This document shows positions 1-64,000 of a DNA stretch of 64,000 bases, piece by piece (the first letter of the stretch is position 1; the number at the start of each line of letters is the position of its first letter). The notes below the pieces were generated by a model that was not told the DNA's origin, did not search any database, and saw nothing but the letters and a program-made list of their open reading frames with translations. A program made the translations under genes and the position numbers. This stretch comes from Phycisphaerae bacterium (GTDB taxonomy: Bacteria; Planctomycetota; Phycisphaerae; UBA1845; PWPN01), in assembly GCA_018003015.1 (NCBI GenBank), contig JAGNEZ010000021.1, forward strand, positions 1 to 64,000, written 5' to 3'.

Positions 1-110
1 GGGCGGGGGGGGGCGGGGGGGGGGGGGGGGGGGGTGGGTGGGGGGGGGGTCGGTTGGGCGGTGGGGGGGGGGGTTCTTGTGGGGGGTCCGGTGGCGTTTC
101 GGGGTGTTGG
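1..110. repeat. G-homopolymer-rich window edge
   Basis: The first ~80 bases are almost uninterrupted G, with scattered single C or T, and G/T-rich sequence follows. No coding frame here is believable: the translated frames are glycine, valine and tryptophan runs. It may be a true G-rich intergenic tract, since other 8-10 base G runs occur in this window, or a sequencing or assembly artefact at a contig end. Confidence 0.7.
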
Positions 111-207
111 GGGGGTATTCGAGCGGCGGGATGGGCGCAAAGAAACAGCCGGGGAGGTGGTGGTGTCCATGTTTTGGACAGCACCATCGTCCCCGGCTGC
201 GAGGTGG

Positions 208-345
208 TCAGTTGAAGGGCCCGATGTTGAACAGGTCACCGATTCCGATGATGTGGACAGCCACATCGTGGATCGTCTTGAGGTTGCAGCCGAACTGGCA
301 CATCGAGACAAACGCTGCCACCGCCACCAACAATGCCTTCTTCAT
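208..345 (-). CDS. 45-residue predicted lipoprotein
   Basis: The protein is 45 residues. It starts with MKK and a hydrophobic stretch (ALLVAVAAFVSM) ending at QFGC, a plausible lipobox, so the mature lipopeptide would be only ~25 residues and end in GDLFNIGPFN. The ATG has an excellent SD (AAAGGAG, 7 bases upstream). A consensus promoter lies ~90 bases further upstream on the same strand, so this is an independently expressed gene rather than a fragment. No family is recognised. The short hydrophobic C-terminus (VHIIGIGDLFNIG) suggests membrane association. Function is unknown. Confidence 0.7.
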   Translation of the reverse strand: MKKALLVAVAAFVSMCQFGCNLKTIHDVAVHIIGIGDLFNIGPFN

Positions 346-375
346 GTAGGACTCCTTTCGTTCGTACCTTATTGA

Positions 376-412
376 CATGAGCCGCTGATAACCGCCTATC
401 GGCGTGCTCATG
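376..412 (-). repeat. Inverted repeat in the leader of the small lipoprotein gene
   Basis: CATGAGC at 376-382 pairs with GCTCATG at 406-412, and CCG/CGG just inside can extend the stem. It lies between the predicted promoter and the ATG, so the mRNA leader can fold into a hairpin. It could be a stability element or an operator. Confidence 0.5.
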
Positions 413-433
413 ACCACGATCTGATGGGGCCGC

Positions 434-462
434 AAGGTAAGCATCATGGTCATGCTTGTCAA
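434..462 (-). promoter_or_regulatory. Sigma-70-type promoter of the small lipoprotein gene
   Basis: On the minus strand a perfect -35 (TTGACA, 457-462) is separated by 17 bases from TACCTT (434-439). The predicted start near 427 gives a leader of ~80 bases. Confidence 0.6.
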
Positions 463-757
463 TAGGGTGGTGACATCTTTTCGCCGGTCTATCCTGTTTG
501 GCGTTACTCGGCGGGGTGGTTGTGGGGTGCCCGGATGGTGTAGAGGGTTTGGTCGTGTGGTGTGCTGCTGGGCCATGGTGTCGGGTGTGGAGGGTGGTTA
601 AGGGGCGTGTTCGAGCTCGCAGGGCTCTGCTGGTGTTCCCGGCTCTCGGTCTGGCGGCGGGGCGGTCCGGCGTTTGTGGGTTTTAGGGTGGTGTGGTTGG
701 CCTGGGCCGGGGCGATCCGGTGGATGGGTGAGGGTGAGGATCGGCGGTCTGGGGTAT
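463..757. other. Intergenic region, G/T-rich, no gene seen
   Basis: This is non-coding. The + strand is rich in G and T, like most spacers here. Frames open across it encode low-complexity Arg/Trp/Gly/Pro peptides without an SD. No RNA gene or clear terminator is visible. Confidence 0.6.
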
Positions 758-1777
758 TCACTTACCCAGGGGGTAGAGCAGTCTCTGGATCTCGGGTGTC
801 TCCAGGTTGTCTGGTGTTGCGAGGGTGGCCCCGGTATCGACGTTCTGCTGGACGGTCTTGCCTTCGAGGTAGTCGATTGCGGACTTAACGCCGAGGTAGC
901 CCATCTTGTAGGGATCCTGGAGGACGATGCCCATGAGTTTGCGGTCCTTGAGGCCGGCGATGAGTCGGGGCTGGGAGTCGAAGCCGACGAATTGGATCTT
1001 GCCTGCGAGTTGGCGGGCCTCCAAGGCGATGAGCATGCCGGCGGTCGTGGTTTCGTTCGGGCAGAAGACGCCCTGGAACTTGTCCATGTGGGCGGTGATC
1101 ATGTTTTCGGCCGCCCGTTTGGCCCCGGTGACGTCTGAGCCGGCGTACTGGGGCGGGTCGATGATAGCCACGCCGGGGGACTCCTTGCTCATCGTGTTCA
1201 AGAATCCGTCCTCGCGATGTCGCGTACTGGCGGAGCTTTCCGCGTAGCGTAGGACCATGACGGCTCCTTGGTTCTGCATGAGTTCGCCCATTCGCTTGCC
1301 GGCGAGTACGCCGGCCTTGTAGTTATCGGTTCCGACGTAGGCGATGAAATCCTTGCCGACCTGGGCGGCCAGGGGCGAGTCGGCGATGACCACGGGGATC
1401 TTGGCCTGTCCGGCGAGGCGGACGGGGGCGACGAGGGCCTGATCGCTGAGGGGGGCGAGCACGATGGCGTCCACCCTGGTGCTCACGAAGTTCTGCACCA
1501 GGCTGATCTGGGTCTGGGTGTCGTCCTCCTTGGCCGACGACTTGTAATCGATTTCGACGTTTCCGATTTCGGCGGCGGCCTTGCGGGCCCCGGCCTCCAT
1601 GGCCTTCCAGAATTCATGGGTCATGCCCTTGGGGATGACCGCGATGTGGCGGTTGGCGGTGTGGGCGGTGGGCGAGGCCGGGGCGGACTGGGCTCCGGGC
1701 GCGGGCGAGCGCTCCTTGCAGCCGGGCGAGAAGGACAATGCGGTGATGGTCAACGCAGCGGGCAACAAGTGTTTCAT
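758..1777 (-). CDS. Sugar-type periplasmic binding lipoprotein (RbsB-like, Peripla_BP_4)
   Basis: A 339-residue solute-binding protein of the ribose/galactose (type I) class. The signal peptide ends in a lipobox (FSPGC), so it should be membrane-anchored in the periplasm. The mature part shows the family pattern: IAVIPKGMTHEFWKAMEAGA at the start of the first lobe, DAIVLAPLS, YVGTDNYKAG, and VFCPNETTTAGM. The ATG was chosen because GTGGAGTCC just upstream serves as its SD; the in-frame GTG four codons earlier overlaps that SD. It follows the SSS symporter by 65 bases on the same strand, and no ABC ATPase or permease is near. The pairing suggests that it feeds or senses for the symporter, which is inference. 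Confidence 0.85.
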   Translation of the reverse strand: MKHLLPAALTITALSFSPGCKERSPAPGAQSAPASPTAHTANRHIAVIPKGMTHEFWKAMEAGARKAAAEIGNVEIDYKSSAKEDDTQTQISLVQNFVSTRVDAIVLAPLSDQALVAPVRLAGQAKIPVVIADSPLAAQVGKDFIAYVGTDNYKAGVLAGKRMGELMQNQGAVMVLRYAESSASTRHREDGFLNTMSKESPGVAIIDPPQYAGSDVTGAKRAAENMITAHMDKFQGVFCPNETTTAGMLIALEARQLAGKIQFVGFDSQPRLIAGLKDRKLMGIVLQDPYKMGYLGVKSAIDYLEGKTVQQNVDTGATLATPDNLETPEIQRLLYPLGK

Positions 1778-1842
1778 GGTGGACTCCACTCGAACGGTAC
1801 GGCCGCGGGGTTTCTGGTCGCGGGCCGGGCTGGCGGTTGTTC

Positions 1843-3675
1843 CTATCTGAAAATGATGTACAGGGCAACCATGATCACGAACAGGATAGTGGCCAGGACG
1901 CGGTAGTTACCGAGTCCCGGCCAGGCTTCGCCGCGCAGGGCGGCCAGTGGGCTACTCCAGCAGAGGGCGTCCTTTTCTGCGGATGGCGGGTCGGGTCGCC
2001 CGAGTGACGCCACCACCATGACTGCGGAGCAGGCGATGAACAGGTAGAAGGCCGCCATCATGAATGGTACTTTCCAGGTGATGTAGGGGGTGAGCCAGGC
2101 GGCGTGCTTGTTCCAGTCCAGGAAGAAGACCAGGATGCCCATTGCCGATCCGGCCACGAGGGTGATGAACGCGCCGGATGCCGAGGCTCGGCGCCAGAAC
2201 ACGCCCAGGACGAAGACAGCGGTGATGGGTGGGGCGATGTAGGAGATGAGGGTGTTGACTCCCTGGTAGATGCTCTCGTAGTGCTGGAGGGCGGGTGTCC
2301 AGAGGATGGAGATGATCATGGCCACGAGGGTGACTCCCTGGCCGATGCGGACCAGGGTTCGGTCGGGGACGTTGGGGCGGAGCTGTTTGTAGATGTCGTA
2401 GCAGAACAGGGTGGCGATGGAGTTAAGGGCTCCGGAGACGGTGCTCATGAGGGCGGCCAGCAGGGCGGCGGCGACCACGCCTTTGAGGCCGACGGGGAGC
2501 AGTTCCATGATCATGTGGGCGTAGACATCGTCGGATCGAACGCGGGCCAGTTTCTTGTGGACCAGTTGGTTGGTGGTCTGGACCACGGTGGTGTTCTGGA
2601 GCCCGGTTTCCTTGGCGATTTCATCGACGCGGGCGCGTGATTCACTCCCCGTTCCCCGGGCCAGGAGAGCGTCGTAGACCTTCTGCTCGACCTCGGGGAG
2701 GTCGTTGGCCGCTCCCGGTTTTGGCTCGGTTGCCTTGATGGCCAGCGGTGACATTTTGCCCTGGTTGACGAGGGCGAGGGCGATTGTGCCGGGCATCACG
2801 AAGATGAAGACGGGGAGGATTTTGATAAAGCCGGTGAACAGTGGTCCGACGCGGGCGTGGTTTTCGCTCTTGGCTCCGAGCACGCGCTGGACGATGGTCT
2901 GGTCGGCGCACCAGTACCACAGGCCGATGACCGGGTAGCCCAGGAATACCGAGTACCAGGGCAGGTTGGCGGGATCGTCTGCGGATCGCAGCATGGTCAG
3001 CTTGACCGGCTCGACGTGGGCGGCCATGCCCGACCACCCGCCGACCTCGTGCAGGCCGAACAGGGTGATGCAGATGGCCCCGGCGAGGAGGATGATCGTC
3101 TGGATGGACTCGGTCAGCACGACGGCCAGCAAGCCGCCGACGATGGTGTAGAGGCCGGTCAGCACGGACACGCCGATGATGCTGGTGTACAGATCGATGC
3201 CGAACATGCCTCGGAGGACGACGGCCCCGGTGTAGAGCGAGAAACCGATGTGTATGAAGATCGCGGAGACGATCGAGAGGACGGCCAGCCAGTTGCGGCT
3301 TGCCCGGCTGTAGCGTTTTTCCAGGAAGTCGGGCAGGGTGGTGACCTTGGAGCGGATGTAGAACGGGACGAAGAACAGTGAGAGGGCGATGAGGGTGAAG
3401 GGAGCCATCCACTCGAAGTTACCGCAGGCCAGGCCGTTCATGTAGCCTTCCTGGGCCTGGCTGACGAGGTGGATGGTCGAGATGTTGGTTGAGAACAGGG
3501 CCAAGCCGATCATCGGCCAAGTCAGGGTTCCCCCCGCCAGGAAGTAGTCCTTTCCGCCCTGAGAGGACTTTCGCTGCCGGTGACCCGCCAGGCAGCCGAT
3601 GGTGATGACGATCACGAAATAGGCGATGATGATTGTGAGGTCGAGTCCTTCGATTCGAAGCTGCATTGCGAGCAT
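1843..3675 (-). CDS. SSS-family sodium/solute symporter (SGLT-like) with an inserted domain
   Basis: A 610-residue integral membrane protein of the sodium:solute symporter family, closest in pattern to sugar (SGLT/vSGLT) members. Recognisable segments are LFSTNISTIHLVSQAQEGY (TM1 unwound region), TGLYTIVGGLLAVVLTE, YWCADQTIVQR, and LPVGLKGVVAAALLAALMS. Residues ~313-383 (nt 2527-2739) form a polar insertion between two membrane segments with a helix-turn-helix-like pattern (VDEIAKETG, then TTVVQTTNQLVHKKLARV). Ordinary SGLT proteins have only a short loop there. AAGGA lies 7 bases before the ATG. The binding lipoprotein gene follows. The likely job is Na+-driven sugar uptake. Confidence 0.88.
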   Translation of the reverse strand: MLAMQLRIEGLDLTIIIAYFVIVITIGCLAGHRQRKSSQGGKDYFLAGGTLTWPMIGLALFSTNISTIHLVSQAQEGYMNGLACGNFEWMAPFTLIALSLFFVPFYIRSKVTTLPDFLEKRYSRASRNWLAVLSIVSAIFIHIGFSLYTGAVVLRGMFGIDLYTSIIGVSVLTGLYTIVGGLLAVVLTESIQTIILLAGAICITLFGLHEVGGWSGMAAHVEPVKLTMLRSADDPANLPWYSVFLGYPVIGLWYWCADQTIVQRVLGAKSENHARVGPLFTGFIKILPVFIFVMPGTIALALVNQGKMSPLAIKATEPKPGAANDLPEVEQKVYDALLARGTGSESRARVDEIAKETGLQNTTVVQTTNQLVHKKLARVRSDDVYAHMIMELLPVGLKGVVAAALLAALMSTVSGALNSIATLFCYDIYKQLRPNVPDRTLVRIGQGVTLVAMIISILWTPALQHYESIYQGVNTLISYIAPPITAVFVLGVFWRRASASGAFITLVAGSAMGILVFFLDWNKHAAWLTPYITWKVPFMMAAFYLFIACSAVMVVASLGRPDPPSAEKDALCWSSPLAALRGEAWPGLGNYRVLATILFVIMVALYIIFR

Positions 3676-3696
3676 GGGTTATCCTTGGGTAAGGGC

Positions 3697-3728
3697 CAGT
3701 GATCAGTGGTCAGCGATCGGCGATCAGC
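3697..3728. repeat. Degenerate heptamer tandem repeat (AGYGRTC)
   Basis: Four consecutive 7-base units (AGTGATC, AGTGGTC, AGCGATC, GGCGATC) plus a partial fifth lie between the symporter and proC. It resembles the short tandemly repeated heptanucleotides found in other bacterial genomes. No function can be assigned. Confidence 0.6.
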
Positions 3729-3866
3729 AAGTGTTGCGTGGTCATGAGGCCGCACGATCCGCTAGTTTGTGTGAAACACTTCCTCGATTTCATGCCACCA
3801 TTCGCCCGGTTTGCGTATTGGCACCGGTGTCTGGAGCGGGTCAGTCTGTTTTTGTATTTTCCATTC

Positions 3867-4691
3867 TCAGCCTTCTCTTCCCAGTTCCTGTCCTCGTTGA
3901 CAGGCTGCGCGCACGGCGTCGTGGATGGCTTCGGGTACGCCTGCTCTCTCCAAGTGTTCCAGGGCAGCGAAGGTCGTACCGCCCTTGCTGGTCACCTTGC
4001 GGCGGAGCTCGGCGGGCGGTTCGCCGGTCTCGATCATCATTCGGGCCGCGCCGAGGCAGGCGTATTCGGCGAGTCTGAGGGCGTCGGTCTGGTTCAATCC
4101 GCAGGATACGCCGCCGGCGGCCATGGCCTCGACAAACGCGTAGAAATAGGCTGGCCCGGAGCCGGAGACGGCCGTCAGCGCATCCATGAGTGACTCATCC
4201 GAGAGTACCACGGTTGCGCCGCCGGCATCGAAGATGGCCCGGGTTTCGGCGAGATCCTGCTCGGTGGCCTGCTCACCGGGGCACAGTCCGGCGATGCCGG
4301 CTCCGACCTTGATGGCCAAGTTGGGCATGACCCGCACGATCCTGGGTATGGTTCCGGGAAATGCCGCTGCGATCCGGCGGGTACTGATACCGGCCATAAT
4401 GCTGATCAGGAGTTGCTCGCCGCGGACCAGGTCGCGGATCGCCTCGGCGGCCTCGTTGAAGCCCTGGGGTTTGACTGCCAGGACGATGCGCCGGCACTCG
4501 GCCGTCACCCGGCGGTTGTCTCCGGTGGCGGGGACGCCGAACTGCCGCTGGAAGAACTCGCGGCGTGCGGGCAGGGGGTCGGCCACGATCAGTTGCTCGG
4601 GAGGATAGAGCTTCGTGCCGACGACGGCGGCGACGATACCTTCGGCCATGTTTCCCGCGCCGAGGAAACCTAACTCGAACTGGTGGGCCAT
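3867..4691 (-). CDS. proC: Pyrroline-5-carboxylate reductase
   Basis: A 274-residue cytosolic enzyme that makes L-proline by NAD(P)H-dependent reduction of 1-pyrroline-5-carboxylate, the last step of proline synthesis. The N-terminus has the Rossmann motif GFLGAGNMAEG. The C-terminal dimer domain has TAVSGSGPAYFY and KVTSKGGTT, the P5C reductase signature. Length is normal for ProC. The start (MAHQF) has AGAGGT 8 bases upstream; an in-frame ATG 26 codons earlier adds only a non-conserved Arg/Pro/Ser-rich tail and is rejected. It stands alone, with 191 bases separating it from the symporter. Confidence 0.95.
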   Translation of the reverse strand: MAHQFELGFLGAGNMAEGIVAAVVGTKLYPPEQLIVADPLPARREFFQRQFGVPATGDNRRVTAECRRIVLAVKPQGFNEAAEAIRDLVRGEQLLISIMAGISTRRIAAAFPGTIPRIVRVMPNLAIKVGAGIAGLCPGEQATEQDLAETRAIFDAGGATVVLSDESLMDALTAVSGSGPAYFYAFVEAMAAGGVSCGLNQTDALRLAEYACLGAARMMIETGEPPAELRRKVTSKGGTTFAALEHLERAGVPEAIHDAVRAACQRGQELGREG

Positions 4692-5079
4692 GGGTCGCAC
4701 CTCTCGAACGGGCTCGGGAGATCGTGTTTCGGGCGTCGACATTCTAATCGCCGAGGGGGGACTCCTCAATCGGCTTGTGGCACCCGGGCGGTCTCACTCT
4801 GTCGGACGGCGGGCTCGGGCGTTTCCTCCTCGTCCACCGCGGGTTTGGGTGGGGTCCGAGGGGTGTCCGGTTGCGTGGGTGGGTTTCGCGGTCGGTTGAC
4901 GTGCTTGTCTGTCGGCCGGTGCGGCGGGGAGAGGAGTGGTGGTGTTGCGACGGTGGTTGAGCATCAGTACGCTAGCCGCGCGGCTCGGATCTGCGGCAGG
5001 TGTTGTCGCGTGTTTTTCAGCTGGCTGTCCGGACTGGTTGCCGGGCGGCGTGGCCCCGTAGTCGAGGGGAGGCTGGTGC
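4692..5079. other. Divergent intergenic region, no gene seen
   Basis: The spacer between proC (minus) and the ROK gene (plus) must hold both promoters, but no good -10/-35 pair stands out. It is G/T-rich on the + strand, and open frames encode Arg/Gly/Pro-rich nonsense. Confidence 0.5.
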
Positions 5080-6063
5080 ATGGGGCGGCTATTCGTGGGT
5101 GTCGAGATCGGAGGTACGAAGACCCAGGTTGCGCTGGGCAACGACCAGGGTGAGATTCTCCATCTGGTGCAAGAGGAGGTTGTCCTTGCGGAAGGCGCGG
5201 CGGGCATTCTGCGGTGGGTCGGCGGGCAGATCGATGGCCTGATCGAACGAGCGCAGGGTTTTGGTGGGCGGGTGGCGGGGATATGCGTCGGTTTTGGCGG
5301 GTTCATTGAGTCTTCGACCGGGCGCATTCTGACCAGCGTGCAGGTTCAGGGCTGGAAGGACATGATGCTCAAGCAGTGGTTTGAGGATCGGTCTGGATTG
5401 CCCACCATTATCCTCAACGACACGGTAGCCGGCGGGTACGGCGAGTATCATCTGGGCAGCGGCCGTGGGGTGCGGCAGTTCTTTTACACTAATATTGGCA
5501 GCGGGATTGGGGGGGTGTTCGTGTTCAACGGGCAGTGTTTTGACGGGCAGGGTTACGGCGGGGCCTACTTTGGGCACACTTACCTTCCGGACTGGACGGC
5601 CGGCGTTCCGGGCGTTCCGCGGAAGGTTGAGGATTTGTGCAGCGGCTGGGCGATCGAGCGGCGGCTGCGCAGCCCCGGCTATGTGCCCGGGGAATCGGCA
5701 CTGATGGTGTCTTGCGGCGAGGACGTCAGCCGGATCACCTGCCAGGCGCTCGGGGCTGCGGCGACGGCCGGTGACGCTTTTGCCCTGGCGGAGATCGATC
5801 GCATCGCTCACTCGTTCTCGATCGGCCTGGCCAACGTACTGACGCTCATCAGTGCCGAGCGGGTCAGTATCGGCGGTGGTGTGGGCAAGCTGGGCGAGAT
5901 TCTGCTCGGGCCCATCCGCCGCTACACGGACGAATACGTGCTCATCACGAACAAGGGCCGCTACGACATCGTATCCTGCGTGTTCGGTGATGCGGCCGTG
6001 CTGGTTGGTGCGGTCCTATATGCGGCGTACCAGCTGGCGTCGGGCAGTTCGTCGCGGTCTTGA
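5080..6063 (+). CDS. ROK-family protein (sugar kinase-like)
   Basis: A 327-residue ROK (repressor/ORF/kinase) protein without an N-terminal DNA-binding domain, so it resembles the sugar kinases. It shows the phosphate-1 motif (VEIGGTKTQVALG), the region of the catalytic Asp (IILNDTVAGGYGE, Asp114), phosphate-2 (NIGSGIGGVFVFNG) and an adenosine segment (RVSIGGGVG). The usual GE-x-GH motif reads GAYFGH, with Tyr163 in place of the sugar-binding Glu, and the CxCGxxGC zinc motif is missing. Substrate or activity may therefore differ from glucokinase. The SD is GGGGAGG, 8 bases before the ATG. A neighbouring sugar transporter and glycosidases suggest a carbohydrate role. Confidence 0.8.
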   Translation: MGRLFVGVEIGGTKTQVALGNDQGEILHLVQEEVVLAEGAAGILRWVGGQIDGLIERAQGFGGRVAGICVGFGGFIESSTGRILTSVQVQGWKDMMLKQWFEDRSGLPTIILNDTVAGGYGEYHLGSGRGVRQFFYTNIGSGIGGVFVFNGQCFDGQGYGGAYFGHTYLPDWTAGVPGVPRKVEDLCSGWAIERRLRSPGYVPGESALMVSCGEDVSRITCQALGAAATAGDAFALAEIDRIAHSFSIGLANVLTLISAERVSIGGGVGKLGEILLGPIRRYTDEYVLITNKGRYDIVSCVFGDAAVLVGAVLYAAYQLASGSSSRS

Positions 6064-6109
6064 GAGCCGGACGAGTTGCGTGCTGGTCGGTCGTACCGTT
6101 GTTGTGGGG

Positions 6110-7456
6110 TCAGCGTTCATGGGCTGCGGGGGGCGACTCGCGTCTGCCCGTCTCGTTCCACACCTTGAGCCAGTCCTCGTACAACGGGCGCATCATCGGC
6201 ACCGGCCAGTTGAGTTCGGCGGCCGGACCCCAGTAGAAGCTGATCCAGCCGGACGCTCGCGGCCTGGTTGCGGTCAGCATTGTGTCGAGGGTCTGCTGGA
6301 ATGTGATTCCCTGGGGTACCACCATAGGGTAGAACTCCTCGATCACTACCGGTTTGCGGTCGGGCACCTCGGCGATGCGCCGCCGCCATCGATCGCGGTT
6401 GAGGGCCAAGAAGTCCTGGCCGGCGGGTACGCGCTCGGGGTACAAATGGAAGGAGTGGAAGTCGACCGTGCGGGCGAAGGCTGGCGGGTTGAGTGCCCCG
6501 ACGGTAATGAGATGTCCGGGGTCCTCGGCCCGGATCGCGTTCGCGAGCCGGTCCGCCCAGGTTGCCATCAGCTCCGCGTGCAGGCCGAAGTACTCGCCGT
6601 AGCGTGGGTCCTTCGGATCCTGTTTGGGGATAGCGATGGCCGTCCATGATTCTCCCGGCCGGGGGTAATCCGGCCAATGGCGGCGGAGGGCGGCCTGGTT
6701 GGCGAACCGTTTGTGGATGTACTGTGTCCACTGCATGCCCATCTGCCGGCAGAGGTAGTGCACATAGCAGAACTTCTGTCCGCCGGACATGTCGAAGCAG
6801 CCGATGACCCACAACTGGGTGTCGTTCCAGGGGACAGCCGGCTCGTTCTGCAGGTCGTAGGCGAAGATGGTCGGCTCGCCGCGGCACTGCCGAGCGACGG
6901 TTCGCCAGAAGGTGATCTGGGTGATCTTCATGGTGGCGTCGTCGGCCTTCTGGAGCCAGGCGGGCGCCGTGTCTGGGCGCAGATTGGCCAGCCCGACGAG
7001 GATCAGCCGCATGCCGCCGCGCCGGGTGGCGTCGAGCAGCAGACTCAGTTTTCGCAGACCCTCGGGGCTGGGCTGTTCGGGGCCGTCCAGGATGTCCGCG
7101 GTGGCCACGAACACGCGGGCCACGTTGCCGCCCATTGCCCGCATGGTTGCCAGATCACGGGCGACCTTTTGCGGCTGTTCGCGGAGGACGTCCTCGAGCA
7201 AGAGATCACGCCCGTTGACGACGGTCCGGTCGTAGTTGTATCCCCAGGGGACGAACGGTCGGCTCGCTGATTGCCGGTTGTCCTGGCCCGCGTGAGCCAG
7301 CAGGAATCGGCCTTCCTTGATGATCACGTCATCTTGGTCGGGGTGGTCATGGCCGGCCTGGAGGGTGGTGGTGGAGCAGCCACAGAGGGCCCAGAGACCG
7401 ATGATCAGCCATGGCGTGCCTGTGGGCGTCGAGGGGGGGGAGTGGGGCGGGGTCAT
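6110..7456 (-). CDS. GH5-like glycoside hydrolase lipoprotein
   Basis: A 448-residue predicted lipoprotein (hydrophobic segment ending WALCGC, Cys27) with a TIM-barrel pattern of clan GH-A. It has GWNYDR-like WGYNYDRT at the first strand, FAYDLQNEP with candidate acid/base Glu205, and KPVVIEEFYP with candidate nucleophile Glu373 or Glu374. The family is most like GH5; substrate (mannan, glucan or another) cannot be told. The ATG overlaps the stop of the upstream gene (ATGA), so the two are translationally coupled. Codons 6-8 form a run of eight C, a possible slippage site just after the start. Confidence 0.75.
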   Translation of the reverse strand: MTPPHSPPSTPTGTPWLIIGLWALCGCSTTTLQAGHDHPDQDDVIIKEGRFLLAHAGQDNRQSASRPFVPWGYNYDRTVVNGRDLLLEDVLREQPQKVARDLATMRAMGGNVARVFVATADILDGPEQPSPEGLRKLSLLLDATRRGGMRLILVGLANLRPDTAPAWLQKADDATMKITQITFWRTVARQCRGEPTIFAYDLQNEPAVPWNDTQLWVIGCFDMSGGQKFCYVHYLCRQMGMQWTQYIHKRFANQAALRRHWPDYPRPGESWTAIAIPKQDPKDPRYGEYFGLHAELMATWADRLANAIRAEDPGHLITVGALNPPAFARTVDFHSFHLYPERVPAGQDFLALNRDRWRRRIAEVPDRKPVVIEEFYPMVVPQGITFQQTLDTMLTATRPRASGWISFYWGPAAELNWPVPMMRPLYEDWLKVWNETGRRESPPAAHER

Positions 7457-8595
7457 TGTGGTTTGTTCTCTGGGGCGGCCGGTGTGGTGCCGGTGTTCGT
7501 CCGCTGCCGGATTTGGTCGAGCATTCCCGAGGGGGTCAGGATGACGACTGCCCGGCGGGGCATAGCTCCCTGGTGGACGAGCCTTTGGCCGTCGTACAGG
7601 TACACGTTCGGCCTGTCCTCGTCGCGATAGAACTCGCCGGCCACGAGTATCCCGGTTCGGAGGCGGGCATAGGCCCGGGTGATACGCACATACAGATCCG
7701 GGACCGCGTGTCCGCGAGGGTCTTCCCAAGTATAGCTGGGTTCGATGGCGGTTTCTTCCTCGAAGTTGTTGTAGTCGGCGACGGTCACGAAGCGAGGCCG
7801 GGCTTTGAGCACTCGCAGCCACATACGAACATAGAGTTGGCCGCCCTCGCGCGGTTCCTCGAGTGGGTCCTTGCCTTGCCGGGCCACGAATCCGGGGAAC
7901 CGATGGCCCGGCCAGATGCTCATGCACTCCTCGAGAACGGGTGCCGGCTCGTAGGAGCCCCAGCCCCAGGTCTGCCGTTGTTTCATGGTCGCGTGGTTGT
8001 CTCCGTTGTATGCCCATCGCACGGTGAATCGCGGGTCGTCCCAGTCGCCGGGCCCGTAGTTCTTGTCCGTATCGACCAGCAGGAGCGGTTTGCCATCGAG
8101 CTGGAAGTAGGACGGTCGCCTGGCCCAATGGCTGGCGTAGAAATCGGCCGCCCGCTGCTGACCGGTGCGGCCCTCGGCGCGCATCTCCCCGCCGCTGCCG
8201 ATGCACATCGGGATCCGCTCGACTGGCGGTCTGGCGTCCATGAAGTCGAACCATGCCCGGATGTTGTCGTTGATTTGTCCGCCGTCGTTGCCGATGCAGT
8301 TGGTGTCGTCCAGGACCAGGAAGTCGACGCCCATATCGCGCAACTGGGCGTAGTGATCCGCGATCACCTTCGGGTCGCCGGCCGTGTACCAGCCGCGGGT
8401 GGGGAAGACGTGGCAATTGGCCCAATGGTGGTAGCGGTCGTCCTGGGTCCACCACACGGTGTACCACATACCGATGGCCGGCGTGATCTTCGTTTCTCCT
8501 GGAGATTGCGCGAGCGTCGGCTCGGTGCGGAGCGCCGTGGCTGCCAGGCAAATCAACCAGAGGGTCGAGCTCAAGCGAGGGGGGACAAGACGCAC
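7453..8595 (-). CDS. Secreted GH71/GH99-like protein
   Basis: A 380-residue exported protein. The GTG start is chosen because GGAG lies 8 bases upstream and because it begins a clean signal peptide (LSSTLWLICLAATAL, cleavage near TLAQS). The mature protein reads like GH71/99-type TIM barrels: GMWYTVWWT early, ADHYAQLRDMGVDFLVLDDT, KPLLLVDTDKNYGP, and YNNFEEETAIEPSYTWED near the C-terminus. Members of those families cleave alpha-glycosidic bonds, often endo-acting; the substrate here is unknown. It lies 50 bases after the transglutaminase gene and overlaps the next gene by 4 bases, forming one operon. Confidence 0.65.
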   Translation of the reverse strand: MRLVPPRLSSTLWLICLAATALRTEPTLAQSPGETKITPAIGMWYTVWWTQDDRYHHWANCHVFPTRGWYTAGDPKVIADHYAQLRDMGVDFLVLDDTNCIGNDGGQINDNIRAWFDFMDARPPVERIPMCIGSGGEMRAEGRTGQQRAADFYASHWARRPSYFQLDGKPLLLVDTDKNYGPGDWDDPRFTVRWAYNGDNHATMKQRQTWGWGSYEPAPVLEECMSIWPGHRFPGFVARQGKDPLEEPREGGQLYVRMWLRVLKARPRFVTVADYNNFEEETAIEPSYTWEDPRGHAVPDLYVRITRAYARLRTGILVAGEFYRDEDRPNVYLYDGQRLVHQGAMPRRAVVILTPSGMLDQIRQRTNTGTTPAAPENKPQ

Positions 8596-8645
8596 GATCG
8601 TGACTCCGTTCTTCGCTGGCCGCCAGGAGTGAGGGCGCCCGATTC

Positions 8646-10364
8646 CTACTCCCGGCGCTCGGGCGTATCCGACTCCTCGGGGGCCGAGGTCGGGGGTCGT
8701 ATGGCCGGCTGCTTGGCGACCCAGTCCTTGAATCTGCGGATGGCCGCGCGGTTGCTTGATGGTCTCGCGGCCGGGACGTAGCCGAATCCGTCGCCGGAGA
8801 GTCGCCTCAGCGTTTCGAAGACCCTGCGGCGGTCCCAGTCGACATTGCTCTCCAGGAAATCGATGAGGGCTTCGAGTGATTCCCTGGTACCGATGCGTGA
8901 CCATCGCAGGGCGGCCAGCACCCGCACGTAGTCGTCCTCGTCGGTCAGCAGCCGGCGGTACTCTTCATGTACGGCGGGTTTGTCGCCGAACTTGTACAGC
9001 ATCTGGGCGGCCATGACCCGCACCGCCCGCGAGGAGTCGTTCCAGATTCCCTTGAGCAGTTTGAGGGCTTCCTCGTTGCGGCTCTTGGCCAATTCTGCCA
9101 CGACGAGGGCTCGTTGTTCTCCCTCGGCATCGTCAAGCAGTTGCCGAGCGGCAGCCAGGATGGCGGCCTTGACCGACTCGTCCTTTTCCGATTTGAGCAT
9201 GTCCATGAGGGGGATCATGAGGGTGCCGTCGCGGGTCTGGCCGAGAGCATCGAGTGCCATCTTTCGAATCCTTGCAGAGGGATCGAAGGTGGCCTCGAGC
9301 AGGAACGCGACGCGGAGCGGCTGCCGGCCGCGGAACCACTCCTGCACTGCCGCGAGGCGTTCCTCCTCTTCGGTCTTGCGGAGGGCCTCGCAGGCGGAGA
9401 CGAAGAACGCGGTCTCATCGGTGCGGCCGACCGAGGCGTGCCAGACGGCTGTGCGGCTGATAGCCATGGTCGGCAGGGGTGTCGTGGTGGTGACGAAGAC
9501 GATGCGCCAGGCGGGGTCGGGTGGTTCATCGAGGGGCACGCCGTCGTCGCGTACGGTCAGGTACTTGGGTTCCTGGCGGGCGAAGTAGTCCTGGCGGGGG
9601 TAGTTCAGCCGGTTGGTGGGGTCGACCGGGACCCAGCCGATGCCCTCGGCGTAGAATTCTGCCCAAGCGTGGGTTCGCCAATCGGTTGAAGGCTGCTCGT
9701 CCTGGCGGTTGACGTAGGCGGTCGTCAGCCGGGCGGGGATATCCACGGAGCGGCAGAGGGCGATGAAGGCGAAAGCCAGTTCGGTGCACGAGCCGGGCAC
9801 GCCGGCCAGAACGGCGTCCGCCGGATCGTCCTTCAGGTCGATGTCGTAGTGGCAATGTCCGGCCATCCATTCATAGAACAGCCGGGCGCGGTCGACGTCG
9901 CGGGTTTTGCTGGCGGCGATCTTCTCCGCCAGGGGTTTGACCTTCGGCAAGCGCAAGGGCAGATCGTCGGCTACCAGGGCGGCGCGTACCAGGTCGTCGA
10001 GTGGCTCAATGCCGGCGGGCTTGCGGACCAGCGGGACGTTGGCGGGCTTCAGCCGGGCCCACGCGGCGAGGCGTACGGAGCGACATTGACCGGGAGGGAT
10101 GGTTCCCAGGGGGACGACCACCACCTCTTGTCCCTCGGAGTCGGTCTGGGTATGGGCGGGTGCGGGGTCGATTTGCCAGTTCAGGACCTCCTGATACAGG
10201 TTTGAAGCAGGCAGGATGCAGTGGGCGGTCACGCTCTCCATCGGTGCGGAGCCCAGGTTGGCCACGCGGTGACTGACGAGGACCACCCGCGTACTGATCT
10301 GGGCGGAGACCGGTGCGACGAGGACGGCCAGGCATGGCAGCGATGCCAGAGTGAAGCGACTCAT
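8646..10364 (-). CDS. Secreted transglutaminase-like protein with HEAT-type repeats
   Basis: A 572-residue exported protein with a signal peptide ending near APVSAQ. Residues ~140-255 are a transglutaminase/protease-like core with a full triad: Cys193 (VPGSCTELAFA), His232 (THAWAEFY), Asp248 (GWVPVDPT). A preceding beta domain resembles the N-terminal region of bacterial transglutaminase-like proteins. Residues ~330-545 hold alpha-helical repeats of HEAT type (for example ALDALGQTRD, AAQMLYKFGDKP). The combination suggests a cell-surface peptidase or cross-linker with a protein-binding platform. The SD GGAGG is 9 bases before the ATG. It is the first gene of the 10.4-6.1 kb operon. Confidence 0.8.
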   Translation of the reverse strand: MSRFTLASLPCLAVLVAPVSAQISTRVVLVSHRVANLGSAPMESVTAHCILPASNLYQEVLNWQIDPAPAHTQTDSEGQEVVVVPLGTIPPGQCRSVRLAAWARLKPANVPLVRKPAGIEPLDDLVRAALVADDLPLRLPKVKPLAEKIAASKTRDVDRARLFYEWMAGHCHYDIDLKDDPADAVLAGVPGSCTELAFAFIALCRSVDIPARLTTAYVNRQDEQPSTDWRTHAWAEFYAEGIGWVPVDPTNRLNYPRQDYFARQEPKYLTVRDDGVPLDEPPDPAWRIVFVTTTTPLPTMAISRTAVWHASVGRTDETAFFVSACEALRKTEEEERLAAVQEWFRGRQPLRVAFLLEATFDPSARIRKMALDALGQTRDGTLMIPLMDMLKSEKDESVKAAILAAARQLLDDAEGEQRALVVAELAKSRNEEALKLLKGIWNDSSRAVRVMAAQMLYKFGDKPAVHEEYRRLLTDEDDYVRVLAALRWSRIGTRESLEALIDFLESNVDWDRRRVFETLRRLSGDGFGYVPAARPSSNRAAIRRFKDWVAKQPAIRPPTSAPEESDTPERRE

Positions 10365-10410
10365 GGGCAGCGATCCTCCAGGCTGCAGGGACAGAGTGCG
10401 CGGCCCCGGC

Positions 10411-10439
10411 ATTGTAGCAGGGAAGCAAGGAAAGCAGAA
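10411..10439 (-). promoter_or_regulatory. Possible promoter of the transglutaminase/glycosidase operon
   Basis: On the minus strand TACAAT (10411-10416) is a good -10; 17 bases upstream TTCTGC (10434-10439) is a weak -35. The predicted leader is ~40 bases. Confidence 0.4.
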
Positions 10440-10741
10440 ATGGTCGAGGCCGAGGGGGCGGGCATCATCGGCGAGCATCGCGGGTGATCCGGTGATTCGC
10501 GGTTTCGGGCTTCCCGACCTGGTCGATCGGTGCCGTTCTTCGATTTCCATGATCGCCCCAAGCTTTTGCCCGAGTTCCTGAACGCCATCCGAACGGACGA
10601 TGGAGCCGCGATCTTGTCGCCCCGCGGCGTCGGGGCTAACATGCGGCTCATCGGAGCTGGTGCAGGGTGGCTCGGACCCTGCATTGCTGGCTGAACGGCC
10701 GGTGGGATTCCCGGGCTCCTCCGGATCTTGCTCGCAGTTAC
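10440..10741. other. Divergent intergenic region, no gene seen
   Basis: The spacer lies between the transglutaminase operon (minus) and the acyltransferase (plus). Frames are open on both strands but encode low-complexity peptides without an SD. Confidence 0.5.
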
Positions 10742-12061
10742 ATGGCGATGCCCGACACAACCGCTGTTTCTGCTGCCGCTCGCCCCGGTCTTGGCCGCCG
10801 CCGGGACGTGGACATGGCCCGGGCCGTGGCCCAATTTGCCGTAGTCGTGTTCCACGTTCCCCAGTACTTTCATCGGTATCACGTGGATACGATGAACGCC
10901 AGCTTCGTTGACTGGGTGATGAGTGCGTGCTCATCGATGCACATTCCGACGTTCATGCTGATGGCCGGGTTCGCCGCGGGTATGAGCCGCGAGACGGTCG
11001 TTGACCTGGCCAGTTACATCCGATTTGCAGGCAGGAAGTTCTGTCGGTTGATGCTGCCCTTTCTCTCGGTTTCGCTTCTGACCCTTGTGATCAAGACGAC
11101 GCTGTTGGGTGGGACCGCGGGCCGACTCACCTTCTGGCAGGGCTGCATGGCCACGGTGGACTCGGTCCTGGTTCCGCGCAGCGGAATCGCCGGGCATTTG
11201 TGGTTTCTCCATTGTCTGATGCTCATTTTCCTGATCTGGCCGCTGCTCCAGCGATCGATTCCTTCCCGCCGAACCAGCATGCTACTCGTGGTGCTGGCTG
11301 CCGCATCCCTGATTCCGATTCGCTGGCCGGTGGACGGTGAAGGCTGGTCGTGGTTTGGCCTGGCGGACGTGGTGACTTACCTGCCGATTTTCGCTCTGGG
11401 GTTCTGGTATCGCCGCGACGCCGCCGATGGATGGCGCCCGCGAGTCGGACACCTGGCTGCCGCGGCCGCCGTGTTCATTGCGGTGTTGTGCATTCTGGTC
11501 ACACGACCGTGGCCCAGCCTGGACGGCGGGATGCCCAAGCGCGTGCTGACCCTTGTTGCTTTCACCTCGGGGGCATTGATGGTCTTCTGGGGGTGCGGCT
11601 TGCTTGACCGGCATGCGGAGCGTCCTGCGGCGGTATTGGCTCGAATCGGTTTTTACTCATACGACATCTACCTACTGCACGTCATCATGGTTGGCCACCC
11701 CTTGTCGCTGCTGGTCGGGCGGCTCCGGCCGGGCGTCCCGAGCGTGTATTTCTGGTTCGCAGCGGTCGTGCTGGCCACGATGCTGATACCCATGGTGATC
11801 GGGCGGATGATCCGCCGTTTTCCGCGGTTGGCTTTCATCGTGCTGGGCTTACCCGGCCGCGAAGCCGTGGGTCTGCCAGGCAAGGAGGGCGTGGGCGAGC
11901 TGGGTGGTCGTCCGGAGCCGGATTCCGTCTTGTCCCTGCCCGGGGGGGCGTTCGATTGGCAGAGTGTCTTGGGGAGGGCGGTCAGATCGAACTGGCTTTC
12001 CACCGGTTTCGCCTGGCGACGGCGCCGAGTTCGTCAAGTGGACCGTCGCGGGTCGACCTGA
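10742..12061 (+). CDS. Acyltransferase-3 family membrane protein
   Basis: A 439-residue polytopic membrane protein of the acyltransferase-3 family, which transfers acetyl or other acyl groups to surface sugars and lipids. The N-terminus has the family start (RDVDMARAVAQFAVVVFHV, with the conserved His after TM1). About ten hydrophobic segments follow, including GHLWFLHCLMLIFLIWPLL and SYDIYLLHVIMVGHP near the end. The last ~70 residues are polar, Gly/Arg-rich and not typical of the family. Start choice is uncertain because no strong SD is seen; ATGs at 10742 and 10748 fit the family alignment. It stands alone. Confidence 0.8.
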   Translation: MAMPDTTAVSAAARPGLGRRRDVDMARAVAQFAVVVFHVPQYFHRYHVDTMNASFVDWVMSACSSMHIPTFMLMAGFAAGMSRETVVDLASYIRFAGRKFCRLMLPFLSVSLLTLVIKTTLLGGTAGRLTFWQGCMATVDSVLVPRSGIAGHLWFLHCLMLIFLIWPLLQRSIPSRRTSMLLVVLAAASLIPIRWPVDGEGWSWFGLADVVTYLPIFALGFWYRRDAADGWRPRVGHLAAAAAVFIAVLCILVTRPWPSLDGGMPKRVLTLVAFTSGALMVFWGCGLLDRHAERPAAVLARIGFYSYDIYLLHVIMVGHPLSLLVGRLRPGVPSVYFWFAAVVLATMLIPMVIGRMIRRFPRLAFIVLGLPGREAVGLPGKEGVGELGGRPEPDSVLSLPGGAFDWQSVLGRAVRSNWLSTGFAWRRRRVRQVDRRGST

Positions 12062-12175
12062 GTCAAAGCACTTCTTGCTTCTTGCCGAAGGCGAGTGGGC
12101 TTTTCGTCGCTGGATGGGCCTGTCTGGCGAGCTTGTCTCGCCTTGGGTGAGGATAGTCCATGCTGCTTGCCGGAT

Positions 12176-12955
12176 TCAGCGGTCGCGCAGAGCCAGGAAG
12201 AGCGCGGAGCGGCCGGCCTCGGCGCCGTCGCGGCGGTGGCTCCAGAAGTGGTGGTCGCAGATCGAGCAGAGGCTGGCGATCTCGATGTTGTCCGGGTGCA
12301 CGCCGGATGCGGTCAACTGGGCGTGGTTGGCGGACCAGAGATCGAACAGGAAGCGGTCGTTGCGCGGGGTGAAGAACGTGTTGGCGTGATCGAGCTTACC
12401 TTGGGCGATGCGGCGGACGTCGTGGCCCACCTCGTAGCAGCATGGGCCGGCGGACGGGCTGATGGCGGCCAGGAGTCGGGCGGGGTCGCAGTTGAAGAGC
12501 CGGGTCATCTGGGCAACGAGGTTGGCTGTGGCGTGCGCGACGGTGCCCTGCCAGCTGGCGTGGACTGCTCCGACCGCGTGGCGCCGGGGATCATAGACGC
12601 AGACGAGCGGGCAGTCGGCGGAGAGGAGGATTAACGGGACGCCCGGCTTGTCGCAGAGCAAGCCATCCACGTAGCGAACGGCCGTGCCCCGTCCATCGCG
12701 GCCCCGGCCGATGTCGGTGTTTTCGACGGCGACGACCTCGCCGCCGTGGACCTGTTCGGGCGAGGTGAGCCGGTCGTATTCCAGGCCGAGGATTTTGCAG
12801 ACCCTCTGTCGCGCGTCGAGGGCGGCTTCGCGGTGGTTGCCGCGGTGGGGGGCGTAGTTTTGCGGTTTGGTGGTTATGGCGTGGGCGAGGCCGGTCTCGC
12901 GGGCGAGGCGGGGAAAGTGCAGCAGGGTGAGATCGCCGTGGGTTGTCTGAAGCAT
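12176..12955 (-). CDS. pgeF: Purine nucleoside phosphorylase / laccase-domain protein (YfiH family)
   Basis: A 259-residue cytosolic protein of the multicopper-polyphenol-oxidase-like family. Members act on purine nucleosides (adenosine, inosine) and have been linked to peptidoglycan quality control. Conserved metal and active-site motifs are QVHGG, SADCPLV, HASWQGT (usually HAGWRGT), GPCCYEVG, and the C-terminal CDHHFWSHRRDG. Arg-to-Gln in the HAGWRG motif is a mild deviation. The ATG lies 3 bases after the stop of the dehydrogenase gene, so it is probably co-transcribed and translationally coupled. Confidence 0.9.
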   Translation of the reverse strand: MLQTTHGDLTLLHFPRLARETGLAHAITTKPQNYAPHRGNHREAALDARQRVCKILGLEYDRLTSPEQVHGGEVVAVENTDIGRGRDGRGTAVRYVDGLLCDKPGVPLILLSADCPLVCVYDPRRHAVGAVHASWQGTVAHATANLVAQMTRLFNCDPARLLAAISPSAGPCCYEVGHDVRRIAQGKLDHANTFFTPRNDRFLFDLWSANHAQLTASGVHPDNIEIASLCSICDHHFWSHRRDGAEAGRSALFLALRDR

Positions 12956-12958
12956 GGG

Positions 12959-13915
12959 CTATGACCCGATTTTGAGGAGGATCTTGATGGAGCGGGGATC
13001 GGCGGCCATCTCGAAGGCCTCGGCGCCGCGGTCGAGGGGCAGTTGCCGGGTGATCATGGAATCGACGTCGATTTCGCCGCGGGCGAGGGTAGCGATGGCG
13101 TCCGGGAAGGGGCCGCAGCGGCTGCCGAGGACGGTCAGTTCCTGGACGACGACGGGGGTGAGGTTGATCGGCGACTGCTGAGCGTAGGTGCTCTTGAGGA
13201 CGATTGTGCCGCGCGGACGGAGCATGGCCAGGGCCAGGTCCAGGCCGGCGGGTGAGCCGCTGCATTCGACGATCACGTCACGGTCGGCACGAGGGGAGAG
13301 TTCGCGGACCGAGGTTCCGCGGATGCCCCGTTTTTCGCAGAAGTTCAGGGTGAGTTCGTTCCGCCCGACGATCTCGAGGTCGCAGCCAGTGGTCTTGAGC
13401 ACCTGAGCGACGAGCAGGCCGAGCCGGCCGGAGCCGATCACCGCGACTCGCATTCGTTTCTCGATCCGGGACTGCTTGATGACCTGGAGGGCGGCCGCCA
13501 GCGGCTCGACGAAGACGGCCTGGGCGTCGCTGACTGAGGCTGGCACCTCGTGGAGATTACGTTCTGGAACCACGACCTGCTCGGCGAAGACGCCGTCGTG
13601 CCGATCGATGCCCAGTACGGTCCGGCGGCGGCAGTGATTGGCCAGGCCGCGCTGGCACATGTCGCACTTGCCGCAGATGCAGTTGATCTCGGCCACGACC
13701 CGCTTGCCGCGCCAGGCGCGGGAGCCCTTGATCACGGTGCCGACGAATTCGTGCCCGGGCACGCCGGTGAAGCCCATGTAGCCCTTGGCCAGTTCCAGGT
13801 CGGTGGCGCAGATGCCGGCCAGCCTGACGGCAACGAGGGCCTCGCCGTCGACCGGTTTGGGATCCGGATAGGCGGCTTCGTATCGAAGTGTGTCCTTGAG
13901 ACAGAGGGCTCTCAC
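12959..13915 (-). CDS. Zinc-dependent medium-chain alcohol dehydrogenase
   Basis: A 318-residue MDR-family NAD(P)-dependent dehydrogenase. It has the catalytic zinc ligands (GICATDLE, then GHEF), the four-cysteine structural zinc loop (CICGKCDMCQRG ... HC), and the Rossmann motif AVIGSGRLGLL. The GTG start is preferred to upstream ATGs because AGGAGG sits 9 bases before it and conserved sequence begins at once (VRALCLKD). The substrate is not determinable; the pattern is closest to threonine or polyol dehydrogenases. It is divergent from trpA and leads pgeF. Confidence 0.88.
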   Translation of the reverse strand: MRALCLKDTLRYEAAYPDPKPVDGEALVAVRLAGICATDLELAKGYMGFTGVPGHEFVGTVIKGSRAWRGKRVVAEINCICGKCDMCQRGLANHCRRRTVLGIDRHDGVFAEQVVVPERNLHEVPASVSDAQAVFVEPLAAALQVIKQSRIEKRMRVAVIGSGRLGLLVAQVLKTTGCDLEIVGRNELTLNFCEKRGIRGTSVRELSPRADRDVIVECSGSPAGLDLALAMLRPRGTIVLKSTYAQQSPINLTPVVVQELTVLGSRCGPFPDAIATLARGEIDVDSMITRQLPLDRGAEAFEMAADPRSIKILLKIGS

Positions 13916-14044
13916 GCGAGCGGGCCTCCTACTCTGTTCCCCCACCCTGGAGGCGTTCGGTATCAGTATCGACTCCGGGCGTTGATCGGTCAATCGCCCA
14001 GGATGCTGGATTAACCCCATTCCGGCGAGTATTCTGGCCGGACC

Positions 14045-14872
14045 ATGAGTGAGTCATCGAATCGCATCGATCAGGCCTTCGCTCGGCTGGCAGCGGTCGG
14101 GAGGAAGGGCTTGTTACCCTACGTGACCGCCGGCCTGCCGGACCTCCACACCACTGAGCGGGTGCTCGAAGCTCTGGCGGATACGGGTGTTACAGCTGTC
14201 GAGCTCGGGTTTCCTTATTCCGACTCGATCGCGGACGGGCCGATCATCCAGTCGTCGTTCACCCGGGTTCTGGACACGGGCATCCGTGTGAAGGACATCC
14301 TGGAGATGGTCAAGCAGTTCCGGCGGCGTCGGGAGCTGCCGTTGCTGGCCATGTTGAGTTACTCGATCGTCTATCGGATTGGGCTGCAGCCGTTCCTGCG
14401 GATGGCGGCGGACGGTGGGATCGACGGCCTGATTGTGCCCGATCTGTCGCTGGAGGAGGCCCCGCAAGTGGCGGCCCGGATTGCCGAGGCTGGGCTGCGA
14501 CTGTCCATGCTGGTTTCGCCGGCCTCGTCGCCGGACCGGAGGGAGCGGCTGGCCGAGCTATCGACGGGTTTTGTCTACTACATGTCGGTGACGGGCATCA
14601 CCGGCGAGCGGGACCAGCTGCCGCCGGAGCTGGTTGCCAACGTCCGCGAGTTGAGGAAGTCCTCGGGCCGCCCGGTGGTTGTTGGCTTCGGCATCAGCAA
14701 GGCCGAGCAGGTCAGGCTGGTGTGCAGTGAGGCGGACGGTGCGATCATCGGCAGTGCTCTCGTGCGGCGGATGATGGAGGCTCAGGACTCGGGTGCGGGA
14801 ACGGAGGGCATTGTCCAGACGGCCGCGATGGCGGTGAGGGAGTGGATGAGCGGATTGCCTGAGCCAAAGTGA
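14045..14872 (+). CDS. trpA: Tryptophan synthase alpha chain
   Basis: A 275-residue TIM-barrel subunit that cleaves indole-3-glycerol phosphate and passes indole to TrpB. The catalytic residues are present: Glu in VELGFPYSD and Asp in SIADGPIIQ. The phosphate-binding loop is seen as VVGFGISKAEQ and IIGSALV. Substitutions such as FPYSDSIADG for the usual VPFSDPLADG are mild. No trpB or other trp gene is adjacent, so the complex partner must be encoded elsewhere. The GTG/ATG region has only a weak SD (GGCCGGACC). It is divergent from the dehydrogenase across a 129-base spacer. Confidence 0.95.
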   Translation: MSESSNRIDQAFARLAAVGRKGLLPYVTAGLPDLHTTERVLEALADTGVTAVELGFPYSDSIADGPIIQSSFTRVLDTGIRVKDILEMVKQFRRRRELPLLAMLSYSIVYRIGLQPFLRMAADGGIDGLIVPDLSLEEAPQVAARIAEAGLRLSMLVSPASSPDRRERLAELSTGFVYYMSVTGITGERDQLPPELVANVRELRKSSGRPVVVGFGISKAEQVRLVCSEADGAIIGSALVRRMMEAQDSGAGTEGIVQTAAMAVREWMSGLPEPK

Positions 14873-15172
14873 TGAGTCATGCGTACCGGCCGATGAGTAG
14901 GCGTGGTGCTGGACTGAGAGCATGGGGTGCAGAGTCAGGAGGCTACCTGCCGTCCGAGGCGATTTGCCCGGTCGGTGCTCAGTCCTTTTGCACGCGGGCC
15001 GATTTGGTGACTTCTCGTCCGCGGCGTGCGCGCCGTCCCGTCAGCCTCGTCGGGTGTGGTTTGGCTCCTTCACCGGCGCCGGGTTATCATCTTTCCGCGC
15101 CGGGCGGGGAGATCGGGCGCGACCACGACCGGTCTTGACGAAGATGGTTGTCACAGGGCGTGTTGAGCAGTC
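14873..15172. other. Intergenic region between trpA and the flavoprotein gene
   Basis: No gene is supported. No clear hairpin terminator for trpA or -10/-35 pair for the next gene was seen. Confidence 0.5.
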
Positions 15173-16501
15173 ATGCGGATCAACTACGTCGTCCAAGGCG
15201 CTCTCTGGTTGACGCTGTACCTCATCTTGGCACTGGCCCCTCTGCTGATCGTCCTCGTCGGCGCTGCACAACCGAAGCGTGAGTTCATTCGAGAAGCCTC
15301 AGTTGCCCTTGGCTTTGTCGGGCTTGCCATGATGGGTTTGCAGTTTATCCTGACGGCCCGGTTCAAGTGGCTCAAAGCGCCGTACGGCAGCGATATCGTC
15401 TACAGCTTTCACCGTCAGATTTCCCTCATCGCCTTCGGCTTCATTCTCGCCCATCCCCTCCTGTTGACCCTGGTTGATCTTCCGGCGGTCCTCATCCGGT
15501 TCGACTTCATCAACCATCCTTTCTACCCGCGTTTTGGCTTCTACGCGGCCCTCGCAGTGACGATTCTGGTTGGAGCCTCGCTCTTTCGTCGGCCCCTGAG
15601 GATCGGCTACGACGGTTGGCGCCGGCTGCACGGCGTGCTTGCCTCGCTGGCCATTCTGTGCGGTGTTGTGCACGTCTTCGAGATCAACCACTACCTGCAG
15701 ACTCCCTGGAAGCGCTTCTTTTGGCTGGGTTACACGCTGATGTGGCTATCGCTCACCTTGTGGGTGCGGCTGATCAAGCCATGGTTGGAGCTTGGCACGC
15801 CGTATGTTGTTGAGGGGCTGCGACCGGAACGCGGTGACGCCCACACTCTTGCGGTCGCTCCGCTCGGCCACCCGGGAATCCGGTTTCAGCCGGGGCAATT
15901 CGCCTGGGTTACCGTCGGGGACTCGCCGTTTTCGGACCGGGAGCACCCGTTCTCGTTTTCCGGGAGTGCCGAGCGTGCTCCCGGGCGTCTGGAGTTCACC
16001 ATCAAGGCCCTGGGTGATTTCACCCGGCGCATCCGCGAGGTGCAGGTGGGGCAGCGGGTGTACGTTGACGGCCCCTTCGGCGTGTTAAGCGCCGACCGCC
16101 ACGTGCGAGCCTACGGATTTGTATTCATCGCGGGCGGTATTGGCATCACGCCGATGATGAGCCACTTGCGGACGCTGGCCGATCGAGGTGATCGTCGGCC
16201 ACTGGTGCTGATCTACGGCGGGCAGGACTACGATGGGTTGACATTTCGTGAGGAGATCGATGTGCTGGCGGCGAGGCTGAGGCTCAAGGTGGTTTACGTG
16301 CTTGCCAACCCGCCGGTCGGCTGGACGGGCGAGAAGGGTCTCCTGAGCCAGGAGCTTCTAGGCCGCCACATGCCGCGGGACGGGCGATACGAATACCTGA
16401 TTTGCGGGCCGCCGACGATGATGGATGCGGTCGAGCGATCTCTCCGTCGGCTTGGCATTCCGATCGGGGACTACCATTCGGAGCGGTTTGACCTGGCGTA
16501 G
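15173..16501 (+). CDS. Ferric-reductase-like membrane flavoprotein
   Basis: A 442-residue protein with an N-terminal half of about six membrane helices of the ferric-reductase-like (heme b) domain, including histidines in SFHRQ, LAHPLL, RRLHGV and VVHVFE that could bind heme. The C-terminal half is a ferredoxin-NADP reductase module: FAD motif HPFSFSG, NAD(P) pocket GGIGITPMMSH, and the terminal ICGPPTMMDAVERSL. It probably carries electrons from NAD(P)H across the membrane to ferric iron or another acceptor. The acceptor is unknown. A 30-residue membrane peptide follows closely. Confidence 0.85.
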   Translation: MRINYVVQGALWLTLYLILALAPLLIVLVGAAQPKREFIREASVALGFVGLAMMGLQFILTARFKWLKAPYGSDIVYSFHRQISLIAFGFILAHPLLLTLVDLPAVLIRFDFINHPFYPRFGFYAALAVTILVGASLFRRPLRIGYDGWRRLHGVLASLAILCGVVHVFEINHYLQTPWKRFFWLGYTLMWLSLTLWVRLIKPWLELGTPYVVEGLRPERGDAHTLAVAPLGHPGIRFQPGQFAWVTVGDSPFSDREHPFSFSGSAERAPGRLEFTIKALGDFTRRIREVQVGQRVYVDGPFGVLSADRHVRAYGFVFIAGGIGITPMMSHLRTLADRGDRRPLVLIYGGQDYDGLTFREEIDVLAARLRLKVVYVLANPPVGWTGEKGLLSQELLGRHMPRDGRYEYLICGPPTMMDAVERSLRRLGIPIGDYHSERFDLA

Positions 16502-16525
16502 TCGGAGGATGACGGAGGGTCCAGC

Positions 16526-16618
16526 GTGCGTCGGAGACTTTCTCTTCTGGCGGCGGCCCTGATGGGCGTTATTCTTCTGGCGGTGTCCGTGGTTTTTGCC
16601 GCATTGCGCAGCCAGTGA
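16526..16618 (+). CDS. 30-residue single-helix membrane peptide downstream of the flavoprotein
   Basis: A short frame begins with GTG 24 bases after the flavoprotein stop and has a strong SD (GGAGGG, 7 bases upstream). The product is MRRRLS followed by one hydrophobic helix (LLAAALMGVILLAVSVVFAA) and a short LRSQ tail, so a positive-inside single-span peptide. Position and SD suggest a small accessory subunit of the reductase, like the one-helix subunits of other membrane oxidoreductases. That role is inference; the frame and SD are observed. Confidence 0.55.
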   Translation: MRRRLSLLAAALMGVILLAVSVVFAALRSQ

Positions 16619-16692
16619 GACCACTGCGCCGACCAGCCAATCTGCCCGGCGGCGGAACGCGGGTGACGCGGAGGTGGATGGGCAAGCCGTGT

Positions 16693-18327
16693 TCACATCG
16701 TGTGGCTTTCGAGCTTCTCGGTCAGGAAGTCGACGACCCGGCTCTTGTTGATGCGGTTTTGGCTTCCGGTATCGCGGTGGCGGACGGTCACGGTGTTGTC
16801 TTCCTTGGTCTGGCCGTCGATGGTGAAGCAGTAGGGTGTGCCGGCCTCGTCCATGCGGGCGTAGCGCTTGCCGATGGACTGTTTGGCGTCGTACTGGGCT
16901 GGCCAGCGTTTGCGGACCTCGCGATAGATCGGCTCGGCGATTTCGGGCAAGCCGTCCTTGGCGACGAGGGGGAACACGGCCGCCTTGATCGGGGCCAGGC
17001 GGGGGTGGAACTTCATCAGTTCCGGACTGGGTCGTGATTCGTCTACCGTGTATGCCTCGCAGATGAACGCCAGGGTGCCGCGGTCGGCGCCCGCGGACGG
17101 TTCGATCACGTGGGGGACGAACCGCTCCTTGCGTTCGTCGTCGAAGTAGCTCAGGTCCTTGCCGCTGCCCTTCCACTTGGGTTTGCCGTCCGGGCCGGTG
17201 TCGACGACGAGCTTACCGTCCTTATTGACCAGCTTGCCTTCCATATGGCTGCGGAGGTCGAAATCGCCGCGATGGGCTACGCCCTCCAGCTCGCCGAAGT
17301 CTCCGGCGGCGAGGAACGGGAAGGCGTATTCGATATCACTGGTGCCGCAGCTGTAATGGCTCAGCTCGTCCTTATCGTGTTCGCGGAGGCGGAGCTTGCT
17401 GCTGGCCAGGCCGAGGCTGGTGTACCAGTTGAAGCGTGTGTCCCGCCAGTACTCGTACCACTTGTTGGACTCGCTCGGATGGCAGAAGAACTCGATTTCC
17501 ATCTGCTCGAATTCGCGTGAGCGGAAAGTGAAGTTTCGGGGTGTGATCTCGTTTCGGAAGCTCTTGCCGATCTGGGCGATGCCGAAGGGGACCTTGATGC
17601 GGGTGGTATCGCAGACGTTCTTGAAATTGGCGAAGATGCCCTGGGCGGTTTCGGGGCGGAGGAAGGCTTTGGAGTCGTCGTTGATCAGGGCTCCGACGTA
17701 GGTCATGAACATGAGGTTGAATTCACGGGCCTCGGTCAGCGTCTGGGCGCACTCTGGGCAACGGCGGGGGGTGTCCGGGCTGATCTTGGAGAGGGGCTGG
17801 ATTGTCGCGGTGTACTCGCCCCTGGCGGTCTTGACCCGGGCCTCGCAGCCGGTGACCACGACCTCGGCCTTCTTGAACTCGGCGGTGTTGGTTTGTTTGG
17901 CCCAGGCGGCGATGGACTGGGGCAGGGCTTCGGCCGCGCCGGCGACACCGTCTGCCTCGACGCCGAGCACGGCGCCTGGCCCGGCTCCGCCAGCCAGGGT
18001 GGCGATGAACACCTTGTCGGCCCGGAACCGTCGCTTGCAGTCGGTGCAGTCCACCATCATGTCGCTGAACAGGTCATGGTGTCCGCTGACCTTCCACACC
18101 TGGGGGTGCATGATGATCGCGCAGTCGAGGCCGACCATGTCGTCGCGGGAGTGGACCATGTCGTGCCACCAGGCATCCTTGATGTTGCGTTTGAGTTCGA
18201 CGCCGAGGGGGCCGTAGTCCCAGAAGCCGTTGATGCCGCCGTAGATTTCGCTGCTTTGGAAGATGAAGCCGCGGCGTTTGCAGAGGGCGACGATTCGATC
18301 CATCACGTTGCCGGTGGGTGCTGCCAT
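16693..18327 (-). CDS. glyS: Glycyl-tRNA synthetase (single-chain class II type)
   Basis: A 544-residue cytosolic enzyme charging tRNA-Gly, of the dimeric type rather than the alpha2/beta2 type. Class II motifs are visible: GFWDYGPLGVELKRN near the start, FRNEITPRNF (motif 2), and GTLAFICEAYT with the C-terminal anticodon-binding domain (APIKAAVFPLV). A zinc-type pair CTDC ... CPEC sits in the inserted domain. The start MAAPTG has AAGGATG 9 bases upstream; the earlier in-frame ATG 10 codons before would include that SD and is rejected. It follows the LOG gene by 36 bases. Confidence 0.95.
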   Translation of the reverse strand: MAAPTGNVMDRIVALCKRRGFIFQSSEIYGGINGFWDYGPLGVELKRNIKDAWWHDMVHSRDDMVGLDCAIIMHPQVWKVSGHHDLFSDMMVDCTDCKRRFRADKVFIATLAGGAGPGAVLGVEADGVAGAAEALPQSIAAWAKQTNTAEFKKAEVVVTGCEARVKTARGEYTATIQPLSKISPDTPRRCPECAQTLTEAREFNLMFMTYVGALINDDSKAFLRPETAQGIFANFKNVCDTTRIKVPFGIAQIGKSFRNEITPRNFTFRSREFEQMEIEFFCHPSESNKWYEYWRDTRFNWYTSLGLASSKLRLREHDKDELSHYSCGTSDIEYAFPFLAAGDFGELEGVAHRGDFDLRSHMEGKLVNKDGKLVVDTGPDGKPKWKGSGKDLSYFDDERKERFVPHVIEPSAGADRGTLAFICEAYTVDESRPSPELMKFHPRLAPIKAAVFPLVAKDGLPEIAEPIYREVRKRWPAQYDAKQSIGKRYARMDEAGTPYCFTIDGQTKEDNTVTVRHRDTGSQNRINKSRVVDFLTEKLESHTM

Positions 18328-18363
18328 GATAAGCCATCCTTTAAAAAACATGTTCACTTAGGG

Positions 18364-19044
18364 CTAGGCGTCAGGTGTGGGACCGGCGTTTTGCCGGTCG
18401 AGTGACAGGTTGGAAGCCTGTTCCACACTCCGGAGTGGGATAGGCGCTCGCGACGCCACGGAGGAGCCTGCCCCAAGCCGGCCGGTATCGGGCGGGACGG
18501 TCCTGGTCGCGATATCGACAATCTGCTGTGGCGTATCCACCAGGTAGACGTGCTGGCCGTGTCCGGGCCGCTGGGCGATAATTCGTTTGATCATCGGCCG
18601 CCAGAAATCGCCGACCACGAAGATCGGCCGGGGCGGGATCAGCTGCTTGCAGACGAACTCCCAGACCAAGCTGAGCTCGGTCATGGTGCCGGTGCCGCCC
18701 TCGAGGATCACGTAGCCGTCGGACATGATCATCATGTCCTTGATGCGGAGCATGACGTCGGTATGGTGGATCTCGCGGTCGATCCAGGGGTTGGCGGCCA
18801 GGGTTCGGCCCCGGGCGGTATCGAAGGCTGAGCAGGTGACGCCGATGGTTTTCCCGCCGGCGTCTTTGGCTCCCTTGGCGCTGGCCTCCATGGTGCCGTC
18901 GTATCCCCCGTTGGCGACGGTGTAACCGGCCGTGGCCAGGGCATGGCCGATGTCATAGGCCAACTGGTACAGGAGGGAGCCCGGTTTGGGCGAGTAGCTG
19001 CCGAAGACGCAGATCACTGGGTGGCCGTTGGGTATTCCGCTCAC
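18364..19044 (-). CDS. LOG-family Rossmann protein (cytokinin riboside monophosphate phosphoribohydrolase-like)
   Basis: A 226-residue protein of the LOG/YvdD nucleotide-binding family, long mis-named lysine decarboxylase. It has VFGSYSPKPGS at the N-terminus, the ANGGYDGTMEA turn, and the signature EGGTGTMTEL. Family members release a free base from nucleoside monophosphates. The GTG start is chosen because GGAGGT sits 7 bases before it and the Rossmann strand follows. The last ~20 codons (SVEQASN...TPDA) are encoded by a dispersed palindromic element and are probably an acquired tail. glyS follows 36 bases later. Confidence 0.8.
   Translation of the reverse strand: MSGIPNGHPVICVFGSYSPKPGSLLYQLAYDIGHALATAGYTVANGGYDGTMEASAKGAKDAGGKTIGVTCSAFDTARGRTLAANPWIDREIHHTDVMLRIKDMMIMSDGYVILEGGTGTMTELSLVWEFVCKQLIPPRPIFVVGDFWRPMIKRIIAQRPGHGQHVYLVDTPQQIVDIATRTVPPDTGRLGAGSSVASRAPIPLRSVEQASNLSLDRQNAGPTPDA
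18375..18428. repeat. 54-bp palindromic dispersed-type element (three-way-junction fold)
   Basis: An outer stem GTGTGG (18375-18380)/CCACAC (18423-18428) encloses two hairpins: GACCGGC/GCCGGTC (18381-18387/18393-18399) and ACAGG/CCTGT (18405-18409/18417-18421). It overlaps the 3' end of the LOG gene. The sequence is of the kind that reads TGVLPVE or TGWKPVP in one frame, which recurs across planctomycete genomes; that comparison is from memory. Only one copy is seen in this window. Confidence 0.65.
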
Positions 19045-19163
19045 GCTGGGCACCTCCGAATCCGGTGAACTGTACCCGATTGTGGGGGAGGACAAAAGGG
19101 CCGGTCCGGCCTCATGGTGGCGTGGTCCAACGACCGATAATTGCACATTGGCGCAGGCTACGC

Positions 19164-19192
19164 GAGACAAGCGGCGATCGCGAGGCTAGAAT
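19164..19192 (+). promoter_or_regulatory. Possible promoter of mltA
   Basis: GAGACA (19164-19169) and TAGAAT (19187-19192) are separated by 17 bases. The predicted start near 19199 gives a ~150-base leader. Confidence 0.4.
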
Positions 19193-19351
19193 GCCACCTG
19201 ATCCGGACGGATCGGTCCGTGGCGCGGCCGGTCGGCGGGCGGGCAATCCACACCCCACGAGTCACGGCTTTCGGCGACGAGCCAACCGGCACATACGAGT
19301 GTGGGTGCGATGGGTGGTTTGGGGCGGCTCCTTGGTCAGGGAGGACACAAC

Positions 19352-20641
19352 GTGTCTTGGTCACGTCTTGGCTGGTACATGGTCCTGAGCGGTCTGGCGC
19401 TATCATCGACGGGATGTCCACCGAGGCAGACCCAGCCGATCCTGGAGGACAAGAAGGACTATGGTGCCTCCCTGCCGCCTGGTGAGCTAGCCCTGGTCAA
19501 GATTGGCCCCGAGCAGTATCCCGACTTTGGCGCCGGCTACGAACACCGGAAGGGGCTTGAAGAAGCGGCGATGCACAGTCTGGAGTTCCTGAGCCGGCCG
19601 TCGTCGCGGAGGTCTTTTCCCTACGGTGATATCACCCATGAGCGGGCGGTGGCGAGCGTGGAGGCGTTTGTGCAGACGCTACGCACGGCGCGTTCGGGCG
19701 AGGAGCTGGATTCGCTGATCCGGCAGCGGTTTGAGGTGTACATGTCGCGCGGGTGCGACGAGAAGGGAACGGTGTTGTTCACCGGCTACTACCGGCCGAC
19801 CTTTGATGCGCGGCTGAGGCCGGAGGGCGAGTTCCGGTACCCGCTTTACCGGCAGCCGCCGGACCTGGAGCACAACGAGGTGACGCAGCGTTACCAGCGT
19901 AAAGGCGGCGGCCCGTACCTGAGTCGAATCGAGATTGAGAAGGGTGGTCTGGCGGGCCAGGGGCTGGAGTTGTGTTATCTGAAGGACCGATTCGAGACCT
20001 ACATTGTGACGGTGCAGGGTTCTGGCCGGCTGCGTATGGCGGACGGGGCGCTGCTGGATATTGGCTACCATGGCGACAACGGTTACGACTACACCTCGAT
20101 CGGGCAGGACCTGGTCAAGCGTGGGCTGATCACGCCGGAGCAGTTGTCGCTTCAGGGGCTGATTCAGTTTTTCAGGCAGCATCCGGACCAGTTGGACGAG
20201 GCCATGTCGCTGAACAAGCGGTACGTCTTTTTCACCCCGCGGCCGGGCGGGCCGTTCGGCAGCTTGAACGTGCCGGTGACGCCCTTCCGTTCGATTGCGA
20301 CCGACAAACAGGTGTTTCCGCGGGCGTGCCCGGCCTTCCTGGTCACGCAGTTGCCGGCCCGTACGCAGAGCGGGGTCATCTGCAACCACAGCTACAGTGG
20401 CTTTGCCATGGATCAGGACACCGGCGGAGCGATTCGGGCAGCCGGGCGATGTGATGTTTTCCTGGGCACTGGCCCGGAGATTGGCGAGCTGGCGGGGCGG
20501 ACGCTGGCGGAGGGTAAGCTCTACTACATCTTCGTCAAGCAGCATGGCGGCCTGGGGGAGTCATCCGCAGGCGCGTCTGCCGGGCCTGGCCGGTCGTCTG
20601 GAAACGAGACAGAGCTTCCGCCGAGCTCGGATACGCACTGA
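19352..20641 (+). CDS. mltA: Membrane-bound lytic murein transglycosylase A
   Basis: A 429-residue lipoprotein (signal ending LSSTGC) that cleaves peptidoglycan glycan strands to 1,6-anhydro ends. The MltA core is clear: LFTGYYRPTF, IVTVQGSGRLRMADG, and the 3D domain GFAMDQDTGGAIRAAGRCDVFLG, which carries the catalytic Asp. GTG 19352 is preferred since GGGAGG is 8 bases upstream and the lipoprotein signal starts there. The C-terminal ~25 residues are a Ser/Gly-rich tail. It stands alone; the next gene has its own promoter. Confidence 0.92.
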   Translation: MSWSRLGWYMVLSGLALSSTGCPPRQTQPILEDKKDYGASLPPGELALVKIGPEQYPDFGAGYEHRKGLEEAAMHSLEFLSRPSSRRSFPYGDITHERAVASVEAFVQTLRTARSGEELDSLIRQRFEVYMSRGCDEKGTVLFTGYYRPTFDARLRPEGEFRYPLYRQPPDLEHNEVTQRYQRKGGGPYLSRIEIEKGGLAGQGLELCYLKDRFETYIVTVQGSGRLRMADGALLDIGYHGDNGYDYTSIGQDLVKRGLITPEQLSLQGLIQFFRQHPDQLDEAMSLNKRYVFFTPRPGGPFGSLNVPVTPFRSIATDKQVFPRACPAFLVTQLPARTQSGVICNHSYSGFAMDQDTGGAIRAAGRCDVFLGTGPEIGELAGRTLAEGKLYYIFVKQHGGLGESSAGASAGPGRSSGNETELPPSSDTH

Positions 20642-20716
20642 CGGGGGCGGTCGCGGGCCGCCGGGCAGCCGCTTCGGGGGATGGATCCGTAGACTGGGCT
20701 TTGTGGCTTCCGGCCT

Positions 20717-20753
20717 TTGCCGAGAGAACGTGGTCCCGGTTACAATAAACCGG
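20717..20753 (+). promoter_or_regulatory. Promoter of the MacB-like permease overlapped by a palindrome
   Basis: TTGCCG (20717-20722), 18 bases, then TACAAT (20741-20746). The -10 is centred in a perfect inverted repeat CCGGTT-ACAATA-AACCGG (20736-20753), an operator-like arrangement. The predicted start is within ~3 bases of the ATG at 20756. Confidence 0.5.
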
Positions 20754-20755
20754 CT

Positions 20756-22048
20756 ATGTTCACCGGAATCAGCGCGGAGACCATTCGGCTCGGCATCAAG
20801 AACATCCTGCTGCACAAGCTGCGTTCGTTCCTGACGACGCTGGGCATCATCTGTGGGGTGGGGGCGGTCATCTGCATGCTCTCGATCAGCGAGGGGGCCT
20901 CGGAGGCGGAGATGAACCTGATCCGCCTGCTGGGTACTCACAACGTGATCGCCAAGTCGGTCAAGCCCCAGGCCGGCGGTGATGTCTCCGAAGGGCGGTC
21001 CCGCCTCCTGGAATACGGTTTGACGGAAGAGGACCTCGGGTTGATGTACGCGACGATCCCGCACATCGAGCGGATCGTCCCGCTCCGAGAGGTGGCCTTT
21101 GAGGTGTGCCGCGGTCCCAGTCGTTACCCGGTGACCGTCGTGGGTGCCGATCCGGCCTTCTTTGAGACGGTTCGGATCGGAATCAGCCAGGGGCGGACCA
21201 TTGAGTCGTTGGACAGCACGCAGCTGGCCAAAGTCTGCGTCATCGGTGCCGAGGTCCGCAGCCGGTTGTTTGCCTATGAGGATCCCATTGGCCGATCGAT
21301 CATCGTCAACAGCTTCACTGCGGGCACCATCCCCTACGAGGTCATTGGAGTACTGGATCGCGTGGAGACGGCAGGCCTGCCGGCCAGGGGTATCGGGGAG
21401 CGCAATCTGAACAGCGAGGTTTTCATCCCGCTGGCGACGGCCGATTCTCGCTATGGGGACATCAAGGTGCAGCGGAGTAGCGGCACCAGCGAGTATGCCA
21501 AGTGCGCCTATAGCGATTTCTACATTGAGGTCGATGCTCTCGAGCACGTGCGGGAAGTGTCCGAAATGGTTCACCGGGCGATCAGCTTCCGGCACACGAA
21601 GCAGGATTACACGATCAACGTGCCGCTGGAGCGGCTCCGCATCGCCGAGGCGGAGAAGCGTCGACGGCAGATCACGCTGGGTACCATTGCGGGCATTTCG
21701 CTGCTGGTCGGCGGTATTGGGATCATGAACATCATGCTGGCCACTGTTACCGAGCGGACCCGGGAGATCGGCATCCGCCGGGCGCTCGGAGCCAAGCGGC
21801 GGCACATCATCCTTCAGTTCCTGATTGAAGCCATTGTGCTCACGACCGTCGGCGGCATTCTGGGCATCGTGAGCGGGGCGACCGGAGCTCATGTCATCAC
21901 ATCCTGGGTCCACTGGCCGACGGTTATCCACCAGTGGGTGATCCTGGTCAGTTTTGGCCTGGCGGTGGCGGTGGGGCTTTTCTTCGGCATCTATCCGGCG
22001 GCGGCGGCCGCGCGACTGGATCCGATCGAAGCTCTGCGTCACGAGTAG
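20756..22048 (+). CDS. MacB/FtsX-like ABC transporter permease
   Basis: A 430-residue permease of the MacB/LolE class. One N-terminal membrane helix follows the family motif LRSFLTTLGIICGVGAVI, then come a ~240-residue periplasmic domain of MacB_PCD type and three C-terminal helices with the FtsX signature ERTREIGIRRALGAKRRHI. It ends with the usual DPIEALRHE. No ATPase gene lies next to it, so its partner is elsewhere or it is shared. The ATG has no SD and sits at the predicted transcription start, so the message may be leaderless. Confidence 0.87.
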   Translation: MFTGISAETIRLGIKNILLHKLRSFLTTLGIICGVGAVICMLSISEGASEAEMNLIRLLGTHNVIAKSVKPQAGGDVSEGRSRLLEYGLTEEDLGLMYATIPHIERIVPLREVAFEVCRGPSRYPVTVVGADPAFFETVRIGISQGRTIESLDSTQLAKVCVIGAEVRSRLFAYEDPIGRSIIVNSFTAGTIPYEVIGVLDRVETAGLPARGIGERNLNSEVFIPLATADSRYGDIKVQRSSGTSEYAKCAYSDFYIEVDALEHVREVSEMVHRAISFRHTKQDYTINVPLERLRIAEAEKRRRQITLGTIAGISLLVGGIGIMNIMLATVTERTREIGIRRALGAKRRHIILQFLIEAIVLTTVGGILGIVSGATGAHVITSWVHWPTVIHQWVILVSFGLAVAVGLFFGIYPAAAAARLDPIEALRHE

Positions 22049-22300
22049 GTGGGGCGCTGAGAGAGCCCGGGTCTCGAATCCTCCACGATAGCGAGACGAG
22101 GCGACTGGGGTTGGCTGGTCGGCGAGGCAAAGTCAAGGATGGCTTGCCGCCCGGGCGGCGTGTTGGCGTCCGGGGGATAGGGCGAAAACCCCATGTTATG
22201 TGATTCGCAGATCCTCAGTCGCTGTAACGTTCAATTGCGCAAGACGTTACGGGACTGTTGTTGTGCTCGAGGACTGGGAGTTGGGTCCCCGAAAAACCGC
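22049..22300. other. Spacer upstream of the sigma-factor promoter, with a 7-bp inverted repeat
   Basis: No gene is seen. GTAACGT (22224-22230) and ACGTTAC (22244-22250) form a perfect inverted repeat with a 13-base spacer that contains TTGCGCAA, itself palindromic. It lies ~50 bases before the -35, a position typical of an activator site. Confidence 0.5.
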
Positions 22301-22329
22301 TTGGCGGACACCTGAACGTGACGTATACT
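22301..22329 (+). promoter_or_regulatory. Sigma-70-type promoter of the sigma-factor gene
   Basis: TTGGCG (22301-22306), 17 bases, then TATACT (22324-22329). The predicted start at ~22336 leaves a leader of ~225 bases before the ATG. Confidence 0.65.
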
Positions 22330-22335
22330 GTATTT

Positions 22336-22404
22336 GACATCGGACTCCCCTCCGATGTCTCTCCCCAAACGGGACGTCTTTGCTGTGGCTCTCATGGAGA
22401 CGTC
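22336..22404 (+). promoter_or_regulatory. Structured 5' leader of the sigma-factor mRNA
   Basis: A perfect 9-bp stem GACATCGGA/TCCGATGTC with a 6-base loop (22336-22359) begins at the predicted first transcribed base. A second inverted repeat, GACGTCT/AGACGTC (22373-22379/22398-22404), follows. The rest of the leader up to 22561 holds no supported gene. A role in mRNA stability or translation control is likely but unproven. Confidence 0.5.
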
Positions 22405-22561
22405 TCAAGACTCCTCACAACCGAACACGGCGCCCTGCCTCTTGACTTTTTGTTGTTCGGGGGCAAGTGCGATTCGCACGGCAGGCGAATCGTATCGTAC
22501 ATACAGTGGTGGTCCTTCATCGGTCCTGCGGGCAACCGATTGGAGGACCGGGGAGTGGATC

Positions 22562-23542
22562 ATGGGAACCGCACATGTCCGGAAGACTGAGGGTGAGCAG
22601 GATTGCGCGTTGGCGATTCCTGAAGCGACTCGACCGACGATGAGCCAACTGGATCGCTTGAACGAGCAGGAACGGGCTCTGCTCTTGCGGCTGCTGGCCG
22701 AGCCGGTTGAGTTCGTGAGCCATGACTTGTTCGCCAAGGGCATTGCGGAGGAGCTCCTGTTCGGGGGCGAGGCGGTTCTCGCCCCGGAGACCACGTACTT
22801 TGTCGAGCGGAATGAGCCGGAATTGAGCATGGAGCCGGGGGAGACGACCTTGAGCACGAGCCAGGAGATGCTCCTGTTCCAGCGGTTCAATTACAGCCGC
22901 ATGCGTATCACCCGCATTCTCGGGCAATACAGTGGCAAGCGGATGCCCATGATCGCGGTGCGGGAGTTGCTGGGCTGGGCTCATCGGGTGATGGAAGCTC
23001 GCGGTCTGATCGTGCAGGCGAACATGCCTCTGGTGCTGGCCATGGCCAAGCGGACCCGGCTCAACGCTCTGGACTTCAACGAGTTGATCAGCGAGGGCAA
23101 CTTCGCTCTGCTACGGAGCGTGGACAAGTTCGATTGTTCCCGCGGGTTCAAGTTCAGCACCTATGCATGCCGGGCGATTCTCAAGAGCTTCTCGCGGGTG
23201 GCGATGAAAGCCAGCCGGTACCGGGGCCACTTTCCCACCGAGTTTGACCCGACCATGGAGAAGAGCGACTTTGCGGACACCAAGCGGGGTGATGTCGAGA
23301 CCGAGTGCGTGGATGAGATACGCGACATCCTGGCCCGCAATCGGGCATCGCTGAATGACATCGAACAGACCGTGCTTCGCGAGCGGTTCGCCTTGGATGC
23401 CGAGACTCAGCCGGCCAAGGGCAAGACGCTTGAGGAGGTCGGGGCGATGATCGGGGTGACCAAGGAACGCGTTCGGCAGATCCAGAACAAGGCTCTGGCG
23501 AAGATCCGCTCGATCCTGGACGACAATTACCTGGCGGCATAG
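22562..23542 (+). CDS. RNA polymerase sigma-70-family factor
   Basis: A 326-residue sigma factor. Region 2 is clear (NMPLVLAMAKR, ELISEGNFALLRSVDKFD, GFKFSTYACRAI) and region 4 ends in a helix-turn-helix (KTLEEVGAMIGVTKERVRQI). The N-terminal ~130 residues match no conserved region well, and region 3 is short and divergent, so it is an alternative rather than the primary factor. ATG 22562 is chosen because GGGGAG lies 7 bases upstream; longer in-frame starts lie within or before the predicted transcription start. The long folded leader suggests post-transcriptional control. Confidence 0.88.
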   Translation: MGTAHVRKTEGEQDCALAIPEATRPTMSQLDRLNEQERALLLRLLAEPVEFVSHDLFAKGIAEELLFGGEAVLAPETTYFVERNEPELSMEPGETTLSTSQEMLLFQRFNYSRMRITRILGQYSGKRMPMIAVRELLGWAHRVMEARGLIVQANMPLVLAMAKRTRLNALDFNELISEGNFALLRSVDKFDCSRGFKFSTYACRAILKSFSRVAMKASRYRGHFPTEFDPTMEKSDFADTKRGDVETECVDEIRDILARNRASLNDIEQTVLRERFALDAETQPAKGKTLEEVGAMIGVTKERVRQIQNKALAKIRSILDDNYLAA

Positions 23543-23548
23543 GAAGGA

Positions 23549-23576
23549 ACGCCGAAGCGCCGAAGGGGAGGCGTTG
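23549..23576. repeat. Inverted repeat after the sigma-factor gene
   Basis: AACGCC (23549-23554) pairs with GGCGTT (23571-23576) 7 bases after the stop. It could act as a terminator, though no T run follows. The enclosed GCCGAAGCGCCGAAG resembles GCCGAAACGCCGAAAG at 40769-40784, just upstream of purC. Confidence 0.4.
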
Positions 23577-23956
23577 AGTCCCGACCGGCCTCTGAGGCAC
23601 GGTTTGATGGGGCGGCATACGGCGTGGGCGGCGGATTGCGGCCCCGCGGGGTGCATCGGCGGACGCCAGGGGTGCTGATTGCCCACCGACGACACTGATC
23701 GTGCGCCGCCCATGTCTACAAGTTCCGATCCGCCTGGTCATCCGCAGCCGCTGGAGTTGTTTTCGTTCGCGGGCATCATCGCTGCGATCTCTCTTGGCGA
23801 TCAGCGAAGCCGACGCCATGGATGGCTGGCCGGTGGCGCAGCGTGCGGGCCGGGGGGGAAGGCTTCCGTTTCTTGCTCACCGGTGCGGCCTGTCCGGCCA
23901 AGGACGCCCTCCATCGAGCGGCCGGATCACGCTTTCGGCGGCGTGAGTTCCGCCGA
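23577..23956. other. Intergenic region between the sigma-factor gene and the thiS promoter
   Basis: No supported gene. No TPP-riboswitch-like conserved segment was recognised. Confidence 0.55.
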
Positions 23957-23985
23957 TTGATCGCCCCCATCGGCTTTCTTATAAT
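23957..23985 (+). promoter_or_regulatory. Promoter of thiS-thiG
   Basis: TTGATC (23957-23962), exactly 17 bases, then a perfect TATAAT (23980-23985). The predicted start at ~23992 gives a leader of only ~22 bases, too short for a riboswitch. Confidence 0.7.
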
Positions 23986-24013
23986 CGGCCGTTGGTCACA
24001 GGAGTTGGGTGCG

Positions 24014-24214
24014 ATGCGCGTGCGGGTCAACGGCAAAGACAGGGATCTGGGTTCGGAGATGACCGTCGGCGGGCTGGTGGCTTCCTACAACTTGAATCCG
24101 AAGCATGTGGCCGTGGAAGTCAACTGTGAACTGGTGCCGCGCCGAACCTATGATGTCACCCTGTTGCGCGAGGGGGATCGGGTGGAGATTGTGACCCTCG
24201 TTGGAGGCGGCTGA
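24014..24214 (+). CDS. thiS: Sulfur carrier protein ThiS
   Basis: A 66-residue ubiquitin-fold protein that carries sulfur as a C-terminal thiocarboxylate for thiazole formation in thiamine synthesis. It begins [12 protein letters not shown] and ends [10 protein letters not shown], the Gly-Gly terminus needed for adenylation by ThiF. AGGAG lies 8 bases before the ATG. The stop overlaps the thiG start by one base (TGATG), so ThiS and its partner ThiG are translationally coupled. Confidence 0.92.
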
Positions 24215-25053
24215 TGGAGTCGGATCCGGTCAAACTGGGGCCGTTCACGTTCACCTCGCGGTTGTTTGTGGGCACCGGCAAGTACGCGGACTTCGACCAG
24301 ATGAACGCGTGTCTCGCTGCGTCCGGGGCCGAGGTGGTGACGGTTGCGGTGCGCCGGGACGTGCTCACTCCCGAGGGTGGGCGGCGGCCCAAGAGTCTGC
24401 TCGACGCGCTGGACACGAAGCGCTATACGGTTCTTCCGAACACGGCCGGCTGCTTCAGTGCCCAGGACGCGATTCGCGCTGCCCGGCTGAGCCGGGAGCT
24501 GTTGGAGGGCTTGGACAATCCTGGTGCCCAGTGGGTGAAGTTGGAGGTTCTGGCCGACAAGCGTACGCTTCTGCCGGATCCGGTGGGCAGTCTGCAGGCG
24601 ACGGAGACCCTGGTCAAGGAGGGCTTCGCCGTCCTGGTGTACACCTCGGACGATCCGGTGATGGCCAAGCGGCTGAAGGAGGCGGGGGCGACCAGCGTCA
24701 TGCCGGCAGGCTCGCCGATCGGCAGTGGCCAGGGGGTGCTCAACCCGAACAACATCCGCATCATCCTGGAGTATCTCAAAGAGAACGACCCGAGCTACCC
24801 GGTGATTGTCGATGCCGGGGTAGGAACCGCCTCGGACGTCACCATTGCCATGGAGTTAGGCAGTGACGGCGTGTTGCTGAATACCGGGATTGCGGGAGCC
24901 GCGGACCCGCTCCGGATGGCCATGGCCATGCGTCATGCGATCGAGGCCGGCCGGCTGGCCTACGGTGCCGGCCGGATCTCGAAGAGGCTTTATGCAACGG
25001 CATCGAGCCCGACGGAGGGTGTGATTGCCGCGGCCCCGGGCCCGCGCACTTAG
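24214..25053 (+). CDS. thiG: Thiazole synthase
   Basis: A 279-residue TIM-barrel enzyme that forms the thiazole phosphate of thiamine from deoxyxylulose 5-phosphate, dehydroglycine or iminoglycine, and ThiS-thiocarboxylate. Conserved segments are [10 protein letters not shown], the Schiff-base Lys region [19 protein letters not shown], and [12 protein letters not shown] with [16 protein letters not shown]. It sits directly after thiS. No thiF, thiH/thiO or thiC is adjacent. Confidence 0.95.
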
Positions 25054-25063
25054 GATCGACACC

Positions 25064-25516
25064 TTGCAGCGCCGAACCCGCAATCTGATGTGCATCTGGA
25101 TCATCCTTGGTGGGCTGATCAACGTCCTGGTCTACACCGTGTGCTACGCGGCGCTGGGCGGTGATGCCCGCAACGGATGGAAGGAGACGGTGCTGAACGA
25201 GGCGGGTGAGCCGGAGAGCCGGTACATCATCAGTGGGCATTTCATTCACGGCTCGGACGTGGGGCGTAAGCGGGTAGTTCCGCAATGGGTTTGGATTTAC
25301 AGCTTCCTGCACTCGATTTCGCTGTGGCCTACCGAAGGGGCGATGGTGATCTGCATGCTCATTCTCGCCCGCCCGCACATCATCGCGACCATGAAAGAGA
25401 GCACCTGGATGCCCGGTCCCACGTTTGTGACGGTGGTCATCACGATCACGGCGGTACTCTGCGCAGCCATGACCCTGCTGTTCAGCATCAACTTCATCCG
25501 CGAGTTATGTGCTTGA
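25064..25516 (+). CDS. Small membrane protein of unknown function
   Basis: A ~150-residue protein with three hydrophobic segments ([55 protein letters not shown]) and a polar loop after the first. No family is recognised. Start is uncertain: TTG 25064 has AGGAT 8 bases upstream and avoids overlap with thiG; ATG 25088 is an alternative. The stop lies 19 bases before the helicase gene, so it probably belongs to the thiSG-helicase transcription unit. Confidence 0.6.
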
Positions 25517-25535
25517 CCGCGGAGGAGGCCGCGTC

Positions 25536-27488
25536 ATGACGGTCGCTGACATTCTCGGACCGGGGGGTACCATTGCCCGGCGGTTGCCGAACTACGAGCA
25601 GCGTGCGGAGCAGTTGGAGATGGCGGCGGCTGTCGAGCGGGCGTTCGAGGAGTCGCGGCACCTCGTGGTCGAGGCGGGCACGGGCGTGGGCAAGAGTTTT
25701 GCGTACCTGATCCCGGCCATTCGGCGGGCGACGACGGCCAACCAGCGGGTGATCATCAGCACGCACACCATTGCCCTGCAGGAACAGCTTGTGGAACGCG
25801 ACATTCCCTTCCTGCGGGCCATCTGGCCGGACGAGTTCACGGCGGTGCTGGTTAAAGGGCGGGGCAATTACCTTGGCATCCGGCGGCTCAAGCAGGCCAG
25901 CGACAGACAGAAGCTGCTGCTTGCGGCGCATCCGCACCTTGAGGAGCTCTGGCGGATCGAGGACTGGGCGTACAAGACGGAGGATGGATCGCTGTCGGAT
26001 CTGTCGCCGAGCCCGGATCCGCTGGTTTGGGAGCTGGTTCGCAGCGAGCACGGTAATTGCCTGGGCCGGCAGTGCGATTATTACCCCAAGTGCTTCTACC
26101 AGCGTGCCCGGCGGCGGGCAGCGAATGCCCAGATTCTCGTTGTCAACCACGCCCTGTTGCTCAGTGATCTGGCTTTGCGGCGCGTGAATGAGAAGGCCGG
26201 GATTCTGCCCAACTACGACCTGGCGGTGATCGACGAGGCCCACTGCTTCGAGAGTGTGGCCGCGGAGTACTTCGGGGTCAGCGTTTCGGAAGGACAACTC
26301 CGCTATCTGCTCAACCGGCTGCACCATGACCGGACCGGCCGGGGTTTTCTCAAGATCCACCCGAGTGAGCGGGCGATCCAAGCGGTCGAGCATGTCCGCC
26401 AGGTGGCCGAGCAGTTCTGGGCCAACTTGAGTGAGTGGCAGGACATGGATGGACGGCCGAACGGGCGGATTCTGGGCCGCGTGCCGATCGAGAACTCGCT
26501 CACGCCCGCCCTTCGGGGGCTCAAGGAAGTGCTCGAGCGGGTCCGCAAGGATCTCAAGAAGGCCGACGACGCCTACGAGTTGACCAGTCTTCTCGACCGG
26601 GCGGGGGCGTTGAGTGACGACTTGCGGCACCTGATGGAGAGCGATTCTGCGGCGAGTGTCCGCTGGATCGAAGTTTCAGGAGGCCCGCGGCCTGCCCGGT
26701 GTCTTTGCGAGGCTCCGATCGTGGTTGCGGAGGTACTGGGGGACGTTCTCTTCGGCAAGACTCAGAGCGTCGTGTTGACCAGCGCCACGTTGTCGGTTGG
26801 CCGCAAGGACGGCTTCAGGTACATTCGATCGCGGCTGGGGCTGGAGGATGCCGACGAGCTGCAGCTCGGCTCGCCGTTCAACTACCAGGAGCAGGCCGAG
26901 TTGTACATCGAAACCGGTCTGCCGGAACCGGAGGACGGGGTCCACTTCGTGCCCGCCGCAACCGCGGCCGTAGAGCGGCATGTGCTCGAGACCCGGGGGC
27001 ATGCGTTCGTGCTGTTCACCAGTTACCAGATGATGAACCAGATGGCTGCATCCCTGCGTCCGGTCTTCGAGGAAGCGGGTCTGGGATTGATGGTTCAGGG
27101 CGAGGGGCTGCCGCGCTCGCTCATGCTGGAGAAGTTCCGTCGCGAGCGGGGCTCGGTGATCTTCGGCACGGACAGCTTCTGGCAGGGGGTGGACGTGCCC
27201 GGAGACGCCCTGGTCAACGTGATCATTGTCAAGATTCCCTTTGCGGTCCCCGACCGGCCGATCATCGAGGCCCGCATCGAGCAGATCAGAGCTTCGGGCG
27301 GCAACCCGTTCATCGACTACCAGCTTCCGGAGGCAATTTTGAAGTTCAAGCAGGGCTTCGGCCGGCTGATTCGCACCAAGACGGATCGTGGGCGGGTGGT
27401 CGTGCTGGACAAGCGGATCAAGACCCGGCGGTACGGCAAGGCGATGCTGAAGGCCATTCCGCAATGCCGGGTCATCGAGATTGCGTAG
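25536..27488 (+). CDS. dinG: DinG-family ATP-dependent helicase
   Basis: A 650-residue XPD/DinG-type superfamily 2 DNA helicase. It has Walker A (EAGTGVGKS), DEAH ([10 protein letters not shown]), SATLS (motif III), and the C-terminal motifs [14 protein letters not shown] and [12 protein letters not shown]. DinG enzymes unwind 5'-3' and resolve DNA-RNA or quadruplex structures, using a 4Fe-4S cluster held by four Cys. Three remain with the exact DinG spacing (Cys175, Cys180, Cys186), but the first is Gly114 in KGRGNYLG. The SD GGAGGAGG is 8 bases before the ATG. Confidence 0.88.
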
Positions 27489-27546
27489 GTTATCGGCGTG
27501 GAGACCGCCGGGCGGCGGTGGGCGGTCGGCGGTGGCATCGCTTTTC

Positions 27547-28521
27547 TCACCCGGCGGTCAAGAGCCCGCAGGCCTTACGGACTTCGCGCATGGTCTGGGC
27601 GGCCACTTCTCGGGCTCGTTTGGCTCCGTCGGCCAGGACGCGGTCGACCTCCTCGGGGTGCTTGACCAGTTGCTCATAGCGTTTGCGGGCCGGGCCGAGG
27701 GTCTGGACGTACAGCTCGGCCACGCGCTTCTTGGCCTCGCCATAGCCCATGCCGCCTTTGCGATACCGCTCTTCCCACTGGCGAACCTCGTCCCTGGCCG
27801 CGAACAGCCGCAACAGGGCCATGACGTTGCACTTAGCCGGATCCTTGGGCTGGTCGACCGGCGTCGAGTCGGTCACGATGGACATAATCTGCTTGCGGGC
27901 GGCCTTCTCGGGGCCGAACAGTTCGACGGTGTTGCCGTAGCTCTTGCTCATCTTTCGCCCGTCGATGCCGGGGATGACCGCCACCTCTTCGCCGATGAGC
28001 GGCTCCGGGCGGACCAGGATCTCGCAGCCGAACGCCTGGTTGAACTTGGTCTGCAGGTCCTGGGCAACCTCGACGTGTTGTTTCTGGTCCTGGCCCACGG
28101 GCACGAGCTGTGATTTGACGATGAGGATGTCGGCGGCCATGAGCACGGGGTAGGCGAACAGGCCGTGATTGGGAGAGATCCCCTGGGCGATCTTGTCCTT
28201 GTAGGAGTGGCATCGCTGGAGCAGTCCCATGGGGGTCACGCAGGACAGGACCCAGGTCAGCTCGTTGACCTCGGGCACATCGGTCTGGCGATAGAACACG
28301 GTCTTGGCGGGATCCAGCCCCAGGGCGAGGTATCCGGTGGCCACCTCTCGGGTGTACTGCTCGAGCATTGCCGCGTCGTTGAGGCTGGTCAAGGCGTGGT
28401 AGGTTGCGATGAAGTAGAAGCACTCGTGGTTCTTCTGCATGTCGATCTGCGGGCGCATCGCCCCGAAGTAGTTGCCCAGATGAAGGCGTCCCGAGGGTTG
28501 GATTCCGGATAGGACTCGCAT
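27547..28521 (-). CDS. trpS: Tryptophanyl-tRNA synthetase
   Basis: A 324-residue class I synthetase charging tRNA-Trp. The HIGH-type motif (PSGRLHLGNYFG) and KMSKS (DGRKMSKSYGN) are both present, with the Trp-binding region YPVLMAADILIV and QDQKQHVEVAQDL. Length is normal. Two in-frame ATGs lie 3 and 6 codons upstream; the start MRVLSG is chosen as the family start, with AGGA 12 bases away, so the exact start is uncertain. It is last in the wecB-M50-trpS unit, 32 bases after the protease gene. Confidence 0.95.
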   Translation of the reverse strand: MRVLSGIQPSGRLHLGNYFGAMRPQIDMQKNHECFYFIATYHALTSLNDAAMLEQYTREVATGYLALGLDPAKTVFYRQTDVPEVNELTWVLSCVTPMGLLQRCHSYKDKIAQGISPNHGLFAYPVLMAADILIVKSQLVPVGQDQKQHVEVAQDLQTKFNQAFGCEILVRPEPLIGEEVAVIPGIDGRKMSKSYGNTVELFGPEKAARKQIMSIVTDSTPVDQPKDPAKCNVMALLRLFAARDEVRQWEERYRKGGMGYGEAKKRVAELYVQTLGPARKRYEQLVKHPEEVDRVLADGAKRAREVAAQTMREVRKACGLLTAG

Positions 28522-28553
28522 GACTGACATTTTCCTCATACGCCGGCGTGCGT

Positions 28554-29234
28554 TCAGTGCATTCCGGCCCCATACTTCAAGAGCACATTCACCAGTGGCT
28601 CGATGAGTCGGCCAAGGACGCCCTGGCCTGTCTCCTGATCAAGAACCACCGCCCGGTCGAGGACAATGAAGCCCAGCAGCATGAACGGGCCGTAGGTGGC
28701 GGTATCGGCAAAGCCCTGCTGCGATCGGGGCGGCAGCAACTGAAGGGTGATATGAAAGCCGTCCAGCGGGTAGATCGGCAGGCAGTTGAAGACTGCCAGG
28801 CTGGCGTTGATGAGCACGCCGACGAAGCAGAACAGGAACACGGCGTCGAGCGGCCGAGAAGCGGAGTTCTCCATGAACGATGGGACGCCACCGCCCGCGT
28901 GAATCACGGCTCTCAGGAGCAGGGCGAAAGCGAGGGCCATCACGAGGTTGCTGCCCGGGCCGGCGGCGGAGGTGACCAGATCGCCGGTGCGCGGGTTCCT
29001 GAAATTGGCCGGGTTGACCGGCACTGGCTTGGCCCAGCCGATGGGTGCGAACACCAGGCAGATCGCGCCCAGGGGGTCGAGGTGCCTGATGGGGTTAAGC
29101 GTCAACCGGCCCATGCGGGCGGCCGTCGGGTCGCCCATTCGGTAGGCGAAATAAGCATGACAGAACTCGTGCACGGTCAGGGCCAGCAGCACGAGCGGCA
29201 CGCGAATCAGCAGGTCAATGGGATCCAGGTTCAT
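28554..29234 (-). CDS. M50-family site-2-type zinc metalloprotease
   Basis: A 226-residue intramembrane protease with the zinc motif HEFCH in the first helices and the second motif NCLPIYPLDG (usual form NxxPxxxLDG). About six membrane segments; no PDZ or CBS domain, so it matches the small rhodobacter/archaeal-type S2P group. Substrates of such enzymes are membrane-bound regulators or remnant signal peptides; none can be named here. It follows wecB by 12 bases. AAAGG abuts the ATG, closer than usual. Confidence 0.88.
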   Translation of the reverse strand: MNLDPIDLLIRVPLVLLALTVHEFCHAYFAYRMGDPTAARMGRLTLNPIRHLDPLGAICLVFAPIGWAKPVPVNPANFRNPRTGDLVTSAAGPGSNLVMALAFALLLRAVIHAGGGVPSFMENSASRPLDAVFLFCFVGVLINASLAVFNCLPIYPLDGFHITLQLLPPRSQQGFADTATYGPFMLLGFIVLDRAVVLDQETGQGVLGRLIEPLVNVLLKYGAGMH

Positions 29235-29246
29235 CCTTTGTCGGAC

Positions 29247-30347
29247 CTACTGTCCTCTCCCCCAGTGTGCGATGATTCCCGCGATTCGCTGGGCGGCTTG
29301 CCCATCCCATTTGTTGGGGCGGTGTGCCGAGCGTGGCGGGGCGTGCCGGATTTGCCGGTAGGCGGCCAGGAGTCTGGCCGGGTCCATTCCCACCAGCTGA
29401 TTGGTGCCATCGGTGATGGTGACCGGCCGCTCGGTGTTCTCCCGCAGGGTGAGGCAAGGCACGCCCAGGATGGTGGTCTCTTCCTGAATGCCACCGCTGT
29501 CGGTCAGGACGATGGCCGCGCGGGCCATCAGCTTGAGGAAGTCCAGGTAGCCGACCGGGTCAATCAGTCGCAGCCGCCCCAAGTCGGCGATGCGGCGATC
29601 GAGACCGGTTTCGGCCAGCCGGGCGCGGGTGCGGGGGTGGACAGGAAAAACGAGGGGCAGGTCTCGCTGGATCTCGGCGAACGCGTCAATCAGCGGCCCC
29701 ATGATTTCGGGGTGGTCGACCGCGGCCGGTCGGTGCATGGTGATGACGCCGTAGCCGCCGGGCGGCAGGTCGAGATCCTCCAACAGGGTGGACGATTCCG
29801 CTCGCCGCCGGTTGCGTTCCAGCGTGTCGATCATGACATTGCCGACGAAATGCACCTTTTTCGAGGAGATGCCCTCTCGCGTGAGGTTCTCGAGCCCACT
29901 CGGCTCGCTGACAAACAACAGGTCGCTGATCGCATCGGTGAGTACGCGGTTGATCTCCTCGGGCATGGTGCGATCGAAGCTGCGCAAGCCGGCCTCGACG
30001 TGGAAGACGGCCACACCCATCTTGGCGGCGACCAGGGCACAAGCGATGGTTGAGTTGACATCGCCGACCACCAGGACGGCGTCGGCCTTGTGCCCGGTGA
30101 TGACGGCCTCAAAGCGTTGCATGATCAGGCCGGTCTGTTGGGCGTGCGAGCCACTTCCGACTTCGAGGTTGATGTCGGGTTGGGGGATCCCCAATTCCTC
30201 GAAGAACAGGTGGCTCATCTTCTGATCATAGTGTTGGCCGGTATGAACCAAGACCGGTTCGATGACCGGTTCAGCCTGGTAGGCTCGCATCAGGGGGGCG
30301 ATCTTCATGAAGTTGGGGCGCGCGCCGCAGACGTTAATGAGTCTCAT
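29247..30347 (-). CDS. wecB: UDP-N-acetylglucosamine 2-epimerase (non-hydrolysing)
   Basis: A 366-residue GT-B-fold enzyme interconverting UDP-GlcNAc and UDP-ManNAc for surface polysaccharide synthesis. Conserved segments are GARPNFMKIAPL, TGQHYD, HVEAGLRS, VITMHRP, FPVHPRT and LTDSGGIQEE. Start MRLINV is chosen on family grounds; no SD is obvious and an in-frame ATG three codons upstream is possible. First gene of the unit with the M50 protease and trpS. Pairing with these is not functionally obvious. Confidence 0.93.
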   Translation of the reverse strand: MRLINVCGARPNFMKIAPLMRAYQAEPVIEPVLVHTGQHYDQKMSHLFFEELGIPQPDINLEVGSGSHAQQTGLIMQRFEAVITGHKADAVLVVGDVNSTIACALVAAKMGVAVFHVEAGLRSFDRTMPEEINRVLTDAISDLLFVSEPSGLENLTREGISSKKVHFVGNVMIDTLERNRRRAESSTLLEDLDLPPGGYGVITMHRPAAVDHPEIMGPLIDAFAEIQRDLPLVFPVHPRTRARLAETGLDRRIADLGRLRLIDPVGYLDFLKLMARAAIVLTDSGGIQEETTILGVPCLTLRENTERPVTITDGTNQLVGMDPARLLAAYRQIRHAPPRSAHRPNKWDGQAAQRIAGIIAHWGRGQ

Positions 30348-30994
30348 GGGCAGCATGATAGGGGGGGCGTACAAGGGGTCAAGCGGCCAGACGGGTCTCG
30401 GGCGGCGGGATGGTCCCGGCGATGGCGACAGAGGAACCTGGGGACCGCTTGTCCCACGTCAGACGGGAAGTGGGCGAATGGATCAGGGCGGATTGGTGTG
30501 TGCATGTCTTTTTTCGTTCTAAACTGCACATGCGGGCGTGCCCGGGTGGGCGTGGGAAGGGGGGGGACCGAAGGTGGCACGGCGGCTCGTGGATGCATGG
30601 GGGGCACGGTCGTGGGCGGGTCGGGGACGGCATCCTGTGGGTCTGGTGCTGGTTTTCGGTCCTGGCATGGGGCGGTGGCTCCCGGACGCTTGGGCGGCAG
30701 TAGAATGGGGGTGTGCAAGTGAGATGGGCATCCGCGGACGGTTTCCCGGGGCACGAAGCGCGGGATGGGTCGGTGTGGATGCCTTCATACCCCTGTGAAA
30801 TGGCGGTCGGGGTCTCGATTCGGGACCGTATCCTGCCGATCTGGCAACCATGTACTGCGCCGGCTATAGTGAGAGGGTGCGCGCGGTTGGCTCCCTTTCG
30901 GACGGCCGGCGTTTGAACCTTGTTTGGAACTTTGGCGTAGATGAGGCATATCGTTTTTTTCGGTCACACGATGACAAGGGTCGAGGTTGGGATC
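30348..30994. other. 647-base divergent intergenic region, no gene supported
   Basis: The spacer lies between wecB (minus) and the DUF1573 gene (plus). The middle part is among the most G/T-rich DNA in the window. A possible promoter for the DUF1573 gene sits at 30842-30870. Long frames here encode Gly/Arg/Pro-rich peptides and lack an SD. Confidence 0.55.
30842..30870 (+). promoter_or_regulatory. Possible promoter of the DUF1573 fusion gene
   Basis: TATAGT (30865-30870) is a good -10; 17 bases upstream TGGCAA (30842-30847) is a weak -35. The leader would be ~118 bases. Confidence 0.4.
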
Positions 30995-33619
30995 ATGCGA
31001 CGATTGAAATGCAGGTGTTTGGCGGTTGGAGTGGCGTTGTTTCTGGGGAGTGGGCTGGCTCTCGGGCAGCAGGTTGGCGGTCAGCCGTCGGTGAGCGCGG
31101 TCAGGGCCGCCACGCCGGCCCCGGGTGCGGTGGTGGCTCCGAGGCCGCCGGCGGCGGCGACGCAACCCAGCGGTCCGCAGCCCCGGATCCGGTTTGAGAA
31201 GGTGGTCTACGATTTCCCCGAAGCCTGGTCGGGCGATCTGATCGAGCACGAGTTTGTTTTCCACAACGAGGGTGAAGGCGTGCTGCTTCTCCCCCAGGTG
31301 GTCGGCACCTGTGGTTGCACGGTGGTCGAGGCCGACAAGAAGGTTGAGCCTGGACAGACGGGCAAGGTCAAGGCGGTCCTCCGCACCACGGGCTTCAGGG
31401 GCCACGTTGCCAAGGTCATCAATGTGACGACGAACGACACGAAGAATCCGACCATCCGGCTCACGCTGCAGGGCACGCTGAAGGAGCGTTTGGCTCTCGA
31501 GCCCATTGGTGGAGGCGTGAATTTTGGCCGGTACTTGGGCGAGCCCTTCAAGCCCCAGAAGGTCAAGATCACCAGCAACGTGAACATGCCGATCAAGATT
31601 GAGCCGGTATCGCCCACGGCCAGCAAGGTCTTCAAAGCCGAGGTGGCCGAGGTTGAGGCGGGCAAGGTTTTCGAAGTCACGGTGACTGCGGAGCCGCCCT
31701 TCAACCAGGGCAACAACTACGTGGAGCTGCAGTTCAAGACCGGGCTTAAGGAGCAGCCCCTGGTGTCGGTTCGCTGCTCTCTGTTTGCTCCGCCGGACAT
31801 CGAGGTCCTGCCGATCTCGATCATTCTGGCCATGCCGCCCACCCAGCCCATGCCGAGGCCGGTTCAGATTCGGTACAACGCTCAGGGAGCCCTGAAGATC
31901 CTCAACGCCGTGGCTTCGGACGAATCGGTCAAGGTGAATGTCAGCGAGCGTACGCCGGGCAAGGACTTCCAGGTGATGGTGACGTTGCCGACAGGCTTCA
32001 GTCCTCCACCGGACAAGCCTGCGATGGTGAAGTTGACCACCGACAACCCGAAGCAGCCTGAAATCACGATCCCGGTCCAGATGCGGCCCCAGTCCTATAC
32101 CCCGCCGCAGCAGCAGCTTGCCCAGACCACTCCAGAAGCACTGCTTGGTCGACCTGCGCCGCAGGTGACGGTTCAGGGGGTGGATGGCCGGGGCACGCAG
32201 ATTGGGGGGGGCAGGAGTGGCCGGGTGACGGTCATCGACTTCTGGGCCAGCTGGTGCAAGAACTCCCGCCGCCAGCTTGGGATGGTGCAGCGTCTGGCCA
32301 GTGAGCTGGGGCGTCACAACGTGGACTTTCACTTCGTATCGGTGGACCAGCTGAGGCCGGGGCTTGAAATTGCCGAGACGGCCAAGCAGAACGGCGTCAG
32401 CCAATCCGTTTTGTTGGACTCGGCTCAGCAGGCCAAACGTCTGTTCGGCGTCAACGGGATTCCGCTCCTGGTGGTGATTGGCAAGACCGGCCTGGTGGAG
32501 GCCATCCACCGCGGGGCGGGCTCGAGCGAGGCGGCCCTGGAGGCTCTCAAGCAGACCCTTGCTGCCGAGATTGAAGCCTTGTCCGAGGGCCGCACGGTGG
32601 CCAGTCTGCGGCTCAAGCCTCAGCCTTCGGCGGCCTTCACCCTGCTGGAGGCGGCGCCGCCCCAGACCGCGATCAGTTCGCCGAAGATCTGGGTGGACTC
32701 GCGGCAGCAGGACGTGGGCCGGCGCAAAGCCGCCGAGACGGTGAAGTACAGCCTCCGCTACCGCAACCAGGGTACGCTATCGCTGCAGATCACCCATGTC
32801 AGCCCCTCGGAGGGGGTCAAGGTCGATCCTGGTTTCACCAAGACTGTGGAAGCCGGCGGATCCGGGATCATGCAGCTGGAGCTTGTCACCCCCGACCAGC
32901 CCGGGGAGTTCAGCAGGACGCTGACCATCGTCTCCAATGACACCGCCCGGTCACCCACCGTGGTGGAGTTGAGCGGGATGGTTCGGCCGCTGGTCGAGGT
33001 CGATCCCTCCTCTGGGGTGGACTTTTCCCGTCGCCCGAAGCTCCACGATCTGCCTCGGCTGGCCACGCTGATCTACAACGGGCAGGGCGAGATCAAGTAT
33101 GGCAAGATCACCTCTAGTTCTCCTAAGTTCCGTGGAGAAGTCAAGCCCCTGCCCAACACCCCGGCTTACGCCACGCTGACCGTTTACGCCGTTCCGCCGT
33201 TCGAGGTGGGCGAGCACAAGGGGGTGCTCAGCATCGAGACCGGCAAGCCCGATCAGCCGACGGTCGAGGTGCCTGCGACGCTGTACATGCCGCCCCGGAT
33301 CGAGGTGTTGCCGGCGGAGCTGTCGATGGCCCCGGCCCCGCGCGTCCAGCAGAGCGAGATCAGCATCACCAACAACGGGCCATCGCCGATCCACATGCTG
33401 GAGATCACGCGCAGCAACGACAAGATCGGGGCCCAGTTCTTTCCCGAGCCGGATGGAGCGTCGTATCGGCTGTATCTGACCTTTCCGGTGAATTACACCC
33501 CGCCGGTCGCGGGCGACAAGATCACGATTCGCACCGACGACGCGGAGATGAAGGAGATCGTCATCCCGATCAGGCCGGCCAGCCCTCAGGCCGTCTCCCA
33601 GACCCCTGTGGCGAAGTGA
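30995..33619 (+). CDS. Secreted multi-domain DUF1573 / thioredoxin-like fusion
   Basis: An 874-residue exported protein. The signal peptide ends near ALGQQ. Residues ~60-370 are Ig-like DUF1573-type beta repeats; the first has the hallmark GTCGCTVVEADK and FRGHVAKVINVTTND. Residues ~385-530 are a thioredoxin/TlpA-like domain (VTVIDFWASWC) whose active site is CKNS, so the second Cys is Ser. Residues ~560-860 return to DUF1573-type repeats. A run of eight G lies in the linker before the thioredoxin domain. The start has GAGG 8 bases upstream. A periplasmic or surface scaffold or thiol-binding role is plausible. Confidence 0.8.
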   Translation: MRRLKCRCLAVGVALFLGSGLALGQQVGGQPSVSAVRAATPAPGAVVAPRPPAAATQPSGPQPRIRFEKVVYDFPEAWSGDLIEHEFVFHNEGEGVLLLPQVVGTCGCTVVEADKKVEPGQTGKVKAVLRTTGFRGHVAKVINVTTNDTKNPTIRLTLQGTLKERLALEPIGGGVNFGRYLGEPFKPQKVKITSNVNMPIKIEPVSPTASKVFKAEVAEVEAGKVFEVTVTAEPPFNQGNNYVELQFKTGLKEQPLVSVRCSLFAPPDIEVLPISIILAMPPTQPMPRPVQIRYNAQGALKILNAVASDESVKVNVSERTPGKDFQVMVTLPTGFSPPPDKPAMVKLTTDNPKQPEITIPVQMRPQSYTPPQQQLAQTTPEALLGRPAPQVTVQGVDGRGTQIGGGRSGRVTVIDFWASWCKNSRRQLGMVQRLASELGRHNVDFHFVSVDQLRPGLEIAETAKQNGVSQSVLLDSAQQAKRLFGVNGIPLLVVIGKTGLVEAIHRGAGSSEAALEALKQTLAAEIEALSEGRTVASLRLKPQPSAAFTLLEAAPPQTAISSPKIWVDSRQQDVGRRKAAETVKYSLRYRNQGTLSLQITHVSPSEGVKVDPGFTKTVEAGGSGIMQLELVTPDQPGEFSRTLTIVSNDTARSPTVVELSGMVRPLVEVDPSSGVDFSRRPKLHDLPRLATLIYNGQGEIKYGKITSSSPKFRGEVKPLPNTPAYATLTVYAVPPFEVGEHKGVLSIETGKPDQPTVEVPATLYMPPRIEVLPAELSMAPAPRVQQSEISITNNGPSPIHMLEITRSNDKIGAQFFPEPDGASYRLYLTFPVNYTPPVAGDKITIRTDDAEMKEIVIPIRPASPQAVSQTPVAK

Positions 33620-33670
33620 GTGACCGCGTGATTGCGGTCCGGGCGTCGTCCATCGATTGCCAGGCAAGGC

Positions 33671-33692
33671 GCCGCGGGCTTGAGCTCGCGGC
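33671..33692. terminator. GC-rich hairpin after the DUF1573 gene
   Basis: GCCGCG (33671-33676) pairs with CGCGGC (33687-33692) around a 10-base loop, 50 bases after the stop, followed by CTCTTGGT. It may be a weak terminator or a dispersed palindrome. Confidence 0.4.
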
Positions 33693-33785
33693 TCTTGGTC
33701 TGGAGCGGTGGTCTCGCGAGCGGGCCCCGGTTGCGGGAATCCGGCCGCGGCCTCGAACTTGATGTCGGATCCGGGCCTGCGGTGC

Positions 33786-33935
33786 TCAGCTCAGCGGGCC
33801 GATCAGCTCGATCATGTTACCCTCGGGATTGCGAACCAGGACCAGGTAGTCTCCCTTGGCCAGATCGGTGGCGAGGGGATAGGGTTTGGCGAGGGGGTTT
33901 GGAAAGGGCCAGCTGGGCTTGACGGGTGGTTCGAG
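33786..33935 (-). pseudogene. VOC (glyoxalase-type) protein C-terminal remnant
   Basis: About 45 codons on the minus strand end in GDYLVLVRNPEGNMIELIGP, the typical last strand of a vicinal-oxygen-chelate domain with its metal-binding Glu. The frame stays open upstream but loses similarity within ~15 codons, and no start with an SD exists. The rest of the domain (about 80-100 residues) is absent, so this is a truncated relic between two plus-strand genes. Confidence 0.55.
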
Positions 33936-34042
33936 CGCGGTAGACTGTCGCTGGCGGTTGAATAGGAATCTCGATTCCGCCAGGGGCGGCGGCGCGGTCC
34001 CGGGGCGGAGGGCCGTGTCGCGCCACACGTTGTGGACTATCC

Positions 34043-35263
34043 ATGAACCACAGACTTTTCATTACGGCGATGGTCGCTTTTACTGCAATGACCTCAATCC
34101 CACACTTTGCCCTCGGCGCCAACTTCGGCGATGACCGTGCGTTCCTGAAGAAGCACACCGACCTGATTGTCCTGAGCGACAAGGCCGGCCTGGCCAAGGT
34201 GGCCCTCGTGCCGGCCTGGCAGGGCCGGGTGATGACCAGCACGACGGGCGGCGACGCCGGCCCGAGTTTCGGCTGGATCAACCGCGAGCTGATCGCTTCG
34301 GGGAAGATCCTGCCGCACATGAACGCGTTCGGCGGCGAAGACCGTTTTTGGATGGGGCCGGAGGGTGGCCAGTTCTCGATCTTCTTCGAGAAGGGCAAGA
34401 AGTTCGAGTTCGCCGACTGGCAGACGCCGGCGATTTTCGACACGGAGCCCTTCAAGGTGTTGAGCAAGGCGGACGACAAGGCCGTGTTCGGTGCGGAGTT
34501 CTCGCTGACCAACTACTCGGGCACGGTTTTCAAGGTGGGCGTGGAGCGCGAAGTGGGCCTGCTTTCGCCGGATGTTGCCTGGGAGAAGCTGGGGGTGAAG
34601 GCTGCCAAGGACGTGGGCGTCGTGGCCTACGCCTCGAACAACAAGATCGTCAACAAGGGTAAGGACGCGTGGAAGAAGGAGACGGGACTCCTGTCGGTTT
34701 GGATTCTGGGCATGTTCAATCCGTCGCCGTCCACCACGGTTGTTGTGCCGATCAAGGCCGGACCGGAGGCGGAACTCGGTGTGAAGGTGACCTCGGACTA
34801 TTTTGGCCAGGTGCCGCCGGATCGGCTGGTGGTGCGGGAGGATGTGGTTTTTCTCCGTGCCGACGGCCAGTACCGCAGCAAGATCGGCATCAGTCCGAAG
34901 CGGAGCAAGGCGATTCTGGGCAGCTATGATGCGGACGGCAAGGTGCTGACCATCGTGCAGTTCAACCAGCCGGCGGGCGTGACCGACTACGTCAACTCGC
35001 TGTGGAAACTGCAGGACAATCCCTTCAGTGGCGATGCGGCCAACAGCTACAACGATGGGCCACCCGCTCCGGGTGCCAAGCCGATGGGGCCGTTCTACGA
35101 GCTTGAGTCTTCCTCTCCGGCTGCCGCGTTGGCTCCGGGCAAGAGCCTGACGCACACGCATCGCACGATCCACCTGACCGGACCGGAGCCCGCGCTCGAC
35201 GAGATCGCCAAGGCGACGCTGGGTGTGCCGCTCGAGGACATCAAGACCGTGTTCAAGAAGTGA
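34043..35263 (+). CDS. Exported DUF6786-like protein
   Basis: A 406-residue protein with a signal peptide (FITAMVAFTAMTS, cleavage near ALGANF). The mature sequence is beta-rich with features recalled from DUF6786 proteins: GRVMTSTTGG, GGEDRFWMGPEGGQFSIFF, and HTHRTIHLTG near the end. These resemble aldose-epimerase-like beta-sandwich proteins. Catalytic function is unknown. It lies 83 bases upstream of a FucP-like transporter, which suggests a role in handling a sugar before uptake. No SD is visible before the ATG, so the start is supported mainly by the signal peptide. Confidence 0.65.
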   Translation: MNHRLFITAMVAFTAMTSIPHFALGANFGDDRAFLKKHTDLIVLSDKAGLAKVALVPAWQGRVMTSTTGGDAGPSFGWINRELIASGKILPHMNAFGGEDRFWMGPEGGQFSIFFEKGKKFEFADWQTPAIFDTEPFKVLSKADDKAVFGAEFSLTNYSGTVFKVGVEREVGLLSPDVAWEKLGVKAAKDVGVVAYASNNKIVNKGKDAWKKETGLLSVWILGMFNPSPSTTVVVPIKAGPEAELGVKVTSDYFGQVPPDRLVVREDVVFLRADGQYRSKIGISPKRSKAILGSYDADGKVLTIVQFNQPAGVTDYVNSLWKLQDNPFSGDAANSYNDGPPAPGAKPMGPFYELESSSPAAALAPGKSLTHTHRTIHLTGPEPALDEIAKATLGVPLEDIKTVFKK

Positions 35264-35346
35264 TCCGGCCCGGCGCGCCCTGATGTGAAAACTGGCCGCC
35301 CACGGATCTGTGGTGGGTGATCTGCGTCTAAAGAGAGCCGAATACC

Positions 35347-37377
35347 ATGACCGAAGACAAAGGAAGCAAGTCCATGGCCACCGACGGTCAGAGCGCCCTT
35401 GAATACGCGGCACCGATGCTGGGGCGTTCCGAGAGCATGTTTGTCGTCGACGGCAAGAATGTTCTGTTGACGTTCTGTCTGGTCAGCTCGCTGTTCCTCC
35501 TCTGGGGGTTCTGCAACGGCATGATTGACGTGATGGACAAGCACTTCCAGGAGGAATTGCACCTCAGCCTTTCGCAGTCGGCCTGGGTGCAGTTCGCGCA
35601 CTGGATGGGCTACTTCCTCATGTCGATGCCGGCGGGCTGGCTGGCGACGCGTCTGGGTTACCGAGGTGGCATCATTGCCGGGCTCCTGCTGGTGGCCGTG
35701 GGCGGCTTCTGGTTCATTCCCGCCGCGAAGATTGCGGCGTTCTGGGCGTTTCTGCTGGGGGTGTGCGTGGTGGCCTCCGGTCTGACGTTCCTGGAGACGG
35801 TGGCCAATCCCTACACCACGGTGCTGGGGCCGCCGCGTTATGCGGCCACGCGTATCAACCTCGCCCAGTCCTGCAACGGCGTCGGCTGGGTGCTGGGGCC
35901 GATCGCCGGCGGTCTTTTCTTCTATGGCAAGGACGCGTCCGGTCGGAGCACCGGCTCGGAGACGCTGTGGATCCCCTACGCCGGCGTGGGTGTGGTGGTG
36001 CTGCTGCTGGCCGTTGTCTTCTTCTTCGCTCCGGTTCCGGACATCAAGGCCAAGGACGACTACGGTATCGGCGGCAGGGATGACGCCGGCGGAAAGGCCC
36101 CGGTCACACGGCATGTGAACCGTGGCTTGTCGTTCCTGTTGCTGCTGGGCAATGTGTGCGCGTTGTTCGGTGTTTTCGGCATGATTCTGTGGCTGGCCCT
36201 TGGCTCGCTGCATGTCGGTCCGACTCTGGCAGCGTTTGCCTCGGCGATGGGCCTGGTCGTGACCGCTGACACCGCCTTGCTGCTGACGCTTTTCGCTGTT
36301 GGATGCCTGGCCCTGGTGGTTGCGGCGGTCTGGCTGATCGGCGTGACCAAGCGACTGACGCATCACAGCATCTGGTCGCACGAGCATTTCACGGGTGCGG
36401 TGCTTGCCCAGTTCTTCTATGTGGCCGCCCAAGCGGGGATTTTCAGCTTCCTGATCAACTACATGACTTCGGAGCCGCCCTCGCTGCCGGCTTCGTGGTT
36501 GAAGGCGGACAGCACCTGGGTGGAGACCCGGACGACGTTCGCCGGGTCTGACTTCAAGGACATGTCGTCTCTGGTCGCGAAGCTGGGTGCGCCGTCGGAT
36601 CCGCTGTCGGAGTACCTGGCCGGGAACCTCTCGGATTCAACCCGAGAGACCCTAGGACAGTACAAGGAGGGCGCGGCCAGTGAGACGGCGGCCCGGGTGG
36701 CGGTGATGCAGGACCTGAACACGCTCATCCTGAAACAGAGCGTGTACAGCCCGGAACGATTCGAGGGGATCCCCCTGCAGGAGGCGACGAGACAAGTGCT
36801 GGCTCAGGATGCCAAGGGCCGAAACGAGTCGAGACTCAACCGCCTGCTTCTGGCCGATGCCTATTCGAAGGAGCTGTCATACCGGGACGGGGTGGTGGCA
36901 GTCACCAACCAGTTTGCATCCACGCTAGCGTCATTCGGATTCATCTGCTTCTTGTTGGGGCGGGTGGTAGGAGCGGCGCTGCTGCGGCGGGTCTCCGCCC
37001 ACAAGATTGTCGGTCTCTACGCGCTGCTGAATACCGTGGCCTGTTTCGTGATCTTCCTCAAGCTCGGCTGGGTCTCGGTCATATGCGTATTCGTGAGCTA
37101 CTTCTTCATGTCGATCATGTTCCCGACCATTTTTGCGTTGGGCATCTTCGGGCTGGGTGACAAGGCGAAAGGTGCGTCGGCCTACATCGTCATGGCTATC
37201 GTGGGCGGGGCTCTGCTGCCCAAGCTGATGGGGGCGGTTGCGGACCACTACGACATGTCCCGGGGCTTCATTGTCCCGTTGCTGTGCTTCGTGCTGATAT
37301 CGCTCTATGGCTACTCGTGGCCCAAGCTGAGCCGCGCGGAATCGCTCCACGGGGCGAACACGGCCCGCGGCCATTAG
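35347..37377 (+). CDS. Enlarged FucP-like MFS sugar transporter
   Basis: A 676-residue major-facilitator protein of the fucose/glucose-galactose:H+ group. The N-half is typical (LLWGFCNGMIDVMDKHFQ, RLGYRGGIIAGLLL, LETVANPYTTVLGP, RINLAQSCNGVGWVLGP); the C-half ends with ASAYIVMAIVGGALLPKLMG. It is ~240 residues longer than FucP. Two extra hydrophobic segments lie after TM6, and a ~137-residue polar insertion (residues ~375-512) sits between two C-half helices. The insertion is helical and charged and matches no domain I know. It is downstream of the DUF6786-like gene. Confidence 0.82.
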   Translation: MTEDKGSKSMATDGQSALEYAAPMLGRSESMFVVDGKNVLLTFCLVSSLFLLWGFCNGMIDVMDKHFQEELHLSLSQSAWVQFAHWMGYFLMSMPAGWLATRLGYRGGIIAGLLLVAVGGFWFIPAAKIAAFWAFLLGVCVVASGLTFLETVANPYTTVLGPPRYAATRINLAQSCNGVGWVLGPIAGGLFFYGKDASGRSTGSETLWIPYAGVGVVVLLLAVVFFFAPVPDIKAKDDYGIGGRDDAGGKAPVTRHVNRGLSFLLLLGNVCALFGVFGMILWLALGSLHVGPTLAAFASAMGLVVTADTALLLTLFAVGCLALVVAAVWLIGVTKRLTHHSIWSHEHFTGAVLAQFFYVAAQAGIFSFLINYMTSEPPSLPASWLKADSTWVETRTTFAGSDFKDMSSLVAKLGAPSDPLSEYLAGNLSDSTRETLGQYKEGAASETAARVAVMQDLNTLILKQSVYSPERFEGIPLQEATRQVLAQDAKGRNESRLNRLLLADAYSKELSYRDGVVAVTNQFASTLASFGFICFLLGRVVGAALLRRVSAHKIVGLYALLNTVACFVIFLKLGWVSVICVFVSYFFMSIMFPTIFALGIFGLGDKAKGASAYIVMAIVGGALLPKLMGAVADHYDMSRGFIVPLLCFVLISLYGYSWPKLSRAESLHGANTARGH

Positions 37378-37556
37378 CCGGAAGCGATGAGGCGGCTGGT
37401 TTCGTTTGTGCGGCCTTGGATTCGGGGGGCTGCGTCGACGGTGTCCTGGTAACGATCGATGGGTGGGTGAGCGGAGGCCCTGGCCGAAGTGCGTTGGCCA
37501 GAGGTCAAGTGCCGCTTTTCTCCTCGGGTCCTTGGTGGTGAGCTGGGTCGGCGCCG

Positions 37557-39158
37557 TCAGGGGGCCGCGGGCGTCGGCTGCCAGCCGCCGCCGAGCGCCT
37601 TGAGCAGGGCGATCAGGTTGGAGACCACGGTGCCTTCGCTCTGAATTAGGGCATCCTCGGTCTGATAGAGTGCGCGTTGCGATTCCAGCACAGTCAGGAA
37701 GTCATCGATGCCCTTGGCGTAGCGGTCGTTGGCCAGGGTGAGAGCCGTTCGGTTGGCGTTGACTGCCTCGGCGAGGGACACATGGCGCACCTGCTCCTGG
37801 CGGTAGGCGACCAGGGCGTTCTCGACCTCCTCCAGGGCGATCAGGATGGTCTGCTGATAGGTGGTAAGAGCCTGAGCCTGGATCGCGTTCTGGATCTCGA
37901 TATTCGATCGGATCCGCCAGGCATCGAAGACTGGCCAGCGGACCGCGGGGCCGAGCGACCACAGGAAGCTGTTGCGATCGAGCATCAGCCGGGCGTCGTG
38001 GCTCTGTGAGCCCACCGAGCCGGTGAGCGAGAATGCCGGATAGAGGTCGGCGGTGGCGGCGCCGATGCGTGCGGTGGCCGCGGCCAGCTGGCGTTCGGCC
38101 TGGCGAATATCCGGACGGCGCTGGAGCAGCTCGGAAGGCAGGCCGGCAGGGATTTCGGGCGGCACGGTCGGAATCGGCGCTTCGCGGGTCAGCTCGGCGA
38201 GCAAGGCGGCGGGTTCCTGCCCGAGGAGCACGGCCAGGCGATGGGCGGATTGCTGCCACAGGGAGTCGAGTAGTGGGATCTGCGACTGAGTGGTGGCTAG
38301 TGCGGCGGTGGCCTGGGCCACATCCACCTCGCTGGTCAAGCCGGCCCTGAAGCGGTCCCGGGTCAACTCGAGGCTTTCCTGCTGGGTCTTGATGTTCTCG
38401 CGGGCGATGGTCAGCCGCCGCTGATAGACTCGGGCCTCGACGTAGTTGCGGGCGACCTCCGAGCGCAGCGTGACGAGCACGTCGGATCGGGCCTCCTCGG
38501 CCGCCTGAATGTCGGCGTCGGCGGCTTCGACCTCACGGCGAATTCCTCCGAAGAGGTCGAGTTCCCATGACGCGTCGAAGCCGGCCTGGAACAAGTTTGA
38601 CCCGCGATGGCTCACCCGGCTCCCGCTACGGGGGGCGTTCTGGGCCAAGCCGGTACGCAGGGTGGTGACCGCCGCGTTGGCGAGCGGGCCGGGGCCAAAC
38701 GCGCCGTTGGACTGCAGGGTACCCAGTGCCGAACTGGCGGCGGTGTTGCGCAGCTGCCGGCCGATGCCGGCGGCGCCGGCGGTCTCCTCGCGGGTGTTCA
38801 GACTGCTGCCCATGTAGTCATACGAGCCTGCGGCGTTGAGCTGGGGCCAGAGATCGGCGGCGATGACTCCGCGTTGAGCCCGGGTCTGGCGGATTCTCGC
38901 CTCGGCCAACTGCAGGTCGAGGTTCGTCTGGGAGGCCCGTTCGACCAGCGAGTTCAGCATCGGGTCCTTGAGCATCTCCCACCAGCGATCCAGCTGGGCT
39001 GGCTGGGTGGCGGCGGGCTGTGTGGCCGAAACCCCGGAATAACCCGCCGGCATGGTGGTCGTGGGGGGCTGGTAGTTTGGTCCGACAGAGCAGCCCACAC
39101 TCAAGGCCAATGTCCACAGGGAGCCGAGTCTGAGGAAATGCATGGTTGATCGTATCAC
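37557..39158 (-). CDS. NodT/OprM-family outer-membrane efflux lipoprotein
   Basis: A 533-residue TolC-like outer-membrane factor of RND-type efflux systems. The signal ends LSVGC, then the family start SVGPNYQPP. Two repeats of the OEP domain follow, with WWEMLKDPMLNSLVERA in the first and GLPSELLQRRPDIRQAERQLAAA, the NodT signature, in the second. The GTG start has GGAGG 7 bases upstream. No RND pump or membrane-fusion protein lies nearby, so this factor is an orphan that must join pumps encoded elsewhere. A strong promoter lies at 39388-39417. Confidence 0.92.
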   Translation of the reverse strand: MIRSTMHFLRLGSLWTLALSVGCSVGPNYQPPTTTMPAGYSGVSATQPAATQPAQLDRWWEMLKDPMLNSLVERASQTNLDLQLAEARIRQTRAQRGVIAADLWPQLNAAGSYDYMGSSLNTREETAGAAGIGRQLRNTAASSALGTLQSNGAFGPGPLANAAVTTLRTGLAQNAPRSGSRVSHRGSNLFQAGFDASWELDLFGGIRREVEAADADIQAAEEARSDVLVTLRSEVARNYVEARVYQRRLTIARENIKTQQESLELTRDRFRAGLTSEVDVAQATAALATTQSQIPLLDSLWQQSAHRLAVLLGQEPAALLAELTREAPIPTVPPEIPAGLPSELLQRRPDIRQAERQLAAATARIGAATADLYPAFSLTGSVGSQSHDARLMLDRNSFLWSLGPAVRWPVFDAWRIRSNIEIQNAIQAQALTTYQQTILIALEEVENALVAYRQEQVRHVSLAEAVNANRTALTLANDRYAKGIDDFLTVLESQRALYQTEDALIQSEGTVVSNLIALLKALGGGWQPTPAAP

Positions 39159-39387
39159 GGTCGTCCTCCAGTAGAGCCCGCCTCAGCAGATCGTGTGCGA
39201 CAGGCTATTCGTTTGCTGTTGTCGGTCGGCGAGGTTTCCGTCCCGCCGTCGCAGGGACGGGCTTCTGATCCTCGTGCCCTCGGGTGTCGGCGGCGCGGAG
39301 GCCCCAATGGCCGGCCGGATGGCCAGGGCCTCAATGAGAAGGCTCGCTGGTCGGCCGAGGGACGCAGCCCGTTCCCACGCTTGAAGG

Positions 39388-39417
39388 TGTATATCAACTG
39401 TGGAACCCGTGTGTCAA
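39388..39417 (-). promoter_or_regulatory. Promoter of the outer-membrane factor gene
   Basis: On the minus strand a perfect TTGACA (39412-39417), 18 bases, then TATACA (39388-39393). The predicted leader is ~220 bases, with no supported gene in it. Confidence 0.65.
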
Positions 39418-39851
39418 CCTGCTCGGAGAACGGCGCTCTCGGGGCGACGAGACTCATGATTCCACCTCGGCTGCATGGGGCGGCAGGAGTGTCCGGGCCG
39501 CCAGTGAGAAACGGGTGAGGTGTTCGGCGATCGCGTCGATGTCGGGGGGCTCATCAGTCTGGTCCGGGTACAGGCGCGAGATGACCGGCCGGGCGTGATG
39601 GTGGGTGCAGACAGAGGACGACGATGCGGATCGCGCAAAACCCTGGCATGAAACAGGAGCATGAAACGCGCGTGGGACCGCGTCAAGGGTGGGCGTTTCC
39701 GCGGCCTGCAATTGACTATAAGCATTTGTTGACAAAGTGGTTATGTTCGCTTGGCAGTGGCTGGCAGGTGTCCGTCCCTTGGGCAGTGCCTCGTCCCTGT
39801 GGAGCAGGTGTCGCTGATCGACGGTGATGGGCGGATGCACGACGCTGATGT
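39418..39851. other. Spacer between purC and the efflux-gene promoter
   Basis: No gene is supported. A near-palindrome TTTGT-TG-ACAAA lies at 39726-39737 in an unusually A/T-rich patch. A minus-strand frame ending at 39454 overlaps (ATGA) one starting at 39457, but neither has an SD or recognisable protein. Confidence 0.5.
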
Positions 39852-40745
39852 TCAGCGATTTGGGAACGGCCGGCCGGTCAGTTTCTCGTAGGCTTCGATG
39901 TATTTCTTGCTTGTATGGGCGACGACTTCCTCTGGCAGGGTTGGACCGGGCGGGGTTTTGTTCCAGTTCAGGGTTTCGAGGTAGTTTCGGACGTACTGTT
40001 TGTCGAAGCTGGGCTGATCGCGGCCGGGGGAGTAGTTGGCGGCTGGCCAGAATCGCGAGGAATCTGGAGTCAGAGCTTCGTCGATGAGGATGACCTCGTT
40101 GCCATCGAGGCCCCATTCGAACTTGGTGTCGGCGATGATGACTCCTCGTCCTCGGGCGTACTCGGCGGCTTCGCGGTAGATGGTGATGCTGCGATCGCGG
40201 ATTGTCTCCATCAGGCGGGGCTCGACCAGCTCGCAGGCCCGCTCGAAGGAGATGTTCTCGTCGTGACCCACCTCGGCCTTGGTGGATGGAGTGAACAGCG
40301 GCTCGGGCAGCGGGTCGCACTGGCGAAGACCGGCCGGGAGCTTGATGCCGCAGACGGACTGGCTCTTCAGGTACTCCTTCCAGCCGCTACCGGTGATGTA
40401 GCCGCGGACCACGCACTCGATGGGGACGACCTTGGTCTTCTTGACCAGCATGGCGCGGCCGCGGAGCTGGTCGAGGTAGGGCGCGAATTCCTGAGGAGCC
40501 TGGTCCTCGATCAACTCGATGAGATGGTGGCGGGCGATGCTGAGCCGGCGGAGCCAGAAAGCGCTGATTCGGGTCAGGACCTCGCCCTTGAAGGGTATGC
40601 CGTTGGGCATGACCACGTCAAAGGCGCTGATTCGGTCGCTGGCCACGATCAGGAGCCGATCGTCCAGATCATAGACGTCGCGCACTTTGCCGCGCCGGAC
40701 GGGGAAGCCGGGGATACTGGTCTGCAGAATGACTTGGGAAGCCAA
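39852..40745 (-). CDS. purC: SAICAR synthetase
   Basis: A 297-residue enzyme joining aspartate to CAIR in purine synthesis, ATP-dependent. The ATP-grasp-like core is clear: RRGKVRDVYD, VVMPNGIPFKG, VVPIECVVRGYITGSG, IIADTKFEWG and IDEALTPDSSRFWP. The TTG start is preferred because AAGGAG is 7 bases upstream and the protein then begins at the family N-terminus (ASQVILQTSI). Length is that of the longer eukaryote-like form. It stands alone, 192 bases after the gene for a secreted unknown protein. Confidence 0.95.
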   Translation of the reverse strand: MASQVILQTSIPGFPVRRGKVRDVYDLDDRLLIVASDRISAFDVVMPNGIPFKGEVLTRISAFWLRRLSIARHHLIELIEDQAPQEFAPYLDQLRGRAMLVKKTKVVPIECVVRGYITGSGWKEYLKSQSVCGIKLPAGLRQCDPLPEPLFTPSTKAEVGHDENISFERACELVEPRLMETIRDRSITIYREAAEYARGRGVIIADTKFEWGLDGNEVILIDEALTPDSSRFWPAANYSPGRDQPSFDKQYVRNYLETLNWNKTPPGPTLPEEVVAHTSKKYIEAYEKLTGRPFPNR

Positions 40746-40936
40746 GAGCGAACTCCTTAGGCAAGAAAGCCGAAACGCCGAAAGCGGGGACACTTTGGGT
40801 TGGAGGGCTGAAAACCACTCGATCGGTGCCGGGAACCGGGAGAGGAGAGTGCTTGTGGCGAGTGGGTGCGCGGGGCGCTCCCTCGGATGCGGCCTCCGTC
40901 TTCTCCAGAGCTCGATTCGCAATAGCCGATGATTGC

Positions 40937-42238
40937 CTACCTCTCGTTGTCCAGTTCCTGGGCTCTGTTTCTCAAGATGTAGTCCAGAGTCGTGACGTCG
41001 TCGGTGTTGGCAGGGCTGGGCAGCCTACCCTGGAGTTCGGCCGGAGCCGAAGTTGGCACCTGAGCGTCGGCGGGCAATGCGCCGCGTTGCTTGGCGATCT
41101 GGACAGCCTTGTCCATCATCTCCTGTTGCTTCTTCTGGTTCAACTCGACGATCTTGCGCAACCGCTCCTGTTGTTCCTCGATGCCGGCCTGTTGAGCTTC
41201 CCGCTCCTCAGGGGTCAGCGCGCCTCCTGCCCGAGCGATGGCCACGCGATAGAGGGCGTAGAGCTTCCGCCTGGACCGAGTCAGCTCCTCCAGCCGGTTT
41301 CGGTTCGCCCGAGTCTCAGGATCGAGCCGGGCGATTTCGGATATCAGCTTAACGGCGAAGATGACTTGGCGGGCAAACGGCCGGGCCTCTTCCCTGGGCA
41401 GATTGAACGCTTCTGGCCGATCCAGCCAGGCCGCGACGGTCCGTGGGGAGGGGGGCTCACTGGGCCGGGTGGTGTCAGGCTGGCTGGTAGTCACGGGCCC
41501 GGTTTCCGGGGTACGGCTCTCCTCGCGTCGCCTGGTCCGCTTGGGCGATCGGGTCGAGAGGGTTCTGCCAGTCACGCCCACCTCCTCAACCAGGGCCTGT
41601 TCATACGCGTCGACCATCCGGGGAATGAGATAGGGTTTTTCATAGCCGGTGACGTACTGGAGAGGGCTGACCCGATCCCGGCCGACGTCGATAGCCGCCC
41701 GAAAGTGGGCTTCGGCGGCCAGGTGCCCGAGGGACATGTCCAGGGCCTTTTCCGTCTGGGCGGAGATGACCGCCAGATCCGTCTCGTTCAGGTTGTTGAT
41801 CAGTCGCGAGAGGTTAAGGCCGGCCGAGCCGTACTCCTGCTTTCTCCACTGATCGATGGCGAGCTTGAGCAGTTCCTGGCGATCGGCCGGAGCGAGGGTC
41901 GATACTTTTGTCCTGGCCTTGGCCGCGGCAGGCCGGCTTGCTGCAGGTCGAGTACTGGGCGGGCCGTCGGCTTCCTCGGCGGGGCGGCTCTGCACCTTGG
42001 GGATCAGTTTGGGAATCGCCCCCGGTTCGATGGCATGAACGCTCGAACGGGCGATGGTCTGGACGAACCGGACCCGGCCATCGTCCGACAGTCGACGGAT
42101 GGAGATCTCGGAGGGCGACTGGTGGAGAATCTCGCATTCGATCCGGTCACCGTTAGTGAGGATGACCGTTTCCGCCGAGAGCCAAGCCCCGCCGCCCAGC
42201 AGGACTGCGACCAGAATATGCTTTATCCAACGCGTCAT
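40937..42238 (-). CDS. Secreted protein of unknown function
   Basis: A 433-residue protein with a signal peptide (HILVAVLLGGGAWLSAE). The segment after it (TVILTNGDRIECEIL, SEISIRRL) resembles the small beta-barrel seen at the start of many planctomycete exported proteins. Then come a Pro/Ser/Arg-rich linker, a helical middle region (residues ~110-210), a second disordered linker, and a helical C-terminus with Glu/Gln-rich coiled-coil character (EEREAQQAGIEEQQERL). No enzyme motif is seen. No good SD precedes the ATG. A TATAAT box lies ~55 bases upstream. Confidence 0.7.
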   Translation of the reverse strand: MTRWIKHILVAVLLGGGAWLSAETVILTNGDRIECEILHQSPSEISIRRLSDDGRVRFVQTIARSSVHAIEPGAIPKLIPKVQSRPAEEADGPPSTRPAASRPAAAKARTKVSTLAPADRQELLKLAIDQWRKQEYGSAGLNLSRLINNLNETDLAVISAQTEKALDMSLGHLAAEAHFRAAIDVGRDRVSPLQYVTGYEKPYLIPRMVDAYEQALVEEVGVTGRTLSTRSPKRTRRREESRTPETGPVTTSQPDTTRPSEPPSPRTVAAWLDRPEAFNLPREEARPFARQVIFAVKLISEIARLDPETRANRNRLEELTRSRRKLYALYRVAIARAGGALTPEEREAQQAGIEEQQERLRKIVELNQKKQQEMMDKAVQIAKQRGALPADAQVPTSAPAELQGRLPSPANTDDVTTLDYILRNRAQELDNER

Positions 42239-42293
42239 CAGGCTTTGATCGACCCGATTCCTCCCCGCCTTTCACGTCGCCGACTGGGGAGCT

Positions 42294-42299
42294 ATTATA
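42294..42299 (-). promoter_or_regulatory. -10 element upstream of the secreted unknown protein
   Basis: A perfect TATAAT on the minus strand, ~55 bases before the ATG at 42238. The corresponding -35 (TTACGC at 17 bases) is poor. Confidence 0.4.
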
Positions 42300-42324
42300 C
42301 CGATCAGGCGTGGCCGGCGTAACA

Positions 42325-42353
42325 GAGGTTGACAGGCGAAGGAGGTTGACAGG
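42325..42353. repeat. Direct repeat GAGGTTGACAGG, two copies, followed by a G10 run
   Basis: Identical 12-mers at 42325-42336 and 42342-42353 recur at a 17-base interval; each contains TTGACA on the + strand. A run of ten G follows (42352-42361). It could hold -35 elements for the gene at 42519, but no -10 is clear. Confidence 0.5.
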
Positions 42354-42518
42354 GGGGGGGGCGGTTCGGATGGACGGTAAACAGTCAGTGGTCGGCCGCC
42401 GGTGAGAGCTCGACGGGCAAGCTGCCGCGTCCTCTGAGGCCGGTGTCCGGTTGGCGGTTTGAGGCATCAGGGCGGCGTCCTTTTCCCGGCTCGATGTCTC
42501 GACGTTTCGGCTTTTTCC

Positions 42519-42956
42519 ATGACGAGTTCCTACACCTGGGAATACCAGATTCAAGTCCCGCCCTACGATCGGCTCGTGGAGGTGCTGGAGGCTTTCTTCG
42601 CGTCGTATCCGGGGGGGGACTACACCTGCGAACGTCGCGAGCGCTTCCGGCTCGAGTTTCGGCGGGGCCTGTGGCGCAGGAGCCTGCTGGGCATGGGGTC
42701 GCCGGTGCCTGACCGGCTGACGAAGGGGCAGTTCAACCGGTGGCCGGTGATCGTGCGCGTGCTGGCTCGACCGGCCCCGAGCCTTTTCACTGCGACGGCG
42801 CGGTACGAGCTTTATCTGCCCAAGTCGGTTCCCGGCCTGGCGCCGGAGGTTCAATCGTCGGTCAATCTTCACATTCTCAAGGAGTTGGGCGACTTGGCCG
42901 CCTACCTGGCGGAATGCATTGGCTTGGAGAGTCCGCCCGAAGTCACTCCCCTGTAA
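42519..42956 (+). CDS. Conserved-looking protein of unknown function
   Basis: A 145-residue cytosolic protein, beginning MTSSYTWEYQIQVPPYDRL, with alternating beta and helical segments (VEVLEAFFASYPG, RERFRLEFRRG, PVIVRVLARPAP, VNLHILKELGDLAAYLAE). Composition and codon use match neighbouring genes, and there is no signal peptide or metal motif. I do not recognise the family. The ATG lacks a strong SD; an in-frame ATG 20 codons upstream is possible. It converges with the FucI-like gene. Confidence 0.55.
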   Translation: MTSSYTWEYQIQVPPYDRLVEVLEAFFASYPGGDYTCERRERFRLEFRRGLWRRSLLGMGSPVPDRLTKGQFNRWPVIVRVLARPAPSLFTATARYELYLPKSVPGLAPEVQSSVNLHILKELGDLAAYLAECIGLESPPEVTPL

Positions 42957-43054
42957 AAACGAGCCCATCCCGAGCTGCGCCTGGAACCGGCCTGCCACCG
43001 CCCGGCATCCGCGAGCTTGGGATGGACTCCTGAGCTGCCGTTCGCCGACCGGGC

Positions 43055-44491
43055 TCAGATGTGCTCGGTCGTGATTCCGTACAGTTGGCCGTACGCCTGG
43101 AAGTCGCGCATGTGTTTGCCGGCGATGAAGAGCTGGTGGAAACCCTTGGTATCGCGCGTGTCGGCCGGCCCGTCGATTGCCAGTTCAACTGAGGTTCGGC
43201 ATCCGCCCGCCGGCGGGGTGTCGAAGTTCCGCAGGACCTTGCCCTGGCCGAGGATTATCTTGCCCGGTCCGACGAACTGCATGATGGTAACGTCGGTGTC
43301 CACCGGCCAGATGACCTGTACGGAGACGCCGAGGTTCGACTCTGAGTGACTGCGGAGAATGAACTTGGCGCGCTCTTGGTCCGGGCCGTTCAGCCTGGTG
43401 GCGCAGACGCAGTGGGCACCGATGAAGGTGTTGTCCACGGTATTGGGCACCGGGTCCTGAACGAAGCCCGGCTTTCCCAGGAGCTTGAGGCAGAGTTCCT
43501 GGGACATGACCGCGTTGACGTCGGCCTCGCAAGTCGCGGAGACGCCGGCGTCCAGCAGCTTCGACCAAGCCATGCATGGCGGGCAGGTCATGATCTTCTC
43601 GACGACCAGGCCCAGGCATTCGAGCGAGATTCCCTGGCAGCCTTCTTCGGCCATGATCTTGGCCGCAGTGATGTAGTTCTTGGCGGCGTTGACCAGGTCC
43701 TCCTCGTTGGGCTCCACGATCTTGGCTGCGGATTTCTTGTAGTCATCGACGATGGCTCTCACCTCGTCGTTGAGTTCCACGGTCTTGAGGACCTCGGGAA
43801 AGCGGCTGCGCGGCAAGTGACGGATGCTGAGCCCCAGCGGCTCAAGCACCTGCTCGCTGGTGTTCTTGCCGACCAGAACGGCGACCTTGGTGTGGCGGAT
43901 GTCGTGATTGGCCCGGACCATCTTGAGTGCGAACCGCACCGGCTTGAACTCGAAGTCGCCGCATGAGGCCAGGTAGACCTTGGGCTGTTTGCCGAGGTTC
44001 TGAATGTGGCCGGTGAAGCAGACGCCGAGTGGGGCGAAGATGAGCGTGGGCTCGCTGGCCTTCGCGATCTTGTCAATGCGGCTCCAATACTCCATATGGA
44101 GCGGGAACACGAGAACGCCCTGCGGCTTGTCCCGCTTGATCTTGTTGACGAAGGCGTCGACGGCGGCATCGTCGTACAGCGGTTCGGCCTCCCACTTGAT
44201 GTCAACCTTGAGCTCGCCGGCAAATCGAGCGACCGCCTCTTTGGCTTTCTTGACGAACCCCTCGACATCCCATGCGGTGCCCGGCCATCCGAGCCAGTAC
44301 TTTTCTCTGGGGCGCAGGAAGACGGCCATGACCGTCGGGTTGCCGGCCGACACGGAGGCTTGGCCGTCAGCCCCGGCGGCCAGGGAGACCCCGCTGCGGA
44401 GCAGACTGCCCGCCAGCCCCGTGCTGGCCGCGGTGAGCAGAACGTCACGGCGAGAGAAGCCGCCCCTGAGTCCGGAACACTGCTTACACAT
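43055..44491 (-). CDS. Tat-exported FucI/AraA-like isomerase-family protein
   Basis: A 478-residue protein with a twin-arginine signal (FSRRDVLLTAASTGLAG). The mature part reads like the L-fucose/L-arabinose isomerase fold: VNKIKRDKPQGVLVFPLHM (N-terminal Rossmann-like domain), an ISLECLGLVV segment, CEADVNAVMSQ, and the C-terminal beta-barrel (VTIMQFVGPGKIILGQGKV). These isomerases are normally cytosolic, so Tat export is unusual and suggests a folded, cofactor-bearing periplasmic enzyme or binding protein. The SD AGGAGG is ~8 bases before the ATG. Confidence 0.7.
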   Translation of the reverse strand: MCKQCSGLRGGFSRRDVLLTAASTGLAGSLLRSGVSLAAGADGQASVSAGNPTVMAVFLRPREKYWLGWPGTAWDVEGFVKKAKEAVARFAGELKVDIKWEAEPLYDDAAVDAFVNKIKRDKPQGVLVFPLHMEYWSRIDKIAKASEPTLIFAPLGVCFTGHIQNLGKQPKVYLASCGDFEFKPVRFALKMVRANHDIRHTKVAVLVGKNTSEQVLEPLGLSIRHLPRSRFPEVLKTVELNDEVRAIVDDYKKSAAKIVEPNEEDLVNAAKNYITAAKIMAEEGCQGISLECLGLVVEKIMTCPPCMAWSKLLDAGVSATCEADVNAVMSQELCLKLLGKPGFVQDPVPNTVDNTFIGAHCVCATRLNGPDQERAKFILRSHSESNLGVSVQVIWPVDTDVTIMQFVGPGKIILGQGKVLRNFDTPPAGGCRTSVELAIDGPADTRDTKGFHQLFIAGKHMRDFQAYGQLYGITTEHI

Positions 44492-44801
44492 GGTCACTCC
44501 TCCTGTATGTGAGTCGGCGTGACAGCCGCTCGAGGCCCAGAGAATCAAGAACCGGTACGCCCAGAAAGATATTGTAAAGCAGGCTGTCGGGAATGCAATT
44601 TGGCTTTCCCGGATCCCGACAAGTCTTCAGGGGCCGGGCCACGCCTCGGGTCGGCGGTCTCCACGGCGGCAGGGGGCAATCGATGACCCCCGCGGACGGA
44701 ACGAGAGCCCAAGTGGTCTCCTTCGGCCCTGGTGGCCTTCCCGGCGACACGCTGGGCAGGCGCTGCCCGATGACCGTCGAATGACTCAGGCGCATCGCAT
44801 T

Positions 44802-44984
44802 CTATCGCCTGCCGAGGACTTGGTTTCGGCCACCCTCCTCTTCGTCGAAATTCCAGAAGCCAATCAGGCCCTTCAAGCCGCCCAACTCGCCGACCCGACA
44901 CTGAGCGGCGGTTTGTTCGACGGTTGCCACGCTAGTGAGCAGCAGCACGACGATCCACAGCACTCTCGAGAGCCTGTCTCTCGT
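44802..44984 (-). pseudogene. Decayed secreted LamG-type protein (start codon now ACG)
   Basis: The frame reads T-RDRLSRVLWIVVLLLTS..., a signal peptide, then GLIGFWNFDEEEG, the opening of a LamG/concanavalin-like domain, and stops 8 codons later. AAGGAG (44991-44996) lies 6 bases before an ACG (44982-44984) where the ATG would be expected. No ATG, GTG or TTG has a suitable SD in this frame. The downstream DNA does not continue the domain in any frame. It is a gene inactivated at the start and truncated. Confidence 0.55.
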
Positions 44985-45417
44985 TGGATACTCCTTTCCC
45001 GACGCTGGTGAAGGGTGACGTCGGATTGATCCACTGGTCTGCGGGCTCGGTCGCTCCCGCGGACCGGCCTCACCTGAGCCGCGTGACAGTTCGGGTCCCA
45101 GCTCGCTCAGGAGGGAATGCAAGTGAACGAACCCACAAGTGGACGCTGATGGTCCCTCTTCAGGCCCGCGCCCGTGGTTCCCGCCGGAGTGCCGGGTGAC
45201 TTGTATGAATGTCTACGGAGGGGCATCAGTAAGGCGTGCACCTCTTATCCTGCCGAACCAGATTGTAGCAGTTTAAATCCCCAAAGACAGGTTTTTCTGT
45301 CGCTTCCATCCGGTGGAGACTGACGGCTGAAAGCTGGGATCGCCGACGGCTGGCCGTTTTGCCCTCCCAGCCGGTACAATGCCGGGGCCGTGTGGTTGCG
45401 GCCGAGGAGTGAAGCCC
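44985..45417. other. Intergenic region with a small hairpin
   Basis: No gene is supported. GACAG (45286-45290) and CTGTC (45297-45301) form a perfect small hairpin with a GTTTTT loop. The region also has an A/T-rich stretch around 45240-45300, unusual for this DNA. Confidence 0.5.
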
Positions 45418-46302
45418 ATGGATCGCAGAGCGTTCATCAGAAGCGGGTTATTGGGAGCGGCGGCCGCGGTTTCGGCCAACTCGTTGCGGGCCCAGTCGGG
45501 CGGGAGTGCCGGCCGGGTGACTGCCCAGGACGTCCACGATTATCTGATGCGTCTGGGTCCATGGGTGGACCTGAAGGATACGGTGGACACCTTCAAGGCC
45601 GGTGATCCGGCCACGGTGGTCAAGAAGATGGCCGTCGCCTGGATGAGCTACACCTGGGCTTTGCGCCAGGCGGTTGAGCAGGGCTGCAACCTGTTCGTGT
45701 GCCACGAGCCGACCTTTTACGATCATGTCGACAAGGACGAGTCGGTTTTCGCCTTTGAAGCCGCCCGCAAGAAACGCGAGTTCGTGCGTGAAAGCAAGCT
45801 GGTCATTGTCCGCTGTCATGACGTCTGGGACCGCGTGGAGAAGGAGGGCATTCCCTCCGCCTGGGCAGAGTTTCTGGGGCTCACCCGGCTGGTGAGGAAG
45901 GACACCTTCTGCCACGTGTACGAGGTTCCGAGCACGACGGTCCACGATTTTGCCCGGGAGGTGGCGGCGAAGGTCGCGTTTCTCGGCCAGCAGGCTGTCG
46001 AGCTCATTGGCCCGGAGAGCAAGCAGATCCGCACGGTGGCGATCGGTACCGGGGCGATCACGCCGTTCCGGCGGATGGTGGGCGAACTGAAGGCCGATCT
46101 GGTCATTGCCACCGACGACGGCTTCTGCTACTGGCGCGACGGGGCCCTGGCCGTGGATATGGAATACCCGGTGATCGTCGTCCATCACGGTTGCTCGGAG
46201 GAGTTTGGCCTGCGTAAGCTGGCCGATCATTTGACCCGGGCCTTTCCGGCCGTGCCGGTGATGTTCATTCCCGAGAAATGCATGTTCAAGACCATTGCGT
46301 GA
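45418..46302 (+). CDS. Tat-exported NIF3-like protein
   Basis: A 294-residue protein with a twin-arginine signal (MDRRAFIRSGLLGAAAA). The mature part resembles NIF3/DUF34 dinuclear-metal proteins: KKMAVAWMSYTWALRQAV, then GCNLFVCHEPTFYDH with the conserved His, and the C-terminal VIATDDGFCYW and VIVVHHGCSEEFG with His and Glu ligand candidates. NIF3 proteins are normally cytosolic, so export is unusual. GAGGAG lies ~8 bases before the ATG. It ends 17 bases before the dehydrogenase gene. Confidence 0.72.
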   Translation: MDRRAFIRSGLLGAAAAVSANSLRAQSGGSAGRVTAQDVHDYLMRLGPWVDLKDTVDTFKAGDPATVVKKMAVAWMSYTWALRQAVEQGCNLFVCHEPTFYDHVDKDESVFAFEAARKKREFVRESKLVIVRCHDVWDRVEKEGIPSAWAEFLGLTRLVRKDTFCHVYEVPSTTVHDFAREVAAKVAFLGQQAVELIGPESKQIRTVAIGTGAITPFRRMVGELKADLVIATDDGFCYWRDGALAVDMEYPVIVVHHGCSEEFGLRKLADHLTRAFPAVPVMFIPEKCMFKTIA

Positions 46303-46319
46303 AAGACGAGGGAGCAGCC

Positions 46320-47477
46320 ATGGGACAAGTGAAGACCCATACCGTTGGCATCATCATGAACGGCGTTACCGGACGCATGGGCACCAACCAGCATCTGATG
46401 CGCTCGATCGTGGCGATCATCAAGCAAGGGGGGGTGAGGATCGGCGAGGGGGAGGTCATCATGCCCGATCCCATCTTGGTTGGGCGTAATCCGGTCAAGC
46501 TCGAGAAGCTGGCGGCCATGTCTGGCGTTGCCGCATGGACGACGGACGTGACCAAGGCCCTGGCCGATCCACGGTATACGGTTTACTTCGACGCCCAGAC
46601 GACCGACCGTCGTGTGGCTGCGGTGAAGCAAGCGATCGCCGCGGGGAAGCACGTTTATTGTGAGAAGCCCACCGCGCTATCCACCGCGGAAGCCCTGGAG
46701 CTGTATCGGCTGGCTACCAAGGCTGGCGTCAAGCACGGGGTGGTTCAGGACAAGCTCTGGCTGCCCGGTCTGTTGAAGCTCAAGATGCTGCGTGATATGG
46801 GCTTCTTCGGGCGGATCCTGTCGGTTCGCGGCGAGTTTGGCTACTGGGTCTTCGAAGGTGATGTTGTTCCCTGCCAGCGGCCGTCCTGGAACTACCGCAA
46901 GGCCGACGGCGGCGGCATCATCTTCGACATGCTCTGCCACTGGCGTTACGTGCTCGACAATCTCTTTGGTCCAGTCAAGAGTGTCTCCTGCCTGGGGGCG
47001 ACGCACATTCCCAAGCGTTGGGACGAAAACGGCCGGCCCTACGACTGCGACACCGATGATGCCGCGTATGCCACCTTTGAGATCGAAGGGGGGATCATTG
47101 CCCACATGAACTCCTCGTGGTGTGTGCGTGTGCGGCGTGACGACCTGCTCACGCTGCAGGTGGACGGCACCCAGGGCAGCGCTGTGGCCGGGTTGCGGCA
47201 ATGCCTGATCCAGCCGGCGGCGGCCACGCCGCGCCCGGTCTGGAATCCGGACGTTGACAGTCCGATCAACCACTTCGACACCTGGGGGCCCGTGCCGACG
47301 ACCATGGACTACGACAATGCGTTCAAAGTGGAGTGGGCGCTTTTCCTCAAGCATGTGGTCAAGGGTGATCCCTTCCGATGGAGTCTGCTCGAAGGTGCCA
47401 AAGGTGTGCAGCTCGCCGAGAAGGGACTGGAGTCCTGGCGGAAGCGGGCGTGGGTTGAGTTGCCGGCGATCGGGTGA
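46320..47477 (+). CDS. Gfo/Idh/MocA-family oxidoreductase
   Basis: A 385-residue NAD(P)-dependent sugar or polyol dehydrogenase. The Rossmann part has a variant dinucleotide motif (GIIMNGVTGRMG) and the conserved catalytic-Lys motif HVYCEKPTALS. The C-terminal beta-sheet domain has GGGIIFDMLCHWRYV with the conserved His and WEVHD-like FEIEGGIIAHMNSSW. No Tat signal, unlike many family members in planctomycetes. The SD GGGAG is ~7 bases before the ATG. It follows the NIF3-like gene by 17 bases, so they are probably co-transcribed and act on the same compound. Confidence 0.85.
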   Translation: MGQVKTHTVGIIMNGVTGRMGTNQHLMRSIVAIIKQGGVRIGEGEVIMPDPILVGRNPVKLEKLAAMSGVAAWTTDVTKALADPRYTVYFDAQTTDRRVAAVKQAIAAGKHVYCEKPTALSTAEALELYRLATKAGVKHGVVQDKLWLPGLLKLKMLRDMGFFGRILSVRGEFGYWVFEGDVVPCQRPSWNYRKADGGGIIFDMLCHWRYVLDNLFGPVKSVSCLGATHIPKRWDENGRPYDCDTDDAAYATFEIEGGIIAHMNSSWCVRVRRDDLLTLQVDGTQGSAVAGLRQCLIQPAAATPRPVWNPDVDSPINHFDTWGPVPTTMDYDNAFKVEWALFLKHVVKGDPFRWSLLEGAKGVQLAEKGLESWRKRAWVELPAIG

Positions 47478-47486
47478 CCTGGCCGC

Positions 47487-47690
47487 TCACTCCGTGTTGT
47501 CTGGTCGCAGGTACTCATGGCCGATGGGATCTCGTCCGGCCTCGGCGTACTTGTCGAACCACTTGAACAGCCGGGTTCGCAGGGTGACCAGCCGCTGGCG
47601 GTATTCGGGCTGGTCGGCCGGGTTGGTGGTTTCGCCGGCGTCCTTCTGGAGATCGTAGAGCTCGTGGGGCCCGCCGCATGCGGCAACATG
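47487..47690 (-). pseudogene. Sulfatase C-terminal remnant
   Basis: The minus-strand frame ending at 47487 reads GGPHELYDLQKDAGETTN, then ADQPEYRQRLVTLRTRLFKW, which is the well-known C-terminal end of arylsulfatase-type enzymes. The frame stays open upstream but has no start codon and no sulfatase catalytic part (no CxPSR). The remainder of the ~450-residue gene has been lost and replaced by the upstream region of the glycosidase gene. Confidence 0.7.
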
Positions 47691-47805
47691 GACTCCAGTC
47701 GGACGGACATTCCGGGTTTCAGCATAGCCATCCTCTCTCGTATCGGCTAGATTGACCTGTTGCCGACTGAAGCCGTGGGGGACGGTTCATGAGAGGTTGC
47801 CATCC

Positions 47806-48924
47806 ATGATGACCATGTCTGAGGGTTGCGGGCGGTTCAATCGACGGGTGTGTCTCCAAGGTGCCGGTGCCGGGCTATTGGGGCTGGTGGTCAACGGGCC
47901 GCGTGCGGCCGGGGCTGCCGAATCCAGCAACGTGATCGAGTTTGAGAAGACGCTCTTCGCCCAGCGGGAGGCGTTCTATCGCCGCCGCAGGGTTGATATG
48001 GTCAGGGCCGGTTTTCGGCCGGTGGGTGGGAAGGTGGCCGACTTTGCCGTGGCGGAGGGCCTGGGCCGCTTTCACTTCTTCTACATCGAGCGGCGGCTGC
48101 AGGAGGGGACACCGTTCTATCCGGGTCACGAGATCTACCTGGGTCATGCCTCGACGGCCGACTTCACTGACTGGGAGGTGCACGATCCGGCGATGATCGT
48201 TCGGCCGGACAGTTGGGAGGAAGCTCACCTCTGGGCCCCGTGCATTGTTCGCCGGGGCGACCGGTTCGTCATGGCGTACACAGGGGTGAATCGGTACATC
48301 AGCCAGGACATCGGCTTTGCGTCGAGCGAGGACCTGTTCACATGGCAGCGGTGGAACAGCAATCCGCTGTCGCCCTGCAAGGGCAAGTCGTGGGCTTTCT
48401 GGCGCGTTGACGGGATTTCCAGCTGCCGCGACCCCAGCATCTGCGCGAATGGAGGCGTTTACTGGCTGATTTACACCGCGAACACCCGAGAAGGTGCCTC
48501 GTGTATCGCGATGGTCTCGAGCACCGATTTCCGCGACTGGCGGGACCACGGCCCGATCTGCGTCGGACCGGCTGACGGCTATGAAGCCCGACTGGAGGGT
48601 GGGCATCCTCAAGGCAGCCTCGAATCGGCCAGCCTGTTGAACCGCGCGGGCCGGTGGATCCTGCTGGTCAAGGCCAAGGTTCGCGGCGACAGCACGTACT
48701 CGTGGATCATCGAGAGTGACAGGAACGACGCCTTTGATTTTGGCAGGCGCCGGTCTTTCTGGCCGGGGGCGGTCGGCATCGAGGTGATCCGGGACCGAGG
48801 TGAGCGGTCGCTTCTCAGTACCTTCTGCGAGGGGTGCATCCGACTGGGGGTGGTCGACTGGAGTGACAGCCGGCCGACGGGCAGGTTCATTGCGAGTGAG
48901 GATGAGCTGAAGGAGTGGCTGTAG
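47806..48924 (+). CDS. Tat-exported five-bladed-propeller glycosidase-like protein
   Basis: A 372-residue exported protein (twin-arginine signal FNRRVCLQGAGAGLLGLVV). The mature part has the five-bladed beta-propeller pattern of clans GH-F/GH-J (GH43/GH32-like): GHEIYLGHASTADFTDWEVH, HLWAPCIVRRGDRFVMAYTG, CRDPSICANGGVYWLIYTA and ESASLLNRAGRWILLVKA, with acidic candidates in CRDPS and LESAS. Substrate cannot be told. AGAGGT lies 8 bases before the ATG. It is downstream of the dehydrogenase across the sulfatase remnant. Confidence 0.72.
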   Translation: MMTMSEGCGRFNRRVCLQGAGAGLLGLVVNGPRAAGAAESSNVIEFEKTLFAQREAFYRRRRVDMVRAGFRPVGGKVADFAVAEGLGRFHFFYIERRLQEGTPFYPGHEIYLGHASTADFTDWEVHDPAMIVRPDSWEEAHLWAPCIVRRGDRFVMAYTGVNRYISQDIGFASSEDLFTWQRWNSNPLSPCKGKSWAFWRVDGISSCRDPSICANGGVYWLIYTANTREGASCIAMVSSTDFRDWRDHGPICVGPADGYEARLEGGHPQGSLESASLLNRAGRWILLVKAKVRGDSTYSWIIESDRNDAFDFGRRRSFWPGAVGIEVIRDRGERSLLSTFCEGCIRLGVVDWSDSRPTGRFIASEDELKEWL

Positions 48925-48961
48925 CCTGGGGCTTGGGGTGGTTGCGGGCGCGGGCATCAGG

Positions 48962-49972
48962 CTATTGCGGACGTGTTGAGCCGACCCGCGTCTTGAGCAA
49001 CTCGATGGCCCGGCGTTCCTGCTCGTCCAGTTGCTCGAGCAGCGACTTCTTTCGCAGGTCGAACGATCGGAAAGGCTCGCCGCCTTGGCGTTGGGAGCCG
49101 TTGTGCAGGCACCAAGCGGCGGCTCCTCCTCGCCGGGCGCCTTGGGCGTCCGTCAGGAAATCCTCCGCTCGGGGCTGCCAGTCGGCGTAGCCGCGACGGA
49201 ACGGTTCCTGGTAGTTGACGGGGACCACCCGTCCCAGGGCCCGCATCCGGGCGAAGTATCGGCGGGTTGTCTCCTCGGTGCTGGCGGGCGAAGCGGCATC
49301 GCGCGGCCGGTGTGGGCAGATGAAGTCCACCTTGACCTTGAGCAAGTAGTCGCGCAGTTCGCGTTCATCGATGTCGCCGCCTTGGGACGCGGTGACCAGC
49401 AGGGTGGGATCGGCCTGTCTGGCGGCCGCACGGAGCTTGACGAGATCATCGAAACTGACGTATCGGGGGTCACGGATGTTGCGTTCGTTGGCGAGGTCGA
49501 GGTACCAGTTGCGGTGTGGGCGCAGGGTGGCCGTGATCGTCTCGACCGCCCGGCGATGACTGTCGAATGTTGCCAGGTATCCCGGCTTCCTGCCGTCGGG
49601 GGAGGCCCGCTGCGGGGCGAGCGTCACGTCCACGACGAGCCCGGCCCGATCGCATTTGGCGACCAGGGCCTTGAGGCGTGTCATGTAGGGCTCGCGAGCT
49701 TTCCCTTGAGCATCGACCGCGGAAGCGTTGTTCTCGCCGGAGTGCCAGGTAGCCCACACCCGGATCCAGTTGAATCCGCTTTCCCGGAGGCGAGCCAGGT
49801 CGCGATGAACGGTTTCGTCGGAGGCATCCAAGCCGCCGTAGTAGCTGATGCCGAGGAGGAAGACCGGCCGGCCGTTCAATGTGAATTGGGTGTCCTTCAC
49901 GCCCAGTTCCGTTCCCGCCTGAAGCGATGGGCTCATCAGCAGCAGGAGCATGACTACCCGTTGACTCGGCAT
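48962..49972 (-). CDS. Secreted GH5-like TIM-barrel hydrolase
   Basis: A 336-residue exported protein (signal RVVMLLLLMSPSLQAG). It has the GH-A pattern: FTLNGRPVFLLGISYYGG, RESGFNWIRVWATW, WYLDLANERNIR with candidate acid/base Glu in NE, and VVPVNYQEPFRRG with a candidate nucleophile Glu. The C-terminus is a charged helix (EQLDEQERRAIELLK). AAAGGAG is 8 bases before the ATG. It is convergent with the propeller glycosidase. The glycan substrate is unknown. Confidence 0.72.
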   Translation of the reverse strand: MPSQRVVMLLLLMSPSLQAGTELGVKDTQFTLNGRPVFLLGISYYGGLDASDETVHRDLARLRESGFNWIRVWATWHSGENNASAVDAQGKAREPYMTRLKALVAKCDRAGLVVDVTLAPQRASPDGRKPGYLATFDSHRRAVETITATLRPHRNWYLDLANERNIRDPRYVSFDDLVKLRAAARQADPTLLVTASQGGDIDERELRDYLLKVKVDFICPHRPRDAASPASTEETTRRYFARMRALGRVVPVNYQEPFRRGYADWQPRAEDFLTDAQGARRGGAAAWCLHNGSQRQGGEPFRSFDLRKKSLLEQLDEQERRAIELLKTRVGSTRPQ

Positions 49973-50107
49973 GAGACGACTCCTTTGGGAATGAGGTTGG
50001 CGTATTGTATCCTCGGCGGTGGCTGAGTCGATCCTGCGGTCGAGTGCGAGGTTTCGAGGCTGCACCGGGAGACGTTGCCGAAGTGGAGCCGGATGGTCCG
50101 GGAGCGC

Positions 50108-52168
50108 TCACTTGCGGGTTATTGTCTTCACTCTAATCTCGCGTCCGCCGGGGCCCTCGGCCGAGTAAGCGACCCACAGCGTGCCTGCGGCGTCGTATGT
50201 GGCGGACGGGAAGCGGGGATTTCCGTCTGCCTCGATCTCGGTTGCGTCGGACCATTTCGATTGCAGGGGGCTCCAGCTTGCCAGTTGCAGCGTCCAGCCT
50301 GTGCGGCGCTGATTCTGACTCCACACCAGGCTGACGGTTTGGTCGGGGGCGACGGCCAGGATGGGTGTGCACACGTTGGTGCTCGGGGGGCTCAGTGCCT
50401 GGGCGGGCTGGGGGCGGGTGGCGCTCATGTCTCGTTGGGTGACCTGGACCGTCTTGCGGTTGGCGCCCGCGTCGTCATCCCAGCCGAGTGCGTCCCAAGC
50501 GCACCAGATCTGGTCCTTGCGGTCGACGACGAGGGTGGGAGTGACGTCGATGGATCGCCCGCTGACGTGCCTGGCCTGGCCGAGGCGGAGGTCCTGGCCG
50601 ACCTCGCGGAGGAAGATCGTTGGGCACTCGGCATCCCGGGTGTAGCCCGGTGGCGTGTGATAATCCCAGCTCCAGCCCAGGAGGATGCCGTCACGATAGG
50701 CCGCGACGGTCGGATCGCTGTGGTCTTCGTAGTTGGGCACATCCGTCGGGCTGACCTGCATTTCCGGCGACCATTCTTTCCCGTCGTACCGCCGGACATA
50801 CACCTCCTTGTCGCGCGAGAACCGACCCATTCTGTGCCAGCGGTAGTACGTGCACCAGATCCGTCCTTTTCGGTCGCAGGCCATTCTCGCGTGCATGGCG
50901 TCGTTGTCGGCGTGGCTGAGCTGCATGGCGGGGGCCGGTTTGCCGGTCGCGTCCAAGGAGGTGACGAACACGTTGTATTTCTTGCCGTCGGAGTTGCTTG
51001 TCCAGCTGATCCAGGCCTGTTTCTGGTGGTCGACGAGGACCGAGGCGTCGAACTCGTCGGCCTCGGTGGCGGCCACCGGTCGGTCCTGCGACCAGCCCCG
51101 GCCGTCGTGGACCCGTACGAAGATGTCGTTGTTGCCCCGACGGTTGCCGGAGAAGACGAGGTAAGTGGTTTTGTCCGGTCCGCAGGCCAAAGCGGGGAAC
51201 CGTTCCGAAGGGCGCGCCTTGTCGATTTCGCCCGACCGTTCCAGTGTTGCCCGCATGTACGATACCCCGTCGCGAACGATCACCTGGGCTTCCGGTTGGG
51301 GCTGGACGAGGTTCTCGAGGCTGGCGGCCAGGGAGGTCATTTTCGGGTTGTTGGCCCGGTAGACCACTTGACCCGAGTGATCGACGAGCATGATGAAGGT
51401 CCACCCATCGGGGTTGTACCTCTTTTCGAAGGTGCGATCGGGGTCGAGCACGTTGACAAAGGGTAGCCGGTAGTGCCGCTGGAACTCGAGCGATTCCAGC
51501 TCGTTGTCGCCGGAGACGCTGCGGATGAACTGCACGCCGCGCGGTCCGAAGCTGGCGGCCAGATCTGCGAACGGTTCTGCGTCCTGCTGGCATCCGCCGC
51601 ACCAGCATGCGCCGAGGATGATCGCCACCGGTGTGCGGACATAGTCGCTCGAGCGGATCTCCCGGCCGAAGGTATCCTGGAGCTTGAACTCCAGGGTGGA
51701 CGTCTCGTGGTCTGGTTCCGGATCTTCCTCTTCGGCTGCCGGTTCCGATGTCGCCCTGGTGCCGGCCTTGGACGGGCCGGTCTTGAACGAGATGGGGTAG
51801 GGGATGGCCGGTTCGCCACTTTTGCTGCGGAAGTTCTGGAACCGGTCGCTGTTGATGCTCAGCCAATACTCGTGGTTGGGTTTCAGCCGGACAGGCAGGA
51901 TACACGTGCGAGCGTTGATCCAGCGGGGCTTGTCTCGTGTGGTGGGGAAGGTGGGTCCACCGCCAACCCAGGAGAAGCCGCGGGTGTTCATGTCCTGATC
52001 GAAGGTGACACGGATCGAGCTGAGGGCGGGGTCGACACTGGTTGCGTCCGGCAACGGGGTGGAGGTAGTGACTCTCGGCGGGGCGGCGGGCGCCGGGGTC
52101 CCGGTGGCGGCCAGGGCCGCTGCGGACAGCAGGGCATTGCGGAGGAGTAGCAGGCTGGCTTTTGGCAT
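50108..52168 (-). CDS. Exported Ig-like / thioredoxin-like / beta-propeller protein
   Basis: A 686-residue protein with a signal peptide (LLSAAALAATGTPAPAA). Residues ~32-130 are a bacterial Ig-like domain (STPLPDATSVDPALSSIRVT). Residues ~155-290 are a thioredoxin/AhpC-like fold with active site GACWCGGC, so a CxxC pair is kept. The rest is a beta-propeller with repeated blades of sialidase/BNR type (YVRRYDGKEWSPEMQVS, CAWDALGWDDDAG, AVAPDQTVSLVWSQN). It may tie redox or peroxide reduction to carbohydrate binding. GGGAG is 9 bases before the ATG. An 11-base direct repeat lies 50-70 bases upstream. Confidence 0.75.
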   Translation of the reverse strand: MPKASLLLLRNALLSAAALAATGTPAPAAPPRVTTSTPLPDATSVDPALSSIRVTFDQDMNTRGFSWVGGGPTFPTTRDKPRWINARTCILPVRLKPNHEYWLSINSDRFQNFRSKSGEPAIPYPISFKTGPSKAGTRATSEPAAEEEDPEPDHETSTLEFKLQDTFGREIRSSDYVRTPVAIILGACWCGGCQQDAEPFADLAASFGPRGVQFIRSVSGDNELESLEFQRHYRLPFVNVLDPDRTFEKRYNPDGWTFIMLVDHSGQVVYRANNPKMTSLAASLENLVQPQPEAQVIVRDGVSYMRATLERSGEIDKARPSERFPALACGPDKTTYLVFSGNRRGNNDIFVRVHDGRGWSQDRPVAATEADEFDASVLVDHQKQAWISWTSNSDGKKYNVFVTSLDATGKPAPAMQLSHADNDAMHARMACDRKGRIWCTYYRWHRMGRFSRDKEVYVRRYDGKEWSPEMQVSPTDVPNYEDHSDPTVAAYRDGILLGWSWDYHTPPGYTRDAECPTIFLREVGQDLRLGQARHVSGRSIDVTPTLVVDRKDQIWCAWDALGWDDDAGANRKTVQVTQRDMSATRPQPAQALSPPSTNVCTPILAVAPDQTVSLVWSQNQRRTGWTLQLASWSPLQSKWSDATEIEADGNPRFPSATYDAAGTLWVAYSAEGPGGREIRVKTITRK

Positions 52169-52217
52169 GATTGGCGTCTCCCTGGCCGACGATGGCTGCG
52201 GAGGAGTCTACCGGCGG

Positions 52218-52238
52218 CATGTTACCGTCATGTTACCG
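52218..52238. repeat. 11-base-period direct repeat upstream of the Ig/thioredoxin gene
   Basis: CATGTTACCG occurs at 52218-52227 and again at 52229-52238. An 11-base period is the spacing of PhoB/OmpR-type regulator sites. It lies 50-70 bases before the start of the minus-strand gene. Confidence 0.5.
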
Positions 52239-52486
52239 GGGGATCCCGGACTGATCTATTCTGGGTTGTAGGGTCTGGTGGCTGAAGGAATCGCTGTCCA
52301 GTGTTGGTGTGCTGGCGGGCTTGGCGAAGCGTCTTGTCGGGTGTTCTCGAGATAGCGTCGGTCCGGGCTACGGTCCCTGTTGCGGGGCGAGTGTGTGGGT
52401 TATAACCGTGTTGAGGCGTACGGGTGCGGCTGATCGGGTCGTCGGACTGGATTTCGATCCAGCGGGCGGGGTGTTGGGGTCTTGCG
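52239..52486. promoter_or_regulatory. Divergent spacer with a palindrome over a -10-like site
   Basis: GGTTATAACC (52398-52407) is a perfect 10-base palindrome containing TATAAC, a plausible -10 for the ABC gene; TTGCGG lies 15 bases upstream, a short spacing. No gene is seen in the spacer. Confidence 0.4.
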
Positions 52487-53371
52487 GTGGATGCGATCGT
52501 TGCGGAGTCACTGACGCGGCGGTACGGCCGGCGGACCGGAATTGAGGAGCTCAACCTGGTGGTGCGGGAGGGGGTCCTGTCCGGTTTTCTCGGTCCCAAT
52601 GGTGCCGGGAAAACGACTACGATCCGCGTACTTCTCGGGTTCCTGCGTCCGACCTCGGGCCGGGCGAGCTTGTTTGGCCTGGACTGCTGGCAGCGCTCAC
52701 ACCGGGCGAAGGCGGAGGTGGGCTACCTTCCGGGTGACCTCCGCCTCCATCCCTGGATGGACGGGCGGCAGGCCCTTCGGCTCTTCGGGGCGATCCGGCG
52801 TCGCGATCTGATGGTTGAGGGGCGCCGTCTGGCTGAGGAGTTCAATCTCGACCTCCGCGTCAAGGCCCGGCAGATGTCGCGGGGCATGAGACAGAAACTT
52901 GGCCTGATCCTGGCCATGGCTCACCGGCCGCGTCTGCTGATCCTGGATGAGCCGACCACGGCTCTTGATCCGCTGATGCAGGAGCAGCTGCACGGTCATC
53001 TTCGCGAACTGGCGGCTGCCGGGCACACGGTTTTCTTCTCCAGCCACACGCTCAGTGAGGTGGAGCAGCTGTGCGACCGGGTGGCCATCGTGCGTGAAGG
53101 GCGGGTGATTGTGGACGCCGGTCTTGACGAGCTCCGCGGCCGTTCGCGGCGGGAGGTCATGATCCGGTGGAAGGGCGTGGCCCAGGCCGAGCAGGTTCCG
53201 CCGCCGTTTCTCGAGGTTCGCCGGCGTGATGGGCAGACCTGGAGCTGTCTGCTGGCCGGCTCTCCGGAGGATCTGCTGCAATGGGCTGCTGGCCGGCCGA
53301 TCGAGGATTTCAGCGTTGGACGACCGGATCTGGACACGCTGTTTCGCGGGTACTATCGGCAAGGGGGCTAG
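52487..53371 (+). CDS. ABC transporter ATP-binding subunit
   Basis: A 294-residue ATPase of the drug/gliding-type exporter class (ABC-2 systems). Walker A is GPNGAGKTTT, the signature is MSRGMRQKLGL, Walker B is RLLILDEPTT, and the H-loop is FFSSHTLSEVEQL. The GTG start (VDAIVAESLTRRYG) matches the usual family N-terminus; upstream in-frame starts add a non-conserved extension. It lies 5 bases before the permease gene, so the two form a pair. The substrate is unknown. Confidence 0.9.
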   Translation: MDAIVAESLTRRYGRRTGIEELNLVVREGVLSGFLGPNGAGKTTTIRVLLGFLRPTSGRASLFGLDCWQRSHRAKAEVGYLPGDLRLHPWMDGRQALRLFGAIRRRDLMVEGRRLAEEFNLDLRVKARQMSRGMRQKLGLILAMAHRPRLLILDEPTTALDPLMQEQLHGHLRELAAAGHTVFFSSHTLSEVEQLCDRVAIVREGRVIVDAGLDELRGRSRREVMIRWKGVAQAEQVPPPFLEVRRRDGQTWSCLLAGSPEDLLQWAAGRPIEDFSVGRPDLDTLFRGYYRQGG

Positions 53372-53376
53372 GCGCC

Positions 53377-54192
53377 ATGAACAGGGGTCTGCTGGCCAAG
53401 TCGCTGCGTGACGTGGGGTTTCTGACGCTGCTCCTGGGTGCAGGGCTGGGGCTGGCGGAAGCGCTCCTGGCTCGGGCTTTGCCTCGGGTGCAGGAACAGA
53501 TTGGCGCGGTGCTGTCACAGCTGGTTTTTGTGCAGCGCATTCTACAGGCGTTGCTGGGCACGAAGATCTCCGGGGGGCTGGGACCGGAGATGATCGGGGC
53601 TCTCACCTGGGTGCATCCGGTGGTTCTGGCTCTGCTGTGGGCTCATGCCATTGCGTACTGCACGCTTGTCCCGGCCGGGGAGGTGGATCGCGGGACGGTC
53701 GACATGTTGTTGGGTCTGCCGGTCTCGCGTTGGCAGGTGTACGTGGCAGGGGCGGTGGCGTGGCTCGCGGCGGGCGTTGTTCTCATGTTGATGGCGGTGA
53801 TCGGGCATCTCATTGGGTGCCGGTTGTCCGCCGAAGGATTGCGGCTTGATCCTCGGCCTCTGACGATGGTTGTGGTCAACCTCTTCAGTTTGTATGTGGC
53901 GGTGGGGGGGCTGGCCTGGCTCATTTCCGCGATGAGTGACCGACGTGGGAGGGCGGTCGGCTGGGTTTTGGCTTTCGTGTTGGCTTCGTTTCTGTTGAAC
54001 TTCCTGGGCCAGTTCTGGCCACTGGCGGATCGCCTGTCGTTCTTGTCGCTGCTGCACTACTACAATCCGCTCTTGATCATCCGCAGTGGGCGCTGGCCGG
54101 TGGCTGACATCTTGGTCCTACTTGGCTTGGGGAGCGTGCTCTGGACGGTGGGTGGGTTCGTTTTCGTTCGCCGGGACTTGTCGACCTTGTGA
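53377..54192 (+). CDS. ABC-2 type transporter permease
   Basis: A 271-residue membrane protein with about six hydrophobic segments, including VGFLTLLLGAGLGLAEALLA, VVLALLWAHAIAYCTLV and VYVAGAVAWLAAGVVLMLMA. The motif GEVDRGTVDMLLGLPVSRW is typical of ABC-2 permeases. Starts 5 bases after the ATPase stop with AAGGGGG upstream, so it is translated with it. Together they would export a lipid, polysaccharide or drug-like compound. Confidence 0.85.
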   Translation: MNRGLLAKSLRDVGFLTLLLGAGLGLAEALLARALPRVQEQIGAVLSQLVFVQRILQALLGTKISGGLGPEMIGALTWVHPVVLALLWAHAIAYCTLVPAGEVDRGTVDMLLGLPVSRWQVYVAGAVAWLAAGVVLMLMAVIGHLIGCRLSAEGLRLDPRPLTMVVVNLFSLYVAVGGLAWLISAMSDRRGRAVGWVLAFVLASFLLNFLGQFWPLADRLSFLSLLHYYNPLLIIRSGRWPVADILVLLGLGSVLWTVGGFVFVRRDLSTL

Positions 54193-54365
54193 GGAGTTGG
54201 CCGGGCCGAAGTGGCCGGGGTCGCTGGCTGGCTTGCCATGCCCCTGTCCTTGATTGCGAAGGGCGGGGGTGGCTGGCTGGCGGCGGTTCGCCGCGTGCGA
54301 CGGATGTTCGTCTTGCGGCGGTGGGCATTGACGTGATTACCTCTCGCGTCTTGGCCGGGACGGTG

Positions 54366-54371
54366 TATAAT
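54366..54371 (+). promoter_or_regulatory. -10 element of the GrpE-like/Hsp70-like operon
   Basis: A perfect TATAAT ~98 bases before the ATG, with no convincing -35 at normal spacing. No heat-shock inverted repeat (CIRCE type) was seen. Confidence 0.45.
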
Positions 54372-54468
54372 GTGGGGCGACGTTGACGTCCGGTGGCGCG
54401 GTTGCTATGCCGGGCGCCGATGCCGCGCAATCTCCATCCGGCTGCAACATCGGGAACGAGGTGTACTT

Positions 54469-55209
54469 ATGGCGAAGAAGAGTACCGCGTCACGAAGCAC
54501 GGCCACCGCATCGACGGGTAGGGCTGTGGCGACGAAGGCCAAGACGAAACCGGCGTCAGCGGTTGCGGAGAGGTCTCCGGCCGCGGCGAAGGCGGTGAAG
54601 CGGGCGGACGACGTCGCCCACAAGGCAGACGCCGCGAAGGGCGCGGGTGCGGGTACGGTCCGCGTGGGAGAGGACAAGGCCGCGGCCTCCCGTATTCTCG
54701 CTCGGGCGGAGGCCGATATCACCGCGGCGATTGAAGCGATGAACAACCAGATGAACTCGGCCATGAGTCGGCTGACCGAGTTGGCGGCAGCGCAATGCGG
54801 CAAGGGTCACGCGGTGGTGCGGACGGCTCCCCTGGACCGGGCGACGGCCACATTCCAGCGGCTTGTTGCCGAAGTGATCGATGACCAGCTTGCCGAGATG
54901 CTGCCGCCGTTGATCAGTCTTCGCAACGAGTTTGCCCAGCGGGTCGATGGCAACGGCCAGGAGGCGGCGGACGACGATTTTGCCCAGCGTGGCAAGGAGA
55001 CGCTGGACCACGTTTTGATGCTTGCGGGGGTACAGAGCTACGAGCCTCGGCTTGGCGAGCTGTTCGATCCGATTATTCATCTGGCGGTGGGGGAGTGTCA
55101 TCGTCAGGATCTGGCCGCCAACAGTGTGGGTCAGACTGTCCAGCCCGGTTTCCGCTCTGCGCGCGGCAAGGTTTTGGTGGCCGCGAAGGTGCTGGTCAAC
55201 AGGAGGTAA
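54469..55209 (+). CDS. Divergent GrpE-like protein with a Lys/Ala-rich N-terminal tail
   Basis: A 246-residue protein. Residues ~1-70 are Ala/Lys/Ser/Thr-rich and basic (AKKSTASRSTATASTGRA, ATKAKTKPASA), like histone-H1-type tails. Residues ~75-180 are helical. The C-terminal part matches the GrpE wing domain: GVQSYEPRLGELFDPIIHLAVG and VGQTVQPGFRSARGKVLVAAKV. GrpE is the nucleotide-exchange factor of DnaK. The next gene encodes an Hsp70-like protein, which supports the assignment. The SD GAGGTG is 5 bases before the ATG. The overall match is weak outside the C-terminus. Confidence 0.7.
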   Translation: MAKKSTASRSTATASTGRAVATKAKTKPASAVAERSPAAAKAVKRADDVAHKADAAKGAGAGTVRVGEDKAAASRILARAEADITAAIEAMNNQMNSAMSRLTELAAAQCGKGHAVVRTAPLDRATATFQRLVAEVIDDQLAEMLPPLISLRNEFAQRVDGNGQEAADDDFAQRGKETLDHVLMLAGVQSYEPRLGELFDPIIHLAVGECHRQDLAANSVGQTVQPGFRSARGKVLVAAKVLVNRR

Positions 55210-55213
55210 GGAC

Positions 55214-56791
55214 ATGGCCCGGTTGGGCATCGACTTCGGCACGACCAATACCGTGGCCGCGATCCACGATCGGGGTATGTTCTCGATTGTCCTTCACGGG
55301 GCCCAGACCGGCGCGGGTACGGTTGTTCAAGAGACTTATCCTTCGGCCATTCTGGTTGAGCGGGCGACCGGCCGCCAGTGGTTCGGTCTTGAGGCCGAGC
55401 GGCGGTTCGCCCAGTTGCCGGCATCGGCGGAGTATCTGTTTGTTCCGTCGCTCAAGCGGCAGCTTCGGGACTACACCGCTCGCGGCGACGGCCACTCGCA
55501 GGAGACGGCCGCCCTGCTGACCGGTTTTCTGAGGTCGCTGGCGAGTTCGATCCGTCAGTCGCAGATGATCCCGGACGACGAGTTGCTCGAAACGGTCATC
55601 ACCTGGCCGGCGAATGCCAACGGCGCCCAGCGGCACATCACCCGGGCCTGCTTCCGGGAGGCGGGTTTCGAGGTCATCGGGACGCTCAACGAACCCACGG
55701 CGTCGGCCATCGAACTGGCCGACTGGCTCACGGCCGGCCGCGGCAAGAAGGGTGGCCGCAAGACCGGCAAGGAATCGGAGCCGATGGCGGTGGCGGTTTT
55801 CGATCTCGGCGGTGGCACGTTTGACGCATCGCTGGTCTGGATCGAGAACCAGGACTTCCGGGTGATCGCATCTGCGGGGATCGAGGACCTGGGAGGTGAC
55901 GATTTTGACCGGGTTCTGCTGGAGATGTTTTTGGCCAAGCTGGGTGGGCCAAACCAGGTGATGAGTCCTTTGACGCGGCAGGCCCTGATTCATCAGGCCC
56001 GCTCTCAGAAGGAGAGCATCTCGACCGGGGCGGTTCGGAGTCTGTTCCTCAACCCTGCGGACTATGGGCTTGACGGCCGGCCGGTCACGATTCCGGTGGT
56101 GGCCTACTACGACCGCATCCGCCCGATGCTGGTGCCGGCGGTCAAGATGCTGAAGGGCGTGATCGAGTCTGCTGCCATCAAGCAGCCGGGCATCGAGGAT
56201 GGTTCGCGGCTGACCGTCTACCTGGTCGGCGGCTCGTCCAAGCTGCCGCTGGTCGGCCAGATGGTAGCGGAGGCGTTCCCGGCCAGCAAAGTCGTTCTGA
56301 CCGACAAGCCGTTCCGGTCGGTGGCCATGGGAGCCGCCATCTGCGCGATGGACCGGGTCACCTTTCGCGACGTATTTGCCCGCCACTTCGGCTTGCTCAG
56401 GCTTCGCGACCACGGGCGGATCGAGACCTTCGACACCATTTTCCCGGCCGGTACGCCGATTCCGCGTAAGGGTGAGAAGCCTCTTGAAAGGGTTGCCTGG
56501 TATCATCCGGCCCACAACGTCGGCCACCTGCGGTATCTGGAGTGCACTGCGATCGGGCGGGACGGGCTGCCCGACGGAAACGTCCGTGCCTGGTCGGACA
56601 TCTTCTTCCCTTACGATCCGGGCCAGCCGTTGAGTGCCCCGCTCAGCGTAGCGGACATACACGCCACCGATGCTTTCGCCAATCAGCCGGTGTGCGAGGT
56701 GTACCGGTGCGATTCCGATGGTGTGATCACCGTGGAGTTGCGGCGGCCGTCCTCGAGCGATGTGCGCTGTTACGAGATCTACGACAACTGA
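55214..56791 (+). CDS. Hsp70-like ATPase
   Basis: A 525-residue Hsp70-family protein. The nucleotide domain is complete: phosphate-1 GIDFGTTNT, a Lys81 counterpart of the catalytic Lys (VPSLKRQL), NEPTASAIELA, phosphate-2 VFDLGGGTFDAS (residues ~195-206), and the adenosine motif LVGGSSKLPLV (~337-345). A Lys/Gly-rich loop (RGKKGGRKTGKE, ~174-186) interrupts it. A short beta substrate domain follows (FPAGTPIPRKGEK), but the helical lid is absent, so it is ~100 residues shorter than DnaK. The SD AGGAGG lies within the end of the GrpE-like gene. Confidence 0.88.
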   Translation: MARLGIDFGTTNTVAAIHDRGMFSIVLHGAQTGAGTVVQETYPSAILVERATGRQWFGLEAERRFAQLPASAEYLFVPSLKRQLRDYTARGDGHSQETAALLTGFLRSLASSIRQSQMIPDDELLETVITWPANANGAQRHITRACFREAGFEVIGTLNEPTASAIELADWLTAGRGKKGGRKTGKESEPMAVAVFDLGGGTFDASLVWIENQDFRVIASAGIEDLGGDDFDRVLLEMFLAKLGGPNQVMSPLTRQALIHQARSQKESISTGAVRSLFLNPADYGLDGRPVTIPVVAYYDRIRPMLVPAVKMLKGVIESAAIKQPGIEDGSRLTVYLVGGSSKLPLVGQMVAEAFPASKVVLTDKPFRSVAMGAAICAMDRVTFRDVFARHFGLLRLRDHGRIETFDTIFPAGTPIPRKGEKPLERVAWYHPAHNVGHLRYLECTAIGRDGLPDGNVRAWSDIFFPYDPGQPLSAPLSVADIHATDAFANQPVCEVYRCDSDGVITVELRRPSSSDVRCYEIYDN

Positions 56792-56974
56792 TTGCGGACC
56801 GTGTGTTCGTTGCACCAGGGTGGTTGCTCAATCGACGGGGAGCTCGTCGGCCGTGATCCCGGTTCCAGTGAAACAGGATTGGTGGCAGCCGAAGTCAGAC
56901 CGATCGGCGTGGCAGGTCGTCGAAAAGGTTCGTGGAGCGGGCTCTCCTGGGCTATGTTTGAGCCTGTTCGGGCT

Positions 56975-57679
56975 TCATGTTTCGGATTCTATCGGCTCCC
57001 GGAAGGTGTAGCCGACGCCCCGAACGGTTTGCACCCACGCCGCGGCCTCGCCGAGTTTCTTGCGAACGGCGGTGATATGGACGTCGATTGCCCGGTCGGT
57101 GACGGCGACTCCCATGCCGAGAGTGGACTCGATGAGCTGCCCGCGGGAGAGGACGCGTCCGTTGGCTCCCATGAGGGCTCGCAGGACTCGGAACTCCATG
57201 GCGGTCAGGGACACGCCTTGGCCGTTGACGTGGAGTTCGTGGCGGCCGCTGTCCAGCCGGATCGGCCCGATGGCCAGTACTTGGCTATCCAGCTCCGCGG
57301 GTTCCGTTCGTCGGAAGAGGGCGGCGATCCGGGCGAGAAGGACCTTGATGGAGAACGGCTTGGTGACGTAGTCGTCGGCCCCCAAGGCGAAGCCCACCAG
57401 GGCATCCGTTTCCTCGCTCTTGGCGGTGAGCATGATCGTGGGGATGGTGGCGGTCAGTGGCTCGCGTTTGAGCTGTTGCAGCACTTCGTCGCCGGAGATT
57501 CCCGGGAGCATGCGGTCCAGGAGCAGGAGGTCGGGTGGATCGCGCCGGGCGTTCGCGACCGCCTCGCGGCCGTCGGCCACGCATCGGCAGTTGTACCCTT
57601 CGCGCTCCAGATTGAAGCGGAGCATCTTGGCCAGGTCGGCCTCGTCTTCGACGACCAGGATGGTCTTGCCCACGCGCAT
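56975..57679 (-). CDS. OmpR/PhoB-family response regulator
   Basis: A 234-residue two-domain regulator. The receiver has the acidic pair VVEDEA, the phospho-acceptor Asp in LLLLDRMLPG, Thr in MLTAKSEE and Lys in VTKPFS. The C-terminal winged helix is of the OmpR type (LTAMEFRVLRALMGANGRVLSR ... YTFREP). No histidine kinase is adjacent. AAAGGACC lies upstream of the ATG. The 11-base direct repeat at 52218-52238 is the spacing this class prefers, which is only a hint. Confidence 0.93.
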   Translation of the reverse strand: MRVGKTILVVEDEADLAKMLRFNLEREGYNCRCVADGREAVANARRDPPDLLLLDRMLPGISGDEVLQQLKREPLTATIPTIMLTAKSEETDALVGFALGADDYVTKPFSIKVLLARIAALFRRTEPAELDSQVLAIGPIRLDSGRHELHVNGQGVSLTAMEFRVLRALMGANGRVLSRGQLIESTLGMGVAVTDRAIDVHITAVRKKLGEAAAWVQTVRGVGYTFREPIESET

Positions 57680-58055
57680 GGCCTACGGTCCTTTCGGTTC
57701 CGACTCGACGTGTATTCTACGTGGTCGGCTGTTAGGAAACCATTTGGGCGTTGTTAGTCCGCGGAGAAAGCTGGAAGCGATGGCTGTTCGGGGTTCGGCG
57801 GGAATTGGGTGATGATTCGGGGGGATGGTCGCGTCTTCAACTCTCTTTCGACCAATCACAAGCCGTTTTTCGGGCCATGTGTTACAGTTGGGGGGGGGTG
57901 GAATCTGGAGGGGGCGGTCCGGTCGGCTGACCCGCGATGTTGACATGAGCAGAGCCGCTGGTTGTGTGCCCGCCCAGCGCGCGGGTCAGGATTGGGTGTG
58001 GCTCGTCGATGCCCCGCCCGGTTCTCTTCGGCCGGTCCTTGCGTCTGACCCCGGG
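57680..58055. other. Spacer upstream of the response-regulator gene
   Basis: No gene is seen. CCGAC ... GTCGG with internal ACGT/ACGT near 57700-57728 forms an inverted repeat. A run of ten G lies at 57888-57897. Confidence 0.5.
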
Positions 58056-59528
58056 TCAACGATTGTCCGCAGGCGACGGGCGAGTCGGGGGTGACGGCTT
58101 GCCCTGTTCCGGTTCGGTGGCAAGGAAGTCGACCGCGAGTGAGCCCAGGGCTCGCGTGCCCACGACCAGGGCGCTCTCGTCGACGTAGAAATCGGGGTTG
58201 TGGTTCGGAGCCGCCTTGGCCGGGTCCTGGTCACGTGGGGTGATGCCCAGGCCGATGTACATTCCGGGGGCTACCTTGGCGAAGACGGAGAAGTCCTCGG
58301 AGGCTCCGCTCTGCGGCGCCTGGCTCACATGCCCGTCCGCGGCCCGCCTCAGCACCGGCAGCATCCGCGTCGTCAGGGCTTCGTCGTTGATGGTCACGTC
58401 GTAGAGGCTGGTGATCGAAACCTCTGCCTTCGCGCCCGCGCTCTCGGCGATCTTCTCGGCGGTGACCCGGACATCGCGAATGACCTGCTGGCGAACCTTC
58501 TCATGGTAGGTCCGGATGGTGCCGGACAGGCGCACCGTCTCGGGCACGATATTGGGTCTGGTTCCGCCGCTGATCACGCCGATGGTCACGACGGCGGGGG
58601 AGGCGGTGAGATTGGTTTTCCGGCTGACCACGGTCTGCAGGTCCAAGATGACCTGGGCCGAGGTGGTGATCGGGTCTACCGCGTACCACGGCATACCGCC
58701 GTGGCCCTGCTTGCCGGTGATGGTTATTTCAAGGGTGTCGCTGCTCGCGGTGACCGCGCCGCCGCGGTAGAAGATTTGGCCAGCAGGGCCGGGACCGACG
58801 TGCAGGCCGAAAATGGCGTCCGGCCTGTTTTTCTCGAACACGCCCTCTTCCAGCATCAACCGCGCCCCCCAGGCTTTTCCCGAGGAAGGCCCAAACAGGC
58901 TGGATCCCTCCTCCGCCGGCTGGAAGATGAACATGACCGTACCGGGCAGCTCATTCCTCAGCCCAGCCAGGACCTCTGCCGTTCCCATGAGCATGGCGGT
59001 ATGGGTGTCATGCCCGCAGGCGTGCATGACGTCGACCTCGTTGCCCAGGTACTGACCCTTGGCCCGGGACGCGAAGGGCAGCCTCGGTGGTTCCTTGACC
59101 GGGAGGGCGTCCATGTCGGCACGCAGGGCGACGGTCCGGCCGGGCTTTCTGCCGGTGAGGATTCCCACAACACCGGTCCGGGCCACGCCGGTGCGCACCT
59201 CAAGACCCAGATCGCGCAGGTGCTCCGCGACGACACCCGCGGTCCTGTTTTCCTGGTCGCCGAGTTCCGGGTGCTCGTGGATGTCTCTGCGCCACTGAAT
59301 GATCTTCGGTTCGACGGCCGCTGCTCCCCGGCGAACCGCGGCTTCAAGGCTGCTGTTGGCGGGCTGGTCGGCGGTGACGAGCGTGACCGGTTCCTGGTGG
59401 AGCGGCTCCACGGTCATTGCACCGGAGCCGGGTCCACCGCGTTGATCCTTGGTTGAAGCTGGCGGTTGCGCGGCTGCGGTGAAGCAAACGAGGCCTATCG
59501 CGAGAATCGTCGCCAAGGCACGGATCAT
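58056..59528 (-). CDS. Exported M20-family amidohydrolase
   Basis: A 490-residue secreted metallopeptidase/amidohydrolase of the M20D (N-acyl amino acid or hippurate hydrolase) type. The signal is followed by a ~60-residue Pro/Ser linker. Metal ligands are HACGHDTH, the Glu pair in FQPAEEG, and His in GLHVG and APNHNPDF. It has the dimerisation-domain pattern ITITGKQGHGGMPW. It releases amino acids from acylated forms; the physiological substrate is unknown. GAGGAAC is 7 bases before the ATG. Confidence 0.9.
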   Translation of the reverse strand: MIRALATILAIGLVCFTAAAQPPASTKDQRGGPGSGAMTVEPLHQEPVTLVTADQPANSSLEAAVRRGAAAVEPKIIQWRRDIHEHPELGDQENRTAGVVAEHLRDLGLEVRTGVARTGVVGILTGRKPGRTVALRADMDALPVKEPPRLPFASRAKGQYLGNEVDVMHACGHDTHTAMLMGTAEVLAGLRNELPGTVMFIFQPAEEGSSLFGPSSGKAWGARLMLEEGVFEKNRPDAIFGLHVGPGPAGQIFYRGGAVTASSDTLEITITGKQGHGGMPWYAVDPITTSAQVILDLQTVVSRKTNLTASPAVVTIGVISGGTRPNIVPETVRLSGTIRTYHEKVRQQVIRDVRVTAEKIAESAGAKAEVSITSLYDVTINDEALTTRMLPVLRRAADGHVSQAPQSGASEDFSVFAKVAPGMYIGLGITPRDQDPAKAAPNHNPDFYVDESALVVGTRALGSLAVDFLATEPEQGKPSPPTRPSPADNR

Positions 59529-59677
59529 GTTCAGTTCCTCAACCGAGATGTTCTCGGACGGCGATGCCCGGCTCCTCCGTCGGGCCGCGGACGGTCATCA
59601 TACCGCACCGCTTGTTGCTGCTGCCACCTTCCCGGGTCTGTCCGGCGTGTCGTGGTACGGGTACAGGGTCGGGGTGG

Positions 59678-59705
59678 TTGGCGCCACTGGGTTGCTCTGT
59701 AGAAT
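59678..59705 (+). promoter_or_regulatory. Promoter of the large secreted HExxH protein
   Basis: TTGGCG (59678-59683), 16 bases, then TAGAAT (59700-59705). The predicted start at ~59712 gives a ~116-base leader and excludes the in-frame ATG at 59711. Confidence 0.55.
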
Positions 59706-59827
59706 AGCGGATGAATCGCCGCCGATCGATCGGGCCGCCGTTTGAAACCGTCTGGAAAGCGCTGAACCGAGGTGGGAGGGTGTATTCGCTTCGGTCGTTC
59801 GCCGTCTTCGAGGACGAGGAGTGTACG

Positions 59828-61825
59828 ATGTTCGAGGGTTGTTCGCGATCGTTGCACGTGGGTGGGTGGTTCCCCGGAGTTGCGGCGGCCACGCTGGGAC
59901 TGCTGGTCATTCTCCTGGGGCGAGTGCCTGCGAGTGCGGCCTCGGAGCACAAGTATGTGGAGCAGACCGCGCTGCTGCTGATCTACAAGCACTATGTGAA
60001 TCACGAGGAGGCCAAGCCGGATGGCAGCCATCCTCAACGGCATTTCACCGACGCCGAAGTGGAGACGTTCAAGGCCCAGCCGGCGATCGTCAGCGACTAT
60101 TTCTGGCGGGCCTCGCACTTCCGGATTCACGCGAAGCACGTCAAGACGGTGGTTGTGGATGCCGAGCTGACCCAGGCGGACCTCAAGGAGAGCTGGCTCG
60201 ATGCGGCCCGGGTTTTCAGGGATTACTCTGCGGCCGGTCTCAAGGATGGCGATATTCACCTGATCTGGGTGGTGTGGCCGATCGAGCCAACGGACAAGTA
60301 CTGCAACTGGGCAGGTGGTCTGCCGGGTGCGACCGGGCAGGAGGCGTTCTTCAGGAAGACCCGGCTGGACGTCAGCGCCTACGAGCATGGCCGCGACATC
60401 TCGCAGGCCCATTGGACAATGCTCCACGAGCAGCAGCACGTCTATGACGATACGTTTGGCATTGTTTCCGGCAAGGGGTGGGGCGATCATCCTTATCGTA
60501 ACCCGGACGTCGCGGCGGAAAACATGCCCTGGCCGGTGGACAATGCCGCCAGCGGGAACTTCCTGATGTCGGTCGAGGTACCGGAGAAGGACTGGTTCGA
60601 TCTCGTGCCCCCGTACGTGACGCACAAGACGCTGCCGGACAGGGATGGTGACGGGCTGCCGGACAGCGGCCAGGTGCCGGTTTCGGAGGAGAAACTCGGG
60701 ACGCGGTGCATTGATCCGGCGTCCGACCGGGATTCCGACGGCGACGGGATCAGCGATCGCGACGAGGCGATGGGTGACTACTCCGGCGGGTACGATCCCA
60801 AGTCGGCCGATACCGACGTCGACGGGATTTCAGACGGCGTGGATTACTTCCCGCGGTGTCCGAGCGTCAACTGGCTGCCGCGGAAGACGGCCACGCTGGA
60901 CGGCACGATCGGGAAAGACGAATACGCGAAGTTCTCCATTTTCAGGTACGACGCCGGTCTGTCGGGCACCATGTACGCGGCCTGGGAGGAAGGCAAGCTG
61001 CACCTGGCTGCGGCGATCGAGGACGACGAGATCGTGGTCAGCCGGAAGGAGAGTGACAATCCTGATGATCCGAGGAACGACGGTGTGCAGTGGATGTTCG
61101 ACATCGACGGCGACGGGTATGTCGCGACCAAGGCGGACCTCGGCTTGCTGAACTACGTCGTCTGGATCATGCCGGCCGGGCAGGATGGTAATGCCACGGT
61201 GTACTTCTATGAACATCTCGAGGGTGCCGGCCGGTGCGAGAACCGCAGGGCCGCGAACAACGGCATCACCGCCAGGACCAAGGTTCGCGAGGGCGGCTAT
61301 GTCGTTGAGGTCTGCATTCCGGAGGGGGCACTTCCCGGTGCCACGCTGAAGTTGGGCCGTGGTCTGCGCTTCGCCCAATGCATTCTCGACTGCGACGGTG
61401 GCGGGGCCGTTCGCTGCGATACCGCCTTGCCGCACACCTACGACATGAACGTGCCCTACTTCATGAAGGTTGAACTGGGTGATGCGTCCGGCAAGGAGGC
61501 GATCGTTGCCAGGGGGGCGCCTCCGACGCCCAACCCGCCGACCTTTGCCGGCAAGCCGCGCTGGGCAGGCGACAAGATCGTCATGACCGCCACCGCGGGC
61601 AAGGCCGGCGTTGGCCGGGTGGAGTACTGCTTCGTGGAATGCCTCGGCGAGGAGGGCCGCAAGTGCAGCGGCTGGACCACGGATCCCAGGTTCGAGGTCA
61701 CCGGTGCCGACCCGAAGGCGGAATACCGCTACGGCATTTACATGCGTGATGCCGCGGGCCATGTGACGTCCTGTGGGGCCGAGACGTGCGCGGCGAAGAT
61801 TCCCCCGCCGAAGAAGGAGGAGTAG
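59828..61825 (+). CDS. Large secreted protein with HExxH, TSP3-type and CBM9-like regions
   Basis: A 665-residue exported protein (signal ATLGLLVILLGRVPASAAS). Residues ~85-235 contain THWTML-HEQQH (His200-Glu201-His204), a zinc-protease HExxH motif. Residues ~271-340 hold Asp-rich calcium-type repeats (DRDGDGLPDSG, DRDSDGDGISDRDE, DTDVDGISDGVD). The next ~190 residues resemble a CBM9/DOMON-type sandwich (ATLDGTIGKDEYAKFSIF, MYAAWEEGKLHLAAAIEDDE). The end is a beta domain with paired Cys. GGAG lies ~7 bases before the ATG. It looks like a surface protease or adhesion protein acting on a glycan-bound target. Confidence 0.7.
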   Translation: MFEGCSRSLHVGGWFPGVAAATLGLLVILLGRVPASAASEHKYVEQTALLLIYKHYVNHEEAKPDGSHPQRHFTDAEVETFKAQPAIVSDYFWRASHFRIHAKHVKTVVVDAELTQADLKESWLDAARVFRDYSAAGLKDGDIHLIWVVWPIEPTDKYCNWAGGLPGATGQEAFFRKTRLDVSAYEHGRDISQAHWTMLHEQQHVYDDTFGIVSGKGWGDHPYRNPDVAAENMPWPVDNAASGNFLMSVEVPEKDWFDLVPPYVTHKTLPDRDGDGLPDSGQVPVSEEKLGTRCIDPASDRDSDGDGISDRDEAMGDYSGGYDPKSADTDVDGISDGVDYFPRCPSVNWLPRKTATLDGTIGKDEYAKFSIFRYDAGLSGTMYAAWEEGKLHLAAAIEDDEIVVSRKESDNPDDPRNDGVQWMFDIDGDGYVATKADLGLLNYVVWIMPAGQDGNATVYFYEHLEGAGRCENRRAANNGITARTKVREGGYVVEVCIPEGALPGATLKLGRGLRFAQCILDCDGGGAVRCDTALPHTYDMNVPYFMKVELGDASGKEAIVARGAPPTPNPPTFAGKPRWAGDKIVMTATAGKAGVGRVEYCFVECLGEEGRKCSGWTTDPRFEVTGADPKAEYRYGIYMRDAAGHVTSCGAETCAAKIPPPKKEE

Positions 61826-61882
61826 AGGTGGCGATCGGTGAGGCGAGCGATTGCCGCCTCTTGGGCGGTAAGCGTGCGGATT

Positions 61883-61920
61883 CCAGGGCGTTGCCCTGGC
61901 CCCCTGCTGTTCGCTAAGAT
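61883..61920 (+). promoter_or_regulatory. Terminator-like hairpin overlapped by a promoter-like site
   Basis: CCAGGGC (61883-61889) and GCCCTGG (61893-61899) form a perfect hairpin with a 3-base loop, a likely terminator without a T run. The -35-like TTGCCC (61891-61896) and -10-like TAAGAT (61915-61920, 18-base spacing) use the same DNA to start the dockerin gene. Confidence 0.4.
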
Positions 61921-61994
61921 AGAGGTGAGTCGCATGTGGAGCCAGGTTTGTGGATCGGCGGCGTTCGACCGATAACGCATCAGGAGGGTGAATC

Positions 61995-62876
61995 GTGCCA
62001 GTAGTACTCACGTTGGCGATGTGGGCGGCGAGTCTCGTTCCGGCCGGCTATCCGGGCCTTGTGATTCCCATCGATCCGACGCGATCGCGGGTCGACCTGA
62101 CCATCTGCTCGACGCTCCAGGGTCTCCAGAAGTGCGATACGGACAGTTCCACGCTCAGCGGCTACTGCACGGTGGATCTGGATTCCCGTTCGGCGCCGAC
62201 CACCATTTCCTTGCAGGATTTCGATGCCAGGGCCGACAGGAACATGAGCTGGCAGCTGAGCTACGGGTGGCTCGGCAGGGTGGACGTCAGCGCGACCAAT
62301 ATCCGCTTCTATCATGCCCAACCGGGAATACAGCCCTTCTGGTCACTGGGGGCGGAGGGGGACTTTACCGCGTACCAGGTGCCCTATTTCAAGGAAGGCT
62401 TGGTGGTCTACACCGCCACGGCCCTGGTCTGCACGCTGCTGCAGGGCATGGGGCTGCCCTGCAGCGACACCATGGATCTCGCCACGGAGCCGGTCGCCAC
62501 CGAGGACATCTCGGGGACGGCTGTCATCCGTGACGGGGTCTTGACCTTCGCAGTGTCGGTTCCGGTTCAGGTCTACATTGACCCCGACAATCCCGACACC
62601 GGCGAGGTGACGGGGATGGCGTATCTCACCGGATCGGTCCAGATTCCGGTTCCCTGCGATTTCGACGACGATGGGGATGTGGACCTCAGTGACTTCGGGC
62701 ATCTGCAACGGTGCCTGAGCGGCCGCGAGGTTCCTCAGACTGCCGCCGGGTGCGAAGACACTCCCCTCGACTTCGATACCGACGTTGACGGCGACGATGT
62801 GGCCCTGTTCCTCGAGTGCCTCTCGGGTGCCGAGATTCCCGGCGACCCTGACTGCCTGACGAGAAGCAGGCGGTGA
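61995..62876 (+). CDS. Secreted dockerin-type protein
   Basis: A 293-residue exported protein. The GTG start has AGGAGG 7 bases upstream, and a hydrophobic start (PVVLTLAMWAASLVP) serves as a short signal. Residues ~215-290 carry two planctomycete dockerin-type calcium loops (FDDDGDVDLSDFGHLQRCL, DVDGDDVALFLECLSG), which in this group anchor cell-surface assemblies. The N-terminal ~210 residues are beta-rich with no catalytic motif. It follows the HExxH protein gene and may be co-displayed on the surface. Confidence 0.78.
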   Translation: MPVVLTLAMWAASLVPAGYPGLVIPIDPTRSRVDLTICSTLQGLQKCDTDSSTLSGYCTVDLDSRSAPTTISLQDFDARADRNMSWQLSYGWLGRVDVSATNIRFYHAQPGIQPFWSLGAEGDFTAYQVPYFKEGLVVYTATALVCTLLQGMGLPCSDTMDLATEPVATEDISGTAVIRDGVLTFAVSVPVQVYIDPDNPDTGEVTGMAYLTGSVQIPVPCDFDDDGDVDLSDFGHLQRCLSGREVPQTAAGCEDTPLDFDTDVDGDDVALFLECLSGAEIPGDPDCLTRSRR

Positions 62877-62896
62877 GCAGCTCGCCTACGGAGTTG

Positions 62897-63040
62897 ATGG
62901 CTAACTGGAGTCAGTCTTACAGGCTCAGCACGGAGACCACTTCACCCGAACTCGGCATGAAGGTCAAGAAGCACGGCCGGACGACCGGCTTGACGAAGGG
63001 GAGTGTCAGCGCGGTCAATGTCCGCGGCATGCAGCCATAG
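62897..63040 (+). pseudogene. Trypsin-like serine peptidase remnant
   Basis: A 47-residue frame reads ELGMKVKKHGRTTGLTKGSV, close to a conserved segment of trypsin-like (S1-type) peptidases (VGxxVxKxGRTTGLTxGxV). The catalytic Ser part and the N-terminal half are missing. Stop codons bound it on both sides, so it is a fragment. Confidence 0.55.
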
Positions 63041-63058
63041 GACTGCTTCGTGGTGTAC

Positions 63059-63196
63059 TCATGTCTGCGAAGAGCATTGAGCAGGTTCTGCAAGAACACA
63101 GAGGCTGCGGTGCTCAGCGTGCCTTTCAGAGAAACCGTAGCGCATGATGTAGTACGGCTCCATTTCGCCGGTGCGCAGTCGAGTCAGGCGTCTCAT
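63059..63196 (-). CDS. Possible 45-residue protein or fragment
   Basis: The frame reads MRRLTRLRTGEMEPYYIMRY and then degenerates into low-complexity sequence ending at TGA. AAAGG lies ~11 bases upstream, a weak SD. No family is certain. It sits in a stretch of fragments and may be the start of a broken gene. Confidence 0.25.
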   Translation of the reverse strand: MRRLTRLRTGEMEPYYIMRYGFSERHAEHRSLCVLAEPAQCSSQT

Positions 63197-63287
63197 CAGG
63201 ATGTGCCTTTCTGGTGCGTCCAAATGCGTGAGCCTCCTTCAGGCACTTCTGTTCGTGATCGTCCACCGGAGTCGCCGAGGCATCTGC

Positions 63288-64000
63288 TTACTCGCCTTTG
63301 TCGACGGGGAGTTCGGGGCGGGCGGCCCATTCGCTCCAACCCGCGTCATACCAGCGGACATATCGGTAGCCAAGCAGGTTTCTGAGGACGAAGAACGTCT
63401 GGCTGGCCTGATGACCCGTGCGGCAGTGAATGACAACTGGCGAGTCCTTGGAGGGGATCAATGCCGAATACGCCTTGTCCAGTTCCTCCACCGGCCTGAA
63501 CACCGTGGCGTCTGCGACCTTGGTCGTATCCTCGGAGAAAGGCCTGTTCTTTGCGCCCGGGATACGGCCGGCCCTGGCCTCCTCGGATTTCTTGCCCAGG
63601 TAGTACTCCACCGGCCGCACATCCAGGACGACCGCGTCTCCCTGTTCCACATGAGCCAGCACACGTTCCGCATCAGCTGAGAAGTGATCTGGAGCCGGCC
63701 CCGGATAGCTGGTCGGTGCAAATGTGGGCAGCATCGTGTCCAACGGCCGGTCTTCACTCTTCCACTTGGCGAAGCCTCCGTTGAGAACGCCGTACTTGGC
63801 GTGTCCAAGACGGGCGAAGGCCATGGATACCATGGTTGCATCCGGCGGCTTGTCGTCGCCAACGATCACGACCGTATCCGTCGTGCTGATTCCCATGAGG
63901 GATGCCAGCCGGGCCAGAACATCGCCCGGCAGCAGCATGGAGGACAATCCGCCGACGACCCCCCGGATGCTTTCCGGGGACAGGCAGACAGAGCCGGGAA
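63288..64000 (-). CDS. Thiosulfate/3-mercaptopyruvate sulfurtransferase (two rhodanese domains), 5' truncated by window edge
   Basis: The frame stays open to the last base, so the start lies outside. The N-terminal rhodanese domain is partly present (VVIVGDDKPPDATMVSMAFA). The second has the active-site loop VVIHCRTGHQASQT with the catalytic Cys, and RIPGAKNRPFSED, a typical rhodanese signature. The enzyme transfers sulfane sulfur to thiol or cyanide acceptors. The TAA stop is at 63288. Location (exported or cytosolic) cannot be judged without the N-terminus. Confidence 0.85.
   Translation of the reverse strand, partial: PGSVCLSPESIRGVVGGLSSMLLPGDVLARLASLMGISTTDTVVIVGDDKPPDATMVSMAFARLGHAKYGVLNGGFAKWKSEDRPLDTMLPTFAPTSYPGPAPDHFSADAERVLAHVEQGDAVVLDVRPVEYYLGKKSEEARAGRIPGAKNRPFSEDTTKVADATVFRPVEELDKAYSALIPSKDSPVVIHCRTGHQASQTFFVLRNLLGYRYVRWYDAGWSEWAARPELPVDKGE

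Follow-up and report, generated by a model that had tools for sequence, protein, structure and literature searches.

The window analysed here is the whole 64,000-nucleotide stretch (positions 1 to 64,000 of contig JAGNEZ010000021.1, assembly GCA_018003015.1) of a Phycisphaerae bacterium of the Planctomycetota. On its plus strand it carries a GrpE-like gene (P0001; 246 aa; 54469..55209) followed by a lidless Hsp70-like gene (P0002; 525 aa; 55214..56791); the two open reading frames are separated by 4 bp with the GrpE-like gene first, as the first-pass annotation had placed them. Ribosome-binding sites were assigned from the sequence as GAGGTG (54458..54463, plus strand) for the GrpE-like gene and AGGAGG (55201..55206, plus strand), which overlaps the 3' end of the GrpE-like gene, for the Hsp70-like gene. 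A TATAAT at 54366..54371 (plus strand) is the putative -10 element of a promoter belonging to the pair; in 8 of 11 orthologues, whose neighbourhoods are mostly unrelated, the 160 bp preceding the GrpE-like start contain an exact TATAAT, against a chance expectation of about 0.0045 per sequence. Elsewhere in the window, positions 50108-52168 on the minus strand encode a 686-aa protein with a Big_5-like domain followed by a thioredoxin-like (AhpC/TSA) domain.

The same genome encodes a canonical DnaK (contig C21, about 32 kb from the pair), canonical DnaJ and GrpE (contig C56, beside GroEL/GroES-like genes), and an HscA-like Hsp70 (contig C15, with HscB-like and IscS/IscU-like neighbours), so that the pair comes on top of the housekeeping systems.

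Distribution of the pair

Across 101 genomes, comprising that of the window and 100 relatives, the GrpE-like gene was found at high similarity in ten, with a complete Hsp70 adjoining it in nine; in the tenth (G017), the Hsp70 starts 4 bp downstream of the GrpE-like gene and is interrupted by an assembly gap. Extending the search to 114 genomes of the order, 397 of the class and 392 of the phylum (the latter two sets evenly drawn) added one pair, in a genome of another order with a GC content of 54% (G330). The pair is thus present in 11 Planctomycetota genomes, which give 11 GrpE-like orthologues and ten complete Hsp70s, and the spacing of the two genes is 3-4 bp in every case. Among named records the nearest is the MAG Planctomycetota bacterium isolate RA.bin145, whose Hsp70 is 97% identical to that of the window.

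Apart from one pair of genomes of the same genus, no neighbouring gene is conserved across the orthologous loci, and an operon with neighbouring genes was rejected on this ground. Because neighbours are not shared, the spacing stays at 3-4 bp and TATAAT recurs, the two genes are seen as a self-contained unit, patchy in distribution and probably with its own promoter. The absence of an adjacent DnaJ gene, pointed out in the first-pass annotation, holds at the window locus, and no J-domain gene is conserved beside any orthologue. Where the GrpE-like proteins of two genomes have diverged more, so have their Hsp70-like proteins (r 0.90 for pairwise divergence; 0.81 once the near-identical pair is removed), which fits partner proteins and would also be expected of any two genes of one operon. 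Viral or plasmid cargo was rejected with no relative found in the viral_contigs or plasmids collections at the limits used. A known defence system was rejected because PADLOC does not match the GrpE-like protein and matches the ATPase domain only weakly.

The GrpE-like protein and its basic tail

The GrpE-like protein matches the Pfam GrpE model (E 1.1e-9; 38.7 bits vs a cut-off of 25.8), as do all ten members. Its helical part (54691..55005, plus strand), where the dimerisation helix and bundle are expected from GrpE, was modelled with low confidence (mean pLDDT 55), with helices predicted at residues 66-109, 120-160 and 166-185 in the right order for GrpE; a Foldseek search with this model returned nothing significant, the model being too poor for the result to carry meaning. 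The beta-domain (55006..55200, plus strand) aligned to that of canonical GrpE by hhalign at 97.4% over 67 columns and contains the motif FDPxxHxA ... G[FY] ... A. A GrpE fold for the C-terminus is accordingly supported by Pfam in 10/10 members and by profile-profile comparison, to which the AlphaFold model is too poor to add. The beta-domain is the part of GrpE that opens the Hsp70 cleft.

The N-terminal end of the GrpE-like protein is a basic, Ala/Lys-rich and probably disordered tail (residues 1-74; 54469..54690, plus strand; pLDDT below 50 for residues 6-68 in the AlphaFold model) that contains 16 K/R vs 6 D/E, a net charge of +10 in about 74 residues. Such a tail is present in 11/11 orthologues, at lengths of 60-126 residues and net charges of +8 to +35, and is rich in Ala, Lys, Thr, Ser, Arg and Pro; over all orthologues the composition is 22% Ala and 25% Lys+Arg, with 217 K/R vs 45 D/E and two aromatic residues in total. 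The first 70 residues of canonical GrpE proteins of the same group are acidic, with net charges of -13 to 0 when the miscalled L100 is left out, and the difference from the tails gives a Mann-Whitney p of 1.2e-6 with L100 included. The basicity of the tail is not chance, because nine neighbouring proteins used as a control contain no 76-residue stretch that reaches +10 and because every orthologue has a basic tail.

The tails align poorly among orthologues, keeping their composition while the sequence drifts fast. Between the two closest genomes, dN/dS is 0.62 for the tail vs 0.03 for the remainder of the protein, and K/R losses make up 1 of 14 changes, which is not clearly below chance. Disordered polyelectrolytes usually keep composition and not sequence. 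The first-pass annotation described the tail as about 70 residues and histone-H1-like: it is basic and Lys/Ala-rich as described, and the likeness to H1 is one of composition only, a histone or HC2 domain having been rejected because Pfam gives no match for either in the tail. As a separate observation, the genome has two HU-like proteins, and one of them (L121; G000:C48) carries a short basic tail, PKKAGKKSAKRKR, at its end.

The Hsp70-like protein

The Hsp70-like protein matches the Pfam HSP70 model above its cut-off (E 3.2e-31) and scores far below the NCBIfam equivalog cut-offs for both DnaK (106.7 vs 648 bits) and HscA (125.4 vs 708.6 bits). An identity as HscA was rejected on this score and because the HscA-like gene of the genome lies elsewhere, beside its HscB-like and IscS/IscU-like genes. 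In a phylogenetic tree, the Hsp70s of the pair form a separate clade with a support of 100/100 and a long stem. A distant lidless relative is encoded in another genome (G431; L077, 7630-9153, minus strand) with no GrpE-like neighbour, and the only GrpE seen in that genome is the canonical one.

The nucleotide-binding (ATPase) domain (residues 1-378; 55214..56347, plus strand) was compared between the ten complete orthologues and 21 canonical Hsp70s of E. coli and relatives. Catalytic residues are intact, with D8, T11, K70, P143, R151, N170, E171, T173, D194 and T199 retained in 10/10. Five positions that are invariant in 21/21 canonical proteins are replaced in all ten orthologues: R167 (by G/D/S/N), Q378 (C), L391 (F/Y/V), D148 (G) and I168 (T/A). 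In DnaK, the HPD motif of the J-domain is held at its Asp by R167 and Q378 and at its His by the carbonyl of L391 (PMC8215388). P419 is kept in the family, and E206, D211 and D477 were dropped as evidence on J contacts because they vary in canonical relatives too. Since the contact residues are replaced, the absence of DnaJ nearby, read at the level of sequence, reflects loss of the J interface and not merely gene order, and the Hsp70 of the pair is probably J-independent; a divergent J-protein could fit the changed surface.

The cleft pair K/R55-E267, present in 21/21 canonical proteins, is D/E55-R267 in 10/10 orthologues, with the polarity reversed. Such bridges are missing from HscA, which does not use GrpE and whose ADP release is fast, and from most HscCs (PMC8215388). 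The swap here is compensated and would leave a bridge that can be opened, and hence suggests that nucleotide is released slowly and that the exchange factor is private and matched. A Lys-rich loop in the ATPase domain (RGKKGGRKTGKESE; residues 176-189; 55739..55780, plus strand), noticed in the first-pass annotation, is present in the window and is confined by the alignment to the window's own genus, the other orthologues having a shorter and hardly basic loop. A basic Hsp70 loop was therefore rejected as a family trait, and the argument of that annotation from basic segments on both partners fails for the family because the loop is lineage-specific.

The C-terminal part (residues 379-525; 56348..56788, plus strand) comprises an altered linker, in the place of the DVLLLD linker of DnaK-type Hsp70s, and an SBD-beta-like domain, after which the chain stops; the helical lid (SBD-alpha), already reported missing in the first-pass annotation, is absent from all ten complete orthologues. 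The start of the domain, IFPAGTPIP, aligns with LIERNTTIP of DnaK and its end, YRCDSDGVITVEL, with FDIDADGILHVSA; in profile comparison with DnaK, the first strands and the end motif match and the middle does not. The best fold match of the predicted model, at modest confidence, is a DnaK mutant without SBD-alpha. The domain is well conserved within the family, and H434, H438, C444 and C499 are invariant and kept even in the distant G431 protein; these two His and two Cys are a possible metal or redox site.

Related systems and proposed role

Several known systems resemble the pair in part. In Myxococcus xanthus, the GrpE homologue MXAN_6672 is bicistronic with MxDnaK2 and binds it, so that a second GrpE likewise lies directly upstream of a second Hsp70 in a two-gene operon; MxDnaK2 differs in being described as a DnaK duplicate with SBD-alpha, and the parts of the description of MXAN_6672 considered here do not mention a basic tail (PMC11019930). 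The closest documented design, by likeness of design only, is human BAG-1M / Hap46, an Hsp70 exchange factor that binds DNA, with no preference for sequence, by a basic cluster at its N-terminus; in the DNA-NEF-Hsc70 complexes that it forms, the substrate domain of Hsc70 is left free (PMC2672009). BAG-1M differs in having a BAG domain and not GrpE, a short KKK/RRR cluster, and a partner, Hsc70, that is a general, lidded and J-dependent chaperone. Yeast Snl1, another exchange factor of Hsp70, binds to a nucleoprotein, the ribosome, through a lysine-rich segment, although it is membrane-anchored and has a BAG domain (PMC3962485). AlgP and PhaF share a disordered Ala/Lys/Pro-rich tail on a helical domain, acting as a nucleoid tether, and the KPAA-rich, H1-like tail of AlgP binds DNA (PMC9239181); their KPAA repeats are regular and C-terminal, they have no Hsp70 link, and the charge density of the tail described here is lower than that of AlgP-type repeats. 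HscA and HscC are likewise specialised bacterial Hsp70s, but with the features of the pair reversed: a lid is present, J-proteins are dedicated to them, and use of GrpE is not expected (PMC8215388).

HSP70 and GrpE genes also occur together in GAP1-N2 conflict systems, where some HSP70s are shortened (PMC7159879). Membership in these was rejected because the pair has no GTPase or effector neighbours (no GTPase, FNIII or DnaJ-fusion gene lies near it) and the orthologous loci have no conserved neighbour. A different module of a GrpE-like gene and a lidless Hsp70 of about 500 aa recurs within this order (L009, at G000:C31, 2492-8291; also L114, L115, L116, L117 and L118). In at least L009 and L115 it contains a vWA protein and is near a phage-type integrase; in L009, a HerA-like ATPase lies upstream and the Hsp70 is also without R167. 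It is possibly a mobile conflict or maintenance module, and a common origin with these integrase-linked modules was rejected because the Hsp70s of the pair form their own long-stemmed clade. In a third paralogous set (L119; G012:C929, 3107-5991), a short J-domain-like ORF is in one row with a GrpE-like gene and with an Hsp70 that has lid-like helices.

As a variant of GrpE-Hsp70, the pair is real and conserved; it is not a new kind of system. We assign a probability of about one half to the reading that it is a dedicated machine of exchange factor and Hsp70 that the tail anchors on an acidic polymer, that is not started by a J-protein and that acts as a local remodeller; we infer both the tethering and the J-independence. 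The GrpE-like dimer would open the cleft of its partner and exchange nucleotide through the beta-domain, as homology, adjacency and correlated divergence suggest, and the conserved charge of the flexible tails suggests that they would hold the complex on the polymer, which is most likely the nucleoid or else ribosomal RNA or polyphosphate. The Hsp70 is predicted from its intact catalytic residues to hydrolyse ATP and, with its J contacts lost, would not be started by a J-domain protein. Lacking a lid, it would hold a narrow set of clients and hold them briefly, and the tether would therefore supply the local concentration that normally comes from J-proteins and the lid. Under such a division of labour, the tail would provide location, the exchange factor cycling and the lidless substrate domain brief binding, and the machine would remodel particular complexes on the polymer. 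The specialisation away from general folding proposed in the first-pass annotation is supported by the lost lid and J-contact residues, and action on nucleic acid is plausible by composition and by analogues. Neither outcome that this annotation named as refuting its reading, a tail missing from orthologues or a C-terminus of another fold, was observed.

A lysine-rich ribosome tether on an exchange factor is documented in Snl1, and the tail of the pair could similarly bind rRNA, with nascent or ribosome-bound proteins as clients of a dedicated NEF-Hsp70; tail composition cannot tell DNA from RNA. We consider this rather unlikely, as the pair is not in a ribosomal gene neighbourhood at the orthologous loci and an Hsp70 without lid and J contacts is without the features of nascent-chain Hsp70s. 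It is improbable that the tail is an unselected low-complexity extension and the pair ordinary divergent GrpE/DnaK paralogues with an unspecified soluble client: although the tail sequence is hardly constrained and GC-rich genomes let disordered tails drift easily, the tail is basic in all 11 orthologues, including the 54% GC genome of another order, K+R far outnumber D+E over all tails, and the group's canonical GrpE proteins are acidic at the corresponding end.

The Hsp70-like protein might also be an ATP-dependent switch or scaffold and not a peptide holder, its nucleotide being regulated by the GrpE-like protein; this would suit the missing lid, the changed linker, and an SBD-beta that is strongly diverged yet well conserved in the family with its invariant H434, H438, C444 and C499. 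The recognisable start and end motifs of SBD-beta and a fold search that ranks whole lid-deleted Hsp70s first make us give this little credence.

A more specific form of the tethered exchange factor-Hsp70 machine, which we put forward tentatively, is a J-free bacterial Hsp70 machine in which the exchange factor is the targeting subunit and places the lidless Hsp70 on the nucleoid by its H1-like tails, an independent counterpart of BAG-1M. In the usual view, J-proteins target Hsp70s, and exchange factors are generic release factors. If the tethered machine is true, targeting can pass from the J-protein to the exchange factor. The pair offers a small, testable two-protein system, and its reversed salt bridge is a natural test of what separates the Hsp70-NEF specificity from that of DnaK-GrpE in the same cell.
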